A DNA stretch of 64,000 nt, taken from Gemmatimonadota bacterium. Lineage in GTDB: Bacteria; Gemmatimonadota; Gemmatimonadetes; Longimicrobiales; Gaopeijiaceae. The stretch is taken from positions 62,001-126,000 of the forward strand of contig JAQBXY010000005.1 in assembly GCA_027623325.1 (NCBI GenBank), read 5' to 3'. Each line of letters starts with the position of its first letter. The first letter of the stretch is position 1. This document shows positions 1 to 64,000 of this stretch, piece by piece. The position numbers and the translations under genes are program-made. The notes below the pieces were generated by a model. It worked only from the letters and a program-made list of their open reading frames with translations. It made no database searches and was not told the origin of the DNA.

Positions 1-663
1 CGCCTGGAGTTGCGAAATCTGGCGCTCCGTCTCGATGTCCGGCCGAGTATCGACCCGGACACTCTGATCGAATGGACGGTCGGGACGCGTAATGTGACGT
101 TCGTGTACAGTCCGAATCCGTTGCCGCCACCCGATGGCATCCGGATCGGCGGTGCACCCGCTTGGCGAACCATCCTCGACCTTGTGATCCCCGCCCAGCT
201 GACCGGACCGGCCGAGTTTTGTGCGGTTGTGTCGTGTCCCCACGCGCTCCAGCCGGGACAGATCAGCTACGCGGCGCTCGTCCTCACAAGTCGAGCGGCG
301 GATCCCGCGTTTCAGCCCAGTGACTCTGTTCGTCTCGATGTGCGCCCGGTCTTCGATCGCAGTGCCATGCCGAAGTCACCTATGGGGGGCTCGCTCGTTT
401 CCGAGATCCTCGGTCGAAGCGTGCCCGCCGAGGCGTTCGGCAGCAGCCCTGGGGCCCTGATCGAAGTCCCTTTCACGCAGTTCGCTCGCGATCTGTTGAG
501 AGGAGAAGACGGAGCCGGGAATAGGGCCACCAATACGCTCGCATTGCTCTCGGTCTTCGAGCCGTTCTCCATCTCTTTTGCTTCGTTCGATGGACCTGGC
601 ACGGCAGGCGAGCCCTTCCTGCGACTCGTGCTGACCATCGGACCGGCGGTGCAGCTGCCATGA
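1..663 (+). CDS. Hypothetical protein, C-terminal part (5' end outside window)
   Basis: The frame is open from the first base of the window, so this is the end of a longer gene; the TTG at position 10 is only the first possible start inside the window. I do not recognise the family. The visible 220 residues look like an extracytoplasmic beta-rich protein: alternating hydrophobic residues, two similar segments reading LxLDVRP and VRLDVRP about 100 residues apart, and no membrane helix. The stop overlaps the next gene's ATG (ATGA), and that gene encodes an outer-membrane barrel, so the pair probably works at the cell surface. This role is inferred from context only. Confidence 0.6.
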   Translation, partial: RLELRNLALRLDVRPSIDPDTLIEWTVGTRNVTFVYSPNPLPPPDGIRIGGAPAWRTILDLVIPAQLTGPAEFCAVVSCPHALQPGQISYAALVLTSRAADPAFQPSDSVRLDVRPVFDRSAMPKSPMGGSLVSEILGRSVPAEAFGSSPGALIEVPFTQFARDLLRGEDGAGNRATNTLALLSVFEPFSISFASFDGPGTAGEPFLRLVLTIGPAVQLP

Positions 664-1823
664 CGAACCGCACTCTCCTGCTCGCGCTCGTCCTGGCCTG
701 TTCCGCCCGACCCGTCGCGTCTCAGTCGTTGTTCAACGCCGCAGGACTCGGTGTACCGATCGAGGCGCTGGACGGGAAGGCCCGCGCCCTCGGCAGCTTC
801 GGCATCGGTCTCCGGGGCGCTGCGTTCATGCCCGCCGACCCGGCTGCCATCGGGCGGCTCTCGATCGCAACCGGCGTGATCGCAGGTCAACCGAGTTGGG
901 TGGATTACTCTTCTCCCGCAGGGACCGGTGAATCCCAAGGGAACCGGTTTCCTCTGCTCGGGATCGCGTATCCCCTTCTTTCGGGAATGATGTCGTTCCA
1001 GCTGGGTTCGTTCCTCGATCAGCACTTTCAGGCTGAGAGTGAAGGCTCGGTCGATCTCGGGAACGGACCGCTCGATACGACGGACCTGTTCGATCAGGAC
1101 GGGTCGGTGTCGAACCTGAACATCGGCTACGCGCGTATGGTGCGCCCAGATCTTGCCGTTGGTCTGACCGTGGGTAGGTATGCTGGATCCGTCGTGCGGG
1201 AACTCACGCGCAGTTTCGGGACGGACACCTCCAGCGGCGTCGAGGACTACGTCGAGAGGGGAACGTGGGCCTATAAGGGATATTCGGTCACCGCAGGGGT
1301 CTCTGCCGACCTCACTCCGGCTGTGCGGGTCGCGGGCAGCGTGCAGTTGCCGACCGGGCTCGATGCGATCGCGTCGGAGGAGACCGGCGGTACCGATGGC
1401 AACTTCGACCTCCCGATACAGTTTCGAGTCGGCGCCAGCGCCGTGTTGGCACCGGGCCTGCTGGTTACGGGGAGCGCCTACCTCGCGGATTGGTCTTCGA
1501 CCGAGGCCGACCTCAACGGCGGCGGGGATGCCGGCTCTACGAACGGCGTTGGCGTAGGCGTCGAACTTTCCCGGGCGCGACTCCTCGGCAAGGACGCGCC
1601 CCTGCGATTCGGGTTTCGCCGGACCGGTCTCCCGTTTGCGTTCGACGGTACCGGGGCAACGGAGCGGACATTCTCCGGAGGATTCGGCCTCGTGCTGAAC
1701 ACTACCGGAGGCGTCGTTCTGGCAGGCTCGGACTTCGCCATCGAGCGCGGGCGTCGCTCGGGCGGCGGGATCACGGAAAACTTCTGGCGCGCGACGGTCT
1801 CGCTCATCGTTTCGGGCTTCTAG
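660..1823 (+). CDS. Outer-membrane beta-barrel protein, hypothetical
   Basis: This is a 387-residue protein with a clear N-terminal signal peptide: positive residues, then a hydrophobic run LLLALVLACSA, with likely cleavage near VASQS at residue 21-23. The mature part is rich in glycine and alternating aromatic and small residues, with repeated strand pairs (for example around residues 75-110, 205-230 and 320-350), and ends in phenylalanine, the usual last residue of an outer-membrane barrel. It resembles the broad FadL/OmpP1/PorV-like class, but I cannot name a family. It overlaps the preceding gene by 4 bases and precedes mtaB by 39 bases. Confidence 0.6.
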   Translation: MTNRTLLLALVLACSARPVASQSLFNAAGLGVPIEALDGKARALGSFGIGLRGAAFMPADPAAIGRLSIATGVIAGQPSWVDYSSPAGTGESQGNRFPLLGIAYPLLSGMMSFQLGSFLDQHFQAESEGSVDLGNGPLDTTDLFDQDGSVSNLNIGYARMVRPDLAVGLTVGRYAGSVVRELTRSFGTDTSSGVEDYVERGTWAYKGYSVTAGVSADLTPAVRVAGSVQLPTGLDAIASEETGGTDGNFDLPIQFRVGASAVLAPGLLVTGSAYLADWSSTEADLNGGGDAGSTNGVGVGVELSRARLLGKDAPLRFGFRRTGLPFAFDGTGATERTFSGGFGLVLNTTGGVVLAGSDFAIERGRRSGGGITENFWRATVSLIVSGF

Positions 1824-1862
1824 TCCGGGCAGGCCGGGGTCGGACCCGGGAGGTGGAGTCGG

Positions 1863-3194
1863 ATGCGTGTTTACTACCAGACCTTCGGTTGTAAGGCGAA
1901 TCAGTACGACACCGAGCGAATGCGCCAGGAGAGCGAGGCCCGTGGGGCCCAGACGACGGAAGTTCGGTCCGAGGCTGACCTCGTCGTCGTGAACACCTGC
2001 ACCGTGACGAATCAGGCCGACGCAGAGGCACGTCGCTTCATTCGTCGACTCCGTCGAGAGAGTCCGGAGACGGAGGTCGTCGTGGCCGGCTGTTCTGCTG
2101 CCCTGCGCGAGCCGGAGTATCGGGCCATGCCCGGGGTCCGCAGCGTCGTTCGCGGGCACGACCCCGTTGCGGTGGCCTCGGTCGTCGTCCCCGACTACTT
2201 CGCCCAGATCGAGTTGAGGACCGGACTCGACCGTATCGATCCGGAGCCGATCGGCGGAGATCTGCTCCGGCGACGCCGGGGCGCAGCGCGGGGCTGGCTC
2301 AAGGTCCAGGATGGCTGTGACCGAAAGTGCTCGTTTTGTGCCACACGGCTCGCCCGGGGAGTCTCGCGGTCCCGACCCGTCGAGGAAGTCGTGGCGGAAG
2401 CGAGGTTGATGTCCGACGCTCACGCTGAACTCGTGATCACCGGCATCCACATTGGACACTACGGGATTGATCTCGAGGGCGCGTACAGTTTGTCGCGGCT
2501 ATGCGCCACGCTACTCGACCGAGTGCCAGGCGTCCGCTTTCGGTTGGGCAGTATCGAGGCAACCGAGGTCGATGACCTCATGGTCGACCTCCTCTCGACC
2601 TCGGATGCGCGCCTGGTGCCGCACCTGCATATGCCGCTTCAGAGCGGGGCCGATCCTGTACTCCGGGCCATGCGAAGGTGGCACACGCGGGAGCAGTACA
2701 GGACACGTGTGCTGGAGATCGCCGAGCGGGTATCGCCCCTTGGCCTCGGCGCGGACGTCATCGCCGGCTTCCCGGGAGAGTCGGACCGGGACCATGCTTC
2801 GACCCGAGCCTTGATCGAGGAACTCCCCTTCACCTATCTGCATGTGTTCCCGTTTTCTCCGAGGACGGGGACGGCTGCGGCCGAACTGCCTGACCCGGTA
2901 CCTCAGCGTATCGCCGGGGACCGGGCTCGAGAACTTCGCGACATCGCACAGCGTAGCGCCGCCGCCTACCGCGCCTCGAGGGTTGGAACTCCCGCAGGGG
3001 TCGTCCCGGAAGGAGACGGGCGAAGGGGCCTGACCGAGGACTACCTCCGAGTGGACATCGGCGATCGTGAAGAGAGGCGAGAGCGAGGGGTTCGGCCAAA
3101 GCCGACGGGTGGCCTCGTCAGGGGGACCCTGCGGGGCGACGCGGACCATCTGTATATTGAGACGCCCCGGCAAACCCCACTGATTAACGCATGA
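1863..3194 (+). CDS. mtaB: tRNA t6A37 methylthiotransferase MtaB
   Basis: A radical-SAM methylthiotransferase that converts N6-threonylcarbamoyladenosine at tRNA position 37 to its 2-methylthio form. The N-terminal UPF0004 domain carries the three auxiliary-cluster cysteines (FGCKANQ at Cys10, NTCTVT at Cys46, AGCSA at Cys77). The radical-SAM motif CDRKCSFC gives Cys152, Cys156 and Cys159. The phrase FGCKANQ and the length of 443 residues fit MtaB better than MiaB or RimO. A purine-rich Shine-Dalgarno region (GGGAGGTGGAG) precedes the ATG. The stop overlaps miaB by 4 bases, so the two modification enzymes are probably translated together. Confidence 0.9.
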   Translation: MRVYYQTFGCKANQYDTERMRQESEARGAQTTEVRSEADLVVVNTCTVTNQADAEARRFIRRLRRESPETEVVVAGCSAALREPEYRAMPGVRSVVRGHDPVAVASVVVPDYFAQIELRTGLDRIDPEPIGGDLLRRRRGAARGWLKVQDGCDRKCSFCATRLARGVSRSRPVEEVVAEARLMSDAHAELVITGIHIGHYGIDLEGAYSLSRLCATLLDRVPGVRFRLGSIEATEVDDLMVDLLSTSDARLVPHLHMPLQSGADPVLRAMRRWHTREQYRTRVLEIAERVSPLGLGADVIAGFPGESDRDHASTRALIEELPFTYLHVFPFSPRTGTAAAELPDPVPQRIAGDRARELRDIAQRSAAAYRASRVGTPAGVVPEGDGRRGLTEDYLRVDIGDREERRERGVRPKPTGGLVRGTLRGDADHLYIETPRQTPLINA

Positions 3195-4621
3195 ATCCCA
3201 GCCCTCGTCTCAAGCGGGCGTACGTGGAAACGTACGGCTGTCAGATGAATATCAGCGATGGTGAGCTGATGGAGGGTATCTTGGCGGACGGGGGCTACGA
3301 GATCGTCCGGGCTCCGGAGGACGCAGATGTCGTTCTCGTGAACACCTGCGCGATCCGAGAGCACGCAGAGCGCAGGGTGCTCGGCCGAGTCTCCCAGCTC
3401 AACGGCCTCAAGCTGGAACGCCCCGACCTGCTCATCGGGGTGACCGGGTGCATGGCGCAGAGGTTGGGGGAGACGCTGCTAGAGCAGGCGCCGTATGTCG
3501 ATCTGGTGATGGGCCCGGACGGATATCGCGGCCTCCCCGAGGCTCTGGCTCGGCTCGAGCGCGGCGAAGACGTCGACCATGCGGCACTCGGAGCTGCGGA
3601 AACCGAGGATGCCGCAGAGGGAGTAGTCCTCATCCATGGGCGCAAGCGGGGCCCTCAGCTCGCGGTACTCGCGTTGGACATGGACGAGAACTATCAGGGG
3701 CTCGAACAACGAAGGGCCGATGGGCCAGCCGCTTGGGTTCCGATCCAGCGAGGGTGTGATCACCGGTGTACCTACTGCATCGTCCCCTATGTGCGCGGTG
3801 GGGAGAAGAATCGAAGCGCCGTCGAGATCCTGTCTGAGGTCAGGGGGCTCGCCGAGCAGGGCGTGAGCGAGGTGACGCTCCTGGGCCAGACCGTGAATTC
3901 CTACGTCTGGAAGGATGTCGACTTCCCGAGCCTGCTTCGTGACGTCGCCCGTATCGATGGGATTGGGCGTGTACGCTTCACCTCCCCCCACCCCAATGAC
4001 GTGACAGAACGGCTCGTGGAGGTGATGGCGGAGGAGACCGGCGTTTGTGAGCAGCTCCACCTTCCGGCCCAATCCGGTGACGATCGCACGCTTCGTCGGA
4101 TGCTCCGTCGCTATACCGTCGAGAGCCTGTTGGAAAAGATCGAACTGGTGAGGACGGCGATTCCTGACATCGCGCTCTCGACGGACATCATCGTGGCATT
4201 CCCTGGAGAGACGGACGCGGAGTTCAGGGCCACACTCGGATTGATGCGGGAGGTGCGCTTCGACGAGGCATTCACCTACAAGTATTCGTTGCGCGAAGGC
4301 ACTCCTGCGACACGCCTGCCGGCGGAAGACTTCATCGACTCCGACGAGGCACAGTCCCGGCTCGCGGAACTGATCGAGGTGACTCGCGCGATCCAGTCGG
4401 AGATCAACGAGGCGGAACTCGGGCGGATCGAGGAGGTCTTGATCGAGAATCGCGGACGTGACGAGGGTCAGATTCGTGGTCGAACACGCCGAAACAAGGT
4501 CGTCGTGTTCGACGGAGATGCGTCACGAATCGGTCAATACGCGCGTACCATGCTCGACCGCACGACCGGAGCGACGTTCGTAGGTACAGAGGTAGGGGCT
4601 CACGCAGCGGTGGAAGGATGA
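3191..4621 (+). CDS. miaB: tRNA-2-methylthio-N6-dimethylallyladenosine synthase MiaB
   Basis: It adds a methylthio group to i6A37 of tRNAs reading UNN codons. The N-terminal domain has the diagnostic TYGCQMN (Cys17), NTCAIR and TGCMAQR cysteines. The radical-SAM motif CDHRCTYC provides Cys189, Cys193 and Cys196 and is followed by IVPYVRG, typical of MiaB. A TRAM RNA-binding domain occupies roughly residues 405-470. At 476 residues it is slightly longer than E. coli MiaB. It overlaps mtaB upstream and the LapA-domain gene downstream by 4 bases each. The i6A-forming enzyme MiaA is not in the window. Confidence 0.93.
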   Translation: MNPSPRLKRAYVETYGCQMNISDGELMEGILADGGYEIVRAPEDADVVLVNTCAIREHAERRVLGRVSQLNGLKLERPDLLIGVTGCMAQRLGETLLEQAPYVDLVMGPDGYRGLPEALARLERGEDVDHAALGAAETEDAAEGVVLIHGRKRGPQLAVLALDMDENYQGLEQRRADGPAAWVPIQRGCDHRCTYCIVPYVRGGEKNRSAVEILSEVRGLAEQGVSEVTLLGQTVNSYVWKDVDFPSLLRDVARIDGIGRVRFTSPHPNDVTERLVEVMAEETGVCEQLHLPAQSGDDRTLRRMLRRYTVESLLEKIELVRTAIPDIALSTDIIVAFPGETDAEFRATLGLMREVRFDEAFTYKYSLREGTPATRLPAEDFIDSDEAQSRLAELIEVTRAIQSEINEAELGRIEEVLIENRGRDEGQIRGRTRRNKVVVFDGDASRIGQYARTMLDRTTGATFVGTEVGAHAAVEG

Positions 4622-4938
4622 ACCGGCTACTCGGAGGGGTGGGGGCTATCCTCCTCTTGGCTCTTTCGCTCTCGTTTGCCTCCCTCAACTCGGGGCAGCG
4701 GGTCACGCTTCGGCTCGGAGTGATCACGCTGTACGGAGTTCCGCTCACCGTAGTTGCGTTCGGGAGTGTTATTGCGGGAATGGTCGTCATGCTCGTGGCG
4801 GGAATCCGCTCCGACCTCAAGGTCCGTCGTATCCTCCGGGCCAGACTCGTCGAAGAAGATCGGGCCGAACGGGATCGTTTCGTCGATCGCGACCAGCAGG
4901 AGCTCTTTAGAGGACCGGGGGAACTATCTGATCCATAG
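4618..4938 (+). CDS. LapA-domain inner-membrane protein
   Basis: A small 106-residue protein with two membrane segments (about residues 5-22 and 38-62) separated by a short periplasmic stretch containing SLNSGQRVTLRLG, and a charged cytoplasmic tail. This layout and the FASLNSGQ motif match the lipopolysaccharide assembly protein A (LapA/DUF1049) family, whose E. coli member helps control LPS synthesis. The tail is shorter than in E. coli LapA and no LapB partner is adjacent, so a role in LPS control is inferred. It starts inside the miaB stop (ATGA) and ends 22 bases before comEC. Confidence 0.7.
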   Translation: MNRLLGGVGAILLLALSLSFASLNSGQRVTLRLGVITLYGVPLTVVAFGSVIAGMVVMLVAGIRSDLKVRRILRARLVEEDRAERDRFVDRDQQELFRGPGELSDP

Positions 4939-4960
4939 CGTACAGGGGTGCGATCCGTAG

Positions 4961-7273
4961 TTGGGTCTGCCCCCTGTCGTGCAGTTGGCGCTTGTGTTGG
5001 TCGCCGGCGTCGGCTGGGGCTTGCTCGGCGCTCCGATTTGGATGGCGCCGCTTCCCGGACTTCTTGTTCTCGGCGCGCCCATCCTCGCATCGACCCGTCC
5101 CGCTTCTCGACGGACACTGGCAGGCGTGGCCGTGATCGGGGCGCTTGCGACCTCCATGGCGGGCGCCGGCGCTCACTGTCCACTACCCACCGAGGGGACG
5201 GTGGCGACGCTGGAGGGTCGATTCGTGGTGGCACTCAGGTCCGGTTCGGCCCCATTCGAGCGTGCGGATGGGTGCGGGACCGTGACGTTCGTGGGACGAG
5301 GGGACGTCGACGTCGGCCGGCTGAGCGTTGTGCGCGGCACCTGGCGATCCGGCTCTCGGGGCCCATGGTTGCAGGGCCAAACGACGGCCTCCCTGCCCAT
5401 TCCGCAGCTGTTGCGACTCCGAGACCGTCCCGCTCAGCTACGCTGGACCTCGGTCGCATGGCGTGATGAACTCGTCGAGCGCCTCCACCGCCTGTACGGA
5501 CCTCGTGCCACCGTGGTCACCGCGCTGATTCTAGCTCGAAAGGAGGGGATGGATCCCGCGATGCGCGAGATATTCGCGGCGACAGGGATTGCCCACCTCC
5601 TGGCGATCTCGGGGTTTCACGTCGGCGTCGTTGCCGGCATGGCGCTCTCGCTGCTCCGGATCGCAGGAGTCGGGGGACGAAACGCCGCCCTCGGGGCGGG
5701 CGTTGTGGCCTGGCTGTATGTCGCGCTCATCGGCCTCCCGGACTCGGCACTTCGCGCCGCCCTGATTCTCACCTTCGTCGCAATGTCCCGGTCTCGCGGA
5801 CGCCCGCCTGCACGCTGGGGTGCCCTGGCTGCGGCAGCCGTCGTCCTCCTGGTGCTGGACCCGATGAAGCTGACGGCGCCCGGCTTCCAGCTCTCATTTG
5901 CCGGTGCGGCCGGGCTCGTGGCCTGGGCGGGTCCGTGGACGCGATTCCTCGAGCGCCGACTCGGACCGCGCGTGGTGCGGCCGTTGGTCACGGGACTCGC
6001 AGCAGGGTGTGCCGCCACAGTGGCGACGCTTCCGATCGTGGCCTGGCATTTCGAGCGAGTGTCGTTGGTGGGAATCCCCATGACACTCATCGCGACCCCA
6101 TTGGTGACACTCGCGCTTCCCGGCGGATTGTTGTCCCTCGGGCTGGACTTCGTCTCCCCGAGCGCGGCGACGTTCTTTGCGGGTGGCGTTTCGGTCCTGT
6201 TGGATCTGCTCGTCTCGTTGGCTGAGCTCGTTGCCCGTTGGCCGGCGGCGAACGCTTGGACGAGCCGAGGCAGTGTCCTTGCGGCTCTCGTTGGGATCGC
6301 GGTGGCCGCGTGGATCGCCAGGCGTCCCGGAGTCGGCGCTTCGGGGCGACGCGGCCTCCTGGTCCTGTACTCGGCTACGGGGATCGTCGCATGGCCCCTC
6401 CTGTTGGACCTCGAGCGCCGTGGCTCCCTCGAGGTGGTCATGATCGACGTCGGGCAGGGTGATGCGATCGCGATCCGAACACCGCGAGGCCGATGGGTGC
6501 TCGTCGATGCGGGGCCACCGGCGGGTACGCCTGCGCCCCCGGGTGGCGAGACGAGGGCGGGGGACCCGCGTTCGCATCCCGTCGTCCGAGATCTGCGACG
6601 GCGTGGAGTGGACCGACTCGAAGTCCTTTACCTCACGCATCCCGACCTCGATCACATCGGGGGAGCGGAGGCAGTCCTGGCCAGCTTCGAGGTCGGGCGC
6701 GTGGTCGACCCGGCACTGCCGGCGCCAAAGATGGCCTACGCGGCTGTGCTGTCGGCGGCCGCGCGGCTTGGGGTGCCCTGGTCGGCCGCCCGTGCCGGTC
6801 AGCGACTCGAGATCGATGAAGTGGAGTTTCGTGTCCTGCACCCGAGGGAGCCACTCATCGATCCGTCCGAAGCCAATGCCTCGTCGGTCGTGCTGCTCGT
6901 TTCGTGGCGCGGGTTTCAAGCCCTCCTCACCGGAGACGCCTACGTCGACGTCGAGCGCCATCTGATCGATGAGGTGGGCGATCTCGACCTGCTCAAGGTT
7001 GGACACCACGGAAGTGACACCTCGACCGACTCGCTCTTCCTCTCCCAAGCCCGGCCCGAAATAGCCCTGATCTCCGTCGGCCGCCGTAATCGGTACGGCC
7101 ATCCGTCGCCTGGGGTTGTCGGCCGTCTCGAGCGGGCGGGAGCCGTTGTTCATCGGACCGATCGGGAAGGCGCGATTCGGGTGCTGGTACGGCCCGACGG
7201 GGCGGTGAACATCCGCACGGATCGGGCGGACGTGTCGCCGCTCGGCCGGGACGCGTCCCGCGATAGGCGTTGA
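4961..7273 (+). CDS. comEC: ComEC/Rec2 family DNA-uptake channel
   Basis: An inner-membrane protein expected to pass single-stranded DNA into the cell during natural transformation. The N-terminal third has several hydrophobic helices and an OB-like segment. The central competence domain carries GIAHLLAISGFHVGVVAG (about residue 208-226), the family hallmark, within many membrane helices. The C-terminal metallo-beta-lactamase domain begins near residue 485 with MIDVGQGDA and has THPDLDHIGG (metal ligands, about residue 558), LTGDA and VGHHGSDTST. At 770 residues it is full length. The TTG start is weakly supported; GTG at 4979 is an alternative. No other competence genes are visible. Confidence 0.9.
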   Translation: MGLPPVVQLALVLVAGVGWGLLGAPIWMAPLPGLLVLGAPILASTRPASRRTLAGVAVIGALATSMAGAGAHCPLPTEGTVATLEGRFVVALRSGSAPFERADGCGTVTFVGRGDVDVGRLSVVRGTWRSGSRGPWLQGQTTASLPIPQLLRLRDRPAQLRWTSVAWRDELVERLHRLYGPRATVVTALILARKEGMDPAMREIFAATGIAHLLAISGFHVGVVAGMALSLLRIAGVGGRNAALGAGVVAWLYVALIGLPDSALRAALILTFVAMSRSRGRPPARWGALAAAAVVLLVLDPMKLTAPGFQLSFAGAAGLVAWAGPWTRFLERRLGPRVVRPLVTGLAAGCAATVATLPIVAWHFERVSLVGIPMTLIATPLVTLALPGGLLSLGLDFVSPSAATFFAGGVSVLLDLLVSLAELVARWPAANAWTSRGSVLAALVGIAVAAWIARRPGVGASGRRGLLVLYSATGIVAWPLLLDLERRGSLEVVMIDVGQGDAIAIRTPRGRWVLVDAGPPAGTPAPPGGETRAGDPRSHPVVRDLRRRGVDRLEVLYLTHPDLDHIGGAEAVLASFEVGRVVDPALPAPKMAYAAVLSAAARLGVPWSAARAGQRLEIDEVEFRVLHPREPLIDPSEANASSVVLLVSWRGFQALLTGDAYVDVERHLIDEVGDLDLLKVGHHGSDTSTDSLFLSQARPEIALISVGRRNRYGHPSPGVVGRLERAGAVVHRTDREGAIRVLVRPDGAVNIRTDRADVSPLGRDASRDRR

Positions 7274-7310
7274 CCGTCCACGGGCGTCCGGTCGATGTTT
7301 CCGAGGTCCG

Positions 7311-7333
7311 GCGTCCGTGTAGGGTTCGGACGC
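7311..7333 (+). terminator. Possible terminator hairpin after comEC
   Basis: A perfect 7-bp stem, GCGTCCG at 7311-7317 and CGGACGC at 7327-7333, with a 9-base loop, lies 38 bases after the comEC stop and 37 bases before fbp. There is no T-tract after it, so it may be a weak or factor-dependent terminator, or simply a transcript stabiliser. GC-rich DNA makes short stems common. Confidence 0.3.
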
Positions 7334-7370
7334 ACGCCCCGCACGTTCTCGGAATTCCGGATCTCGCCGA

Positions 7371-8366
7371 ATGCTCCAGAGCCACGTCGTTACGATCTCC
7401 CGATTCCTCATCGACGCGGAGCGCAAACAACCCCACGCGACCGGCGCCTTCACGAGCCTGCTTAGCGACATTGCACTGGCGGCCAAGGTCATCGGCCGCG
7501 AAGTGAACAAGGCGGGCCTCGTCGACATCCTGGGTGCCGCAGGAGACGAAAACGTACACGGCGAGCAAGTGCAGAAGCTCGACGTGTTCGCGAATCAAGT
7601 CATGTTCCGAGCGCTCGACCACACCGGTCTCGTCGCGTGCATGGCGTCGGAAGAGAACGAGACCTTCATTCCGATCCCCGACAAGTTCCCCGCAGGGGAC
7701 TACGTGGTGATCTACGATCCCCTCGATGGGTCATCGAACATCGACGTGAACGTGTCGATCGGGACGATCTTCAGCATTCACAAGAAGATCACGGACGGGG
7801 AACGGGGGACCCTCGCCGACTGCCTCCAACCGGGTTCACGCCAAGTGGCGGCAGGGTACATCCTGTACGGGTCGTCCACGATGATGGTTTACACCACGGG
7901 CGCCGGCGTACACGGCTTTACGTTGGACCCTTCGATCGGAGAGTTCGTCTTGAGCCATCCGCTCTTGCGTTTCCCCGATCCGCCGAAGAAGGTCTACTCG
8001 GTCAACGAGGCGTACTACGCCCGCTGGTCTCGCGGTCAGCAGCGACTCGTGAGCCATTTGAAGACCGATGGGGGCTTCGGTTCCCGTTACATCGGATCGC
8101 TCGTGGCCGATATGCACAGGATTCTCCTTCAGGGAGGGTTGTTCATGTATCCGGCCGAGACTCAGAACCCACAGGGCAAGTTGCGGTTGCTGTACGAGGC
8201 GGCTCCGATGGCCATGGTGATCGAGCAGGCGGGGGGGCGCGCGAGCAACGGGATCATGGACGTGATGGACATCCAGCCGGAATCGCTCCATCAGCGGATT
8301 CCTCTGTACATGGGGTCGAAGGACTTCGTCGACCTCGCCGAGAAGATGTTGGCGGAGTCTCCCTAG
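7371..8366 (+). CDS. fbp: Class I fructose-1,6-bisphosphatase
   Basis: It hydrolyses fructose 1,6-bisphosphate to fructose 6-phosphate in gluconeogenesis. The 331-residue length fits class I enzymes. The metal-binding signature [10 protein letters not shown] lies at about residues 115-124; the substrate and AMP-type region includes [10 protein letters not shown] (about 260) and [22 protein letters not shown] (about 272-293), where the conserved glutamate follows LLYE. The gene stands alone between comEC and the convergent add gene, with only 9 bases between the two stop codons, so it may have its own promoter in the 97-base gap upstream. Confidence 0.95.
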
Positions 8367-8375
8367 TAGCTCGCC

Positions 8376-9410
8376 CTAGGACTCTATCGCGGCCACATCC
8401 TGGTCGAACCGTCGCAAGAGCTCCACGCGCGTGGCCGGATCGACGAACGCGTGCTCGAAACCGGCTCGGGCTACCGCGACGAGTTCCTTCCAGGTCAAGT
8501 CGAGTTCATCCCTGGCGTGTTCGTACTCCTGCGTCAGTGTGACGCCCGACATCAGTCGGTTGTCGGTGCCGAGGCAAACCGTGAGCCCTTCATCCAGGTA
8601 GAGCCGCGCGGGGTGATCGCCGTGCGACGTGACCACTCGAGTCTGCACGTTGGAGGTTAGGCAGGTCTCCAGCGGAATCCCTCGCGCCGCGATCAGCTCC
8701 ATCAGAGCACGATCCTCATGGAGCCGAGTACCGTGCCCGATTCTCCGAGCGTGTCCGACTTCCACAGCCTGCCGGATCGACTCAGCTCCGTAGCCTTCTC
8801 CTGCATGGATCGTAATCGGTACTCCTGCACGCGAGGCTCGCTCGAACGAAGCGATGTGGTCGGCCACCGGATTGCCCGCCTCGGCCCCGGCCAGATCGAA
8901 TCCGCACACCCCATGAGGCGCGTAACCCACTGCGAGGTCGGCCATCTCCAGCGAGCGCGAAGGCGCATGCGAGCGCAACGCACAGACGATGACGCCGCTT
9001 TGAATGCCGAGATCCTGCTTCGCTCGTGCGAGGCCTCGGAGGGTGGCTTCAACCGCTTCGCTTGATGCGAGTCCTTTCGCTGTATTCAGGGCGGGGCAGA
9101 ATCGAACTTCAACGTAGAGCACGTTCTCCGCCGCGTGGTCCTCGGCCAGTTCGTAGGCGATCCGTTCCAGCGCGTCCGCGTCTTGCATGACGGCGAGCGT
9201 GACTTCGAAGCGCTGGAGGTACTCTTCTAGGCTCGAAGCATCCGAAACGAGCATGTGGTCGGCGAGGTCGGCGGCCGACCTAGCCGGCAACTCCACGTCG
9301 CGCTCGTGAGCGAGCGCCAGCAGGGTGCCCGGACGAAGGGATCCGTCGAGATGTACGTGAAGCTCGGATTTGGGCAGCCGAAGGAGCAGCTCCGGCGCCG
9401 GTGTCAGCAC
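8376..9410 (-). CDS. add: Adenosine deaminase
   Basis: It deaminates adenosine to inosine (purine salvage). Zinc ligands are visible in SELHVHLDGS (His18, His20), and the catalytic His-Glu in TIHAGEGYG (about 200-208); the metal-binding aspartate is in CLGTDNRL near residue 295. I chose the GTG at 9410 because it overlaps the purF stop by 7 bases and places the HVHLDG motif at the family's usual distance from the N-terminus, giving 344 residues. A start at 9494 would add a basic extension unlike the family. It is the last gene of the purine run. Confidence 0.93.
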   Translation of the reverse strand: MLTPAPELLLRLPKSELHVHLDGSLRPGTLLALAHERDVELPARSAADLADHMLVSDASSLEEYLQRFEVTLAVMQDADALERIAYELAEDHAAENVLYVEVRFCPALNTAKGLASSEAVEATLRGLARAKQDLGIQSGVIVCALRSHAPSRSLEMADLAVGYAPHGVCGFDLAGAEAGNPVADHIASFERASRAGVPITIHAGEGYGAESIRQAVEVGHARRIGHGTRLHEDRALMELIAARGIPLETCLTSNVQTRVVTSHGDHPARLYLDEGLTVCLGTDNRLMSGVTLTQEYEHARDELDLTWKELVAVARAGFEHAFVDPATRVELLRRFDQDVAAIES

Positions 9411-10885
9411 TTCGGTGGGCCGTCCGCGGATGCGAGGCCGAGCTCGACGTCCGCCAGCGGTGTAGGGTACGCTCCGGAGAAGCACGCAGTGCAATACGGA
9501 CCCGCCTTCTCCACCGCGCCGACCATTCCTTCGAGCGAGAGGTAGCCCAGCGAATCGACCCCGAGCGTCTCGGCGATCTGAGGTATTTCCATTTGTGATC
9601 CGATCAGCTCCCCCTTGGTCGGCATGTCGATGCCGTAGAAACAGGGGTGCCGGACGGGGGGGCTGCCGATTCGGAGGTGAACCTCGGCGGCGCCCGCTTC
9701 CCTCAACATGCGAACCAGGCTTCGGCTCGTAGTACCGCGAACGAGGGAATCGTCCACGACCACGACGCGTTGGCCGGCCAGAACCTCCCGCACCGGGTTG
9801 TACTTCATGCGGGCGCCGAAGTCACGATCCTTCTGATGCGGCTTGATGAAGGTCCGGCCCACGTAGTGGTTGCGCAGCAGCCCGAGTTCGAACGGAATCC
9901 CGCTTTCCTCGGAATAGCCAAGCGCTGCCGAGTTCGCACTATCGGGCACAGAGATGATCGAGTCTGCTTCGACCGGATGTTCGCGCGCGAGCTGCCGGCC
10001 GAAGGCGCGTCGGGCACGGTCGACGCTTACGCCGAAAATTCGGGAGTCCGGCCTCGCAAAATAGACCAGCTCAAAGACGCAGGGGGAGTGCTGGGGAGCG
10101 GGCTCGAGAGGAGTGAGGGCGATTACTTCATTCCCCCGGATGCGGAGAACCTCACCGGGCTCGATGTCGCGCACGAAGTCAGCGCCCAATATGTCGAGCG
10201 CACACGTTTCACTGACCACCACGTGCCCGTCACCCAGTCCACCGAGGATCAGAGGCCGGAATCCGCGCGGATCCCGTGCGGCGTACAAGGTCTCTCCCAC
10301 GGAGATCACCATGGAGAACGCCCCGACCAAATGACCCAGGGCATCCAGGATCTGTCCGTCGACCGAATCGGCTCGGGACTTGGCGATGAGGTGAACCAGC
10401 GTTTCCGAGTCCGACGACGACCGGAAGATCGCGCCCTCGTTTACGAGCCGGGTGCGAAGCGCGAGTTGGTTCGTGAGGTTGCCGTTGTGAGCCAGGGCGA
10501 GGTCCCCATGCGCGAACCGGGCGGTGATCGGTTGGACGTTGGCCAACTCGCTGCCGCCCGCCGTCGAGTACCGCACATGGCCAACGGCGGTACGGCCGAC
10601 CAGCTTCGATAGCGCGGTCGCGTCGAAGACCTCAGAGACCAGGCCGTTTCCCTTGTGGGTTCTTAGCGTGGTGCCGTCGAAGGCGACGATTCCTGCCGCT
10701 TCCTGGCCCCGGTGCTGGAGCGCGTACAGAGCGAGGAACGCGAGTTCCGCCGAGTCGTCGATCCCGCTGATTCCGAAGACGCCGCACTCATCTCTGGGTC
10801 GATCGTCCAACTCATACGTCCGTGGCGCGTCAGCTTCCGGCGTTGTTTCGGTCACCATCGGGAGGGTTTGGTGCCGCGCGTCCAT
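9404..10885 (-). CDS. purF: Amidophosphoribosyltransferase PurF
   Basis: First committed step of purine synthesis: PRPP plus glutamine gives phosphoribosylamine. A propeptide precedes the N-terminal-nucleophile cysteine in RDECGVFGI (Cys34), which would be exposed by self-cleavage. The PRPP loop is VVVDDSLVRGTTS near residue 370. The C-terminal YCTACFSG motif marks the iron-sulfur (Bacillus-type) form. The length of 493 residues is normal. It starts 3 bases after the purL stop and overlaps add. Confidence 0.95.
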   Translation of the reverse strand: MDARHQTLPMVTETTPEADAPRTYELDDRPRDECGVFGISGIDDSAELAFLALYALQHRGQEAAGIVAFDGTTLRTHKGNGLVSEVFDATALSKLVGRTAVGHVRYSTAGGSELANVQPITARFAHGDLALAHNGNLTNQLALRTRLVNEGAIFRSSSDSETLVHLIAKSRADSVDGQILDALGHLVGAFSMVISVGETLYAARDPRGFRPLILGGLGDGHVVVSETCALDILGADFVRDIEPGEVLRIRGNEVIALTPLEPAPQHSPCVFELVYFARPDSRIFGVSVDRARRAFGRQLAREHPVEADSIISVPDSANSAALGYSEESGIPFELGLLRNHYVGRTFIKPHQKDRDFGARMKYNPVREVLAGQRVVVVDDSLVRGTTSRSLVRMLREAGAAEVHLRIGSPPVRHPCFYGIDMPTKGELIGSQMEIPQIAETLGVDSLGYLSLEGMVGAVEKAGPYCTACFSGAYPTPLADVELGLASADGPPKC

Positions 10886-10888
10886 GAA

Positions 10889-13222
10889 TCAGCCCCCGGT
10901 CGCTGGAGAGGCGTCCATGATATTCGGCAACGCATCGAAATAGGCCCTCGCGAGTTCGGCCACCGAAGCAGAGAGCGAACCGTCTCGAACCGTCAGCGAG
11001 AAGCCATCGGTGGCCTCGGTTACCGCACCGATCCGCAGCGCCGGCACTCCATGACTCTCGGCGATCTTCAGCACATCAGACGTCGACGCCGGATCACACG
11101 AGATGATGATGCGACCCTGAGCCTCCCCGAAGAGCGACACGACCGGCCGTAGATCGTCGTCGAGGCGCGCGCTTAATCCGAACGGGGCCTCACCATCTCC
11201 GATCGCGCACTCCGCGAGAGCACACGCGAGGCCACCCTCCGAACAGTCATGAGCGGATCGGATCAAGGATGACTGGTTCATGGAGAGCACCGCTTGTTGG
11301 AGTGCACGCTCGCCCTCGAGATCGATCGACGGCGGTTGTCCGGCCACGAGACTGGCGGTGACGTACAGGTACTCCGAGCCCCCGATCTCGCCGGTGTTCG
11401 TCCCGAGGAGAACGACGTCGTCGCCGATTCTTTGAAAGGCCTGCGCCGTGATCTTCGACACGTCTTCGATGACACCCACCATTCCAATGACCGGCGTCGG
11501 GTAGATCGCGCGGCCGTCGGTCTCGTTGAAGAGAGAGACGTTGCCTCCCGTAACCGGCGTCTCGAAGGCGTCACACGCCGCCGCGATGCCGAGGACGGAC
11601 TCGCGGAGCTGGTAGTAGATGTGTGCCTTGAGTGGATTGCCGAAATTCAGGTTGTTCGTGATCGCCGTCGGCAGGGCTCCCACACAAACGAGATTACGCG
11701 CGGCCTCGGCGACCGCCGCCATCGCGCCGGTCTTGGGCTCCAGGTACACGAAGCGCCCGTTGCAATCTGTGGTCGCGGCCACTGCCCGTTGGGTCCCACG
11801 GATTCGGATGACGCCCGAGTCGCCTCCGGGCCGCACCGCGGTCGCCGTGCGCACGGTGGTGTCGTACTGGTGATAGACCCACCGTTTCGAGGCCACGTTC
11901 GGGGATCCCAGCAACCGCTGGAACGACTCGGTGAGATCGCCTTCTGGGGTCAGGTGCTCGGTGAGATCCATGTTCCTGAGCGCCTGGATCTCTGCCGACT
12001 CGATGCCCTCACGCTCATAGGTTGGGCAACCGCCTGTTAGCGGCAGTGCAGGGATGTTTGCTACGACCTTTCCGTGTTCCAGGACGCGAAACATCCCGTC
12101 GTCCGTCACTCGCCCGATGACTCTGGCCTCGAGTTCCCACTTCTCCAGAATTTGACGGACTTCTTCCTCCCGGCCGGGTTCCGCGACCACGAGCATGCGT
12201 TCTTGGGATTCGGAAAGGAGGATCTCATACGGCGTCATGCCCTCCTCACGGACAGGCACGTCGGCCATCTCCATTTCGACGCCGCTTCCACCGCGGCCTG
12301 CCATTTCCGACGCCGAGGATGTAATCCCCGCGGCGCCCATGTCCTGGATGCCCGTAATCGCGCCGCTGCCGATCAGCTCCAGACTGGCTTCCAGGAGCAG
12401 CTTCTCCGTGAAGGGGTCACCGACCTGTACCCTCGGGCGACTGGACTCGTCGGAGTCTTCACTCAGCTCCTCACTCGCGAAGGTGGCGCCGTGGATGCCG
12501 TCGCGGCCGGTACGGGCGCCCACGGTCATGAGCGAAGCGCCCGTGCCGGACGCAGACGCCGTGATCAGGTCCTCACGCTTCATGAGCCCGAGGCACATCG
12601 CGTTTACGATTGGATTCCCTTCGTAGCCCCGATCGAAGACGACCTCTCCGCCGATGTTCGGGACGCCGACACAGTTCCCGTAGTCTCCGACGCCACTCAC
12701 GACTCCGCTGAACAGGTAGCGGACCCGTCCACTGTCGAGATCTCCAAATCGGAGGGAGTCCAGTACGGCGACCGGGCGCGCTCCCATGGTGAAGATGTCG
12801 CGCAAGATGCCCCCGACACCGGTCGCGGCACCCTGGTACGGCTCCACCGCGGATGGGTGGTTGTGCGACTCGATCTTGAACGCGAGTGCGTACCCGTCCC
12901 CGACGTCGATCACACCCGCGTTTTCACCTGGCCCCTGGATGACCCACGGCGCTTTCGTCGGGAGGAGGCTGAGGAGCGGCCTGGAGTTCTTGTACCCGCA
13001 GTGCTCGGACCACATGGCGCTGAAGACCCCCAGTTCGGTGAACGTGGGAGTGCGCCCCATTATGTTCAGGACCTTCTCGTACTCTTCCTCCGAGAGGCCA
13101 TGGCCGGCCACGACCTCGGCGGTGATCTCGGGATCGCCGTCGCGGGGTTGGACGGACCGCTCGGTGGCTGCGGAGTTTGCTGGGGTCACGATATCGGTGC
13201 TCGCCTTCGTTGAAGGTCTCAC
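10889..13222 (-). CDS. purL: Phosphoribosylformylglycinamidine synthase subunit PurL
   Basis: The ATP-dependent synthetase subunit that makes FGAM from FGAR with ammonia delivered by PurQ. It is the small PurL type, working with separate PurS and PurQ. Visible motifs are [22 protein letters not shown] (nucleotide and metal region) and the repeated AIRS-type halves. I chose the GTG at 13222 because GTGA overlaps the purQ stop, giving 777 residues; small PurLs are about 740. The open frame runs to 13369, but that extension is basic and overlaps purQ by 150 bases, so it is unlikely to be translated. Confidence 0.95.
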
Positions 13223-13914
13223 GTGCTCAGGGAAAGACTGCCTGCCATCGACGTGAACAGTGCCACGCCGTCGGTCGAACCCAGGATCGACTCCATCGCG
13301 CGCTCGGGGTGCGGCATCATTCCCAGGACATTGCCTTTCGCGTTCGTGATGCCCGCGATGTTGTGCCACGACCCATTCGGATTGGCGTCCTCCGTGCTTT
13401 CTCCGGATGCATCCACATACCGGAACACCACGCGACCCTCAGCTTCGAGGGCTTCGAGCGTCGCTGTGTCCGCTTCGTAGTTTCCCTCACCGTGCGCGAT
13501 CGGAATCCGGAGGACCTGCCCCTCGGTGTAGTCTGATGTGAAGAGCATGTCGTTGCGCTCTACGCGGATGAACACGTCTTTGCCCTGGAACTTGAGGGAG
13601 GAGTTTCGCATCAAGGCACCCGGCAGCAACCCCGCTTCGCACAGAATCTGGAACCCGTTGCAGATACCGAGGACTGGCCCGCCGCTGTTCGCGAAGGAGG
13701 TGACGTCCTCCATGATCGGGCTCATGCGAGCGATCGCGCCGGCGCGGAGGTAGTCACCGTAGGAGAAGCCTCCCGGGAGCAAGACCGCGTCGTAGCCGGC
13801 CAGGCCCCGTTCCCGGTGCCAGACGAAGGTCGCATCACCGCCGACCTGCTGCGCCGCTTTGTAGAGGTCGTAGTCGCAGTTCGAACCTGGGAACGTGATG
13901 ACTGCGACCTTCAT
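13219..13914 (-). CDS. purQ: Phosphoribosylformylglycinamidine synthase subunit PurQ
   Basis: The class I glutamine amidotransferase that feeds ammonia to PurL. The nucleophile is in VLGICNGFQ (Cys85), and the catalytic His-Glu pair is in [10 protein letters not shown] near the C-terminus. The start at 13914 ([16 protein letters not shown]) is the standard PurQ N-terminus and overlaps the purS stop by 4 bases. Length 231 residues. Its order with purS, purL and purF in one overlapping chain supports a stoichiometric PurSQL complex. Confidence 0.95.
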
Positions 13915-14183
13915 GACCCCGCTCCCTCTAGCGCCTCGATCATCGAAATCTCGAAGTCTTCGGTAACGGGATTGGCGAGGAGTTTCCGGCACATCGCCTC
14001 GGCTGCCTCGCCCGCGCTCGTCTCGGAATCGGCTTCGATGTCGATGTACATCACCTTTCCGACTCGTACGTCCCCGACGCCGTCCCATCCCAGTGAGTTG
14101 AGCGAGTGATGAATCGCTTTCCCCTGGGGGTCGAGGAGGCCGGGTCGGGGCTTCACGCGAATCTCCAGCCGATACTGACTCAA
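13911..14183 (-). CDS. purS: Phosphoribosylformylglycinamidine synthase subunit PurS
   Basis: The small structural subunit that bridges PurL and PurQ. At 90 residues it is typical in size. The conserved pattern is present: [23 protein letters not shown] and [14 protein letters not shown]. It overlaps purQ and pssA by 4 bases each. Confidence 0.95.
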
Positions 14184-15073
14184 GCTTGATCCTCCGGATC
14201 GTGTTCGTTGTGGTGGTCGGTTGTGTGCCCGCTGCGCGTCAGGTCGCCGTAATCCAGCGATCGGACCTCGGCACGTTCGTCGTCGTCATCGTCGTCTTCG
14301 TCCAGGAGCGGGTCCCCGCCCGGCAGACGGTCGAGCAGCCCGAGCAGGACGGATTTCACCAGTCCCCACGAGATGTAGATGAGCCCTAACGAGAAGAAGA
14401 AGTAGCGCGGTACGGACAGAGCTACGAAGAGAGCGCCGAGCACGAAGACCGTATTCGCTATGCCCCTGCTCGTGCGCAGTCCGATCTTCGGGACCTTCCC
14501 GTATGGGACGTGGCTCACCATCAGTACGCCCAGGAGCACCATCCCCATGCCCACGATCCGAGGCCACGGCAGGTCGGCGAGGTATTCGGCGAAGAACGCG
14601 GTCTGGCTGAACGGATAGAAGGACGCGAGCGTTGCTCCCGCTGCGGGGGAGGGAAGGCCGTGGAAGCTGCGCTTGGCCTCTCCACCCTGTTCGACGTTGA
14701 AGCGCGCGAGCCGAACCACGACCGCGGTCACATATACGAACGAGAGAGTCCAACTCCACTGCGTGTCCGAGAAGAAGAGTTCGAACATGATGAGTCCCGG
14801 AGCGACGCCGAACGAAATGGCGTCCACCAGCGAGTCCAGTTCGGCCCCGAATGCCGATCCCGTGCGGGTGAAACGAGCCACCCTTCCGTCCAGGATGTCG
14901 AGTACCCCGGCTGCGATGATGAACCAGCCCGCGGACATGAAGTCCCCGCGGGACGCCTCCACCATCGCGAAGATGCCGAAGAAGAGGTTCCCGAGTGTGA
15001 ACGCCGACGGGAGAATGATGATTCCCCTCTGAAGCGTCTCGCGTTTCGGTCCGCGTGGGACTTTCGGCATCAC
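14180..15073 (-). CDS. pssA: CDP-diacylglycerol--serine O-phosphatidyltransferase
   Basis: An integral membrane enzyme that joins CDP-diacylglycerol and serine to form phosphatidylserine. The CDP-alcohol phosphotransferase signature DG-x2-AR-x8-G-x3-D-x3-D is present from [10 protein letters not shown] at about residue 57 to SLVD at about 83. About eight hydrophobic helices are visible. The C-terminal tail is highly acidic (a run of aspartates near residue 263), which is unusual. It overlaps psd upstream and purS downstream by 4 bases, so it sits inside the purine chain. Confidence 0.93.
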
Positions 15074-15729
15074 GGAGCCTTCTTCTGACGGGCGAGAATA
15101 GTCTCCCCCACGCGCACCCGGTCACCCACAGCGCACATCACGTCCCAGTGCCTCGGAAGAAAGAGGTCGACCCGGGACCCGAACCGTATCAGCCCGAACC
15201 GGCGACCACGCTCGACGCTGTCCCCCTCTTCAGGATCCGTGATGATACGTCGTGCGATGAGGCCGGCGATTTGACGTACCAAGACCGGCCCGAACGGGGT
15301 CGCGATGCCGAGCGACGACTGCTCGTTGTCATCCGAGGCCTTCTCGAGCCAGGCCACCGCGAACTTCCCTGGCGTGTATTTCTTGTGCGCCACGGTGCCA
15401 CTCACGGGAGCGCGCTGCACGTGAACGTCGAAGACGCTGAGGAAGATCGTGATCTTCCGCGCCGGGCCGGCCATATAGCTCGGCTCCTCGACGTCTTCGA
15501 TGAGGAGGATCTTCCCCTGACCCGGCGACACCACGAGGTCCGTGTCGGCGGGAAGCGTGGGTTCGGGATCGCGGAAGAACCAGAGCACGAAGATCGCGAG
15601 GACCGAAAACACCCAGGCCAGGACTCTGACGAGCAGTCCGCCAACGCCGAACGAAACGCCCACCCAGCAGGCACCCGCGAAGACAAGTCCCGCAGCTGCG
15701 AACGGGTATCCCTCGCGGGCGAGCTTCAA
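15070..15729 (-). CDS. psd: Phosphatidylserine decarboxylase (short, archaeal-type)
   Basis: It converts phosphatidylserine to phosphatidylethanolamine and carries a self-made pyruvoyl group. The processing site is Gly184-Ser185 in RFGSRVDLF, as in the short Psd subfamily. An N-terminal pair of hydrophobic segments (residues 9-52) and the conserved FLSVFDVHVQRAPVSG motif (about 96-111) support the call. At 219 residues it is the compact form. It overlaps pssA and purC by 4 bases each, so two successive steps of phospholipid synthesis are translationally linked. Confidence 0.93.
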   Translation of the reverse strand: MKLAREGYPFAAAGLVFAGACWVGVSFGVGGLLVRVLAWVFSVLAIFVLWFFRDPEPTLPADTDLVVSPGQGKILLIEDVEEPSYMAGPARKITIFLSVFDVHVQRAPVSGTVAHKKYTPGKFAVAWLEKASDDNEQSSLGIATPFGPVLVRQIAGLIARRIITDPEEGDSVERGRRFGLIRFGSRVDLFLPRHWDVMCAVGDRVRVGETILARQKKAP

Positions 15730-16670
15730 CGGTCGTCCCCGAACAGCGGAGGGACGTAGTCTGCCAACGACGTTCCTGTGAGGCGCTTGAACACATCCTG
15801 GTACCGATCGGACGTGGCCTGGATGACGTGATCAGGGAGGTCGGGCGGGGGAGGGCTCTTGTTCCAATCGATCGTCTCGAGCCAGTCGCGAATCGGCTGC
15901 TTGTCCAGCGACGGCTGCCCGCGTCCGATCCCGTAGCTCTCCTTGGGCCAGAATCGAGACGAGTCCGGCGTCAGCACCTCGTCGATAAGGAGAAGACCGC
16001 CCGACCTGTCGAAACCGAACTCGAACTTGGTGTCTGCGAGAATGATGTCGCTCTTCTCGGCGACGTCGCGACCGTGTCCGTAGATGCGGAGCGAGAGGTC
16101 GCGGAGGCGCTCGGCCAGTTCGTCACCGAGCACTTCCTTGGCCTGGCCGAAGGTGATGTTCTCATCGTGCTCACCCACCGCTGCCTTGGTGGCGGGGGAG
16201 AAGATCGATGGATCGAGGCGTTCGCTCTCTTTCAGCCCCATCGCGAGGGCCTCTCCCGCCAATGTCCCACCCTGTCGGTATTCCTTCCATGCCGAACCCG
16301 AGATGTACCCGCGCACGACACACTCGACCATGACGGGCTTCGTCCGATGCACCAGCATCGAGCGCCGAGCCCATAGGTCCCGGCTGGCTGCGAGATCCGG
16401 GTGCCGGGCAACGATACGGTCCGGGTCCACCGCGATGAGGTGGTGCGGCACGGTGTCCTCGAGCTGTTCTAACCACCAGGCGGTGATGAGCGTGAGGACT
16501 TCCCCCTTGAGCGGTACCGGCTGCGGTAGGACGACATCGAAGGCGCTGACGCGGTCACTCGCAACCATCAGCAGGGTGTCGGCGTCGACTTCGTAGACGT
16601 CTCTGACCTTGCCCCGGTGCAGAAGTGTCAGGTCGAGGTGGGAGTTGTGGATGGGGTTTCGGTCAGACAT
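15726..16670 (-). CDS. purC: SAICAR synthetase PurC
   Basis: It joins aspartate to CAIR with ATP to give SAICAR. The N-terminal HRGKVRDVYEVD loop, SDRVSAFDVVLP, VVRGYISGSAWKEY and the late LIDEVLTPDSSRFWP motif are all present. At 314 residues it is the longer, yeast-like form rather than the 240-residue E. coli form. It overlaps psd by 4 bases and purB by 8 bases. Confidence 0.95.
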   Translation of the reverse strand: MSDRNPIHNSHLDLTLLHRGKVRDVYEVDADTLLMVASDRVSAFDVVLPQPVPLKGEVLTLITAWWLEQLEDTVPHHLIAVDPDRIVARHPDLAASRDLWARRSMLVHRTKPVMVECVVRGYISGSAWKEYRQGGTLAGEALAMGLKESERLDPSIFSPATKAAVGEHDENITFGQAKEVLGDELAERLRDLSLRIYGHGRDVAEKSDIILADTKFEFGFDRSGGLLLIDEVLTPDSSRFWPKESYGIGRGQPSLDKQPIRDWLETIDWNKSPPPPDLPDHVIQATSDRYQDVFKRLTGTSLADYVPPLFGDDR

Positions 16671-18114
16671 GTATGTCGGGTTCGTCGAGAGTCAGAGATA
16701 GCTTGCGCTGCTTCGCCAACACCGGCGCAACATCGCGTTCGAGGAAACGGGTCACCTGCTCGGGAGCTCGGCCGATGAATCGCATCGGATCGACCATGCC
16801 GGCGAGCTCCTCGGCGTTCAGCCCGAATGCGTCGTCTCCTGCAATGCGGTCGAGCAGGTCGGCGTCTGCTCCCTCCTCCTTCATTCGTCGAGCCGCGGCC
16901 ATCGAATGCTGCCGAATGCGCTCGTGCAGCTCCTGCCGATCGCCACCGCCCGACGTCGCGTGCATCAAGATCGTCTCTGTGGCCATGAAGGGAAGGTGCT
17001 CCGCGAGATTTCTCCGTACGACCTGCGGATTGACGATCAGCCCCTTGGCGACGTTCTCGAGGAGCACGAGGCAGCCGTCGAGGGCAAGGAAAGCGTCGGG
17101 CGCGGAAACCCGTCGATTGGCAGAGTCGTCGAGCGTCCGCTCCAGCCACTGGGTCGCCGCCGTGAACGCCGGATCCTGGGCGAGCACGATGACATGCCGT
17201 GCTAGGGCGCAGATCCGCTCTGCGCGCATCGGGTTTCGTTTGTACGGCATGGCCGACGAACCGATCTGCTCCGATTCGAACGGCTCTTCGACCTCCCGGA
17301 GATGGGCAAGGAGCCGGAGATCGTGACCGATCTTCGAGACCGAGGCCGCCACGCCGGCCAAGGAGGCCTGGACCGCGTAGTCCACCTTTCGCGGGTAGGT
17401 CTGGCCACTCACCGGGTAGGTCGATTCGAAGCCCATGCGACGGCCGACTGCGAGGTCGAGTGCATCGACCTTGTCGTGGTCTCCGTGGAACAGTTCCAGG
17501 AAGGACGCCTGCGTCCCCGTCGTCCCGCGCACACCCCGAAAGCGCAGCACCGCGATTCGATGGTCCAGCTCCTCCAGGTCGAGAAGAAGGTCCTGGATCC
17601 AGAGTGTGGCCCGCTTCCCGACGGTCGTGGGTTGGGCCGGTTGGAAGTGGGTGTACCCGAGCGTCGGGAGTTTCGCGTGGGTACGGGCGAAGTCGGCAAG
17701 CGCCTCTACACAGCGGGTAATCCGGGTCCGAACCAACTCCAACCCTTGCCGGTGCAGAATCAGATCGGTGTTGTCGCCGATGAAGGCGCTCGTCGCCCCG
17801 AGATGGATGATCCCCTTCGCGGCGGGCGCGTCATCGCCGAACAGATGCACGTGTGCCATGACGTCGTGCCGGAATCGACGCTCGTACTCCGCGGCCTTGG
17901 CGAGGTCCAGCATGTCGACGGCATCGCGCATCTCTTCGAGCGCCTGTTGGGAAATGTCGATGCCGAGCTCGGCCTCGGATTCTGCCAGAGCGATCCAGAG
18001 TCGCCGCCACGTTCCGTATCGTCGACTCGGCGAAAAGACACCCTGCATCTCCTTCGAGGCGTAGCGATCCGAGAGCGGGTGGATGTAGCGGTCCAGCGGA
18101 TGGATGTCGGGCAC
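16663..18114 (-). CDS. purB: Adenylosuccinate lyase PurB
   Basis: It acts twice in purine synthesis, releasing fumarate from SAICAR and from adenylosuccinate. The fumarase/aspartase superfamily signature GSSAMPYKRNPMRAE is at about residue 286-300. The TSAFIGDNTD segment (about 108-117) and GTTGTQASF loop (about 198-206) fit the family. At 483 residues it is the longer, animal-type form. Its ATG abuts the stop of the upstream protease gene with no gap. Confidence 0.94.
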   Translation of the reverse strand: MPDIHPLDRYIHPLSDRYASKEMQGVFSPSRRYGTWRRLWIALAESEAELGIDISQQALEEMRDAVDMLDLAKAAEYERRFRHDVMAHVHLFGDDAPAAKGIIHLGATSAFIGDNTDLILHRQGLELVRTRITRCVEALADFARTHAKLPTLGYTHFQPAQPTTVGKRATLWIQDLLLDLEELDHRIAVLRFRGVRGTTGTQASFLELFHGDHDKVDALDLAVGRRMGFESTYPVSGQTYPRKVDYAVQASLAGVAASVSKIGHDLRLLAHLREVEEPFESEQIGSSAMPYKRNPMRAERICALARHVIVLAQDPAFTAATQWLERTLDDSANRRVSAPDAFLALDGCLVLLENVAKGLIVNPQVVRRNLAEHLPFMATETILMHATSGGGDRQELHERIRQHSMAAARRMKEEGADADLLDRIAGDDAFGLNAEELAGMVDPMRFIGRAPEQVTRFLERDVAPVLAKQRKLSLTLDEPDIHV

Positions 18115-19533
18115 TCAGCCTCTCCAGTAGAGATTGCGCGTTCCGTAACTCCCGTCGCGCTCCAGGTATACGACCACGCGTCCGCTTCCCTGAAGGGAGC
18201 CGAAGAAGGTGGCCGCGTCTTCCGCGCTCCGAATTCGGACACGGTTCATCTGCAGGATCACGTCGCCCGCCTGGAGCCCAAGGCTGCCGGCCAGCTCAGC
18301 GGAGATGTCCGCGATCAGTGCGCCGTCCTCGCTCACCAAGCCACGCTCCAGCTGGATCTGAGGGGTCACGGTGATCAGTTCGATATCCTGGAACAGCGTG
18401 ACTCTGGCAGCCGTCGCCGAGGGGAACGCGATCGCGACGAGTGAGGTCGCTTGACGCTGCCCGTCGACGTTGAGTGTCAACGGATCTCCGGCTCTCAGGT
18501 CGAGGAGAATACTCTCCCAGTCGAGAGGACCGGCGAGCGCGCGCCCGTTGGCTCCGACCAACATGTCACCAGGGCGCAGCGCCGCCTCTGCAGCCGGCGA
18601 GCCCGCCGCGACTCTGCTGACCCGAACCCCTCGGGTTCGACCCCAGGCGTCCGCTTCGACCGGCTCGACATCGAGGCCGACCCATGCCCGTCGCACTTCT
18701 CCGTGCTGCAGCAAGTCTTGTGCAATCTGAAGAGCGCGGTCGATCGGGATGGCGAAGCCGAGGCCTTCGCTGCCTCCGCTGCGCGAGATGATCGAAGCGT
18801 TGATGCCGATGACTTCTCCGTCCGCGTTGACCAGCGCGCCGCCTGAGTTGCCCGGATTGATTGCGGCATCGGTTTGGATCATGCCGAAGTAGAAGCCTTC
18901 ATCGCTCGACGACGGTGCGATGTTGCGATTCAACGCGGAGACCACCCCCGCCGTGACCGTCGGCTCGCTGTCGCCGACGTAGTTCCCGAGTGGATTCCCG
19001 ATCGCGATCGCCCACTCCCCGATCATCAGGCCCGACACCGTCCCCACGGGGGCGACCGGTAGGTCGGACCCACCGATCCGAAGCACCGCGATGTCGGCGA
19101 CCGGGTCCGTGCCGACCAACTCCGCGTCTACATCTCTGCCACCTGGAAGCGTGACCCGGATCTGCGACGCTCCCGCAATGACGTGGTGGTTCGTGAGCAC
19201 GATCCCGTCCGACGTCACGATCACCCCCGAGCCGAAGCTGGCGCTCCGGCGTTGGGCCCCCGGAGGCAGGTAGAGACTCTCCCACATCGACCGAGCCTGG
19301 ACCGGTGCAGCACGCAACACGTTGACGCTCACCACCGCCGGGGCCACGCGGGCCGTTGCTCGCACGATCGCCGTGGTACGGCTCTGGTCGATCTCTTGTG
19401 CGACGGGCGGCGCCGTCTGCAACACCCGCCCGGCATCGGCGTTCGCGTTCTCCGGCGCGCACGCCGATCCCATGAGTGCACCCAGCAGTGCGCTTCCTGC
19501 TACCCAACGTCTTCTGTCCATTCTTCGAGCCAC
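18115..19533 (-). CDS. HtrA/DegP-type serine protease with two PDZ domains
   Basis: A trypsin-like periplasmic protease or chaperone for envelope quality control. The triad is visible: His117 in TNHHVIAG, Asp147 in VADIAVL and Ser230 in NPGNSGGA. A first PDZ domain spans about residues 275-365 and a divergent second one about 385-470. The N-terminus has arginines before a hydrophobic stretch (RRRWVAGSALLGAL) and a possible lipobox ending at Cys25, so it may be a lipoprotein and could use the Tat route. It is the first gene of the gapless purine chain; a functional link to purines is not evident. Confidence 0.88.
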   Translation of the reverse strand: MARRMDRRRWVAGSALLGALMGSACAPENANADAGRVLQTAPPVAQEIDQSRTTAIVRATARVAPAVVSVNVLRAAPVQARSMWESLYLPPGAQRRSASFGSGVIVTSDGIVLTNHHVIAGASQIRVTLPGGRDVDAELVGTDPVADIAVLRIGGSDLPVAPVGTVSGLMIGEWAIAIGNPLGNYVGDSEPTVTAGVVSALNRNIAPSSSDEGFYFGMIQTDAAINPGNSGGALVNADGEVIGINASIISRSGGSEGLGFAIPIDRALQIAQDLLQHGEVRRAWVGLDVEPVEADAWGRTRGVRVSRVAAGSPAAEAALRPGDMLVGANGRALAGPLDWESILLDLRAGDPLTLNVDGQRQATSLVAIAFPSATAARVTLFQDIELITVTPQIQLERGLVSEDGALIADISAELAGSLGLQAGDVILQMNRVRIRSAEDAATFFGSLQGSGRVVVYLERDGSYGTRNLYWRG

Positions 19534-19549
19534 GTTCTTCGTCTCAGAG

Positions 19550-19570
19550 GGCCGGTCCCGTGCTCCGGCC
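19550..19570 (-). terminator. Possible hairpin between tal and the HtrA gene
   Basis: A 6-bp perfect stem GGCCGG/CCGGCC with a 9-base loop lies 22 bases past the tal stop on the minus strand. There is no T-tract. It might reduce read-through from tal into the protease gene. Confidence 0.25.
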
Positions 19571-19591
19571 AGGGATTATGGGTCGATCGAA

Positions 19592-20248
19592 TCAGAGCGT
19601 TGTGCCCAGTCCTCCCCAGTCCTTCAGGAAGGCGTCGAGGCCCTTGTCGGTCAGAGGATGTTTGCTGAGTTGCCAGAGGACGCCGGATGGGATCGTGCAA
19701 CAGTCCGCCCCGATCAACATCGCCTCGACCACGTGCATGGGATGGCGAATCGAAGCCGCCAGGATCTCCGTCTCGTACCCGTAGTTGTCGTAGATCTGAC
19801 GGATCTGATGGATCAGCTGCATGCCCTCACCCGACACGTCATCGATCCGGCCGACGAAGGGTGACACGTAGCTTGCACCGGCTTTGGCTGCCAGGAGCGC
19901 CTGGGAAACCGAGAAACAGAGCGTCACGTTCACCCGGTGGCCCTCTTTCACGAGGTCACGGCAGGCCTTCAAGCCGTCCTCGGTGAGCGGCACTTTCACC
20001 ACCGCGTTCTCGTGGATTGCAGCGAGTTTTCGCCCCTCGCTGACCATGGTCTCGCGGTCCACAGCAATAACTTCCAGGCTCACGGGCCCGTCCACGGCCT
20101 CGCAGATCTCTCGGTACAACTCCGTGATGTCGCGCCCGCCCCCCACCTTCGCAACGAGCGAAGGATTCGTCGTGACCCCATCGATGAGGCCTGCGTCGGC
20201 AGCGCGGCGAATTTCGCCGAGGTCAGCCGTGTCGAGAAAGATCTTCAT
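19592..20248 (-). CDS. tal: Transaldolase, small TalC type
   Basis: It transfers a dihydroxyacetone unit in the non-oxidative pentose phosphate pathway. At 218 residues it belongs to the compact TalC/fructose-6-phosphate aldolase family. The Schiff-base lysine is Lys85 in VVKVPLT. Glu59 (VSLEV) occupies the position that is glutamine in true fructose-6-phosphate aldolases, which favours transaldolase. N-terminal DTAD and VTTNPSL motifs are standard. It lies 39 bases after truA on the same strand. Confidence 0.9.
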
Positions 20249-20287
20249 GCTTGGGGGCCACTCCCGGGTGTAGAGTCTGGGGGAAGG

Positions 20288-21058
20288 TCAGTCGGTCGGG
20301 TCATCGGGGTACTCCACACGATCCAGGAAGAGTCCCTCGGCGGGCGCCGGCGGCGACGTCGTGAGATCCGGATCGTTGCCGAGTAATCTAGCCATATCGT
20401 CCAGCGAGCGACGACCGCGCGAGATATCCACCATGGTACCGACCAGGTACCGAACCATATGGTGCAGATACCGGTCGGCCGTGATCGTGAGGCGGACCCC
20501 CAGCGGGGTCTCCGACCACTCCGCGGAGGCGATTCGGCAACGGTAGCCACGCTCGGGCTGACCCGACTTTGCGAAGGCCTCGAACGAGTGTTCCCCCACG
20601 ACGCAGTCCGCAGCCGCTTTCAACAACACCGGGTCGAGCCGATCGTCGAGGGGCCAACACCACCGGCGGTGGAAGGGTGACGGGGCGTCGGGCCGCAGGC
20701 CGACCTCGTATCGGTAGGTGCGGCGGACCGCGTCGAAGCGAGGATGGAAGTCGGCCCGGGTCGCATGAGCCGATTCGATCCAGACATCGCCTGACAGCAC
20801 AGCATTCAAGGATCGGCGGAGTTTGTCTCCCGTCCACGGAAGGGGCATGTCCACCGTTGCCACCTGACCGGTCGCGTGAACCCCCGTGTCCGTTCGTCCG
20901 GATCCAGTTACGGTGCAGGGGCGATCCGCCAGACGTGATAGGGCTGCTTCGAGGTCGCCTTGCACGGTGCGGTGGTCCGGTTGGACCTGCCACCCATGAA
21001 AAGCGGCGCCGTCATAGTGGACGGTCAGGCGAATTCGGATGGTTTCAGGGGCGTCCAC
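20288..21058 (-). CDS. truA: tRNA pseudouridine38-40 synthase TruA
   Basis: It makes pseudouridine at positions 38-40 of the tRNA anticodon arm. The catalytic aspartate is Asp57 in SGRTDTGVHATGQV, and YDGAAFHGWQVQ starts the fold. Length 256 residues. The GTG at 21058 sits only about 7 bases downstream of a good promoter -10 box, so the transcript may be leaderless, or the true start may lie slightly further in. It heads the long minus-strand run. Confidence 0.94.
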   Translation of the reverse strand: MDAPETIRIRLTVHYDGAAFHGWQVQPDHRTVQGDLEAALSRLADRPCTVTGSGRTDTGVHATGQVATVDMPLPWTGDKLRRSLNAVLSGDVWIESAHATRADFHPRFDAVRRTYRYEVGLRPDAPSPFHRRWCWPLDDRLDPVLLKAAADCVVGEHSFEAFAKSGQPERGYRCRIASAEWSETPLGVRLTITADRYLHHMVRYLVGTMVDISRGRRSLDDMARLLGNDPDLTTSPPAPAEGLFLDRVEYPDDPTD

Positions 21059-21064
21059 CGCGAA

Positions 21065-21092
21065 AAGGTAGGCCGCGATCCGGTGATGTCAA
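21065..21092 (-). promoter_or_regulatory. Predicted sigma-70 promoter for truA
   Basis: On the minus strand a perfect TTGACA (21092-21087) is followed after 16 bases by TACCTT (21070-21065). Transcription would begin near 21058, the first base of the truA start codon. The rest of this 92-base gap is AT-rich and must also drive trpD in the other direction, but I see no convincing plus-strand promoter there. Confidence 0.45.
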
Positions 21093-21150
21093 GTTGGCAA
21101 AAAACCGCATGGGTATTAGCGTTTTCAGCCCTTAACCGAGGTGGACCCAC

Positions 21151-22191
21151 ATGAGCGTCGAAGACCGGAGCGGGGACCTGGCGTCCCTTCTCGAGATCGT
21201 CGCCGAGGGCGGATCGCTCGAGGTCCACCAAGCCGAGGCGGCTTTCGACCGCTTCATGGACGGATCGGCGAGCGAGGTTCAGATGGCGGGCCTCCTCATG
21301 GGCCTCCGTGTGAAAGGGGTCTCCCCTTCCGAGGTCGCCGGCGGAGTGCGCGCGCTGAGGAAGGCGATGGTCCGGGTCCCCTCGTCCGACGCGACCCTCC
21401 TGGTCGACACCGCCGGGACCGGGGGCGGAGCAGTGACGACCTTCAATATTTCCACCGCCGCAGCGTTCGTGGTGGCCGGAGCTGGGGCCCCGGTCGCGAA
21501 ACACGGGAATCGGTCGTTCACTTCGCGGAGTGGGAGCGCCGATGTACTCGAGGCGCTGGGCGTTCGTATCGACCTGACCCCGGAACGGATGGGGGAAATC
21601 CTCGAGGAAGCGGGGATCGTCTTCATGTTCGCCCCGCTCCTCCATCCGGCGATGCGACACGTGGGTCCCGTTCGGCGAGGATTGGGCATCACGACCATGA
21701 TGAACATCCTTGGGCCGCTCGCCAATCCAGCTGGAGCGCGGCGCCAGGTGATCGGTGTGGCCGACGAGCGCTTGCTCGCTCTGATTCCGGGCGCGCTCCT
21801 CGAACTAGGGCATCTGAGGGCACTGGTGGTCCACGGCGCTCCGGGAATGGACGAAGTCAGCCCAATCGGTGCGACTCGGGTGGCCGAGCTCAGCAACGGT
21901 TCGATCCGCGAGTACACGATCACGCCAGCGGAGGTGGGTCTGCAGCCCGTGGCCGCGGAAGGGCTGGCTGGTGGGGAGCCCGCGGACAATGCCGCGATTC
22001 TGGAGGCAGTCCTGGCAGGTCAGGGCGGGGCCGCGCGCAGCGCGGTCGTACTCAACGCCGCGGCCGCGATCCTCGTCGCCGATCGCGCGGGGTCCTGGCC
22101 TGAGGCGGTCCGTCTCGCTGAGACTACGATCGATTCGGGCGCTGCCGCCGGTGCACTAGAAGCCCTGAGGGTCGCCTCGACCCGCAGCTGA
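21151..22191 (+). CDS. trpD: Anthranilate phosphoribosyltransferase TrpD
   Basis: It couples anthranilate to PRPP, the second step of tryptophan synthesis. The glycine-rich PRPP loop DTAGTGGGAV is at residues 86-95 and KHGNRS at 117-122, both diagnostic. Length 346 residues. An AGGTGG Shine-Dalgarno sequence 6 bases before the ATG supports the start. The first-step genes trpE and trpG are absent from the window, and lexA on the other strand separates trpD from trpC. Confidence 0.95.
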   Translation: MSVEDRSGDLASLLEIVAEGGSLEVHQAEAAFDRFMDGSASEVQMAGLLMGLRVKGVSPSEVAGGVRALRKAMVRVPSSDATLLVDTAGTGGGAVTTFNISTAAAFVVAGAGAPVAKHGNRSFTSRSGSADVLEALGVRIDLTPERMGEILEEAGIVFMFAPLLHPAMRHVGPVRRGLGITTMMNILGPLANPAGARRQVIGVADERLLALIPGALLELGHLRALVVHGAPGMDEVSPIGATRVAELSNGSIREYTITPAEVGLQPVAAEGLAGGEPADNAAILEAVLAGQGGAARSAVVLNAAAAILVADRAGSWPEAVRLAETTIDSGAAAGALEALRVASTRS

Positions 22192-22207
22192 ACGGAAGTG
22201 GTGCCGG

Positions 22208-22813
22208 TCAGTACTTCCGAATGACGCCCACCACGACACCCTGAATCCGAACTTCGTGCGCGTCGACGAAGATCGGCTTCATGGTCGGATTGGCCGGCTG
22301 GAGGCGAATCCGGCCTCCCTCCCGATAGAGCTTCTTCACCGTCGCGGCTTCTCCCGACACCAGGGCCACTACCATCTGGCCGTCCTCAGCATGTTCCTGC
22401 GCCTGCACGACGATGTAGTCGCCGTCGCGGATCTGCTCCTCGATCATCGAGTTGCCTTCCACCCGGAGCACGTAGTTGTCCCGGCGTCGACGCACCATGT
22501 CGGGCGGAACCCCGATGGTCTCGTTGTCCTGGATCGCCTCGATCGGAAGACCGGCGGCGACCGACCCGAGCAGGGGTAGCTCTAGGACCGGAGTCCCGTT
22601 GTTACGCCCAATGAGTTCGATGGAGCGGCTCTCGTTGTAGGACTTCCGGATGTAGCCCTTGCGTTCCAGATTGCTCAGGTGCTCATGCACCGTGGCGAGT
22701 GAGGAGTACCCGAAGGATTCCGCGATCTCCTCGAAGCTCGGGGCGTACCCCTGATCGTCGATGAAGGACTCGATGTAATCGAGGATCTCTTTCTGGCGCT
22801 TGGTGAGGGGCAT
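22208..22813 (-). CDS. lexA: LexA repressor
   Basis: SOS-response repressor that cleaves itself when RecA is activated. The winged-helix DNA-binding domain covers residues 1-65 (LTKRQKEILDYI, APSFEEIAESFG). The cleavage site is Ala87-Gly88 in SVAAGLPIEA, and the catalytic dyad is Ser122 (VEGNSMIE) and Lys160 (TVKKLY). I chose the ATG at 22813, giving 201 residues; the longer open frame adds an unrelated basic stretch over trpC. The gene lies antisense between trpD and trpC, with four phased repeats just upstream. Confidence 0.95.
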   Translation of the reverse strand: MPLTKRQKEILDYIESFIDDQGYAPSFEEIAESFGYSSLATVHEHLSNLERKGYIRKSYNESRSIELIGRNNGTPVLELPLLGSVAAGLPIEAIQDNETIGVPPDMVRRRRDNYVLRVEGNSMIEEQIRDGDYIVVQAQEHAEDGQMVVALVSGEAATVKKLYREGGRIRLQPANPTMKPIFVDAHEVRIQGVVVGVIRKY

Positions 22814-22835
22814 GGCGCCCTCCCTCCATACGGTG

Positions 22836-22882
22836 GGAAACCCGAATAGGAACCGAAGTAGGTTACCCGAACGTTGCCCGAA
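22836..22882 (-). promoter_or_regulatory. Four phased TTCGG repeats, candidate LexA operator
   Basis: Read on the minus strand, four 11-base units occur in two back-to-back pairs: TTCGGGCAACG (22882-22872), TTCGGGTAACC (22871-22861), then a TAC spacer, TTCGGTTCCTA (22857-22847) and TTCGGGTTTCC (22846-22836). Each pair is TTCG-N7-TTCG. The block lies 23 bases upstream of lexA and covers the start codon of trpC. Direct-repeat operators with the same 11-base period (GTTC-N7-GTTC) are known for LexA of alphaproteobacteria; use by this LexA is inferred. Confidence 0.5.
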
Positions 22883-23701
22883 ACGCAAGGACAGGACTCG
22901 CTTCCCGGGATTCTCGCGTCGATCGTCTCCACGAAGCGGTCCGAGGTCGATGAGGCGCGCACCCGGGCGCACGATATCGAGGGCGCGCTTGATACGGCTC
23001 GGCCGGTCCGCGACTTCCGCGGCGCTTTGGCGAGGCCCGGCACGGTATCCCTGATCGCGGAATGCAAGCGGCGCTCCCCCGGGGCGGGGGCGATCCGGCC
23101 CGACATCAACGCGGCTGAGCTCGCATCAGGCTACCAGAGCGCCGGCGCTTCTGCCCTCAGCGTTCTCACCGACGGTGAGTACTTCGGAGGCTCGCTCCAA
23201 GACCTCGTTGACGTGGGCGCTGCGACGACCCTTCCGGTGCTCCGAAAGGACTTCACGATCGATCCCGTCCAAGTGATCGAGGCCCGCGCCGCAGGGGCTG
23301 ATGCGGTCCTCCTCATCGTCCGGATCCTCGATGATGTCATGCTCGAGTTGCTGCATCGGGAAGGGGAGGGGCTCGGCATGAGCGTCCTGGTCGAAGTGCA
23401 TGACGCCACCGAGTTGGAGCGTGCCCTGCGGCTCGGCTCGGTGATTTTGGGAGTGAACAACCGCGACCTCGCGACATTCACGACCGACCTCGGCACCACC
23501 GAGCGGCTTCTCGGGCAGCTTCCCGACGACGTTGTGGTGGTATCCGAGAGCGGCATTCGGAATCGTGCGGATGTAGAACGGCTGGGCAGCGCGGGGGTCG
23601 ACGCGGTTCTGGTGGGGGAGGCCCTGCTCCGAGCCGAGGACCCTGCGGAGGCGGCTCGGGCGCTCTCGGGCGTGTCGAACCGGGGGCGCAATCGTGTCTG
23701 A
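22874..23701 (+). CDS. trpC: Indole-3-glycerol phosphate synthase TrpC
   Basis: It closes the indole ring from CdRP in tryptophan synthesis. The catalytic Glu63 and Lys65 are in LIAECKRRSPG; LRKDFTID supplies the next lysine and VNNRDL and SESGI the phosphate-binding end of the TIM barrel. The TTG at 22874 is the only usual start codon after the in-frame stop at 22859, giving 275 residues; it falls inside the repeat block shared with lexA. It overlaps trpF by 8 bases. Confidence 0.93.
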   Translation: MPETQGQDSLPGILASIVSTKRSEVDEARTRAHDIEGALDTARPVRDFRGALARPGTVSLIAECKRRSPGAGAIRPDINAAELASGYQSAGASALSVLTDGEYFGGSLQDLVDVGAATTLPVLRKDFTIDPVQVIEARAAGADAVLLIVRILDDVMLELLHREGEGLGMSVLVEVHDATELERALRLGSVILGVNNRDLATFTTDLGTTERLLGQLPDDVVVVSESGIRNRADVERLGSAGVDAVLVGEALLRAEDPAEAARALSGVSNRGRNRV

Positions 23702-24362
23702 CGGGCCCAAGGTGAAGATCTGCGGACTTACGCGGAGTGCCGATGCCCGCCTCGCCGACGACCTTGGGGCCGACTATGTGGGCGTGGTAGTCTCGGCTGG
23801 CTTTTCTCGTAGCGTGCAACCGGAACGCCTCGGAGAGGTCGTGGCGGGGACTCGCGCCTTTCGCGTGGCGGTTCTCGTCGACGAGGCGCCCGAGGCGGCG
23901 GCCGCACTTGCTCGGACGATGGGGGCGGCGGTGCTCCAACTTCACGGTGATGAGAGCGTCGCCGTGGTCCGGGCGCTTCGGTCGGAGGGTGATTGGCGCC
24001 TGTGGAAGGCCGTGCGGGCGCAGTCACTGGAGGATGTGAGCCGCGCGGTCGATCGGTTCGCGGACTGCGTCGATGGTCTGTTGGTTGAAGGATGGCGGGA
24101 CGGCGTGATCGGTGGTGCCGGCGCCAAGCTCCTCCTCGACCCCGACTCCGTCCGTGGCGCCATACCGCATCACCTCGAATTCGTGCTGGCCGGAGGCCTC
24201 GCGCCGGATTCCGTTTCGGTCTCCGTCTCGCGTTTTCGTCCGGACGTCGTCGACGTGTCTTCGGGTGTCGAGGCGTCGATCGGCGTCAAAGACCCTATCC
24301 TCATGAGAACCTTTTTCGCGTCCGTGCGTATCCCGACGGACCTGCCTGATGTGGAACCGTGA
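23694..24362 (+). CDS. trpF: Phosphoribosylanthranilate isomerase TrpF
   Basis: It isomerises PRA to CdRP. The catalytic cysteine lies in KVKICGLTR (Cys10); LQLHGDES (about 82-89), the LLLDP aspartate (about 145-149) and the closing [14 protein letters not shown] motif are standard. Length 222 residues. It overlaps trpC by 8 bases and trpB by 14. Confidence 0.93.
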
Positions 24363-25584
24363 GCCGGAATCGACTGATATGCCGGGTGTGACCGAGTCGA
24401 CCGAAGCCGAGAGCGGACGCTTCGGCGTCTTCGGCGGTCGCTACGTGCCCGAGACCCTGATGGGGGCCCTCGACGAAGTCGCCGAAGCGTATCGGGCTGC
24501 GTCTGCGGATCCGGTCTTCCAGGACGAATTCCGGTCGCTGAGCACGGATTTCATCGGGCGACCGACACCGCTGTACCACGCCCGCCGACTCGGTGAGGTG
24601 GTTGGTCATTCGGCGATCTTCCTCAAGCGTGAAGACCTGAACCACACCGGCGCCCACAAGATCAACAACACGATCGGGCAGGCGCTCCTCGCGCTCAGGA
24701 TGGGCAAGCGTCGCATCATCGCGGAGACGGGAGCTGGTCAACACGGTGTGGCCACCGCGACCGCGTGCGCGCTGTTCGACCTCGACTGTGTCGTGTACAT
24801 GGGCGAGGAGGACATCGCCCGCCAGGCGCTCAACGTGTACCGGATGCAGCTTCTCGGGGCCGAGGTCCGTCCGGTATCCTCGGGGACGCGTACTCTGAAG
24901 GACGCGACGAACGAGGCGATCCGGGACTGGGTCACGAACGTACAGGACACCCACTATATCATCGGTTCGGTCGTCGGTCCCGATCCGTTCCCGCGCATGG
25001 TTCGCGACTTCCAGTCCGTGATCGGCTACGAGGCGCGTGAGCAAATCCTCGAGCGCGAGGGGAGGCTCCCGGCCGGGGTGGTGGCCTGCGTCGGCGGGGG
25101 ATCCAACGCCATGGGCATCTTCCACGCCTTCGTTCCGGACGCAGAGGTCCAGTTGGTGGGTGTCGAGGCCGGCGGCATGGGGGTCGAGTCCGGACTGCAT
25201 TCTGCTTCACTGGCGGTTGGATCGCCGGGTGTCCTGCATGGCTCGCATAGCTATCTTCTGCAGGATTCGGATGGGCAGGTCGCACCTGCCCACTCCATTT
25301 CGGCGGGGTTGGACTATCCGGGTGTCGGCCCGGAACATTCATTCCTCCAGGACTCGGGGCGGGCGCGCTATACCTTCGTTACGGACGACGAGGCGCTTGA
25401 TGCATTCCATCGCCTCTCGGAATTGGAGGGCATCATTCCCGCCCTCGAATCGGCCCACGCCATTGCGCATGTGTTGGCCGAGGGGCGGACGTACGATGGC
25501 CCGGTCGTGGTGTGTCTTTCCGGCCGAGGCGACAAGGATGTCGCGCATGTTGCCCGGACCGAGGGTCGGGGCGAGCTGCTGTGA
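24349..25584 (+). CDS. trpB: Tryptophan synthase beta chain TrpB
   Basis: A PLP enzyme that makes tryptophan from indole and serine. The PLP lysine is Lys104 in HTGAHKINN, followed by [14 protein letters not shown] (about 125-138) and the phosphate-binding GGGSNAMG (about 248). The length of 411 residues fits TrpB1. The start lies 14 bases inside trpF; an internal ATG at residue 11 is also possible. Its normal partner trpA is displaced by two other genes. Confidence 0.95.
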
Positions 25585-25593
25585 GCACGTAGC

Positions 25594-27330
25594 GTGAGCG
25601 AACCGCTCGACCCGGCGACCCCTCCCGACGAGACGTTGGACTGGGACGAGGACCAGCTTCCCGTCGAAGCGGTCCGATCCCTGTTCGTGACGTTGGGCAA
25701 GGCGTTCCGGGCGTTCCAGCTCTACGACGAGAACAACCCGGTCCGGCAGCGCTTTGTCGAGACGTTGAAGAACGAGTTCGTGGCGTTGTGGCAGGACATG
25801 GACAAGCTCGTCGTATCGATGGACGAGGACCACATCTACCTCGGTGGGGCCGAGGTGTATCGGTCCGAGAGTCGGAACGACTCCCTCGCCTTCCTGTTCT
25901 TCAAGGATGGTGTCCGCGAGGTCACCTTCCTTCCGGGCCTCGAAGAGAACGAGTTGGATCAGTTTCTCGGTGTCTTGCAGAAGGCCCGCAAGCTCGTTCC
26001 CGAGGGCGATGACCTGCTGACGGTCCTCTGGGAGGAAGAACTCGTTCACTTCCAGTACCAATACGTCGATCTGCTGGCCGAAGGGGTGGCGCTTCCGGAG
26101 GCGGGCGGTGGCAATTCTGGCGAAGAGCTCCAAGCCGCCCTCAAGGCTGAAGACGAGGAGATCGCCGCCGCGGAAGAGCAGGGGGCCGCGGGAGCCGCAG
26201 CGGATACGCCTCAGACGGTCAAGCAGGACGATTTCAACCCGACGCTCTACGTCCTGGATCCCCGAGATATGGAGACCTTACGCGCGGAGCTCCACAAGGA
26301 GATGAAGCGCGACATCCGCACGGACGTGCTCAAGGCATTGTTCGATCGCCTCGAGGAGCCGACCGACCGGGAGCGTCAGTCGGAGGTGCTCGGGATCCTC
26401 GACACGCTGCTTCCCAACTTCTTGAGTCGCGGAGGCCTCATCGCCGCGACCAATGTGCTCCGGGAGCTGAGACGCCTCGAACAGATCCAGGGGATGTTCG
26501 ATGAGGAGGGGCTAGCGAAGTCGAGGGATATTCTCGAAGCCATCAGCGCACCGGAGGCGATCGAGGAACTCATCCGGGCCCTCTACGACGGGACCATCAA
26601 GGTGTCGTCCGCTCAGCTCGGGGGCTTTCTCCAGTTCCTCTTGGGAGGCGCGCTCGCTCCTCTGCTTCGCGAATCGGAGACGGTAGAGCACCGGGAACTC
26701 CAGGGCGTTCTCCGAAAGGCCGTCCAGGGTATCGCCGACCGGAATCGCGAGGCGCTCGTGCGCCTGCTCGGCGAGGACGACCCACTGTTGGCGTCCGCGG
26801 CGGCCCGTCTGGCCGGCGAGATGCAGATCACGCAGGCCGCGCCCGCTCTCGCGAAGCTCCTCGTTCACGCCGATCCCAGGGTACGCCTCGCGGCCATCGA
26901 CGCTGCGATCGCGCTCAAGGCCTCGACCGTCGCGGGTGCGCTCGAGAAGACGCTGGAGGATACCGAACGGGAGGTCCGGATCGCTGCGGCCCGGGCTCTC
27001 GGTGAGCTTCGCTATCTGCCAGCGGCACGCACCCTCTCCGGCATCATTCGCGGCAAGAGAATCCGGACCGCGGATGTCACCGAAAAGTTGGCGGTCTTCG
27101 AAGCCTACGGGCAGACGGCGCAAGGCGATGGTGTCGGGCTGCTGGATCAACTGCTGAACAAGAAGGGCCTGCTCGGGAACAAGGAATCGTCTGAAATCCG
27201 AGCGGCGGCAGCATTGGGACTGGGTCGCATCGCTGGGCCCGAGGCTCGAGCCTCTCTGGAGCGCGCGACCCAGGACGAGGATCCCGTGGTTCGTAGCAAC
27301 GTCAATCGCGCTCTGCGCCAGGAGGATTGA
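25594..27330 (+). CDS. HEAT-repeat protein with N-terminal domain shared with the next gene
   Basis: Function unknown, 578 residues. Residues about 28-130 form a domain that matches the N-terminus of the next gene: LYDENNPV against LYPVENETV, DHIYLGGAEVYR against GDFFFLNETRLR, then LAFLFFKDGVREVTFLPGLEENELDQFL. An alanine- and glutamate-rich linker follows (about 170-205), then a helical region. HEAT-type repeats occupy about residues 385-490 and 533-577, with typical phrases such as DPRVRLAAIDAA and EREVRIAAARALGEL. There are no membrane segments. It follows trpB by 9 bases and precedes the HD-GYP gene by 3, so it is part of the trp transcript. HEAT repeats usually mediate protein contacts. 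Confidence 0.75.
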   Translation: MSEPLDPATPPDETLDWDEDQLPVEAVRSLFVTLGKAFRAFQLYDENNPVRQRFVETLKNEFVALWQDMDKLVVSMDEDHIYLGGAEVYRSESRNDSLAFLFFKDGVREVTFLPGLEENELDQFLGVLQKARKLVPEGDDLLTVLWEEELVHFQYQYVDLLAEGVALPEAGGGNSGEELQAALKAEDEEIAAAEEQGAAGAAADTPQTVKQDDFNPTLYVLDPRDMETLRAELHKEMKRDIRTDVLKALFDRLEEPTDRERQSEVLGILDTLLPNFLSRGGLIAATNVLRELRRLEQIQGMFDEEGLAKSRDILEAISAPEAIEELIRALYDGTIKVSSAQLGGFLQFLLGGALAPLLRESETVEHRELQGVLRKAVQGIADRNREALVRLLGEDDPLLASAAARLAGEMQITQAAPALAKLLVHADPRVRLAAIDAAIALKASTVAGALEKTLEDTEREVRIAAARALGELRYLPAARTLSGIIRGKRIRTADVTEKLAVFEAYGQTAQGDGVGLLDQLLNKKGLLGNKESSEIRAAAALGLGRIAGPEARASLERATQDEDPVVRSNVNRALRQED

Positions 27331-27333
27331 TTC

Positions 27334-28758
27334 GTGTCCGACGGCGCTCTGAACTATCAGGATCTGGGAAGGAAGCTTCTCACCGGATTCTACGGCACCC
27401 TGAATGCACTCAAGCTGTATCCCGTCGAGAACGAGACGGTGCAGCAGGCGTTGACGGATCTGCACAACCTTGTCGAGCGCATCGTCAAGGTCGACGGGTC
27501 GGCCGAGATCCGCGTCGTCGGGGATTTCTTCTTCCTCAACGAGACTCGGCTACGTCTCGATGTCACGAATTTTGCCACGTTCGGCTCGTTCGCGAGCGCA
27601 CTCACAGCCCATGGCATCGGTGGCGTCGAGGTCGTGAATGGGGTTCAGCGGGCCGAGTGGGCGCCGCTGCTGGCGATGCTGCTCCGTCCGCCCGCGGGAG
27701 AGGACCCCTTCGCGAGCTTCATGGAACGCTTCGCGCAGACGCCCGTCGAGCACATCGACCTGAAGCCAGCGACAGAGGTCGAAGACCCGAAGGACGACGA
27801 GGAGGCCCTCACCGCGGCCAAGCGTACGTACGCGCAGTCGGTCAAGGTTGCCCAAGAAGTGATGGGCGACATGCGAATCGGGAGGGCGGTGAACGTTCGC
27901 AAGGTCAAACGAGCGGTGCAGGGGATCGTGGACCAGGTGCTCTCGAACGAATCGTCGATGGTCACGATGACGACTCTCCGAGACTTCGACGAGTACACGT
28001 TCACGCATTGCGTGAACGTCTCGATCTTCAGCGTCATCATCGGTCAGCGCCTCGGCCTCGAGCGCATGCAGCTCTACGAACTGGGCCTCGGTGCGCTCTT
28101 CCACGATATCGGCAAGCAGAGGCTCCCTGCGGAGGTCATCAACAAAGCGGGCGCGCTCACGGACGAGGAGTGGGCGCTGCTCAAAGAGCACCCCACCGAG
28201 GGCCTCCTTCTGCTCTTCCAGATGCATGGATTCACGGATGTGCCGTACCGCCAGATGTTGATGGCGTACGAACACCACATGAAGATCGATCTCACAGGAT
28301 ATCCTGCGAATACGCGGGAGCGTGAGCCCACGCTCTTCTCGAGGATCGTCTCGGTGGCCGATGCATTCGACGCAGGTACCTCCGTTCGCAGCTATCAGTA
28401 CGAGCCCTGGCCGCCCGATGCGGTGCTTCAAGAGATGCGGGACAATCCGAATCGTGGGTTCGACAAGTTGCTGGTGAAGGTCCTGATCACGGCCACGGGT
28501 GTGTATCCTGTCGGCACGCTCGTGATTCTCGACACCCACGAGTTGGCCATCGTGTCTCACGTCAATCCGAATCCCGATTTGCTCCATCGGCCCAAGGTCC
28601 GCGTGATCTCCGATCCTGTCGGCCTCCCGCTCCCGGAACCGAAAACGATCGATCTGGCGGCGTCGGACCCGAGCACGGGAGCTCCCGTGCACCAGATCAT
28701 CAAGACGACCGATCCGCAGAAGTACGGGATCCGCGTGAGTGACTATCTGATCGCGTGA
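27334..28758 (+). CDS. HD-GYP-type phosphohydrolase
   Basis: A 474-residue cytoplasmic protein. Residues about 10-115 are the domain shared with the preceding HEAT protein. The HD-GYP domain runs from about 165 to 390: His225 (THCVNV), His257-Asp258 (HDIGK), His286 (KEHP), His314-His315 (EHHMKID), the motif TGYP at 321-324 and Asp343 (VADAFDA). The metal ligands are present; the canonical DGxGYP reads DLTGYP, so the first glycine is lost. HD-GYP proteins usually hydrolyse cyclic di-GMP, so that is the likely activity, but the substrate is unproven. A strong AGGAGG lies 7 bases before the GTG. GTGA couples it to trpA. Confidence 0.85.
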   Translation: MSDGALNYQDLGRKLLTGFYGTLNALKLYPVENETVQQALTDLHNLVERIVKVDGSAEIRVVGDFFFLNETRLRLDVTNFATFGSFASALTAHGIGGVEVVNGVQRAEWAPLLAMLLRPPAGEDPFASFMERFAQTPVEHIDLKPATEVEDPKDDEEALTAAKRTYAQSVKVAQEVMGDMRIGRAVNVRKVKRAVQGIVDQVLSNESSMVTMTTLRDFDEYTFTHCVNVSIFSVIIGQRLGLERMQLYELGLGALFHDIGKQRLPAEVINKAGALTDEEWALLKEHPTEGLLLLFQMHGFTDVPYRQMLMAYEHHMKIDLTGYPANTREREPTLFSRIVSVADAFDAGTSVRSYQYEPWPPDAVLQEMRDNPNRGFDKLLVKVLITATGVYPVGTLVILDTHELAIVSHVNPNPDLLHRPKVRVISDPVGLPLPEPKTIDLAASDPSTGAPVHQIIKTTDPQKYGIRVSDYLIA

Positions 28759-29528
28759 TTGAGTCCGTCTTCACGGCGCTGCGCTCTGAAGGGCGAGCGG
28801 CGCTCATCCCCTACGTCACGGCGGGACATCCGCATGTCGACTCCACGGTTCCATTGCTGGAGGCGCTCGCCGATCGGGGAGCCGATGTGCTCGAACTTGG
28901 AATTCCCTTCTCCGACCCGTTGGCGGACGGTCCCACGATTCAACAGTCGTCCTTTCGGGCGCTCGCCAACGGTATGTCGGTCGCCCGGGTCCTGGAGGAT
29001 CTCTCCCGCTTTCGAGCGCGCCGAGATACGCCTGTTGTGCTCTTCACCTATCTCAACCCCGTCGTGAGATTCGGTTTCGAGCGTTTCCTCGCTGCCGCGG
29101 TCGACGCGGGTGCGAATGGCCTCCTGTTGACCGATCTCCCGCTGGGCTCGGACTCTGCCCTCGAAGATGCTGTGGCGGCGTCGCCGCTCGACTTCATCCG
29201 CTTGGTCGCGCCGACGACGGACACCCAGAGGGCGCAGGAGGTCGCACGGGCCGGGTCCGGTTTTCTCTACTACATCTCGAGAACCGGGGTAACGGGCGCC
29301 CAGTCGGAACTCCCTTCCGGACTCGAGGCCGAAGTCCGCAGAATTCGCGAAGTCGTCGACCTCCCAGTGGCCGTCGGTTTCGGGATCTCAACACCGGAGC
29401 AGGCGGGGAGGGTGGGGGCGATCGCCGATGGGGTTGTCGTCGGCAGCGCACTCGTGCGCACGCTGGAGCAGGAAGGGGTCGAGGCCGGGGCGGCCTTCAT
29501 CGCCTCGCTGCGCGCGGCGCTGGGATGA
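28755..29528 (+). CDS. trpA: Tryptophan synthase alpha chain TrpA
   Basis: It releases indole from indole-3-glycerol phosphate and channels it to TrpB. The catalytic Glu47 and Asp58 lie in LELGIPFSDPLADGP. The phosphate-binding GFGIS and DGVVVGSALV motifs close the barrel. Length 257 residues. Its GTG overlaps the HD-GYP stop by 4 bases, so its translation is likely coupled to that gene rather than to trpB. Confidence 0.95.
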   Translation: MIESVFTALRSEGRAALIPYVTAGHPHVDSTVPLLEALADRGADVLELGIPFSDPLADGPTIQQSSFRALANGMSVARVLEDLSRFRARRDTPVVLFTYLNPVVRFGFERFLAAAVDAGANGLLLTDLPLGSDSALEDAVAASPLDFIRLVAPTTDTQRAQEVARAGSGFLYYISRTGVTGAQSELPSGLEAEVRRIREVVDLPVAVGFGISTPEQAGRVGAIADGVVVGSALVRTLEQEGVEAGAAFIASLRAALG

Positions 29529-29562
29529 CGTTCGTTGCGAGTGGTCGTCCGCTAGAGATTCC

Positions 29563-31197
29563 CTAGGAGTCGTTGTCCGCGAGCACGCCCGTAAGAGCTG
29601 CGTCCGGGCGTACGAAGACGGTCTTGACCCGGTCCGGCACCACGGAGCCGGGAGGGGCTCCCCTCGGCTTGCGCACGTACTTCCGGAAGGTCCAGTCGAC
29701 CGGTACGGTCGCGGACGTCCGCCCTTTGGAGTGGATGGCCGCGAGTGTACCCGCTTCCTCGAGGTCCCGAGCCGGGGGGTTTCCGGGACCCGGCCATCGA
29801 AGAATAACGTGGGCACCTGCCGTATGTCGGGCGTGCAGCCAGACGTCGTTCGGTGCCGAGTGTCGGAACGTGAGGTCATCGTTATGTCTCGAGCCTCGCC
29901 CCACTCTGATTTCGAGTCCACCGGAACTTCGGAAGGTTCGATAGGGCAGAGCGGGTGGCACGTCGCCCCGCGCGCGACGGACCGGAGTCTTCGGGAGGGC
30001 GCTTCGTACCTCATCCGCCGAGGCCGTTCCTTGGCTGACCCGGTCGAGGAGCTCACGCAGCCGGTCGCGCTCCCGTACGGCCTTCTCGACGAGCCGGGGA
30101 ATACGCTCGGCCGCCCGTTCCGATCGTCCCGCCCGATCGTAGTAGCTCGTTGCGTTCTGGTGCACCGCCAGCGTGGGATCGAGCTGCACCGAGACGTCCT
30201 CCCCAGAGAACCCTTGGAGTAACACGTGGGCCGCACCGACCGGAACGTCCCTGTATCTCGCGAGGATCAAGTCACCGAGCGAGCGCAGCGTCTGGGGGTC
30301 TTCGCGACCGGCGAGCTCTGCCTCGAGGCGCACGATCCTGCGTTCGACATGCAGGATCGTGGCCTCCAGCATCGCCAAGAGCTCCGGAGAGATCGCCAGT
30401 GCGGGTGTGGCGTCGCCCCCGGCCGCACGCTCCTGAGCGCACACCTCGAAGGCTCCGAGCAGGGTGTCGACGTGTCGGGCCTCATAGCCGGACAGCACAA
30501 ACGGATACGGCTGGGCGCCCCGATCGGTCTCGAGCACCACCGGAGCGAGGCTGATCGCACCGGTGGCAGCGGCGCTCCATATCTTTCGACCCTGTTGGGG
30601 CGCCTCCAGGAAGGCGCCCGCGTTGATCGGTGACATCCACGCGACGCTCCGGGTCAGCGCGCGCGCTCGATCTCCCGGGGGCGAGAGGGCGAGGATCTCC
30701 TCCCACTCCTCGGACGACAACGCTCCGTCCACGCCGCGTCGCCCGCTTGACGGCGGTGAGTGGTAGGGAGATCCGACGTGGGCCGGCCGACCCCCATCGC
30801 GCCGCTGGAGCACGTGCCGAATCGTACGAGACGGACCTTCGACGACCAGCGCATTCATCTGGTTGCCAAGCAGTTCGACGATCACGTCGATCGCTCCCTG
30901 ACCCGCTTGTCCGCCTGTGAATTCGAATCGGATGATCCGTTCGTCTGGAGGCGATGTGACCGCTCGAAGTCGTGTGTTGAATCGAAGGTCCTGACCCTCA
31001 GGATCGATCGGGGGTCGCAGGAGCGGGAGTCCGCGCTCAGGGTGCAGGCGCCACAGGAGGGTTCGCTCCCGGAAAAGGAGTGCGATATCCCGACTGCTGC
31101 CATCGAGCCGAATGGCCCGGAGCCGGTGTCCCCCTAGGGTTTCGTGCAGTTCACGGGCGACGTGGCGTACCAGAAGGGAGTCCCATCGGATCGACAT
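29563..31197 (-). CDS. rqcH: NFACT-family ribosome quality-control protein RqcH
   Basis: The bacterial homologue of Rqc2/NEMF binds stalled large ribosomal subunits and adds alanine tails to nascent chains. The NFACT-N domain begins with WDSLLVRHVARELHETLGG and includes LHPERGLP and RFNTRLRAV. A central coiled-coil region covers about residues 280-400. The NFACT-R domain carries FRSSGGLEIRVGRGSRHND and the key NDVWLHARHTAGAHV (about 460-474), ending with VDWTFRKYVRKPRGAPPG. Length 544 residues. It is transcribed away from yqeK. Confidence 0.88.
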   Translation of the reverse strand: MSIRWDSLLVRHVARELHETLGGHRLRAIRLDGSSRDIALLFRERTLLWRLHPERGLPLLRPPIDPEGQDLRFNTRLRAVTSPPDERIIRFEFTGGQAGQGAIDVIVELLGNQMNALVVEGPSRTIRHVLQRRDGGRPAHVGSPYHSPPSSGRRGVDGALSSEEWEEILALSPPGDRARALTRSVAWMSPINAGAFLEAPQQGRKIWSAAATGAISLAPVVLETDRGAQPYPFVLSGYEARHVDTLLGAFEVCAQERAAGGDATPALAISPELLAMLEATILHVERRIVRLEAELAGREDPQTLRSLGDLILARYRDVPVGAAHVLLQGFSGEDVSVQLDPTLAVHQNATSYYDRAGRSERAAERIPRLVEKAVRERDRLRELLDRVSQGTASADEVRSALPKTPVRRARGDVPPALPYRTFRSSGGLEIRVGRGSRHNDDLTFRHSAPNDVWLHARHTAGAHVILRWPGPGNPPARDLEEAGTLAAIHSKGRTSATVPVDWTFRKYVRKPRGAPPGSVVPDRVKTVFVRPDAALTGVLADNDS

Positions 31198-31278
31198 GCT
31201 GCAAGGTAACCGTCAGGGTGGAGTCACGATGCCCGAGCCGGTACTGTTCATCCTGATCGACCTCAGCCCGAGATCCGT

Positions 31279-31860
31279 TTGACCGTGCACGACATCGTGT
31301 CGCAGGCCGCCGAAGGGCGACTTCCTCCCTGGGCGGTAGCCAGCGATCGGCGCAGGGCGCACATGGGGAGGGTCGCCGATCTCCTCGGTGGCTGGTCCGA
31401 CACGCTGGGACTCGGTCCGCTGGAACGGACCCGATGGCGCGCGGTTGGTTTTCTGCACGACGTGCTTCGCGACGAGGATCCATCCGTCCTGAAAGAGCGA
31501 GTCCCGCCCGCCGAGCGGGACCTTCCGGGCCCGCTGTTGCACGGGCCGGCGGGGGCCGAGCGGCTGCGCGTCGAAGGGGTGCTGGACGGCGAACTGCTCG
31601 CCGTGGTCGCCTTCCATACCATGGGCGACGCGTCGTTCGGTCCGTTGGGTCGGGCGCTGTACGCTGCCGATTTCCTCGAACCGGGCCGATCCTTCCTGGC
31701 CGACTGGAGAGGGGAACTCCGGGGGCGCATGCCGGCGGAGCTGGACGACGTCGTCTTCGAGATCGTGCGGGCTCGGGTCGGGAAGCTCGTCGAGCAGGGG
31801 GAGGAGGTTCGTCCGAGAACCGTCGAATTCTGGAATCACCTCGTGAAGGAACGCCGGTGA
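31279..31860 (+). CDS. yqeK: YqeK-like HD-domain hydrolase
   Basis: An HD-domain protein of the YqeK family, whose studied members cleave diadenosine tetraphosphate symmetrically. Metal-site residues visible are His28 (RAHMGRV), His60-Asp61 (FLHDVLRD), the HGPAGAE motif (about 92-98), AFHT and YAADFLEPGR. Length 193 residues. A TTG start is used here; GTG two codons later is an alternative. Its stop overlaps the next gene (GTGA). In many genomes yqeK is followed by rsfS; that gene is not seen here. Confidence 0.8.
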   Translation: MTVHDIVSQAAEGRLPPWAVASDRRRAHMGRVADLLGGWSDTLGLGPLERTRWRAVGFLHDVLRDEDPSVLKERVPPAERDLPGPLLHGPAGAERLRVEGVLDGELLAVVAFHTMGDASFGPLGRALYAADFLEPGRSFLADWRGELRGRMPAELDDVVFEIVRARVGKLVEQGEEVRPRTVEFWNHLVKERR

Positions 31861-32339
31861 CGCGGCGGGGGCGCCGGGTCATCGCCGGGTTCGTACTGGG
31901 CGGCGGGCTGGTCGCGATCGGCGTGAACCTGGGCGTCGATAGGACGCCTGATGTGTCCAGATCGGGGACCGACCCGTGGAACGAGGGGCGGGTCAGGGTC
32001 GAAATTCTGAACGTCGGTGGGGTGTCGGGGATGGCGGCCCAGGCGACCACGACACTCCGAGCCGCGGGCTTCGATGTCGTAAAGTTCGGGAACGCGGTCC
32101 CCTTCGATGCGGCGCTCGTCTCGGGGGTCATCGACCGGGTCGGGCGCACCGACATCGCGCAGGCCGTTGCGGAGGAGTTGGGAATCGATAACGTCCAGAG
32201 CGATCCGAACCCGAACTTGTACGTCGACGTTTCCGTATTGTTGGGTAGCGAGTGGTCGGGGCCGAACGATCGGCCGGGTGTCGACGATGCGAGTGGCTCG
32301 GGTGCCTGGTGGGATCCCCGCGGCTGGTTCGGCAGATAA
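31857..32339 (+). CDS. LytR C-terminal-domain protein, membrane anchored
   Basis: A 160-residue protein with one N-terminal membrane helix (about residues 8-24, FVLGGGLVAIGVNL) after a positively charged start, then a LytR_C domain (about 40-130): VRVEILNVGGVSGMAAQATTTLR, GFDVVKFGNA and the NLYVDVSVLLG strand. The catalytic LytR-CpsA-Psr domain is missing, as is usual for the stand-alone form near yqeK. The function is not known; the domain is thought to bind wall-associated ligands. I chose the GTG at 31857 because it overlaps the yqeK stop and directly precedes the membrane helix. Confidence 0.75.
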   Translation: MTRRGRRVIAGFVLGGGLVAIGVNLGVDRTPDVSRSGTDPWNEGRVRVEILNVGGVSGMAAQATTTLRAAGFDVVKFGNAVPFDAALVSGVIDRVGRTDIAQAVAEELGIDNVQSDPNPNLYVDVSVLLGSEWSGPNDRPGVDDASGSGAWWDPRGWFGR

Positions 32340-32374
32340 ACGCACACGAGGCCCCTCTGAGGGCAGGCAGATAG

Positions 32375-33163
32375 ATGGCGAAAAAGGACAAGGGAAGGGA
32401 TGGGGAGGAGGGGGCGACCCCGCCTTCAAGCACCAAGAAGGCGGCGGAGGGTCGACGAGCACGTCGCTCTGCGGCAGCGGAGGGCGATCCGAATTCCTTC
32501 GTGGAGTGGACGAAGTCGATCGTCATCGCGGTCGTACTGTTCCTCTTCCTGCGGACCTTTCTCGTGCAGACGTTCGTCATCACGTCCGGTTCGATGGAGG
32601 AGACTCTGCTCGTTGGCGACATGCTCCTCGTGAACCGAGCCGCGATCGGTTCTCGGATTCCCGCGACGAGCGTTCGTATTCCGGGCTATTCGCGGCCCCG
32701 CCGCAACGATGTTCTGGTCTTCGACCCCCCCCACGAAGAGACGCTGAAGCTCATCAAGCGCCTCGTCGGAATGCCCGGCGATACACTCGAGATGCGAAAC
32801 CGAGCGTTATACGTGAACGGCCAACTCCAAGACGAACCGTATGCTGTGCATTCGGACGTCGGGGACGAAATGCATCCCTGGATGCAGTGGCAACGAGATC
32901 ACGTCGCTCCAAGGGTGAACGCCGCGACCTACGCACCGACGCGGGACAATTGGGGCCCCCTGGTCATACCGGAAGACCGGTACTTCATGCTCGGCGACAA
33001 TCGTGAGAAGAGCTTCGATTCTCGGTATTGGGGCCTGCTCGAGGGGTGGCGACTCGAGGGGCGCGCCGTCTTCACGTACTACTCGTACAACAAGGACTCG
33101 TATCGTCCTTTCCCGGCACTGCGCGAGGTTCGTTGGGGACGGGTGGGCCGAGGGATCTCCTAG
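32375..33163 (+). CDS. lepB: Signal peptidase I
   Basis: It removes Sec and Tat signal peptides at the outer face of the inner membrane. A charged, low-complexity N-terminal tail of about 45 residues precedes a membrane helix (SIVIAVVLFLFLRTFLV). The catalytic Ser73 (TSGSMEETL) and Lys128 (IKRLVGMPGD) are present, with the late box FMLGDNREKSFDSRYWG. Length 262 residues. It lies 35 bases after the LytR_C gene. Confidence 0.95.
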   Translation: MAKKDKGRDGEEGATPPSSTKKAAEGRRARRSAAAEGDPNSFVEWTKSIVIAVVLFLFLRTFLVQTFVITSGSMEETLLVGDMLLVNRAAIGSRIPATSVRIPGYSRPRRNDVLVFDPPHEETLKLIKRLVGMPGDTLEMRNRALYVNGQLQDEPYAVHSDVGDEMHPWMQWQRDHVAPRVNAATYAPTRDNWGPLVIPEDRYFMLGDNREKSFDSRYWGLLEGWRLEGRAVFTYYSYNKDSYRPFPALREVRWGRVGRGIS

Positions 33164-33177
33164 GGAGCCTCTGCACA

Positions 33178-33212
33178 GGCGGTGGGCGCCGCCGCGCGGG
33201 CGGGCCGCCGCG
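33178..33212. terminator. GC-rich hairpins between convergent lepB and rlmN
   Basis: Two adjacent stems lie in the 51-base gap between the two stop codons: GGCGG/CCGCC (33178-33193, 6-base loop) and CGCGG/CCGCG (33195-33212, 8-base loop). A two-way terminator would fit the convergent layout, but there is no T-tract on either side and GC-rich DNA produces such stems readily. Confidence 0.3.
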
Positions 33213-33214
33213 GG

Positions 33215-34315
33215 TCAGTCCTTTCGGGCCTTTTCGATTTGCACGAGGGTGTGCCCCCGCAGCTGGCCGCAGGCCGCGTCGATGTCGCGCCCACGGGTGC
33301 CCCGGACCGCGACGGAAACGCCACGACGCTCAAGGATCTCTGCGAAGGCACGAATCCTGTCCGGGCGCGATGCCTTCCAGTCCTGATAGGGAATGGGATT
33401 GAAGGGAATCAAGTTCACGAAAGCGCGCACGCGCAGAGCCAGTTCGGCGAGCGGCTCGATCAGGTCCACATCATCGTTGATCCCGTCGATCATCGTGTAC
33501 TCGAAGGTGATCCGTTTGCCGCCCCCGTCGTCGAACTTCTCCAGAGCGCCCAAGACTTCCGGGAGCGGATGTCTCTTCTCCAGCGGGATCAACTCCGCGC
33601 GTAGTTCGGTGGAGGGTGCGTGCAGCGAGAGGGCTAATCTGAACTGCTCGGGGCGCGCGGCGAGTTCGAGGATCCCTGGCACCACTCCCACCGTAGATAC
33701 GGTGATCCGTCGAGCCCCCACGCCGTAGCCCTGGTTGAGGATCGTGAGTGACGGATGCACGGCCTTCCGATTCGAAAGCGGTTCGCCCATGCCCATATAA
33801 ACGATGTTCGTGATCGGGCCGTAGCCGTTGTCCTCGGCCCACTGACGCGACGCTCGGTACTGACCCACGATCTCCCCGGCCGTGAGCTGCCGGTCAAAGC
33901 CTCCCCACCCCGTTGCACAGAATGTGCAGCCCATCGCACACCCGACCTGGGAGGAGATACACAACGTCAGACGCCGGGGCGTCGGGATTAGAACCGATTC
34001 GACCAGTTCACCGTCTGCCAGACGCCAGAGATGCTTGACCGTCCCGTCCGTGCTCCGTTGGACCGTGGTCGCGTCGAGCGTCGCCATGTCGAAGGCCTCA
34101 GCAAGCGCGGACCGCTCGACGCCGGGCAGATCGGACATGTCCGCGACCGACCGAGCGAGTGACTGGTAGACCCACTTCTCAACCTGCCCGACGCGGTACG
34201 TGGGCTGTCCTCGACCCTCGAAATGGTCAGAAAGACTCGCGCGGAGGTCTTCCGGCGTGAGCGACAGCAGGTCGGGTCTTGGCGGTGCGGACATGGATCT
34301 TTCTTGAACGGACAT
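33215..34315 (-). CDS. rlmN: Dual-specificity 23S rRNA/tRNA methyltransferase RlmN
   Basis: A radical-SAM enzyme that methylates C2 of adenosine 2503 in 23S rRNA and A37 of some tRNAs. The radical-SAM cysteines are Cys126, Cys130 and Cys133 (GCAMGCTFCATG). The C-terminal resolving cysteine is Cys349 (DIDAACGQL), and MGMGEPLSN binds SAM. Length 366 residues; an internal ATG at 34294 is an equally plausible start. Confidence 0.94.
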   Translation of the reverse strand: MSVQERSMSAPPRPDLLSLTPEDLRASLSDHFEGRGQPTYRVGQVEKWVYQSLARSVADMSDLPGVERSALAEAFDMATLDATTVQRSTDGTVKHLWRLADGELVESVLIPTPRRLTLCISSQVGCAMGCTFCATGWGGFDRQLTAGEIVGQYRASRQWAEDNGYGPITNIVYMGMGEPLSNRKAVHPSLTILNQGYGVGARRITVSTVGVVPGILELAARPEQFRLALSLHAPSTELRAELIPLEKRHPLPEVLGALEKFDDGGGKRITFEYTMIDGINDDVDLIEPLAELALRVRAFVNLIPFNPIPYQDWKASRPDRIRAFAEILERRGVSVAVRGTRGRDIDAACGQLRGHTLVQIEKARKD

Positions 34316-34412
34316 CGGGCCCCGTTTAACTTAGCCGCCCGCTGAAGGCCACTGTAGCCACACGACCGTTCAGAAGGACGACCCGATCACACAGAACGAT
34401 TTCATCAAGCGA

Positions 34413-34790
34413 GTGCGCGCGTGGGGACCGGCTGCCGGCTGGGCGCTGGTCCTTTTTCTATTGAGCGCATCGCCTGACCTGGGTATCGGAGTCTCCTTCG
34501 TGGGCAGCGACAAGATCGGGCACCTCGTACTGTACGGCGTCCTCGGTGTCGCGTTGGCGTACGGTCGGTCCCGAATGCAGGGATCGATTCCCCACTGGGT
34601 TCTGCTCTTGGTGGGAGCGCTCTACGGATTGAGCGACGAATGGCATCAAATGTACGTGCCGGGCCGGTTCGCCGACCCCCGCGATTGGATTGCGGATCTT
34701 GGGGGCCTCGTGCTCGGGTATCCAGTGGCAGTAGACTGGTTCGATCGACCGAACCGGAGCGATAGAGTCGACTCGAGGGAATTGACGTGA
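34413..34790 (+). CDS. VanZ-like membrane protein
   Basis: A 125-residue membrane protein with about four hydrophobic helices. The phrases DKIGHLVLYGVLG (about 31-43), LYGLSDEWHQMYVPGR (about 70-85) and DPRDWIADLGG (about 88-98) are the VanZ-family signature. VanZ itself raises teicoplanin resistance in enterococci; most homologues are uncharacterised, so no resistance role is implied. It overlaps aspS by 4 bases. Confidence 0.8.
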   Translation: MRAWGPAAGWALVLFLLSASPDLGIGVSFVGSDKIGHLVLYGVLGVALAYGRSRMQGSIPHWVLLLVGALYGLSDEWHQMYVPGRFADPRDWIADLGGLVLGYPVAVDWFDRPNRSDRVDSRELT

Positions 34791-36583
34791 TGTCTCAGAT
34801 GGATATCGAACGTACGAGGCTCCGCAGCCGCATGGTGGGTGGTCTGCGGTCGGAAGACGGTGGCGAGCGGGCGACCCTGGCTGGCTGGGTGCACCGGCGT
34901 CGAGACCTGGGTGGTCTGCTCTTCGTCGACCTCCGGGATCGGAGCGGGCTCGTACAGGTTTCCTTCGGCCCCGAGTGGACCGATGCGGCATCGCTCGAAG
35001 TGGCCCGCGGAATCGGGCACGAGGATGTGATCCTGGTCGCAGGAACCATCGCCGTGCGCCCGGATGGCGCTCGTAACGCCGATATGGCGACGGGCGAGGT
35101 CGAGTTCCGTGCGGAGAACGTCGAGATTCTGTCGGACGCTCGTACTCCCGAGATTCCCGTATACCGCGCTCCTGAAGACGAACTCCCCGCGGAAGAGCTG
35201 CGCCTGCAACACCGCGTGCTCGACCTTCGACGCTTCGAATTGCAGCAGAACCTGATGCTTCGACACCGGCTCGTGCTCGAAACTCGGAACTATATGGACC
35301 GGCATGGCTTCATCGAGGTAGAGACGCCGATTCTCACGAAGGCGACCCCCGAGGGAGCCCGCGACTACCTCGTTCCGAGTCGGGTGCACAAGGGCGAGTT
35401 CTACGCCCTGCCTCAGAGTCCACAGATCTACAAGCAGATTCTGATGGTGGCCGGGTTCGATCGGTATTTTCAGATTGCGCGTTGCTTTCGGGACGAGGAC
35501 CTCCGGGCGGATCGACAGCCGGAATTCACACAGATCGATGTCGAGGCCTCCTTCGTGACGGTCGACGACATCCTGGAGTGGATCCAGGGACTCATGGCGT
35601 CGTTGGCCGCCGTGGCAGGGATCGACGCTCCGCTGCCTTTCCCTCGACTCACCTGGAACGAGTCGATGGAGCGGTATGGATCGGATCGGCCCGACCTTCG
35701 TTACGACCTGGAAATCGAGGATTGGACTGCGGCGACCGCGGACGTCGACTTCGGCATCATCCGAAGCCAAGTGAACGCGGGCGGGCGGGTACGGGGGGTA
35801 CGCCTCGCCGGGGGCGCGAGTCTGTCGCGTCGGCAAATCGAGGAGATCGAGAACCGTGCGAAGGCTTCCGGAGCTCCCGGACTGCTTTGGGCCAAACGGT
35901 CCGAAGAGGGAACGTCGGGCCCGCTCGGGAAGTTCCTCGATCCGGCCCATGCCGACGCGATGGGACTCGCCGTCGGCGACCTGGCGCTCGTCTCCGCCGG
36001 TCCGGACCGCCTCACGTCGCCGACGCTGGCCGTCGTCCGCGCCGCCGCGGCAGCGACGGCCCAGCTCCCGATCGTTCGCGAACACGCGTGGCTCTGGGTC
36101 ACCGACTTTCCCGTGTTCGACGAGGAGAATGGTGTGCTCTTCGCTAGCCACCACCCGTTCGTCATGCCGCACCTCGACGACATCGGTCTCCTCGACACCG
36201 ACCCCATCTCTGTGAGGGGGACGGCGTACGATCTCGTGTATAACGGCACCGAGTTCGGCTCCGGCAGTCTTCGAATGCACGACCCCGAACTCCAGCGCAA
36301 AGTGCTCCGCGTCCTGGGACTGGACGATGCCCAGATCGAGGAGAAGTTCGGCTTCCTTCTCAGCGCATTGTCCGTGGGCGCGCCGCCGCATGGTGGCATT
36401 GCCTTGGGGATGGACCGTATCGTTCAGCGTTTCACGGGATCCATGAGCCTGCGAGATGTGGTCGCCTTCCCCAAGACGACTGCAGCGAGGGCGTTGTTCG
36501 AAGGGGCGCCGACCTCCGTCGGAGAAGGCGAACTGGAGGCCCTGGGCCTCACGCTCCGTAGCAAGGGGCGAACGGAGAGCTGA
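34787..36583 (+). CDS. aspS: Aspartyl-tRNA synthetase
   Basis: A class II synthetase. The N-terminal OB-fold anticodon-binding domain (LAGWVHRRRDLGGLLFVDLRDR) is followed by motif 2 (FQIARCFRDEDLRADRQPEFTQID, about residue 225-248), a bacterial GAD insertion domain (about 310-415), and motif 3 (GGIALGMDRIVQRFTG). Length 598 residues. GTG at 34787 or ATG at 34790 could serve as start; both fall in the vanZ-like stop. I do not assess whether it also charges tRNA-Asn. Confidence 0.95.
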   Translation: MMSQMDIERTRLRSRMVGGLRSEDGGERATLAGWVHRRRDLGGLLFVDLRDRSGLVQVSFGPEWTDAASLEVARGIGHEDVILVAGTIAVRPDGARNADMATGEVEFRAENVEILSDARTPEIPVYRAPEDELPAEELRLQHRVLDLRRFELQQNLMLRHRLVLETRNYMDRHGFIEVETPILTKATPEGARDYLVPSRVHKGEFYALPQSPQIYKQILMVAGFDRYFQIARCFRDEDLRADRQPEFTQIDVEASFVTVDDILEWIQGLMASLAAVAGIDAPLPFPRLTWNESMERYGSDRPDLRYDLEIEDWTAATADVDFGIIRSQVNAGGRVRGVRLAGGASLSRRQIEEIENRAKASGAPGLLWAKRSEEGTSGPLGKFLDPAHADAMGLAVGDLALVSAGPDRLTSPTLAVVRAAAAATAQLPIVREHAWLWVTDFPVFDEENGVLFASHHPFVMPHLDDIGLLDTDPISVRGTAYDLVYNGTEFGSGSLRMHDPELQRKVLRVLGLDDAQIEEKFGFLLSALSVGAPPHGGIALGMDRIVQRFTGSMSLRDVVAFPKTTAARALFEGAPTSVGEGELEALGLTLRSKGRTES

Positions 36584-36602
36584 TCGCTCTCAGGAGAAGG
36601 CG

Positions 36603-37586
36603 TTGGCCAACGGCGACACGATGGTAGAGCACCGGCTCGATACGGAGGGCGCTGACCCTCTCATGCTCGCGGGTGTGAACGACCGCAATATGAACGAGTT
36701 GACTCGTTTGTTCTCCGTGCGCGTCGTCATGAGGGGTGATCACGTGATCCTTACCGGCGCGCTGGCGTCGGTAGAGCGGGCGGTTCCCGTGGTTCAGCAC
36801 ATGATCGAGCTGTCCCGCTTGCGCGCTCCGTTCGACACTCCCGACATCGCGAGATTCGCCGATGGGGTCGACTCCTCTGGCGGCAACGGGGTGCTGCATC
36901 CGTCCGACGAGGTTCGGATCGCTCTGCCGGGTTCGCGCAAGGTCATCGTCCCCAAGTCCGAAGGTCAGCGCTCGTATCTTGCTGCGATCCTCGAACACGA
37001 CATCGTGATCGGCATCGGGCCGGCCGGAACGGGCAAGACTTACCTGGCCGTTGCGGCTGCTCTCGACGCGCTCTACAAGAAGCGGGTCAAGCGGATCATC
37101 CTGGCGCGGCCGGCGGTCGAGGCCGGGGAGAATCTCGGCTTCCTTCCGGGGGATCTTCAGGAGAAGGTCGACCCGTATCTACGACCCCTCTATGACGCGC
37201 TGGAGGACATGATCCCTCAGGAGCGGGTTCGTCGGGCTCTAGAGGACTCCACCATCGAGATTGCGCCACTCGCCTACATGCGTGGTCGCACCCTCGGAGA
37301 CGCATTCGTCATTCTCGACGAGGCGCAGAACGCGACCCGCGCTCAGATGAAGATGTTCCTTACCCGCCTGGGGCTGAACTCGCGCGTGGTGATCACCGGG
37401 GACAAGACACAGATCGACTTGCCCAAGAAGACCGATTCCGGCTTGCTCGAGGTCGAACAGATTCTCGGTGGGATCGAGGGAATCGCCGTGTCCTATCTCG
37501 ATGCTCGGGATGTGATTCGACACCGCCTGGTGAAGGACATCATCCAGGCGTACGCGCGAGATGAGGTCGAGGGGTCCGAGTCGTGA
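36603..37586 (+). CDS. phoH: PhoH-family ATPase (YbeZ type)
   Basis: A P-loop ATPase usually encoded next to ybeY and implicated in ribosome or RNA metabolism. The Walker A motif GPAGTGKT is at about residues 139-146, Walker B is FVILDEAQNAT, and an N-terminal KH-like domain covers about residues 1-85. I chose the TTG at 36603 because AGGAGAAGG lies 6 bases upstream; the ATG at 36621 has no such site, and the open frame further upstream overlaps aspS. Length 327 residues. It overlaps the next gene by GTGA. Confidence 0.88.
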   Translation: MANGDTMVEHRLDTEGADPLMLAGVNDRNMNELTRLFSVRVVMRGDHVILTGALASVERAVPVVQHMIELSRLRAPFDTPDIARFADGVDSSGGNGVLHPSDEVRIALPGSRKVIVPKSEGQRSYLAAILEHDIVIGIGPAGTGKTYLAVAAALDALYKKRVKRIILARPAVEAGENLGFLPGDLQEKVDPYLRPLYDALEDMIPQERVRRALEDSTIEIAPLAYMRGRTLGDAFVILDEAQNATRAQMKMFLTRLGLNSRVVITGDKTQIDLPKKTDSGLLEVEQILGGIEGIAVSYLDARDVIRHRLVKDIIQAYARDEVEGSES

Positions 37587-39850
37587 ACCGCCGACTCGAG
37601 GAATGGGGCGAGGGCTCCGTTCTCTATCGCCTGTCGGGTGATCCGGGAGCGTCGTTCGGCGAGCGAGCCCGTCACCACGGTGCGCGACTGTTACTTCTGT
37701 TTGCGCTCGCCGCGATGGTCACGGTTTTCTTCCCCCCGACCGAGGGAATGGACGTGACGCCCTACTCGGTCGGAATGGTCGCGCCCGAGGACGTGATCGC
37801 GCAGATCCCGTTCAGCGTTCCCAAGACGGCGACGGACTTGGAGCGAGAGCGCAGACTCGCCGCAGAGGCCGTCCCACGCACGTTCGACGAGAGATCAGCA
37901 GCGGGCGACTCGGTTGCGGCTCGTCTAGGACGCTTTTTCGGCGCACTCGACAGTGCTGCGGCGGTTGGGGACACGCTCGCATTGGGGCGCATCCTGCAGA
38001 TGAGTCGAGTCAGCGCGACCCCGTCACAAATGCGCTACATCGTGAACGATCGTCAGCGGACCGCGCTGCGGACCGCGGGCCAGGCGGCTGCTCGCGAAAT
38101 CATCCCGCGCGGCATGGCGGACCCGGCGGAGATCAGCGCGGTCACGACCGATGTGATTTATGTGCGGGTCGGCCCGGAACGTACAGAGCAGACGCGTGCG
38201 GTCAGTGAGGTCATCACTTCGCGGGAGTTTTTTGCACGAGCGGTGTTGTTCCTCCCGCCGGACTTTCCTCCTGATGCTCAGGACCTGCTTCGCCTGGTCC
38301 TGATTTTCCACCTCGAATACAGTCTGATCCCCAACGTCATAGAAACGGAAACCGACAGGGAAGCCGCGAGAAGTTCGGTGCCGCTCACCAAGGCTGATGT
38401 ACTCCAGGGCGAAGCAATCGTCCGTGCCGCGGATCCCATCGGGCAAGAGACGTTCGAGCGGCTCGACGCTTATGCGAACGAACTTCGAGCGGCCGGCTTG
38501 CTCGAGTCGGAGGACCCCGTCGCCGGCGCGTTGTTTGGAGCGGGCCTATTGACCTTCATTCTGCTGTCGATTTTCGGCCTGCTCCTGTACTTCAGTCGGC
38601 CGCTCGTGTACGCCAATTTTCGATGGCTCCTCCTGCTCGCGCTGCTCACCGCCGCGTACTTTGGGGCAGCCCTCGGAATTCATAGGGGTGGCCTACCCGC
38701 CGAATGGCTGCCGATTGCATTCGTGGCGCTTCCGGTCGCGGTGTTGTGGGATACGCGCATCTCGCTCCTGCTCGTGCTACTCCTTGCCGCTATCACCGGA
38801 ACGCTGGCTCCGTTCTCGTCGTATGGCACCGTCCTGGTCGTCATGGGCGGTGGCGCTGCAGCCGCTATGAGTGTGCGAGCCGTTCGACGCAGGTCGGAGA
38901 CATGGGTGTCGATCGCGATCATCGCCGGAGCCGCGGCGCTGGTGTCGCTGGCGTACGGTCTCTCGACCTCTCAGCCGCTTGGTGACGTCGCTCGGGCCGG
39001 GATGGCGATTACCGGCAATGCCACGGTCTCGGCTCTTCTCGCTGTGGGTTTCCTCTGGGTCTTCGAGCTCTTCACCGGGATTACGACGGACCAGACCCTC
39101 CTCGAGTGGGCCGACCCGACACGTCCACTTCTGCGCCGCCTGTCGATGGAGGCGCCTGGGACGTATGCGCACACGATCAACGTCGCGAACCTCGCAGAGG
39201 CCGCGGCTACCGAAATCGGCGCGAGCGGGCTGCTCTGCCGAGTCGGCGTTCTATACCATGACGTCGGCAAGATGCTGAAGCCTCACTACTTCGTGGAGAA
39301 TCAGCCCGACAGCCGCAATCCGCACGACAAACTCAAACCAGAGACGTCGGCCTCGATCGTCAGGGAGCACGTCACGGAAGGTGTGCGTCTGGCTCGCGAG
39401 GCTAAGGTCCCGGGTGTTGTGGTGCAGTTCATCCTTGAGCATCACGGAACTCAACGGATCGGCTTCTTCTACGAAAAGGCGAGGGAGGCTGCCGGTGGAG
39501 AGGTCGACCCCACGCGCTTCTCATACCCGGGCCCGAAGCCGCGCTCACGCGAGACCGCGATCGTCATGCTGGCCGACTCGTGTGAGTCCGCGACGCGGGC
39601 CATGCGCGATCCGACGCCCGAGCGCATCCGGCACCTCATCGACACCGTGGTCAAAAGCAAGGTGAGCGACGGACAACTCGACGAGGCCCCGCTGACCCTG
39701 GGTGAGATCGCGAAGGTCAAGGATCAGTTCGTGAAGATCCTTGGCGGGGTCGTTCATCGCCGCATCGAGTATCCCGAGACAAAGCACCTGACCGAAGCGG
39801 AGGGCGATGGGCCCGAGCCCTCGGTGGTCCTGGAGAACGATGGGGCGTAG
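37583..39850 (+). CDS. 7TM-HD membrane phosphohydrolase (PgpH-like)
   Basis: A 755-residue protein with the three-part 7TMR-HD layout: one membrane helix (about 33-52), a large extracytoplasmic HDED domain (about 60-310), seven membrane helices (about 315-510) and a cytoplasmic HD domain (about 515-720). Metal ligands include His-Asp at 559-560 (YHDVGKM), EHHGTQ and MLADSCESATRA. Listeria PgpH with this layout degrades cyclic di-AMP, the likely activity here, though no diadenylate cyclase lies in the window. It sits between phoH and ybeY, its usual place. Confidence 0.87.
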   Translation: MNRRLEEWGEGSVLYRLSGDPGASFGERARHHGARLLLLFALAAMVTVFFPPTEGMDVTPYSVGMVAPEDVIAQIPFSVPKTATDLERERRLAAEAVPRTFDERSAAGDSVAARLGRFFGALDSAAAVGDTLALGRILQMSRVSATPSQMRYIVNDRQRTALRTAGQAAAREIIPRGMADPAEISAVTTDVIYVRVGPERTEQTRAVSEVITSREFFARAVLFLPPDFPPDAQDLLRLVLIFHLEYSLIPNVIETETDREAARSSVPLTKADVLQGEAIVRAADPIGQETFERLDAYANELRAAGLLESEDPVAGALFGAGLLTFILLSIFGLLLYFSRPLVYANFRWLLLLALLTAAYFGAALGIHRGGLPAEWLPIAFVALPVAVLWDTRISLLLVLLLAAITGTLAPFSSYGTVLVVMGGGAAAAMSVRAVRRRSETWVSIAIIAGAAALVSLAYGLSTSQPLGDVARAGMAITGNATVSALLAVGFLWVFELFTGITTDQTLLEWADPTRPLLRRLSMEAPGTYAHTINVANLAEAAATEIGASGLLCRVGVLYHDVGKMLKPHYFVENQPDSRNPHDKLKPETSASIVREHVTEGVRLAREAKVPGVVVQFILEHHGTQRIGFFYEKAREAAGGEVDPTRFSYPGPKPRSRETAIVMLADSCESATRAMRDPTPERIRHLIDTVVKSKVSDGQLDEAPLTLGEIAKVKDQFVKILGGVVHRRIEYPETKHLTEAEGDGPEPSVVLENDGA

Positions 39851-40304
39851 GGTGGGGCAAGCCAGCCACGGCTCCGGAGTCGAGGTGATCGTGAACGTCG
39901 GTGACTTCGAGCCCGTAGAGCCCGACCTCATGGAACGGGCGGTTCGATGTGCGCTCGCGAGTGCGCTACGGGACACGGCTGAGGTGTCGCTCACTCTTCT
40001 ACCCGATGCGGAGATGCGGCGCCTGAACCGGGAGTACCTCTATAAGGACGTTTCGACCGATGTGATCGCGTTCTCGCTCGGCGACGACACCCGAGTGATC
40101 GGCGATATCTATATCGGGTTCGATCAGGCGGTGCGCCAGGCGGCAGAGTACGGGGTCGTGTTGCACGAAGAGCTGGCTCGGCTGGCCATCCATGGGATGC
40201 TGCACGTCTTGGGACATGACCATTCGGACGGTTCGGATCGGCTCGGGAGCCCTATGTATTTGCTGCAAGAACGGCTGCTTCGGGAGCTTTTGGACGAGCG
40301 GTAG
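39840..40304 (+). CDS. ybeY: Endoribonuclease YbeY
   Basis: A zinc-dependent endoribonuclease for 16S rRNA 3'-end maturation and ribosome quality control. The metal site HGMLHVLGHDH gives His118, His122 and His128; the usual tyrosine of HGxLHLxGYDH is replaced by histidine. DVSTDVIAFSL (about 70-80) is also conserved. The ATG at 39840, with GGAGA just before it, overlaps the preceding stop by 11 bases. GTG at 39885, preceded by GGAG, would give a shorter protein closer to the E. coli N-terminus. Confidence 0.88.
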   Translation: MGRRVGQASHGSGVEVIVNVGDFEPVEPDLMERAVRCALASALRDTAEVSLTLLPDAEMRRLNREYLYKDVSTDVIAFSLGDDTRVIGDIYIGFDQAVRQAAEYGVVLHEELARLAIHGMLHVLGHDHSDGSDRLGSPMYLLQERLLRELLDER

Positions 40305-40336
40305 CCAAGCGCCGGCCCTCGCGAACGGATGGCTTG

Positions 40337-40400
40337 CCCCACACGGGCCACGCCGGGATCTTCCAGCGCCGGACCCCGTGATTCGTCTCACGGTGTGGGC
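40337..40400 (+). promoter_or_regulatory. mgtE leader with mutually exclusive hairpins
   Basis: The 122-base gap before mgtE can form three competing stems: CCCACAC (40338-40344) with GTGTGGG (40393-40399); CACGGG (40342-40347) with CCCGTG (40375-40380); and CCGTG (40376-40380) with CACGG (40389-40393). The second and third share the CCCGTG arm and cannot coexist. Such alternation is typical of attenuators or riboswitch expression platforms. It does not resemble the M-box sequence I know, so magnesium sensing is only an inference from the gene downstream. Confidence 0.4.
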
Positions 40401-40426
40401 ATCCTTCCCTCTGAAGCTGCCATCCC

Positions 40427-41782
40427 ATGTCCCCGTCGATTGAAGAAAAGGACGCTCTGGCGGGCCGCATCGAGATGCTCGTGGAGACGGGCGACCTCGC
40501 CGCGGTCGCGGCGCTCGTTGGTGAATTCCACGCATCCGACCTCGCTGACCTGGTCGAGGAGTTGGAAGAAGCCGCCCAGATCGCCCTGCTGTCTGCGCTG
40601 CCTGCGGAGCTAGCGTCGGAGACACTCGCCGAGATGGAGGAGGGCGAGGAACGAGGTCACCTGCTCGCGGCGTTGACGCTCGAGAAGGGAGCGGAGCTTC
40701 TCGAGGAGTTGGCGGACGACGACGCGGCCGACCTGATGGGCGAACTCGAGCCGCAGGAGCGTAAGAGGCTTCTCGGCGCGATGTCGGACCAGGCGGCGGG
40801 TGAACTCATCGATCTGTTGAAGTACGACGATGAGACGGCCGGCGGACTCATGACCACCGAGCTCGTGGCGGTGCAGCGATCGTTGACCGCGGCCGAGGCG
40901 CTCGAGCAGGTTCGGATTCAAGGCCGCGAGGTGGAGGAGTTCTATACCGTCTTCGTGATCGATGACCAGCGCCAACTACTCGGGACGCTGCGCCTCGACG
41001 ATCTGGTGATCGCCGATCCGGATGACCACATCGAACCTTTGATTCACGCGCCCGTCGCGACCGTGGCGCCAACCCTCGATCAGGAAGAGGTGGGCCGCTT
41101 GATCGCGCGCTACAACCTGGCCTCGGTCGCGGTCGTGAGCGAGAGTGGTATCTTGTTGGGGCGCATCACGTTCGATGACGTGATCGACGTCATCGAAGCC
41201 GAGCAGACGGAGGACATCCTCCGCCTCGCGGGTGTGGCCGACGAGGATGAACTTCGGTCCTCTTGGACCGACGCGGTACGCACTCGTTTACCCTGGCTCA
41301 CCCTCAACCTCGTGACCGCTGCGCTGGCTGCGTCCATGATCCTCGTCTTCGAGAACGTCGTAGATCAGATCCTCACGCTCGCGTTCCTCGCACCCATCAT
41401 CGCGGCGATGGGGGGTAGCTCCGGCACCCAGTCGCTGGCCATCACCATCCGGCGGATTACGATCGAGGGCACGGGCGGCGCTCGGGGGTTCGTAGCGAAA
41501 GAGCTGATGGTGGGACTGGTGAACGGTGCGGTGCTCGGAACCGGCATCGCACTTCTGGCCTTCGTGCTTACCGGCGACCGGATGCTCGGCCTCGTCGTGC
41601 TTCTCGCCATGTGGGGGAACCAGATCGTGGCGGGCTTCGCTGGAGCGTTCGTTCCGGCAACTCTGGACCGTCTAGGGGTAGACCCGTCGGTGGCTTCCTC
41701 GGTTTTCGTCCATACGCTCACGGATCTGTGCGGCTTCTTCCTCTTGCTCGGGCTCGCTTCGAAGCTCCTCCTCGGAGGTTGA
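40427..41782 (+). CDS. mgtE: Magnesium transporter MgtE
   Basis: An inner-membrane Mg2+ channel gated by internal magnesium. The N domain of helical repeats (about residues 1-130, with YDDETAGGLMTTE) is followed by two CBS domains (about 135-255) and five membrane helices (about 285-450). The pore-region motifs PIIAAMGGSSGTQSLAITIRR and LWGNQIVA-like MWGNQIVAGFAGAFVP are present. Length 451 residues. It is separated from ybeY by a structured leader. Confidence 0.94.
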   Translation: MSPSIEEKDALAGRIEMLVETGDLAAVAALVGEFHASDLADLVEELEEAAQIALLSALPAELASETLAEMEEGEERGHLLAALTLEKGAELLEELADDDAADLMGELEPQERKRLLGAMSDQAAGELIDLLKYDDETAGGLMTTELVAVQRSLTAAEALEQVRIQGREVEEFYTVFVIDDQRQLLGTLRLDDLVIADPDDHIEPLIHAPVATVAPTLDQEEVGRLIARYNLASVAVVSESGILLGRITFDDVIDVIEAEQTEDILRLAGVADEDELRSSWTDAVRTRLPWLTLNLVTAALAASMILVFENVVDQILTLAFLAPIIAAMGGSSGTQSLAITIRRITIEGTGGARGFVAKELMVGLVNGAVLGTGIALLAFVLTGDRMLGLVVLLAMWGNQIVAGFAGAFVPATLDRLGVDPSVASSVFVHTLTDLCGFFLLLGLASKLLLGG

Positions 41783-41813
41783 CCGGTCCTCGGATGGGGA
41801 CTCGGACAGCGTC

Positions 41814-43475
41814 ATGAGAGGCCTCGCACGCACCCTATCGGTCGCGCTCCGCTTGTTCCCGTATGGGGTCGCCTTCCTCCGGGATCGGCGCTCGTGGATC
41901 GTGTTCGGACGCCCGGCTGTTCGGGGCGAGGGTCATCATGAGCGCCGTGCGGAACGCCTAACGGCGCGCCTTGCGCACCTTGGGCCGACCTTCATCAAGT
42001 TGGCCCAACTCCTGAGTTCCCGGGCGGACATTCTTCCCGAACCTTATCTCTCGGAAATCGGAAAACTTCAGGATCAGGTGCCTCCGGATCCGGCGGACGA
42101 AATCCGGCGCGTCATCGAAGCGGAGCTCGGCGCCCCGACGTCCGACCTGTTCGAGGACTTCCAGGACGTCCCGGAGGCCGCCGCCAGCCTAGGGCAGGTT
42201 CATCGTGCGCGAGTGGATGGGCGCGATGTGGTCGTCAAGGTTCTGCGGCCCGGTGTCGAGGCGTCGGTGGCGCTCGACTTGGACATCTCGTTCCGATTGT
42301 TGTTCTGGGTCAATATCCTCTTTCCGAACCATCACGTACGGGCCCTGACGAACGTCGTTCGAGAGTTCTCCGTCCGTGTTCGCGACGAGATGGATTTCGA
42401 GCAGGAGGCGGAGAACGTGGCCCGTTTCCAACGCGTCTTCGCGGATCAGCGGAAGGTGCGCGCTCCGGCCGTGCTCCCTCGGTTTACCCGTCGGAGGGTG
42501 CTCGTGATGGAGCACTGCGAAGGCACCAAGATCGACAAGCTTCACGGGCACTTCGAGTCGGGGCGCCTCTCGTTCCGACAGGTCATGGAGTCACTGACCA
42601 ACGTGTACCTTCGCATGATGATGGTCGACGGCTTCATGCACGCCGACCCGCATCCGGGGAACCTCCTCGTTCAGGACGACGGCACGATCGTCGTGCTCGA
42701 CTGGGGTGCGGTTCTCGAGGTGCCGAAGTGGACACGCGAGTCGATCCTCGGGGTCGCGCTCGCGCTCGGGCGAGAAGACATCGACGGGGTCATCAATGAG
42801 ATGTACCGCCTCGGCATGATCAGTCCGGAGGTGTCGCGCGGCGAAATTCGTGAGGCGGCGACCGAAATCCTGCGTATCGTGGAACGCGCCAAGACCACCA
42901 ATCGTCAGATGATCGTGGGCGACGTGATCGCGCAGCTCCTGGACACGTTCTACACCTGGCCGCTCGTTCTCCCGCAGGAGTTGGTCTACTTCTTTCGGAC
43001 CTCTGCGCTCATCGAGGGGCTCGCGTTCCATTACGACAAACGATTCGACGGTCTGTCCTTCATTCGCGCGATCGTGCTGGACAACCAGATGGAGATCCTC
43101 CGGACGACGCGACAGCTTCCGGCTCAGATGGCGAAGAGCTTCGTCGAGGAGTCGCAGTCGGTCGTTCGGTCCGTGCGAGATCTCGTCACGCGCGCCGAGC
43201 GGGAAGAACTCCGTGTGCGAATCCATCCCCGGGACATCCAGCAGCAGGAGCGCTTTCTCCACCTTCAGGCGCGCCGTCTGCTCTTGAGCATTTTCGCTTC
43301 GGCCACCGCGGTGATCACCTCGATTCTGTTTATCGCCTTGAGGAACTGGTGGCTGCTCGGTCTTGGCCTCCTCGCGGCGCTCTTCATGTTCGTAGTCGTC
43401 CTCTTCATTCCGACCCACCTGCTCGAGAATCCGCTACGGCATGCGCGCGGAATTCGAACGAACGGACGGAGGTAA
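41814..43475 (+). CDS. ABC1/UbiB-family atypical kinase
   Basis: A member of the UbiB/ADCK family, whose members support quinone synthesis or lipid handling at the membrane. Family motifs are FIKLAQLLSSRADILP (KxGQ-type loop), AAASLGQVHRARV (alanine-rich nucleotide loop), VVVKVLRPGV (catalytic lysine), HADPHPGNLLVQ and VVLDWGAV (metal-binding aspartate). Two C-terminal membrane helices (about 485-535) anchor it. Length 553 residues. No ubiquinone or menaquinone genes are nearby, so the substrate pathway is unknown. Confidence 0.88.
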   Translation: MRGLARTLSVALRLFPYGVAFLRDRRSWIVFGRPAVRGEGHHERRAERLTARLAHLGPTFIKLAQLLSSRADILPEPYLSEIGKLQDQVPPDPADEIRRVIEAELGAPTSDLFEDFQDVPEAAASLGQVHRARVDGRDVVVKVLRPGVEASVALDLDISFRLLFWVNILFPNHHVRALTNVVREFSVRVRDEMDFEQEAENVARFQRVFADQRKVRAPAVLPRFTRRRVLVMEHCEGTKIDKLHGHFESGRLSFRQVMESLTNVYLRMMMVDGFMHADPHPGNLLVQDDGTIVVLDWGAVLEVPKWTRESILGVALALGREDIDGVINEMYRLGMISPEVSRGEIREAATEILRIVERAKTTNRQMIVGDVIAQLLDTFYTWPLVLPQELVYFFRTSALIEGLAFHYDKRFDGLSFIRAIVLDNQMEILRTTRQLPAQMAKSFVEESQSVVRSVRDLVTRAEREELRVRIHPRDIQQQERFLHLQARRLLLSIFASATAVITSILFIALRNWWLLGLGLLAALFMFVVVLFIPTHLLENPLRHARGIRTNGRR

Positions 43476-43476
43476 C

Positions 43477-44553
43477 GTGACCGCCGGGAGAAGAGCCGCA
43501 GGCATGGTCATGACAGATGCGATGGCCGACCTCCTCGAGCGATTTCGTGACGGACAGGTGCCAGCGTTGGCCCGGGCGATCTCGATCGTCGAGAGTGAAC
43601 GCGCCGGGTTTCAGGATCTCTTGCACGAGGTCATGGCCCGTGGCCCGCGCGCGAAGAGGGTCGGCTTCACCGGGCCGCCCGGGGCCGGGAAATCGAGTCT
43701 GGTCGCTGCCGCCGCGGCGACGTACAGAGCGGCCGGCGAGCACATCGGGGTGGTCGCCGTCGATCCGACCTCTCCGTACTCCGGCGGCGCACTGCTCGGA
43801 GACCGAATTCGCATGAACGACCTCGCGACGGACGCCGGGATCTTCATCCGATCGATGGCGACGCGCGGCTCCCTGGGAGGACTGGCCACGACGACCAAGG
43901 AGGTCGCCGATCTCATGGACGGCTTCGGCTTCGATCGTCTCCTCGTCGAGACTGTCGGAGTGGGTCAGACCGAACTCGAGATCACGGCTGCCGCCGATAC
44001 GGTCGTCGTCGTCCTGGTACCTGAGTCGGGTGACGCGATCCAGGCGATGAAGGCGGGCCTCATGGAAATCGCGGACGTCTTTGTGGTGAACAAGGCCGAC
44101 CGCCCGGGTTCTGCTCGACTCGTGAAGGAGCTGCGCCAGGCCCTGCATCTTCGCGCGGGGAGTGCGCTCAAGGACATCCCCGCTCATCACGGAGTCGATC
44201 TCGCCCGGATCGCCAAGAAAGAGGCTCGGAACGCCGCGCCGCCCGTGTCACCGGCGGACTGGGCCGTGCCGGTACTGACCACCAACGCACTCACGCAGGA
44301 TGGCGTGCCGGAGTTGCTCGAGGCGATCGACCAACACCTTACGTGGCTGGAACATGGTGGTCAGCTCGACGTGCGACGCCGGGACCGGGCGCGCGTCCGG
44401 GTCCGGGACGTGGTCGCGCGGGAATTGAGCCGGGAGGCGTGGAAGTCCGAGGAAGTCACCGCGGCGCTCGATCTCGGTGTCGATCGGATTTCGAAGGGCG
44501 AGGAAACGCCCTACTCGGTCGCTCGAGGGATCCTTGCGTCTCTGCTTCGTTGA
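43477..44553 (+). CDS. meaB: MeaB-like G-protein chaperone of B12-dependent acyl-CoA mutase
   Basis: A GTPase that guards loading and repair of adenosylcobalamin in acyl-CoA mutases. Walker A GPPGAGKS is at residues 66-73; VVAVDPTSPYSGGALLGDRIRM and LLVETVGVGQTE are family motifs, and VVNKADRPG is the base-recognition loop. I chose the GTG at 43477: GGAGG lies 4 bases before it and the preceding stop is inside that site. Length 358 residues. It directly precedes the mutase subunit genes, supporting its role as their chaperone. Confidence 0.93.
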   Translation: MTAGRRAAGMVMTDAMADLLERFRDGQVPALARAISIVESERAGFQDLLHEVMARGPRAKRVGFTGPPGAGKSSLVAAAAATYRAAGEHIGVVAVDPTSPYSGGALLGDRIRMNDLATDAGIFIRSMATRGSLGGLATTTKEVADLMDGFGFDRLLVETVGVGQTELEITAAADTVVVVLVPESGDAIQAMKAGLMEIADVFVVNKADRPGSARLVKELRQALHLRAGSALKDIPAHHGVDLARIAKKEARNAAPPVSPADWAVPVLTTNALTQDGVPELLEAIDQHLTWLEHGGQLDVRRRDRARVRVRDVVARELSREAWKSEEVTAALDLGVDRISKGEETPYSVARGILASLLR

Positions 44554-44634
44554 CCGCACGAGGCGTGAGGTCATCTTTGTGAGGCATCGTGGGCGTTCTG
44601 GCCACCGGCGCACACGCGGTATCAAGGAGCATGG

Positions 44635-46356
44635 ATGTCGACAATCGAACGGGACGTACTAGGCCGCGCGGAACTGGGTCGGCTCGTAGAACGACGCGAA
44701 GAGGAACTCGCGCAGTTGAGGGCTCGCCTGGCCGAATGGGAGGAGTCGTACGACGACACCCCCAGGCGTGACGGGCCCTTTACGACGATTTCGGGGAGAG
44801 AGATCGCACCCCTCTATACGCGAGTCGACCGGGACGGAGCGGACGAGGACGAGGCGGTCGGCCTGCCGGGGTCGTATCCGTTTACCCGCGGACCGTATGC
44901 CACGATGTACCGGACCCGCCTGTGGACGATGCGCCAGTTCGCCGGCTTCGCGTCCGCGGAGGAGACCAACGAGAGGTACCACTACCTGCTCGACCACGGT
45001 CAGACCGGGCTGAGCGTCGCCTTCGATTTCCCGACGCTGATGGGCTTCGACTCCGATCACCCCCGCTCGCTGGGTGAGGTCGGTGTTTGCGGGGTTGCGA
45101 TCTCGTCCCTCGCGGACATGGAGCGACTGTTCGAGGGAATCCCGCTCGATAAGGTGTCCGTGTCGATGACGATCAACGGACCTGCGGTCATTCTCTTTTG
45201 TTTCTATGTGGCGGCAGCGGAGAAACAGGGGATCGATCCGACCGTTCTCCGTGGCACCGTTCAGAACGACATCCTCAAGGAGTACCAGGCCCAACACGCT
45301 TGGGTTTTCCCTCCGGAGCCCGCGCTCCGCTGTATCGTGGACATGTTCGAGTGGTGCAGCGAACACACCCCGAGCTACAACCCGATTTCCATCTCCGGCT
45401 ACCACATCCGCGAGGCCGGTTCCACTGCAGGTGAGGAACTGGCCTTCACGCTCCGAAATGCGTTCGAGTATGTGGAACGGGGGATCGCCCGCGGGTTGGA
45501 TGTCGACAGCTTCGCCCCGCGCTTGTCCTTCTTCTTCGACGTCCACAACGACTTCTTCGAAGAGATCGCGAAACTCCGGGCCGCGCGCCGGATCTGGGCG
45601 AGGGGCATGAAGGAACGGTACGGTGCGACCAACCCGGATTCCTGGCGCCTTCGGACGCACTGCCAGACCGCTGGAGTCAGCCTTACGGCTCAGCAGGCGG
45701 AAAACAACATCGTACGGGTGGCTTATCAGGCGATGGCCGCGGCTTTGGGTGGGACGCAGTCGCTCCACACCAACTCGATGGACGAGACTCTGTCGCTCCC
45801 CACCGAGAAGGCGGTCCGGATCGCGCTGCGCACGCAACAGATCCTGGCCTTCGAGTCGGGGGTGTCCAATACGATCGATCCGCTCGCGGGGTCGTACTTC
45901 GTCGAGTCACTCACGGACGAACTCGAACGAGAGGCGCTGGCGCTCTTCGACGAGATCGACGCGCTCGGCGGCGTCGTACCGGGAATCGAGCAGGGTTGGT
46001 TCCAGCAGCAGATCGCTGGGTCAGCCATGCGACAGCAGCGCGAGGTGGAGTCCGGTGAGCGAGTCGTGGTCGGGGTGAACCACTTCCTCGAAGGCTCGGA
46101 GAAGATTGAGATCGACACGCTCAAGATCGATCCGGAGGTCGAGAGAATGCAGGTCGCCAGGATGTCGGCCATGCGAGCCGAACGGGACGAAGCCACTGTG
46201 GCTTCGACGCTCTCGGCATTGACCGGTGCGTGCCGCGGCGAGCAGAACGTCGTCCCGTACATTCTCGACTGTGCGCGATGCTACTGCACGCTCTTCGAGA
46301 TCCGGGCGGCGATGGAGGAGGTCTTCGGCTCCTACAAGGAGCCGGTTTTCTTCTGA
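44635..46356 (+). CDS. Acyl-CoA mutase large subunit, isobutyryl-CoA mutase-type active site
   Basis: Methylmalonyl-CoA mutase family TIM-barrel subunit, 573 residues, without a fused B12 domain. It would normally be annotated methylmalonyl-CoA mutase. The two specificity positions, spaced by 118 residues as in the family, are Phe102 (TMRQFAGF) and Gln220 (LKEYQAQHAW). Known enzymes carry Tyr/Arg (methylmalonyl), Phe/Gln (isobutyryl) or Ile/Gln (2-hydroxyisobutyryl). The residues therefore predict interconversion of isobutyryl-CoA and n-butyryl-CoA. AAGGAG lies 5 bases before the ATG. meaB is upstream and the B12-binding subunit downstream. Confidence 0.9.
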   Translation: MSTIERDVLGRAELGRLVERREEELAQLRARLAEWEESYDDTPRRDGPFTTISGREIAPLYTRVDRDGADEDEAVGLPGSYPFTRGPYATMYRTRLWTMRQFAGFASAEETNERYHYLLDHGQTGLSVAFDFPTLMGFDSDHPRSLGEVGVCGVAISSLADMERLFEGIPLDKVSVSMTINGPAVILFCFYVAAAEKQGIDPTVLRGTVQNDILKEYQAQHAWVFPPEPALRCIVDMFEWCSEHTPSYNPISISGYHIREAGSTAGEELAFTLRNAFEYVERGIARGLDVDSFAPRLSFFFDVHNDFFEEIAKLRAARRIWARGMKERYGATNPDSWRLRTHCQTAGVSLTAQQAENNIVRVAYQAMAAALGGTQSLHTNSMDETLSLPTEKAVRIALRTQQILAFESGVSNTIDPLAGSYFVESLTDELEREALALFDEIDALGGVVPGIEQGWFQQQIAGSAMRQQREVESGERVVVGVNHFLEGSEKIEIDTLKIDPEVERMQVARMSAMRAERDEATVASTLSALTGACRGEQNVVPYILDCARCYCTLFEIRAAMEEVFGSYKEPVFF

Positions 46357-46359
46357 CCT

Positions 46360-46374
46360 GTCAGCCGGGCTGAC
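46360..46374. repeat. Perfect 15-base palindrome between the mutase subunit genes
   Basis: GTCAGCC-G-GGCTGAC lies 3 bases after the large-subunit stop and 84 bases before the small-subunit ATG. As RNA it forms a 5-bp stem with a 5-base loop; as DNA it could be an operator half-site pair. There is no T-tract. Confidence 0.35.
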
Positions 46375-46458
46375 GCGCTCCCGCGGTGACGCCTCCTTCC
46401 GTACCTTTCGGAGTCGTGGAGCCGTCTTCGCGACCGACAATTCCTTCAGGAAGTCCCC

Positions 46459-46872
46459 ATGTCCGACGAACGCAAGATTCGAATCCTCGTGGCCAAGCCG
46501 GGCCTCGATGGGCATGACCGTGGCGCCAAGGTAATCGCGAGTGCCTTCCGGGACGCTGGGTTCGAGGTCATCTACACAGGCCTTCACCAGACGCCCGAAA
46601 TGATCGTGGCGGCGGCGGTTCAGGAAGACGTGGATGTCGTCGCGATGTCGGTTCTGTCCGGGGCTCACATGACGCTATTTCCGCGTGTGAAGAAGCTGCT
46701 CGACGAGGCCGGGGCCGACCAGGTGCTGCTGACCGGAGGAGGTATCATTCCCGAGGATGACGTCGCGGAGTTGGAGCGGCGTGGCATCGGTCGCTTGTTC
46801 GGCCCGGGTACACCGACCACCACCGCCATCGAATACGTGAACGGATGGTTCGCTGCGCAGCAGACGAGTTGA
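46459..46872 (+). CDS. Acyl-CoA mutase small subunit, B12-binding domain
   Basis: A 137-residue cobalamin-binding Rossmann domain that binds adenosylcobalamin base-off and pairs with the large subunit. The DxHxxG motif is LDGHDRG with lower axial ligand His19; SVLSGAH (about 73-79) and LLTGGGIIP complete the nucleotide-tail pocket. The size matches stand-alone subunits such as IcmB or HcmB. The 102-base gap from the large subunit contains a palindrome, so expression of the two could differ. Confidence 0.93.
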
Positions 46873-46905
46873 GCGCCCGCTGCGAGGGGTGCGCGGGGTC
46901 GGCTT

Positions 46906-48534
46906 ATGAGCGCTGATTCAGCCAGGGGGCGTTCGGGCCGTCTAGGGGAGCTTTCGGCAGAGCTGAAGACGCTTCGGGAGCAGCTTCGTGAGGGGGGCGG
47001 CGCCAAGAGGATTGCGAGGCAACACCAACAGGGAAAGCTGACCGCCCGGGAGCGGGTCGCTCTGCTTCTCGACAGGGATGCGACATCCGTCGAGGTTGGG
47101 ATGCTCGTAGCGCACGACCTGTACGATGGGCAGGCACCCGGCGCGGGCGTCGTTACGACCGTCGGCACCGTCGAGGGCCGCGAGGTCGTCGTGGTCGCCA
47201 ATGACGCCACCGTAAAGGCTGGCTCGTGGTGGCCCGAAACCATCACGAAGATCCTGCGGGCCCAGGAGATCGCGATGCGATGCCGCATCCCGATCATCTA
47301 CCTCGTGGACTCGGCGGGCGTCAATCTGCCGTACCAGGGCGGGGTGTTCCCTGGTCAATATGGGGCGTCGCGGATTTTCTACTACAACTCGGTCATGCGG
47401 CGCTACCTGCGCATCCCCCAGCTCTCCGCGGTCATGGGGCCGTGCATCGCGGGCGGCGCCTACCTTCCGGCTCTTTCCGACGTGATCCTCATGGTCGAGG
47501 GCACGTCCTTCATGGGCCTGGGTGGCCCCAATCTTGTGAAGGGTGCAACCGGGCAGACGGTGGGTTCCGAGGAGCTTGGGGGAGCGCGGGTGCACACTCA
47601 GGTCAGCGGCGTCGCCCATTACATGCTTCCCGATGACCCTGCCTGCCTCGCCAGGCTGCGGCAGCTGGTGCGTGAGCTTCCCGTGGAAGTACAGCCGATC
47701 GATCGCATGGCGACTCCACCGAAGCGTCTCGCCTTCGACCTGTACGACCTTCTCCCCGACGACCATCGTCAGCCCTACGAAATCCGGGACGTCCTCGAGT
47801 GCATTCTGGATGGTGACGAGCTCGACGAGTTTCAGCCCGAGTACGCCGGGGAGATGATCTGCGGGACCGGATTCCTGGACGGAACGCCGATCGGCGTAAT
47901 CGCGAACGCTCGCGGCATGTTCAAGGACCCTGCCGGCGGCCCCCCACACTTCGGTGGTATCGTCTATGCGGAGAGCGCGAGGAAGGTGGCGTACTTCATC
48001 GAAACCATGAACCGTCACCGCACGCCGCTACTCTTCGTTCAGGACGTATCCGGATTCATGGTCGGGCCTGCTGCGGAGCACTCGGGCATCATTCGAGCGG
48101 GGGCCGAGTTCGTCGAAGCCATGGCGACCGCGACCGTCCCGAAACTCGTCGTCACGTTGAACCACGCATCGGGGGCAGGCTACTACGCGATGGCCGGCCA
48201 AGGCTTCGATCCGGATTTTATCCTCTCTCTTCCGACGGGGCGTATGGGCGTCATGGAGGGAGCGAGTGCCGTGATGGCACTGTTTGGCAGTCAGCTCGAC
48301 CAGCTCAAGAAGGACGGTAAGGTGCCCGACGAGGACTTAACGACCCGTATGGATGAAGTGCGCGACGAGTACGAGCGGCAACTGGATGCCCGTTTCGCAG
48401 CGGCCCGAGGCTTCGTCGATGAGGTCGTGTTGCCGGAGGAACTCCGACCCGCGCTCAGCGTGCTCCTGAGAGCCGCGCGACAGAATCCAGGCCCCCACAT
48501 CGGGGCATTTCAAATCTCGGAGGCTTTCCGATGA
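46906..48534 (+). CDS. Acyl-CoA carboxylase carboxyltransferase (beta) subunit, methylcrotonyl-type
   Basis: The crotonase-fold subunit that moves CO2 from biotin to an acyl-CoA. Two carboxyltransferase halves are visible: residues about 30-270 with the acyl-CoA oxyanion motif GPCIAGGAYLPALSD, and about 280-540 with the biotin-side AGYYAMAG region. YLVDSAGVNLPYQGGVFPG resembles methylcrotonyl- and geranyl-CoA carboxylases (LiuB, AtuC) more than propionyl-CoA carboxylase. Length 542 residues. The biotin carboxylase/biotin-carrier subunit is not in the window. ATGA overlaps the next gene. Confidence 0.87.
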   Translation: MSADSARGRSGRLGELSAELKTLREQLREGGGAKRIARQHQQGKLTARERVALLLDRDATSVEVGMLVAHDLYDGQAPGAGVVTTVGTVEGREVVVVANDATVKAGSWWPETITKILRAQEIAMRCRIPIIYLVDSAGVNLPYQGGVFPGQYGASRIFYYNSVMRRYLRIPQLSAVMGPCIAGGAYLPALSDVILMVEGTSFMGLGGPNLVKGATGQTVGSEELGGARVHTQVSGVAHYMLPDDPACLARLRQLVRELPVEVQPIDRMATPPKRLAFDLYDLLPDDHRQPYEIRDVLECILDGDELDEFQPEYAGEMICGTGFLDGTPIGVIANARGMFKDPAGGPPHFGGIVYAESARKVAYFIETMNRHRTPLLFVQDVSGFMVGPAAEHSGIIRAGAEFVEAMATATVPKLVVTLNHASGAGYYAMAGQGFDPDFILSLPTGRMGVMEGASAVMALFGSQLDQLKKDGKVPDEDLTTRMDEVRDEYERQLDARFAAARGFVDEVVLPEELRPALSVLLRAARQNPGPHIGAFQISEAFR

Positions 48535-49910
48535 ACGTCCCGCGGCCTGTACGGATCGCGAGTGGGCAGGGGTTCTGGGGCGATGACCCGGAGGCCCCTG
48601 TGCGCCAGGTCGAGGGCGGTCCGATCGACTACCTCATGCTCGACTACCTCGCCGAAGTGACGATGTCGATCATGCAGAAGCAGCGCTCGCGCGACCCGGC
48701 GGCCGGATACGCTCGGGACTTCGTCCCCCTCATGGAGCGGATCTTTCCGACGTGTGTCGAGGGCGGGGTCCGGGTCGTCACCAACGCCGGAGGGGTCAAC
48801 CCGGTCGGGTGCGCCGAAGCGCTCGTCGAAGCAGGCCGCAGGGCCGGAGTCGCCGGACGGGCCAAGGTCGGACTCGTGACGGGCGACGACCTCATGGGTC
48901 GCCTCGACGAACTCCTGGCTGCGGGCCACGAACTCGCGAACATGGAAACCGGAGAGCCCCTCTCCACGATTCGCGAGGCCGTCCAGAGCGCGAATGCGTA
49001 CATCGGCGCGGCGCCGATCGTGAAAGCGCTGGGCCTTGGCGCTGATGTCGTCGTTACCGGCCGTAGTACCGACACGGCGTTGACGTACGGGCCGCTCATT
49101 CACGAATTCGGCTGGCGAGCCGAGGACCACGACCTCATCGCCGCGGGCGTCGTGGCGGGGCACATCAACGAGTGTGGGGCCCAGTGCACGGGGGGCAACT
49201 GTCTGATCGACTGGTGGGAGATCCCCGAGCTCGCGACCGTCGGTTTCCCGATCGTCGAAGTGAACCCCGATGGCACGTTCATCGTCACAAAACATCCGGG
49301 GAGCGGGGGTCGAGTCACGCGGGCGTCCGTGACCGAGCAGATCGTGTACGAAATGGGTGATCCGAAGACCTACATCACCCCCGACGTGATCGCGGACTTC
49401 GCGAGCATCCATCTCGAGGATCTGGGCGACGATCGAGTGCGTGTCCATGGAGTGAAGGGCAGCGCCCGAACCGATTTCCTCAAAGTTTCGATCGCGTATG
49501 CCGCGGGATGGAAGGCCACGGGCACGTTGACCTACAGTTGGCCGGATGCGGCCGCGAAAGCGCAGACGGCAGCGCACATCCTCAAGACGCGCCTGGATCG
49601 TCTCGGACACCGATTCGACGAAATCCGCGTCGAACTCGTCGGCTGGGATTCCACGCATGGCCCGCTCGTCGGTGAGCCGCCGGCCGATCTCCCCGAGGTG
49701 CAGCTGCGTGTGGGCGTGCGCTCTGGAGATCGGGCCGCGGTCGAACGCTTCACCCGCGAGATCGCACCCTTGGTTCTCACCGGGCCACCCTCGGTGACCG
49801 GCTTCGCAGGTGGCCGCCCGCGAGCCCAGGAGATCATGGCGTACTGGCCGGCGTTGCTTCGTCGTGAAGCGGTCGAGGCACACCTTCAGGTGGAGGTCCG
49901 AGAGGTATGA
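48531..49910 (+). CDS. AtuA-family protein, N-terminal domain (DUF1446)
   Basis: A 459-residue protein of the acyclic terpene utilisation AtuA family (DUF1446), whose biochemical role is unknown. Typical phrases are IASGQGFWGDD at the start, VVTNAGGVNPVGC (about 80-92), VTGRSTDTAL and GGHINECGAQCTGGN-like AGHINECGAQCTGGN. In Pseudomonas the gene lies with geranyl-CoA carboxylase; here it overlaps the carboxyltransferase subunit by 4 bases, which argues for a shared pathway. The family's C-terminal domain is a separate gene immediately downstream. Confidence 0.85.
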   Translation: MNVPRPVRIASGQGFWGDDPEAPVRQVEGGPIDYLMLDYLAEVTMSIMQKQRSRDPAAGYARDFVPLMERIFPTCVEGGVRVVTNAGGVNPVGCAEALVEAGRRAGVAGRAKVGLVTGDDLMGRLDELLAAGHELANMETGEPLSTIREAVQSANAYIGAAPIVKALGLGADVVVTGRSTDTALTYGPLIHEFGWRAEDHDLIAAGVVAGHINECGAQCTGGNCLIDWWEIPELATVGFPIVEVNPDGTFIVTKHPGSGGRVTRASVTEQIVYEMGDPKTYITPDVIADFASIHLEDLGDDRVRVHGVKGSARTDFLKVSIAYAAGWKATGTLTYSWPDAAAKAQTAAHILKTRLDRLGHRFDEIRVELVGWDSTHGPLVGEPPADLPEVQLRVGVRSGDRAAVERFTREIAPLVLTGPPSVTGFAGGRPRAQEIMAYWPALLRREAVEAHLQVEVREV

Positions 49911-50299
49911 CGCGAGTTCAGCTGGTGCATCTCGCGCACGCGCGCTCCGGTGACAAGGGTGATACGGCGAACGTCGGCCTCATTGCGTACGACTCAGCCC
50001 ACTTCGACCTGTTGAGAGAGCAGGTGACCCCGGAAGCGGTCAAGGCACATTTTGGTGCCATGGTGTCCGGACCCGTAGAGCGCTTCGAACTCCCGAATCT
50101 CGGCGCGCTGAACTTCCTGCTTCACGGCGCGCTCGGGGGTGGCGGGACGATGTCGCTGATGAATGATGCTCAGGGCAAGGTCTTCAGCACGGCGCTCCTC
50201 CGCATGGAAGTGGACGTTGCGGACGACATCGCTGCGGCGGTGGCGGGCCGGGGCAGGGTGCCCGCAGGGTGGAGCCCCAAGGACGGGGGCACGTCGTGA
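49907..50299 (+). CDS. AtuA-like C-terminal ferredoxin-fold domain as separate protein
   Basis: A 130-residue protein matching the C-terminal domain of AtuA. It has VHLAHARSGDKGDTANVGLIA (about 6-26), the family hallmark, and LNFLLHGALGGGGTMSL (about 67-83). In many genomes it is fused to DUF1446; here the two are separate and overlap by 4 bases, so they probably form a complex. The function is unknown. Confidence 0.83.
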   Translation: MTRVQLVHLAHARSGDKGDTANVGLIAYDSAHFDLLREQVTPEAVKAHFGAMVSGPVERFELPNLGALNFLLHGALGGGGTMSLMNDAQGKVFSTALLRMEVDVADDIAAAVAGRGRVPAGWSPKDGGTS

Positions 50300-51066
50300 G
50301 CGAAGCCGTCCTTATCTATTCTGTGGCCGACGGAGTTGCGACGCTGACGCTCAATCGTCCCGAAAAAAGGAACGCGCTCAATGCCGAGCTCGTTCAGGCG
50401 TTGAAGAAGGGGCTCGCGGAGGCTGCCGAGGACCCTGCAGTTCGAGTCGTCGCGATTACGGGCGCAGGCCAGGACTTCTGCTCCGGGGCCGACCTGGCCG
50501 AGCTTCGAGCGATGTCGGAAAAGAGCGCGGAGGAGAATCTGGCCGATGCCAGGTCTTTGGGCGCATTGTTTTCGCAGATGCGTCGACATCCGCGGCCGAT
50601 CGTGGCGCTGGTGAAGGGGCGGGCGCTGGCGGGGGGCTGTGGGCTGGCGACCGCTTGCGACGTTGTTCTCGCACGGTCGGACGCCGAGTTCGGATACCCT
50701 GAGGTCCACCTTGGCTTCGTGCCGGCCCTGGTCATGGCGATTCTGCGTCGCAAGATCGGCGAAGGGCGAACCTTCGACCTGGTCGCGATGGGTGAGCGTT
50801 TCAGCGCCGCCGAAGGGGAGAGGCTCGGCCTCGTCAATCGTGTCTATGAGTCGTTCACGTTCAAGTCGGAGGCCAACAACTACGTGGCCGCGGTCGCGGC
50901 GAGGCCGGTCTCGGCCATCACGCTCACCAAGACCCTGTTGTACGAACTGGACGGGATGGACTTCCAGGACGGAATCGACCGCGCGGCCGAGGTGAACGCC
51001 GAGGCTCGCATGACCGCCGAGTGCCGTGAGGGAGTGCGCCGCTTTCTCGATCGCTCGAAGGGGTGA
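50296..51066 (+). CDS. Enoyl-CoA hydratase/isomerase, methylglutaconyl-CoA hydratase-like
   Basis: A 256-residue crotonase-fold enzyme. The oxyanion-hole loops are FCSGADLAEL (about 61-70) and LAGGCGLATACD (about 111-122). The first catalytic glutamate of classical crotonase is replaced (GGCGLA where most have GGxELA), while Glu136 (YPEVHLGFVPA) is kept. The same loss is seen in LiuC-type methylglutaconyl-CoA hydratases, which would fit the methylcrotonyl-type carboxylase upstream. The GTG at 50296 overlaps the previous stop by 4 bases; a start at 50269 is less likely. Confidence 0.85.
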   Translation: MSEAVLIYSVADGVATLTLNRPEKRNALNAELVQALKKGLAEAAEDPAVRVVAITGAGQDFCSGADLAELRAMSEKSAEENLADARSLGALFSQMRRHPRPIVALVKGRALAGGCGLATACDVVLARSDAEFGYPEVHLGFVPALVMAILRRKIGEGRTFDLVAMGERFSAAEGERLGLVNRVYESFTFKSEANNYVAAVAARPVSAITLTKTLLYELDGMDFQDGIDRAAEVNAEARMTAECREGVRRFLDRSKG

Positions 51067-51073
51067 CACACTC

Positions 51074-51286
51074 TTGTCGCCCGCCCTCGACGAACGCAGC
51101 CGCCGCGAGCTGGAGTGGAAGATCTGGATCTTCGCCATCGCCGCAGTCGTCGGGCTCACGGGGGTCTTCTTCGACGAGAAGTGGATGACAGGGAGCTCGA
51201 TCGGTCTTCTCGCTGTCGCGATGCTCGTGAGGTTTCTGCCACACGCTCAGCCCTCGGTTGACGCCGACGACGAGGATTCGGCCTAG
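51074..51286 (+). CDS. Small two-helix membrane protein, hypothetical
   Basis: A 70-residue protein from a TTG 7 bases after the hydratase stop. Two hydrophobic segments (about residues 16-34 and 42-57) are joined by a short loop, and the tail is acidic (DADDEDSA). I do not recognise it. A longer frame beginning at 51026 overlaps the hydratase and is less likely. Confidence 0.5.
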   Translation: MSPALDERSRRELEWKIWIFAIAAVVGLTGVFFDEKWMTGSSIGLLAVAMLVRFLPHAQPSVDADDEDSA

Positions 51287-51334
51287 GACCGATTCTCGCA
51301 TGGCGTCGCGCGGCGTCCGAGGCGACTCTCGAGC

Positions 51335-52822
51335 GTGTCCATCGATCCGGTTGCGGTCCTGCGTCGCCACTTCGGCTATCCCGGTTTTCGTCCCGGCCAG
51401 GAGGACCTCGTTCGTGCCGTTCTTGGCGGGCGCGATGCGCTCGGGGTCTTGCCAACGGGAGGTGGAAAGAGCGTCTGCTATCAGGTGCCTGCGCTCATTC
51501 TTGGAGGATTGACGTTGGTGGTGACACCCCTGGTGTCTCTCATGGAGGATCAGGTCAGCCGCGCCCGACTGGCGGGATTGCGCGCGGAACACTTCAGCGC
51601 GACCCAGGCGAAGGAGACGCGCCGAACCACCGCGCAACGCGTCCGGGATGGGGGCGTCGACCTTCTGTTTGTCTCTCCGGAACGGCTCGATGTCCCAACC
51701 TTCAACGACCTCCTCTCGGATGTCGATGTGCGGCTCCTGGCGGTGGACGAGGCGCACTGTATTTCTGAGTGGGGGCATGATTTCCGCCCCGCGTATCGCC
51801 GTATCGGTCGTTTCCGGGCGGCGTTGCGCTGCCCCACCCTAGCTCTTACGGCCAGCGCGACGCCCGCTGTGCGGGCGGACATTCTGGACAACCTCGAGCT
51901 GTCGGATCCGCTTATCGTGGTGCGTTCGTTCGATCGACCGAACCTTTGGTGGGCTGTGGTGCCCGGCGCTTCGGCGGCCGAGCGTTCCAAGGGTGTTTAC
52001 CGAGCTATTCGAAGTACACCGGGCTGTGCGATCGTCTACGCGCCCACTCGGCGTTGGGTCGAAACCGTGCGCGACGATTTGGCCCGTCGAGGGATACGAG
52101 CCGAGGCGTACCACGCGGGCCTTCCCGGTCCGGAGCGTTCACGAGTCCAGGCGGCCTTCATGACCGGTGCCTGCCGGGTCGTGGTTGCGACCAATGCCTT
52201 CGGCATGGGCATCGACAAGGCGGATGTGCGAACGGTCGTCCATGTTCAGTTGCCCGCGACCCTCGAGTCCTACTACCAGGAGGCCGGCCGTGCCGGTCGG
52301 GACGGCGAGTCCGCCCTGTGCCTCGCGTTTCACGGCCGACGTGATCGACTCCTGGTCGATCGATTCATCGCCCGGACGCACCCGAAGTCGGTGGAACTCT
52401 GGCGACTCCACCGCTCTCTGAGGCGCCACGCCGACCGCTTCGGCGTGGCGCGCGTCGACGATCCAGGGATTGTTCGTGTGCTCGGGGGCCGCCCGACAGA
52501 GTGGCTCATGGGTGAGTCGGAGGGTCCGCTCGGAGCGCTCGAGCGAGCCGGAGGCATTCGCAGGCTGGGAACGGAAGGGGACTCTGCAGGGTCTTGTAGC
52601 TGTCTCGTAGGTGTGTCGGCGCGGGTAGACTTCGGGTCCTCAGCGCGCGGACGCCGCCGGGTTCGGGGGAAACTAGGGGCGGTCCTGCGCTTCGCCCGAG
52701 CCAAGGGATGCCGCCGTCAGGCCCTTCTTCGCTATTTTGGGGAGGTGGCGCCCAGAAGCTGTGGGCGGTGCGATCAGTGTGGTTACGACCTCGGAGCCGG
52801 ATTTCCGCCCTTTGATCGATAG
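51335..52822 (+). CDS. recQ: RecQ-family ATP-dependent DNA helicase
   Basis: A 3'-5' DNA helicase for recombination and repair. Motif I is [14 protein letters not shown], motif II is [18 protein letters not shown], and motif VI is [10 protein letters not shown]. The four zinc cysteines (459, 476, 479, 482) lie almost at the C-terminus, about 80 residues later than in E. coli RecQ. A winged-helix-like segment (about 375-430) precedes them instead of following, and there is no HRDC domain. Length 495 residues. The end overlaps the next gene by about 44 bases. Confidence 0.9.
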
Positions 52823-54083
52823 ATATCTCACAGAAGAACACGTAGCTCTCCGCGAACGAGTGGCACGTTTCGGTCGCGAGTCGATCGAGCCCGTGGCCCG
52901 CGAACTCGACGAGACTGGGGACTTTCCCTGGGAGAACGTCCAGCGGATGGCGGAGATGGGGCTGTTCGGCGTTCCCGTGCCGGAACACTTCGGAGGCATG
53001 GGGCTGGACTATCTCAGCTACATCCTCGTGATCGAAGAACTCGCCAAGTTCGACGCGAGCCATTCGATCACCGTTTCCGCCCACACGACACTTGGCATGT
53101 CGCCGATCCTCGCGTTCGGCACGGAAGATCAAAAGGAAAGGTTCGTTCCGCCCCTCGCGTCGGGCGAAGTCCTGGGCGGGTTCGGTCTGACCGAACCGGG
53201 AGCCGGTTCAGATGCATCCGGCACGCGCACTCGAGCCGTCCGTGACGGAGCGGGTTTCCGGATCAACGGCTCGAAGATCTTCATCACGAACGCGGGTGTC
53301 GGGGAAATTTTCGTGGCGACCGCCGTCACGACGCCGCGTAAGGGTTCGAAGGGCATCAGCAGCTTCATCGTATGTAAGCCGACCGTGGACCTCGACAGAG
53401 CTAAGGTCCTGGGCTGTGGGCATCGAGCGGACCTGCCGTTCACGGAAGGCGTCCGGGCGGGGGAAAAGGAAGACAAGATGGGCTGGCGCGCGTCGGACAC
53501 GCGCGAGCTTCATTTCGAGGACGCGTTCGTCCCCGAGGACCAGCAGTTGGGGGAAGAGGGCCAGGGCTTCGTGAACTTCATGAAGACGCTCGACGCCGGA
53601 CGGATCGGGGTGGCGGCGTTGTCACTCGGCCTGGCCGAGGGCGCGCTGGAGTCTGCAGTTCGGTACACGCACGGCCGGAAGCAGTTCGGACAGCCGGTTT
53701 GGGACTTCCAGCAAGTGCAGTTCCGCATGGCGGACATCGCGACCGACATCGAAGCTGGGCGGCACCTCACCTACCACGCGGCGTGGCTCAAGGACCAGGG
53801 CGCCCCGTTCGCAAAACAGGCGGCCATGGCCAAGCTGTTCTGTTCCGAGCTCGCCATGCGTGCGTCGTTGGGGGCGATCCAGGTGATGGGAGGCGCGGGC
53901 TACACGAGTGACTATCCGGTCGAGCGGATGATGCGCGACGCGAAAATCTGTGAGATCGGCGAGGGGACGAATGAGATTCAACGGCTGGTCATCGCCCGTC
54001 AGTTGCTGGGCGAAGTGATGACCGAGCCCCGGAAGGAATCAGCACCCGCGGACCTGGTGTCCGCGGGCGCATCGGTGAACTAA
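52779..54083 (+). CDS. Acyl-CoA dehydrogenase, short-chain (SCAD) type
   Basis: An FAD enzyme that desaturates acyl-CoA. The FAD-binding phrases [12 protein letters not shown] (about 133) and [34 protein letters not shown] and the C-terminal glutamate in [13 protein letters not shown] are present. That glutamate is the catalytic base in short-chain and isobutyryl-type enzymes. The alternative glutamate of isovaleryl-CoA dehydrogenase is absent (LDAGRIG). Butyryl-CoA or isobutyryl-CoA are therefore the likely substrates. The GTG at 52779 lies inside recQ; TTG at 52812 is an alternative. Confidence 0.88.
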
Positions 54084-54108
54084 CAACGTCGGCCGTGGCG
54101 AGGGGTGT

Positions 54109-54139
54109 TGGCGTCCGAACCCACTTCAGGGAGACGCCA
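54109..54139 (+). terminator. Possible terminator hairpin after the acyl-CoA dehydrogenase
   Basis: A perfect 7-bp stem TGGCGTC/GACGCCA with a 17-base loop begins 26 bases after the stop, within the 189-base gap before the RNase G gene. No T-tract follows. The rest of the gap shows nothing I recognise beyond a Shine-Dalgarno site for the next gene. Confidence 0.3.
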
Positions 54140-54272
54140 CCACATCGCGCCCGGAGAAACCGGAGGCCAGACGGTCGCCGGAACGGGTCGTCAGCACTTG
54201 CGGCGGGCAGTTCCGGGACGCGGCTGGGACCGGTGGGGGTCAAGCGGCCCGACACAAAAACTGGAGAAAAGC

Positions 54273-55826
54273 TTGGGGAGAGAAATCCTCGTGAGCGCCA
54301 ACCCGCAAGAAGCCTGGGTAGCGCTCCTAGAAGACAAGAAGCTCGTGGAAATCATGTTCGACCGACCCGACCAGGATCGGATCTTGGGCGACATATTCCT
54401 CGGGAAGGTCGACGCCGTCCTGCCAGGTATTCAGGCGGCCTTCGTCGATATCGGAACCGGGAAGGCCGGCTTCCTGCACGTCTCGGACCTCAACCTCGAC
54501 GAGGACGAGGACGATGACGAGAGCAATGGGAATGGGAACGGGAAGGGACGCGGCAGGGGTAGCCACCGAAACCGAAAGCTCCCGCCTATTCAGGATCACA
54601 TAAAGAAGGGTCAGGAAATCCTGGTCCAGGTGACCAAGGAGTCGATCAGCACAAAGGGGCCTCGATTAACGGCTCAGGTCTCTTTACCGGGCCGGTTTCT
54701 GGTATACATGCCTTATGCCTCGCGCGTGGGTGTCAGCCGGAAGATCGAGGGGCGCGACCAACGGACGAAGCTGCGCAAGATGGCGCAGAAGATTCTGCCC
54801 GATAATAGCGGAGGTCTGATCGTTCGCACGGTGGGCGAAGAGGTCACGCCCGAGAAGCTGGAGCATGAGTTCAAGCGCCTCCACGAACGGTGGACCAAGA
54901 TCCAGGGTGACGCGAACGCCCGCAGTGCGCCGGCCCTGGTGCATCGGGAGGCGACACTCATCAGCGGCGTGATCCGTGACCTCTTCAGTGACAAGTTCGA
55001 GGCACTACGCGTCGACTCCCAGGCCCCGTACGATGAGATCGTCGAGTACGTGCAGAGTGTCGACCCCGACTTGCTCAGCCGAGTGCATCTCCACGAGGGC
55101 CCGATCCCTCTCTTCGATCTGTATGGAGTCGAGGAGGAGATCCAGAAGGCGTTCCGACGCAGCGTTACCCTGAAGTCAGGCGGGACGCTCGTCATCGAGC
55201 CGACCGAGGCACTGGTGTCGATCGACGTAAACACCGGTCGGTTTACGGGGAAAGGGAAGAAGGACCCCGAACAGACCATCCTGAGTACGAATCTCGAGGC
55301 GGCGCGTGAGATCGCGAAGCAACTCCGGCTGCGGGACGTCGGCGGAATCATCGTCGTCGACTTCATCGACATGGAGTCCCAGGAGAACCGCGACAAGGTC
55401 GTTCGAGAGCTTCGATCCCATTTGGCTAACGATCGAGCCCGGACGAAGGCGTTCGAGGTTTCGAATCTCGGATTGATCGAGATGACCCGGCAGCGGGTCA
55501 GGCCGTCACTCTTTAATTCACTGACCGCGATCTGTACGTCGTGCGGTGGAATCGGTCGGGTCTACACACCCGCGACCGTGGTCCGCCAGATCGAGCGTAC
55601 ACTTACGCGGGCCGGGGCATCGAAGGAAGAGAAGAGTATCGTCGTTCGGGTTCACCCCGAGGTGGCCCTGCGCGTCATCGAGGAAGAACCCGGCCTCTTG
55701 AAGCGGCTGCGAAGCGGAACCCGTATGGAGCTCGAGATGCGGGACGACCCGCTCATGCGACTCGACGAGTTCCGGCTCCTGTCCGGGCCGGCGGAGACCG
55801 ACGTGACAGACAAGTACGCGGCCTGA
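54273..55826 (+). CDS. rng: Ribonuclease E/G family protein (RNase G)
   Basis: An endoribonuclease for rRNA 5'-end processing and mRNA decay. An S1 domain (about 38-130) precedes the catalytic core: Asp318 in VSIDVNTG, Asp363 in IVVDFIDM and the zinc-link CTSC (Cys421, Cys424). The S1 domain is interrupted by a hydrophilic insertion at about residues 75-102, first acidic (DEDEDDDE), then Gly/Asn/Lys/Arg rich. I chose the TTG at 54273 because GGAG lies 6 bases upstream. Length 517 residues. It lacks the long scaffold tail of E. coli RNase E. Confidence 0.92.
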   Translation: MGREILVSANPQEAWVALLEDKKLVEIMFDRPDQDRILGDIFLGKVDAVLPGIQAAFVDIGTGKAGFLHVSDLNLDEDEDDDESNGNGNGKGRGRGSHRNRKLPPIQDHIKKGQEILVQVTKESISTKGPRLTAQVSLPGRFLVYMPYASRVGVSRKIEGRDQRTKLRKMAQKILPDNSGGLIVRTVGEEVTPEKLEHEFKRLHERWTKIQGDANARSAPALVHREATLISGVIRDLFSDKFEALRVDSQAPYDEIVEYVQSVDPDLLSRVHLHEGPIPLFDLYGVEEEIQKAFRRSVTLKSGGTLVIEPTEALVSIDVNTGRFTGKGKKDPEQTILSTNLEAAREIAKQLRLRDVGGIIVVDFIDMESQENRDKVVRELRSHLANDRARTKAFEVSNLGLIEMTRQRVRPSLFNSLTAICTSCGGIGRVYTPATVVRQIERTLTRAGASKEEKSIVVRVHPEVALRVIEEEPGLLKRLRSGTRMELEMRDDPLMRLDEFRLLSGPAETDVTDKYAA

Positions 55827-55920
55827 AGGCCACGCAGCGACACATCTTGACCGGCCCGCCTGACGGTTCGACATTTACAGGCTCTACACCGAAGTCCGAG
55901 CGAAATCGGGAACTCGAAAC

Positions 55921-56238
55921 ATGTACGCGTTTTTTCAAACTGGTGGCAAACAATTCCGGGCTGAGCCTGGCGTGCGCCTCCGCATTCCCACGCTCCAGAA
56001 CGAGCCTGGGGATTCGGTGACCTTCGAGCACGTGCTTCTTACCGGTGACGGTGAGGAGAGCGTGCGTGTGGGTACGCCCACGGTCGACGGGGCCTCGGTT
56101 ACGGCCGAAGTGCTCCGCCACGGTCGCGGTGACAAGATCATCGTCTTCAAGCGGAAACGCCGGAAGGGGTATCGCAAGAAGCAGGGACACCGGCAGAACT
56201 TTACCGAAATCCGGATCGACGCAGTCGCTCTCGGTTGA
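55921..56238 (+). CDS. rplU: Ribosomal protein bL21
   Basis: A large-subunit ribosomal protein of 105 residues. YAFFQTGGKQFR at the start and the basic VFKRKRRKGYRKKQGHRQ near the end are the family signature. The 94-base leader contains a TTGACC at 55847 but no good -10 box at the right distance. It is followed by rpmA after 32 bases. Confidence 0.97.
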   Translation: MYAFFQTGGKQFRAEPGVRLRIPTLQNEPGDSVTFEHVLLTGDGEESVRVGTPTVDGASVTAEVLRHGRGDKIIVFKRKRRKGYRKKQGHRQNFTEIRIDAVALG

Positions 56239-56270
56239 GCCCGGCGATCCAGATCGATATAGGGTAAATC

Positions 56271-56525
56271 ATGGCACATAAGAAAGGCGTAGGCTCCAGC
56301 CGTAACGGTCGGGACAGCAACCCGAACCGTCTCGGCGTCAAGCGCGCGGGTGGTCAGCCGGTTCGTGCCGGCAGCATCATCGTGCGCCAGCGCGGAACGC
56401 GTATTCACGCGGGACGCAATGTGGGTCGCGGTAACGACGATACACTGTTTTCTCTCATCGACGGTGTCGTGACGTTTGAGCGCATGAAGGCGCGCAACGT
56501 CGTCTCGGTTTACGCGGCAGAGTAG
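56271..56525 (+). CDS. rpmA: Ribosomal protein bL27
   Basis: A large-subunit protein whose N-terminus reaches the peptidyl-transferase centre. It begins [17 protein letters not shown], without the cleaved N-terminal extension found in Firmicutes. [16 protein letters not shown] is the family motif. Length 84 residues. The GTPase gene obg that often follows is absent; a cluster of hairpins comes next. Confidence 0.97.
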
Positions 56526-56542
56526 GTCCCCCATCCGCTTTC

Positions 56543-56582
56543 GAGGTCCGGCTGGACGGCGTTTCGCTGTCGGCCGGACCTC
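56543..56582 (+). terminator. Hairpin after rpmA
   Basis: A perfect 10-bp stem GAGGTCCGGC (56543-56552) and GCCGGACCTC (56573-56582) with a 20-base loop that can pair a little further begins 17 bases after the rpmA stop. It is the best terminator candidate in the window even though a T-tract is missing. Confidence 0.5.
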
Positions 56583-56589
56583 TTCGCAT

Positions 56590-56609
56590 CCGTGTGCTCA
56601 GGCACACGG
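56590..56609 (+). terminator. Second hairpin after rpmA
   Basis: A perfect 8-bp stem CCGTGTGC/GCACACGG closes a TCAG tetraloop, 7 bases after the first hairpin. Together they could end the rplU-rpmA transcript or protect its 3' end. Confidence 0.5.
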
Positions 56610-56655
56610 TTGGAACGCCTGATCCTCCCCGGGGTTCTTGATCGGAACCTGAAGA

Positions 56656-56674
56656 CCCCTTAGGGCGTAAGGGG
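56656..56674 (+). promoter_or_regulatory. Hairpin in the leader of the transglycosylase gene
   Basis: A perfect 7-bp stem CCCCTTA/TAAGGGG with a 5-base loop ends 30 bases before the ATG and 20 bases before a strong GGAGG ribosome-binding site. A smaller stem GGTTC/GAACC (56633-56649) lies just upstream. It may be a leader element controlling the lytic enzyme, or a third terminator. Confidence 0.35.
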
Positions 56675-56704
56675 GGGCAGGGCGACACTAGAAGGAGGTG
56701 GACC

Positions 56705-57727
56705 ATGTCTACCATTGACCTTCGCGGGCCGCTTGCCCGTGTCGATAGATGGGACTCGCAGGAAGAGTCTCAGCAGGTCCGGAGGGTCGAGTTTTCGCGA
56801 CCCCGGTGGTTGGGGTCCCTGATGGTCGCGCCGCTCCTCGCGGTGCCCATCCTCTGGTTCGACCAGGATCCCGTTCTCCAAACCATGACCCTGGATGCGG
56901 TCGCGGTGGGTGCGCCGGCGTTGGCCGGGATTCCGCTCGACGTGAATCCGAAGGTCCAGCGCTGGCTGGAAGCGTTCCAGACGACGAGGCGCCCGGAACT
57001 GGATGACCTGCTTCAGCGACGCGGACTCTATGGCGAGATGATCCGGGGTAAGCTGAGAGAGCGGGGCATGCCCGAAGAACTGGTCTACATCCCCATGGTC
57101 GAGTCGGGCCTGTCGCCGCTAGCGGTGTCCCGTGTGTCCGCGGTGGGCCTGTGGCAGTTCATGAGTCCGACAGCCACGCAGTATGGCCTGCGCCTCGACG
57201 AATATGTCGACGAGCGCCGCGACCCCGTGAGGGCTACCGACGCAGCGCTGGATTACCTCGAATGGCTCTATGGGCGCTTCGGTGGGTCGTGGTACCTGGC
57301 GGCTGCCGCGTACAACGCGGGTCCGGGCCGAGTGGAGAGAGTCTTGAATCGTCACGCGGGCGGACGCATGGGGAACGAGAACCTCTACTGGGAGATTCTC
57401 GAGTACCTCCCGCGTGAGACTCGCGAGTACATCCCGAAACTGGTGGCGGTTACGTTGCTTGCCAACGCTGCCGACGTCATCGGCGTCAACCACGATGGCT
57501 TTCCGCCCTATCGATACGAGAACGTGTTCGTCCCGGGCGGAACGACGCTAAAGAGTGTCGCCTCCGCGCTCGGCATCGGGGTGGCAACGCTGCGCACGCT
57601 CAACCCGCACCTTACACTCGAAGTGACCCCACCGGGGGAGATGTTCGGAGTTCGCATTCCGCTCGGTGGGGGCGCCACCGTAGTGAAGGCCATGGCCCGT
57701 GTTGGTCGGGCGCGTAGAACCGACTAG
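56705..57727 (+). CDS. Membrane-anchored lytic transglycosylase (SLT plus LysM-like end)
   Basis: It cleaves peptidoglycan glycan strands. An N-terminal helix (about residues 38-53) acts as signal anchor. The SLT domain (about 110-260) has the catalytic glutamate in PMVESGLSPLAVS, then GLWQFMSPTATQYGL, and AAYNAGPGRV. A LysM-like segment (about 275-330; GTTLKSVASALGIGVATLRTLNP) would bind the wall. The layout is MltD-like. A GGAGG 5 bases before the ATG supports the start. Length 340 residues. Its TAG overlaps the convergent chorismate mutase stop. Confidence 0.88.
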   Translation: MSTIDLRGPLARVDRWDSQEESQQVRRVEFSRPRWLGSLMVAPLLAVPILWFDQDPVLQTMTLDAVAVGAPALAGIPLDVNPKVQRWLEAFQTTRRPELDDLLQRRGLYGEMIRGKLRERGMPEELVYIPMVESGLSPLAVSRVSAVGLWQFMSPTATQYGLRLDEYVDERRDPVRATDAALDYLEWLYGRFGGSWYLAAAAYNAGPGRVERVLNRHAGGRMGNENLYWEILEYLPRETREYIPKLVAVTLLANAADVIGVNHDGFPPYRYENVFVPGGTTLKSVASALGIGVATLRTLNPHLTLEVTPPGEMFGVRIPLGGGATVVKAMARVGRARRTD

Positions 57728-58062
57728 GGCCCTGCCACCTCGTCGGCTCCGGGGCTAGAGAGGGGCGGGCCCCATCGGGTTCGTCCCTCTTGTTCGGCCC
57801 GCGCGGACGCGATGATACGCCAGATGATGTCGCGCATGAGTTCTTCGTCCGCGTGCGACTCGCGCGCGATCTCGGCGGCCCGCCGTACGACCCGCGCCTC
57901 CTGCTCGGGATCGAGGATCGGAACGCCGAGTGCCGCTTTCGCCGCTCCGACCGCGAGCACCAGTTCCCGCCGGCGACCCACGATTTGGACCAACTCGCGA
58001 TCGACGGCCTGAATCTGCTTTCGGAGGTCGTCGAGGGCGGCGTCGGGAGGCAGATCGGTCAT
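57724..58062 (-). CDS. Chorismate mutase, AroQ type
   Basis: It converts chorismate to prephenate for phenylalanine and tyrosine. The 112-residue protein is the all-helical AroQ domain: LRKQIQAVDRELVQIVGRRREL (first arginines), the AAKAALG lysine, then LDPEQEARVV and a C-terminal helix. No dehydratase or dehydrogenase domain is attached. I chose the ATG at 58062 because it overlaps the symporter stop (ATGA); the frame open upstream is a shadow of the symporter. Confidence 0.85.
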   Translation of the reverse strand: MTDLPPDAALDDLRKQIQAVDRELVQIVGRRRELVLAVGAAKAALGVPILDPEQEARVVRRAAEIARESHADEELMRDIIWRIIASARAEQEGRTRWGPPLSSPGADEVAGP

Positions 58063-59519
58063 GAGACGAACGACGCCACGTGATCTTCGTCCTGGACCGG
58101 CGTGGCGAAGCTGACGGCGATCAGCACGGGAACGTGTACGATCAAGCCGAGAATGCCCTCGTGCATGTCGAAGGGCTTCCAGCCGGGGTTCTGCCAGAAG
58201 AAGAAGGCGGTCGCAGTGCCGGCAATAAGGCCCGCGAGCACGCCAGCGGTCGTGGCTCGTCTCCAATACAGGGCCGCGACCACAGGGGGAGCGAACTGGG
58301 AGATGATCCCGTATGCCGAAGCCAGCAGGAGAACGAGCGACGAGTCAGGATCCAGAGCGAAGTAGTAGGCGACGACACCTGTGAGTAGGACGGTCGCCCG
58401 CATGAGCGCGCGCTGCGCCCTCTCGCTCAGGTCGACGAATTTGGTCACGCCGTCTTCCACGAGGACCGAGGCCGACGCGTGGAGGAGGGCATCGCCCGTA
58501 GACATGGACGCCGACAGCGCGCCGGCGCAGAACAGCCCCACCACGATCGAAGGGAGGTTCGTTTCCAGAATCATGAACGGGAGAATGAAGTCGGCCGAGG
58601 GAGGAGCTCCGCCCGTGAAAAGTACTCCCGCGAATCCGATCAGAAGGACCGGAATCAAGAAGAGCTGGAAGGTGGGGAAGAGCATGACTGTGCGCCGAAG
58701 GGTGTCGTCATCTTTGGCGTTGAACGCCTTCATGAAGAGGTGGGGCCACATCATCAGGCCGACCGCGCTGACCAAGATGAACGTGGAATACGCACCCCAG
58801 GTCCACGGTTCACCGTTGGCTCCGAGGCCGGGCGGTGTGAGCAGTTCCGGCTTCACTGCGGCGATCTGCGTGAACATCTCGCCGATGCCGCCGTAAAGAC
58901 GGTGTGGCAGGTACAGCCCTAGCGTCCAGGCGATGACCACCATGAAGATTCCCTGGAACGTATTCGTCCAACCCACCGCCATCGCGCCAGCGGCGAGGAC
59001 GTACACGACGACGACCCCGTAGGAAACGAGTGCCCCGAGCCAGAGCGGCACGTGTCCGTCGGTGACGGCTTCGATCACGATCCCGGCGCCGCGCATCTGC
59101 AACGTCACATAGGGGACGAATGCGACCAGACTCAATAGCGCGATCGTCGCCGACAGCGTGCGTGACGGGAAGCGACCCGTGATGAGCTGTGCCTGCGTCA
59201 CGTAGCCAAACTTGCGACCCAGCGAGGCCACGCGCGGCCCGATCCAGTAGAACGGGGCCATTCCCAATGCGCCGTATGCGAGGATGTAGAAGGCAGCAGC
59301 GCCCCGCGAATAGGCCCATCCGGGTCCTCCGAGGAACGCGAACGCGCTGAACACCGACGCACCGGTAACGAAATACATGACGACGAGGCCAAAGCTTCGA
59401 TCCGCTGCGACATATCCGGCGACACTCTGCGACGACTTTCGACCGGCGAGGAGACCGATCGTGAGCGTCAGCGCGAGGTAGGCCGCGATGATGATGGTGA
59501 CGACGACCCACCGTTCCAT
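58059..59519 (-). CDS. Sodium:solute symporter family (SSS) transporter
   Basis: A 486-residue inner-membrane transporter with about 13 helices, of the pantothenate/proline/solute:sodium symporter family. Typical phrases are FFLGGRS-like AGYVAADRSFG, ASVFSAFAFLGGPGWAYSRG and CAGALSASMSTGDALLHASASV (sodium site, about residue 345). The substrate cannot be told from sequence. I chose the ATG at 59519, which overlaps the DUF3311 stop; an adjacent DUF3311 protein is usual for this subfamily. Confidence 0.88.
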   Translation of the reverse strand: MERWVVVTIIIAAYLALTLTIGLLAGRKSSQSVAGYVAADRSFGLVVMYFVTGASVFSAFAFLGGPGWAYSRGAAAFYILAYGALGMAPFYWIGPRVASLGRKFGYVTQAQLITGRFPSRTLSATIALLSLVAFVPYVTLQMRGAGIVIEAVTDGHVPLWLGALVSYGVVVVYVLAAGAMAVGWTNTFQGIFMVVIAWTLGLYLPHRLYGGIGEMFTQIAAVKPELLTPPGLGANGEPWTWGAYSTFILVSAVGLMMWPHLFMKAFNAKDDDTLRRTVMLFPTFQLFLIPVLLIGFAGVLFTGGAPPSADFILPFMILETNLPSIVVGLFCAGALSASMSTGDALLHASASVLVEDGVTKFVDLSERAQRALMRATVLLTGVVAYYFALDPDSSLVLLLASAYGIISQFAPPVVAALYWRRATTAGVLAGLIAGTATAFFFWQNPGWKPFDMHEGILGLIVHVPVLIAVSFATPVQDEDHVASFVS

Positions 59520-59740
59520 CAGCCCGTACCCCCGTCCCGGTACCGCTTCTCGACTCTGTCGAGGAGGAAAAGGACGACGACGGAGCCAGCGATCCAGGCC
59601 GCGATCCACGCCATCGATAACGGGAGCCCAAGGACGAGGGGTTCGATGCGGGCAAACGGCACCAGGCCAGGCCACGTCACTGAGATCAAGGCTGCCGTGA
59701 AGTAGAGGCCGGTGAGGGTGCGAGCGGTCTTGAGTCTCAT
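59519..59740 (-). CDS. DUF3311 small membrane protein
   Basis: A 73-residue protein with two membrane helices (about 8-25 and 38-62) and the PFARIEPLVLGLPLSMAW segment seen in DUF3311 proteins that accompany sodium:solute symporters, probably as an accessory subunit. I chose the ATG at 59740; the open frame runs to 59818 without a better start. TGATG couples it to the symporter. Confidence 0.72.
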   Translation of the reverse strand: MRLKTARTLTGLYFTAALISVTWPGLVPFARIEPLVLGLPLSMAWIAAWIAGSVVVLFLLDRVEKRYRDGGTG

Positions 59741-59868
59741 CGAGCGTAGGCGGGGTAGAGGGTAGGCTCGGCGCCAAGATCCCAAACTAGCCTTCGCTGG
59801 CCTCTGCCGCACGGGCACGCACGAATCCCGCCCGCCGGCCTGGAAACACCCCGATTGTCGCGCCTTTG

Positions 59869-60651
59869 CTACCGCCCGGTGAAGTTGGGTTTCCGCTTCG
59901 CCACAAACGCGGCGACGCCCTCGCGGCCGTCGTCCGAAGCGAACGCATCGAGAAAGCGCTCCATCTCATAGACGAGTCCGTCTGCGAGCGGCAGCTCGAA
60001 CGCGGCCCGGATCGCGTCCTTGGCGAGTCGCAGTGATACGGGACTCCAGCGAGTCATGCGACCCGCGAGCTCGATCGCCCGCTCCAGATGGGTGCCCTCG
60101 TCCACGAGGACGTCGATCAGGCCAATGCGATGTGCCTCGTCTGCCTCGATGAAGTCTCCGGTAAACGAGATGATCGAGGCCCATCCGCGGCCGACCAGGC
60201 GCGCCAAGCGTTGCGTTCCCCCGCCACCTGGGATCAGACCGATCCGAATCTCGGCCTGACTGATGCGCGTTGTCGAGTCGGCGACCCGGATATCACAGGC
60301 CAGCGCGAGTTCTGAGCCACCGCCGATGCAGAATCCGTGGATCGCCGCGATGACGGGCTTGGGAAAGTCAGCTACGGCCTCATAGATCCGTTTCGTCCGG
60401 TAGACCGCCCGCTGCTCGTCGGCGGTCCGAGCGGCGAACTCCGTGATGTCCGCTCCCGCGACGAAGGCCTTCTCGCCCATTCCGTGGATCACAACGGCGC
60501 GCACGGCATCGTCTTCCGCCAGGGCGTCGAAGGTCTCCATGAGCACGCCGCGCACTTCTGCGTTCAGTGCGTTGAGCTTGTCCGGGCGGTTGAGGGAAAT
60601 GACGGCGATGTGGTCGTCACGGATCTCGACTAACACGGGGGCGTCGGTCAT
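59869..60651 (-). CDS. Enoyl-CoA hydratase (crotonase type)
   Basis: It hydrates trans-2-enoyl-CoA, probably crotonyl-CoA. Both catalytic glutamates are present: Glu114 (GGGSELALACD) and Glu134 (SQAEIRIGLIPGGGG), unlike the hydratase at 50296. The oxyanion loop is FVAGADITEF. Length 260 residues. It lies downstream of thiolase and 3-hydroxyacyl-CoA dehydrogenase genes on the same strand, separated from them by a glycosyltransferase gene. Confidence 0.92.
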   Translation of the reverse strand: MTDAPVLVEIRDDHIAVISLNRPDKLNALNAEVRGVLMETFDALAEDDAVRAVVIHGMGEKAFVAGADITEFAARTADEQRAVYRTKRIYEAVADFPKPVIAAIHGFCIGGGSELALACDIRVADSTTRISQAEIRIGLIPGGGGTQRLARLVGRGWASIISFTGDFIEADEAHRIGLIDVLVDEGTHLERAIELAGRMTRWSPVSLRLAKDAIRAAFELPLADGLVYEMERFLDAFASDDGREGVAAFVAKRKPNFTGR

Positions 60652-60723
60652 GCGGACTCCGAAGGTTTGGCACGTGGTTTTGCGTACGGTGCTGCCGAAA
60701 AGCTCGCGATCCTGGCTCTCTAC

Positions 60724-62334
60724 TCAACCCCCGATGCCGAGCTGGCGTGCTTGGTCGAGGAGTCGTGTCTCCGACGGGAAGTACTCGAGGCCTCGCCGGA
60801 CGACGTCGGCCGCTTCGACCTGACGTCCCTGGAAGATCAGACTTTGAGCAAGGAAGACGGAGCTCGATGGATGCAGGTGGGGAGGGACGGGGCGTACGAG
60901 TTCCTCCGCTTCGACACTCCGGCCCGCGAGCAGGAGCGCCCTGACGTAATCGAGCGTCAAGAGCGCGCTGTTCGGATTCTGGCTTACGGCCTGCCCGAGC
61001 CAGACGAGACCCCGTTCGACCTGCCCTGCGTCCACCAGGCGACTCCCGATCCATGACTGGGCGCGAAACGACTCCGGATGGCGTTCCACCAGGTCGGCGA
61101 ACAGCGTGTCATCACTGTGCCAGACGCGGGACCGCTGGGCGGTGTGGAGCCCACCGACCGTTACCACCACCGCGAGAAGGACCGAAGTCAGTCGAGGCGG
61201 CGATAGCCGCTTCGCCGAGTGCTCAAGCCCCGCGACGACCATGAGAGCGATGCCAGCGCTCGCCAGGTAGAGGGTTCGTTCCGCGAGCCACATCGGCATG
61301 GGGACGAGTAGGTTGCTTAGAAGTGCGAAGCTCGTCGCGACCCAGAGGACGCCCCCGACGAGCCAGCGACTGCCTGCTGCGCTCCAGTCGCGCAGTCCGA
61401 CGCCCACCAGCGTCACGGAGCCGGCGAGCACTCCGAATCCCACCCAGAATCTTCCCTGACCGACGTGGACAGGCACGATCGTTCCGGGCCCGTATTCTGG
61501 ACTCAGATCCCATGGTACGACGAGGAGCCGTGCGACCTCGGAGAAATTCGCGATCGCGGTGGTCACGCGGACACCGGTTGGGAGAACGGCGATGTAGGCT
61601 GCGACGTCGAGATGTAGAAGACTCCCGAGTACGGACGTACGCGCCACCAGGAAGATCGCCAGCGCGGCGGACAGGGCGGCGAGCGTGGGCCATGTCGCGA
61701 TCAGGGCCTTGGGGTGGACGCCCGAGCGGCGAATGGCCTCGACCACGACCAGCAGCACCGGAAGCACAACGGCACTCTCCTTCGAGCCCAGCGCCAGCAG
61801 GTAGCAGTACGCGACCAGCGCGATGCGGAGGCCGGGGCGAAGGGTCGACGAGAGATGCAACCGGAGAGCAAGGAGGACGAAGAGCGTCGACAGGACATCG
61901 GCCCGCCCGACGACGCCGGCCACGGCCTCGACGTGCACCGGGTGTATCGCGAAGAGGGCGGCTGCCCAGGTGGCCGGGACGGCGGAGGCGCCCAGGGCCG
62001 TCAGGAGAGACAGGAAGAGCAGGGTTGCCCCCGCGTGCAGCGTGACGTTGACCACGTGGAACGCGGCCGGATGCCCACCGCCCATCGCCCACGACACGGC
62101 GTAGCTGACCGTGGTCACCGGCCGATACGGGGAACGCTCGCGCGGCATGTAGGTCAGATAAGGCGCCAGCAGCAACTCGGGGACGTTGCCGAGGTCGCGA
62201 ATGCGCTCGTCCTGTGCGACGGCCGACACGTCGTCGAGCGCGAAGGTGTTCCACAACGACGGCAGGTAGACTAGAAGCGCCAAAGCCCCGACGAACGCGG
62301 GGCGCGCCCATTTCGGAAGCCCCGGGGGGGTCAT
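60724..62334 (-). CDS. TMTC/DUF1736-type membrane glycosyltransferase with TPR tail
   Basis: A 536-residue protein with about ten membrane helices (about 8-380) and a C-terminal TPR-like region (about 420-530). WNTFALDDVSAVAQDERI carries the acidic pair in the first loop that is typical of dolichyl/polyprenyl-phosphate mannosyltransferase folds. SPYRPVTTVSYAVSWAMGGGHPAAFHVVN and HPVHVEAVAGVVGRADVLS match the TMTC/DUF1736 family, whose animal members O-mannosylate cadherins. The substrate is unknown. The start at 62334 leaves 25 bases after the preceding gene. Confidence 0.8.
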   Translation of the reverse strand: MTPPGLPKWARPAFVGALALLVYLPSLWNTFALDDVSAVAQDERIRDLGNVPELLLAPYLTYMPRERSPYRPVTTVSYAVSWAMGGGHPAAFHVVNVTLHAGATLLFLSLLTALGASAVPATWAAALFAIHPVHVEAVAGVVGRADVLSTLFVLLALRLHLSSTLRPGLRIALVAYCYLLALGSKESAVVLPVLLVVVEAIRRSGVHPKALIATWPTLAALSAALAIFLVARTSVLGSLLHLDVAAYIAVLPTGVRVTTAIANFSEVARLLVVPWDLSPEYGPGTIVPVHVGQGRFWVGFGVLAGSVTLVGVGLRDWSAAGSRWLVGGVLWVATSFALLSNLLVPMPMWLAERTLYLASAGIALMVVAGLEHSAKRLSPPRLTSVLLAVVVTVGGLHTAQRSRVWHSDDTLFADLVERHPESFRAQSWIGSRLVDAGQVERGLVWLGQAVSQNPNSALLTLDYVRALLLAGRSVEAEELVRPVPPHLHPSSSVFLAQSLIFQGRQVEAADVVRRGLEYFPSETRLLDQARQLGIGG

Positions 62335-62359
62335 GGCGTCGGCGCCGTCGGCTCCCGCC

Positions 62360-63214
62360 TCACCACTCGTAGAAGCCCTGCCCGGTCTTCTTACCCAGTT
62401 TCCCTTCGGCGACCATGCGCCGGAGCAATGCCGGAGGGTCGAACGCGTCCGAACCGAGCGTCTCGTGCAGGTACTCCGCGATACCGAGTCGAACGTCCAG
62501 CCCGACGAGATCGGTGAGCTTGAGTGGGCCCATGGGATGGCGGTATCCGAGTTCCATGGCTTTGTCGATATCCTCCGGGCTTGCGACACCCTGCTCGACC
62601 ATGCGGATCGCTTCCATGCCCAGGACGATGCCCAGTCTCGAAGAGGCGAATCCGGGGGCGTCCCGCACCACGATCGGCTCCTTGCCGAGGCGGCGAGCGA
62701 AATCAGTCGCGGTATCTCGGGTGGCATCCGACGTCGTCTCGCTCCAGACCACCTCGACGAGCGTCATGATGTGCACCGGGTTGAAAAAGTGGAGCCCGAT
62801 GAAACGTGTTGGATCGGCCACCACCGTGGCCATCTGACCGATCGACAACGATGACGTATTCGTCGCGAGAATCGCGTGTGTCGGCGCACCCGCATCGACC
62901 TCCGCGAAGATCCGCTCCTTCAGTTCCATCGACTCGGGCGCCGCCTCGATGACGAGATCCGCATCCTGGACCGCATCGGCGATGCGTGTGGTCGTGGAGA
63001 TCCGAGCTAGTGTCTCCGCTCGCTCCGTCGGTGTCACCTTCCCGCGCTCGATCCCCTTGTCGAGGTTGCCTTGGATGCGCGCGAGTCCGGCGCCGACGGC
63101 ACCTTCGTTGATGTCGTAGAGTCTGACATCACATCCGACCGCCGCGCACACCTGGGCGATTCCGTGCCCCATCGTGCCCGCGCCCAGAACGGCGACCGTC
63201 TCGATCGCGGTCAT
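62360..63214 (-). CDS. 3-hydroxybutyryl-CoA dehydrogenase
   Basis: It oxidises 3-hydroxyacyl-CoA with NAD(P)+ (or the reverse). The Rossmann motif [15 protein letters not shown] is at residues 7-21, the catalytic histidine in [11 protein letters not shown] (about 137) and the conserved glutamate just after. It is the single-domain form of 284 residues, as in Hbd/PaaH. I chose the ATG at 63214, which overlaps the thiolase stop by 4 bases. Confidence 0.93.
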
Positions 63215-64000
63215 GCCTTCTCCACCAGACTGGCAATACCCTGACCCACGCCGATGCACATGGAGGCCAGCCCCCGTCGGGCGCCGGTTCTCCTCATCTC
63301 GTGAGCGAGCGTGACGATGATTCTGGCACCGGAACAACCCACCGGGTGGCCCAGCGCGATGGCTCCGCCGTTGACGTTCACGCGCGCCGGGTCGAGCCCG
63401 AGTTCTGACATGCACGGGATGGCCTGAGCGGCGAACGCCTCATTCAACTCGACGAGATCGAGATCGTCGACGTTCCAGCCGGAGCGAGCGAGCACCTTGC
63501 GGGTCGCGGGCACCGGCCCGATCCCCATTCGCTGAGGCTCGACCCCCGCTACCGCGCCCGCGACGATGCGAGCCATCGGCTCGAGCCCGAGCTCCATACC
63601 CCGTTGCGCAGAGACGACCAGTAGGGCTGCGGCACCGTCGTTGATGCCCGACGAATTCCCTGCGGTGACGGTCCCGTCCTTTTGAAACACGGGGCGGAGC
63701 CTCGAGAGCGATTCGGCCGTCGTTCCCGGTCGGGGATGCTCATCGGCGGTCACGAGGACGGGGTCGCCCTTACGCTGTGGAACGGGAACGGGAATGATCT
63801 CGTCCGCGAAACGTCCCGCGGTGATGGCCGCTTCGGCACGGCGCTGACTCTCGGCGGCGAAGACATCCTGGGCCTCGCGCGTGACGCCGAACTCGCGGGC
63901 GATGACCTCGGCCGTGTCCCCAAGTCCGATCGTCCATTCCGGAGTGAACGCCGGGTTGGGGAAGCGCCACCCGAGCACGGTGTCCGCGGTGCTCGGGTCA
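63211..64000 (-). CDS. Acetyl-CoA acetyltransferase (thiolase), 5' end outside window
   Basis: The C-terminal part of a thiolase; the frame continues past the window edge, so roughly the first 130 residues, including the nucleophilic cysteine, are not seen. The visible part has [25 protein letters not shown], the catalytic histidine in [16 protein letters not shown] and the second cysteine in SMCIGVGQG. Whether it acts on acetoacetyl-CoA or longer 3-ketoacyl-CoA cannot be settled. Coupled to the dehydrogenase by ATGA. Confidence 0.93.

Follow-up and report, generated by a model that had tools for sequence, protein, structure and literature searches.

The closest described relatives of the HD protein analysed here are HD-GYP proteins such as PmGH, PA4781, V-cGAP3, DvhD, PmxA and Bd1817, the last of which lacks the Tyr of the GYP motif and the last Asp and was reported to be inactive on cyclic di-GMP (PMC8177086). 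RpfG-type HD-GYP enzymes act through protein partners (cited in PMC4877007). Non-trp genes of unrelated kinds are on record from the slot between trpB and trpA in Flavobacterium, Burkholderia and one Sargasso Sea contig, in a survey that calls them possible morons and also lists lexA and truA as frequent trp neighbours (PMC2395257). The locus described here, from Gemmatimonadota, has two genes in the same slot, encoding a HEAT-repeat protein and an HD-GYP protein with homologous N-terminal domains. The inserts of that survey are not identified as HEAT or HD-GYP in its available part; unlike them, the insert here consists of one particular pair of genes, kept as a module throughout a class. The presumed partner of the HD protein is the HEAT protein, in place of the GGDEF partners of RpfG. 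No paper on a HEAT/HD-GYP pair in Gemmatimonadota was found in the open-access literature, and the locus holds a genuine and conserved pairing, apparently undescribed, of known protein kinds with an undescribed shared domain.

The analysis started from one window, a stretch of 64,000 nucleotides, in which all genes of the operon lie on the + strand. The HEAT gene runs from 25594 (GTG) to 27330 (TGA) between trpB and the HD gene and encodes 578 aa, and the HD gene runs from 27334 (GTG) to 28758 (TGA) between the HEAT gene and trpA and encodes 474 aa. Upstream in the same operon are trpC, trpF and trpB (22874..25584; PF00218, PF00697 and PF00291), with the end of trpB at 25584, and downstream is trpA (28755..29528; PF00290, E 3.4e-87), which starts with GTG. 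When coordinates and starts were rechecked, the gaps from trpB through the pair to trpA were 9, 3 and -4 nt, exactly as the preliminary description had given them, the last being a 4-base overlap (GTGA, 28755..28758, +) between the stop codon of the HD gene and the start codon of trpA. What had been called the trp operon is more precisely trpC-F-B-(pair)-A in the window, as trpD is set apart by a divergent lexA. An AGGAGG stands ahead of the HD start, within the 3' end of the HEAT gene. Across the loci compared, the gap between the HEAT and HD genes has a median of 1 nt and is an overlap in 31 of 79, and the -4 overlap between HD gene and trpA occurs in 17 loci, among them the remnants L091, L093 and L094 described below.

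We read the pair as a two-protein cyclic-dinucleotide phosphodiesterase signalling module that uses the trp operon for its expression and has the HEAT protein as a dedicated partner of the enzyme, and regard this reading as moderately probable. The HD protein would be an HD-GYP phosphodiesterase, predicted to be dinuclear, whose substrate would be cyclic di-GMP or another cyclic dinucleotide related to it. The two proteins may pair through their related N-domains, as a hetero- or homo-oligomer, and the HEAT solenoid could dock or gate the enzyme on a target, or could instead receive the signal. The module would be co-expressed from the trp operon, and a ribosome reading through the pair would deliver translation to trpA.

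The HD protein consists of the N-domain (residues 7-150), linker helices (154-211), the HD-GYP domain (220-390) and a strand-rich C-terminal domain (391-474), with a pLDDT of 82.7 for its AlphaFold2 model. The HD domain is matched by PF13487 (E 2.7e-16) and PF01966 (E 5.7e-12), and its metal and GYP motifs (28006..28362, +) comprise H225, H257-D258, H286, H314-H315, GYP at 322-324 and D343. The seven metal ligands and GYP are kept in every aligned trp-locus ortholog, down to about 46% identity, so the intact H...HD...H...HH...D ligand set noticed in this one protein holds throughout them, and the GYP triad is invariant across 38 aligned sequences. The nearest solved proteins, by sequence and fold, are HD-GYP phosphodiesterases. 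Foldseek and VIA fold matches include Bd1817 (Z 24.3, rmsd 3.2 over 225), DvhD (Z 17.4, rmsd 5.3 over 189), PmGH (Z 15.6, rmsd 3.8 over 182) and PA4781 (Z 15.2), in alignments that cover mainly residues 152-391 of the HD protein (and 239-577 of the HEAT protein) and thus lie largely outside the N-domains. Fold, metal ligands and GYP triad are common to the HD protein and the group of PmGH, PA4781, V-cGAP3, DvhD, PmxA and the inactive Bd1817. The HD protein differs from them in its signature, HHM...GYP instead of the usual HHE, in its undescribed N- and C-terminal domains and in its constant HEAT neighbour; PmxA, unlike it, carries Cache and HAMP domains (PMC4877007). It also differs at position 221, four residues before the first His, where some HD-GYPs have Glu and all aligned trp-locus orthologs have Tyr. 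With this constant Tyr221 in place of the third-metal Glu, the site is predicted to be dinuclear. The trinuclear subclass represented by PmGH was rejected as a model for the protein, because the Glu serving as eighth ligand is absent.

The altered signature (HHM and Tyr221) is also the first argument for a different reading, in which the pair acts without hydrolysis of cyclic dinucleotides, the HD-GYP domain being a nucleotide-responsive switch or a hydrolase of another substrate and the HEAT protein its effector. This reading would suit the HEAT scaffold and the best fold match, Bd1817, with its reported inactivity, and it would also suit the duplicate copies of the pair outside the trp locus, of which L087, L111 and L113 have degenerate HD-GYP motifs and several lack individual ligands or the HD-motif lysine. 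The trp-locus copies, however, keep all metal ligands and GYP over class-level divergence, unlike Bd1817, and we consider the reading unlikely. As several of the non-trp duplicates are degenerate, strong constraint falls on the copy at the trp locus. Within the genus, conservation of the HD protein roughly equals that of TrpB and exceeds that of TrpA or TrpC.

The HEAT protein has its N-domain at about residues 22-160, followed by a low-confidence linker (about 160-215) and a helical region with HEAT repeats that extend to the C-terminus (AlphaFold2 model, pLDDT 87.0). The HEAT-repeat C-terminus proposed from the sequence agrees with a PF13646 match (E 4.7e-23) and with the solenoid fold of the model, in which residues 411-577 resemble alphaRep-type HEAT solenoids with Z up to 19 by model comparison. 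Repeat sequence and solenoid fold are thus like those of alphaRep-type and PF13646 scaffolds, and it is the N-domain shared with the HD protein that sets the HEAT protein apart from them. NblB and CpcE/CpcF were rejected as counterparts, their likeness to the HEAT protein being repeat similarity only.

The N-domains correspond to 25657..26073 (+) in the HEAT gene and 27352..27783 (+) in the HD gene. BLASTP between the two single sequences does not detect an N-terminal homology (E 3). We compared the two family profiles, each built from relatives of the respective protein, with hhalign, and obtained a probability of 94.6, an E of 6.5e-8 and a score of 50.7 over 103 columns, which is far above the controls: 50 column-shuffled profiles reached at most a probability of 2.8 and a score of 20.2, and a reversed profile gave a probability of 0.9. 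The two N-termini are therefore homologous, as the preliminary description had proposed. In the AlphaFold2 models both N-domains (residues 23-131 of the HEAT and 7-115 of the HD protein) have the same order of elements, helix-helix-three strands-helix-strand-helix. No Pfam family matches the N-domain of the HEAT protein and a PDB sequence search gave no convincing match, and the domain common to the two proteins is apparently an undescribed one. In the genome of the window it is confined to the HEAT and HD proteins; elsewhere in the phylum it is also found in other proteins, for example in an HD protein of G235. In one long protein (L178, G016:C82) it occurs twice in tandem, together with an AAA_16 domain.

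To describe the distribution, we combined a survey of phylum Gemmatimonadota with a scan of genome contigs, in which the query was a close relative and all matches were Gemmatimonadota. The HD protein was found in 200 of 297 genomes. The HEAT gene stands directly 5' of every examined full-length HD relative whose contig reaches that far, usually with both genes between trpB and trpA, and the order trpC-(F)-B-HEAT-HD-A beside lexA and truA is common to several families of the class. The trp-embedded pair is thus not a peculiarity of one genome and recurs throughout the phylum; it is ancient and widespread, and has been in the trp operon since an ancestor of the class. It also duplicates as a unit. 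The duplicate pairs of G016 and G124 retain both N-domains, HEAT and HD distances are correlated (r 0.92), and the duplicates are placed alike in both trees. Duplicate or diverged pairs adjoin carA (L076), a TPR protein gene (L087), pilin-like and response-regulator genes (L111) and metabolic genes (L110 and L112). At L076 the second HEAT-HD pair lies immediately downstream of carA, another biosynthetic gene. The HD proteins form a widespread HD-GYP subfamily, unnamed as far as we found, that combines an undescribed domain with a HEAT protein as dedicated partner; cyclic-dinucleotide signalling has received little study in this phylum.

We also compared signalling genes between genomes with and without the pair. 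Among 59 related genomes, GGDEF domains number 3-23 in pair-positive and 0-6 in pair-negative genomes (p 1e-7; size-matched p 8e-5). HisKA kinases, taken as a control, are likewise scarcer in pair-negative genomes (p 0.016), so part of the GGDEF link reflects signalling genes being lost in general. Even so, a difference in the GGDEF/HisKA ratio persists (p 0.002). These p values treat genomes as independent points, which related genomes are not. MshEN domains, which bind cyclic di-GMP in some pilus and secretion ATPases, were found in each of the 12 tested genomes with the pair, and 5 of 13 without it lack them. The distribution of GGDEF and MshEN domains supports a cyclic-dinucleotide context, without proving one. 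PilZ receptors are nearly absent in pair-positive and pair-negative genomes alike; they give no explanation of the pair, and their scarcity counts against our reading of it. Flagella were rejected as the linked process, as FlhA is present in 11 of the 59 genomes and most pair carriers are without it.

The class-wide slot between trpB and trpA, co-directional and with short gaps, could suggest that the pair regulates, or answers to, tryptophan synthase or tryptophan supply, for instance with N-domains that sense a tryptophan intermediate or tether TrpA or TrpB. The pattern of losses argues against this. In several genomes trpB joins trpA cleanly, or a short remnant takes the place of the pair, and on a tree of LexA, TruA and TrpB the pair was lost with trpBA retained in about 8 changes, 5 of which are forced by well-supported branches. 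Conversely, lexA-HEAT-HD is kept without trp genes at the locus in L069, L084, L140, L142 and L143, which takes at least 3 changes (3 on the same tree). In G022, G031, G093 and G205 trpA is elsewhere in the genome, and in G022 and G031 the pair did not move along with it. No trpA was found in the pair-bearing single-contig genomes G198 and G222, nor in G145 and G287; these four are only 87-95% complete, so the absence is less certain in the fragmented ones. The neighbours lexA and truA are as conserved at the locus as the pair, and synteny alone is therefore no argument for shared function. An Rfam search of the window matched no known trp leader or T-box RNA. Because of the independent losses and the duplicates away from trp genes, the pair is not functionally bound to tryptophan synthesis, and a role as tryptophan regulator is very unlikely. 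The conserved trp position more likely reflects a conserved architecture of the locus, and genes firmly kept in one operon with a biosynthetic pathway do not necessarily share its function. Since the pair survives without trp genes and vice versa, its most likely role is that of a signalling module carried along in the operon. The small signalling module tied to tryptophan synthesis that had been proposed thus keeps its first half, given the shared N-domain, the intact HD-GYP metal motif, the HEAT scaffold, tight gene coupling and a pair that is duplicated together in the manner of a module, and loses the tie to tryptophan synthesis.

That the HEAT and HD genes are two unrelated passengers merely using the trp promoter, as the possible morons mentioned above might suggest (available part of PMC2395257), is highly improbable in view of the shared N-domain, the strict HEAT-HD adjacency also outside trp, the co-duplication and an HD protein as conserved as TrpB.

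Two further observations concern the downstream side of the locus. In L061, whose contig ends inside the HEAT gene, HEAT-HD is followed directly by an NFACT gene, without trpA, which is possibly a further trp loss. The NFACT (Rqc2-like) gene downstream of the locus gives a split alignment in L084 and L088, which suggests that it contains an insertion or varies in its middle part.

Six genomes of near relatives carry remnants in which an internal deletion has joined the first part of the HEAT gene to the last part of the HD gene, at differing break points (L091, L094, L095, L098, L100 and L093/L104). Five of the six remnants keep a single frame as far as the overlap with trpA, and one is frameshifted (L093, also L104). 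L091 has less HEAT and more HD than L094, and L095 has more HEAT and less HD than L100; as they retain opposite parts, neither member of each couple derives from the other. With L098 and L100 taken as one, at least 4 of the 5 independent events preserve the frame; for 4 of 5 the chance is about 0.045 if each has a one-in-three probability (range about 0.02-0.05). These in-frame remnants weakly suggest a need to carry ribosomes through to trpA, and could also reflect chance or a functional fusion. From the overlapping stop and start we infer that trpA is translationally coupled to the HD gene, and the eroding remnants are a natural test of such a relay.

Between the divergent lexA and trpC lie two direct repeats CCGAA-N6-CCGAA (22841..22882, +). 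All 67 loci examined have this motif close to lexA, 64 of them in two copies and 3 in one, with one other match in the lexA-bearing loci, and a longer form of the pattern has 2 matches in the window against 0.15 expected. None of the classical LexA boxes CTGT-N8-ACAG, GAAC-N4-GTTC and GTTC-N7-GTTC was found in lexA-trpC regions, and GAAC-N7-GAAC is present in 6 of 62 of them. No sigma-70-like promoter was found for the operon, and terminator-like sites are no more frequent than chance. On the lexA strand, one repeat overlaps a TTGCGT-N17-TATTGT-like promoter (by eye, in L142 and L143), and in trp-less loci the same kind of repeat stands directly upstream of HEAT-HD. The repeats are a probable LexA operator of a phylum-specific kind, and LexA control of the operon is possible. 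A broader idea is that the HEAT scaffold and the HD-GYP phosphodiesterase, joined by their homologous N-domains, form an undescribed paired-domain system, ancestral to the class and expressed from the operon divergent to lexA, which would place DNA damage (through LexA), amino-acid gene expression and cyclic-dinucleotide turnover under one control region; we consider this unlikely. The CCGAA repeats have an 11-base period.
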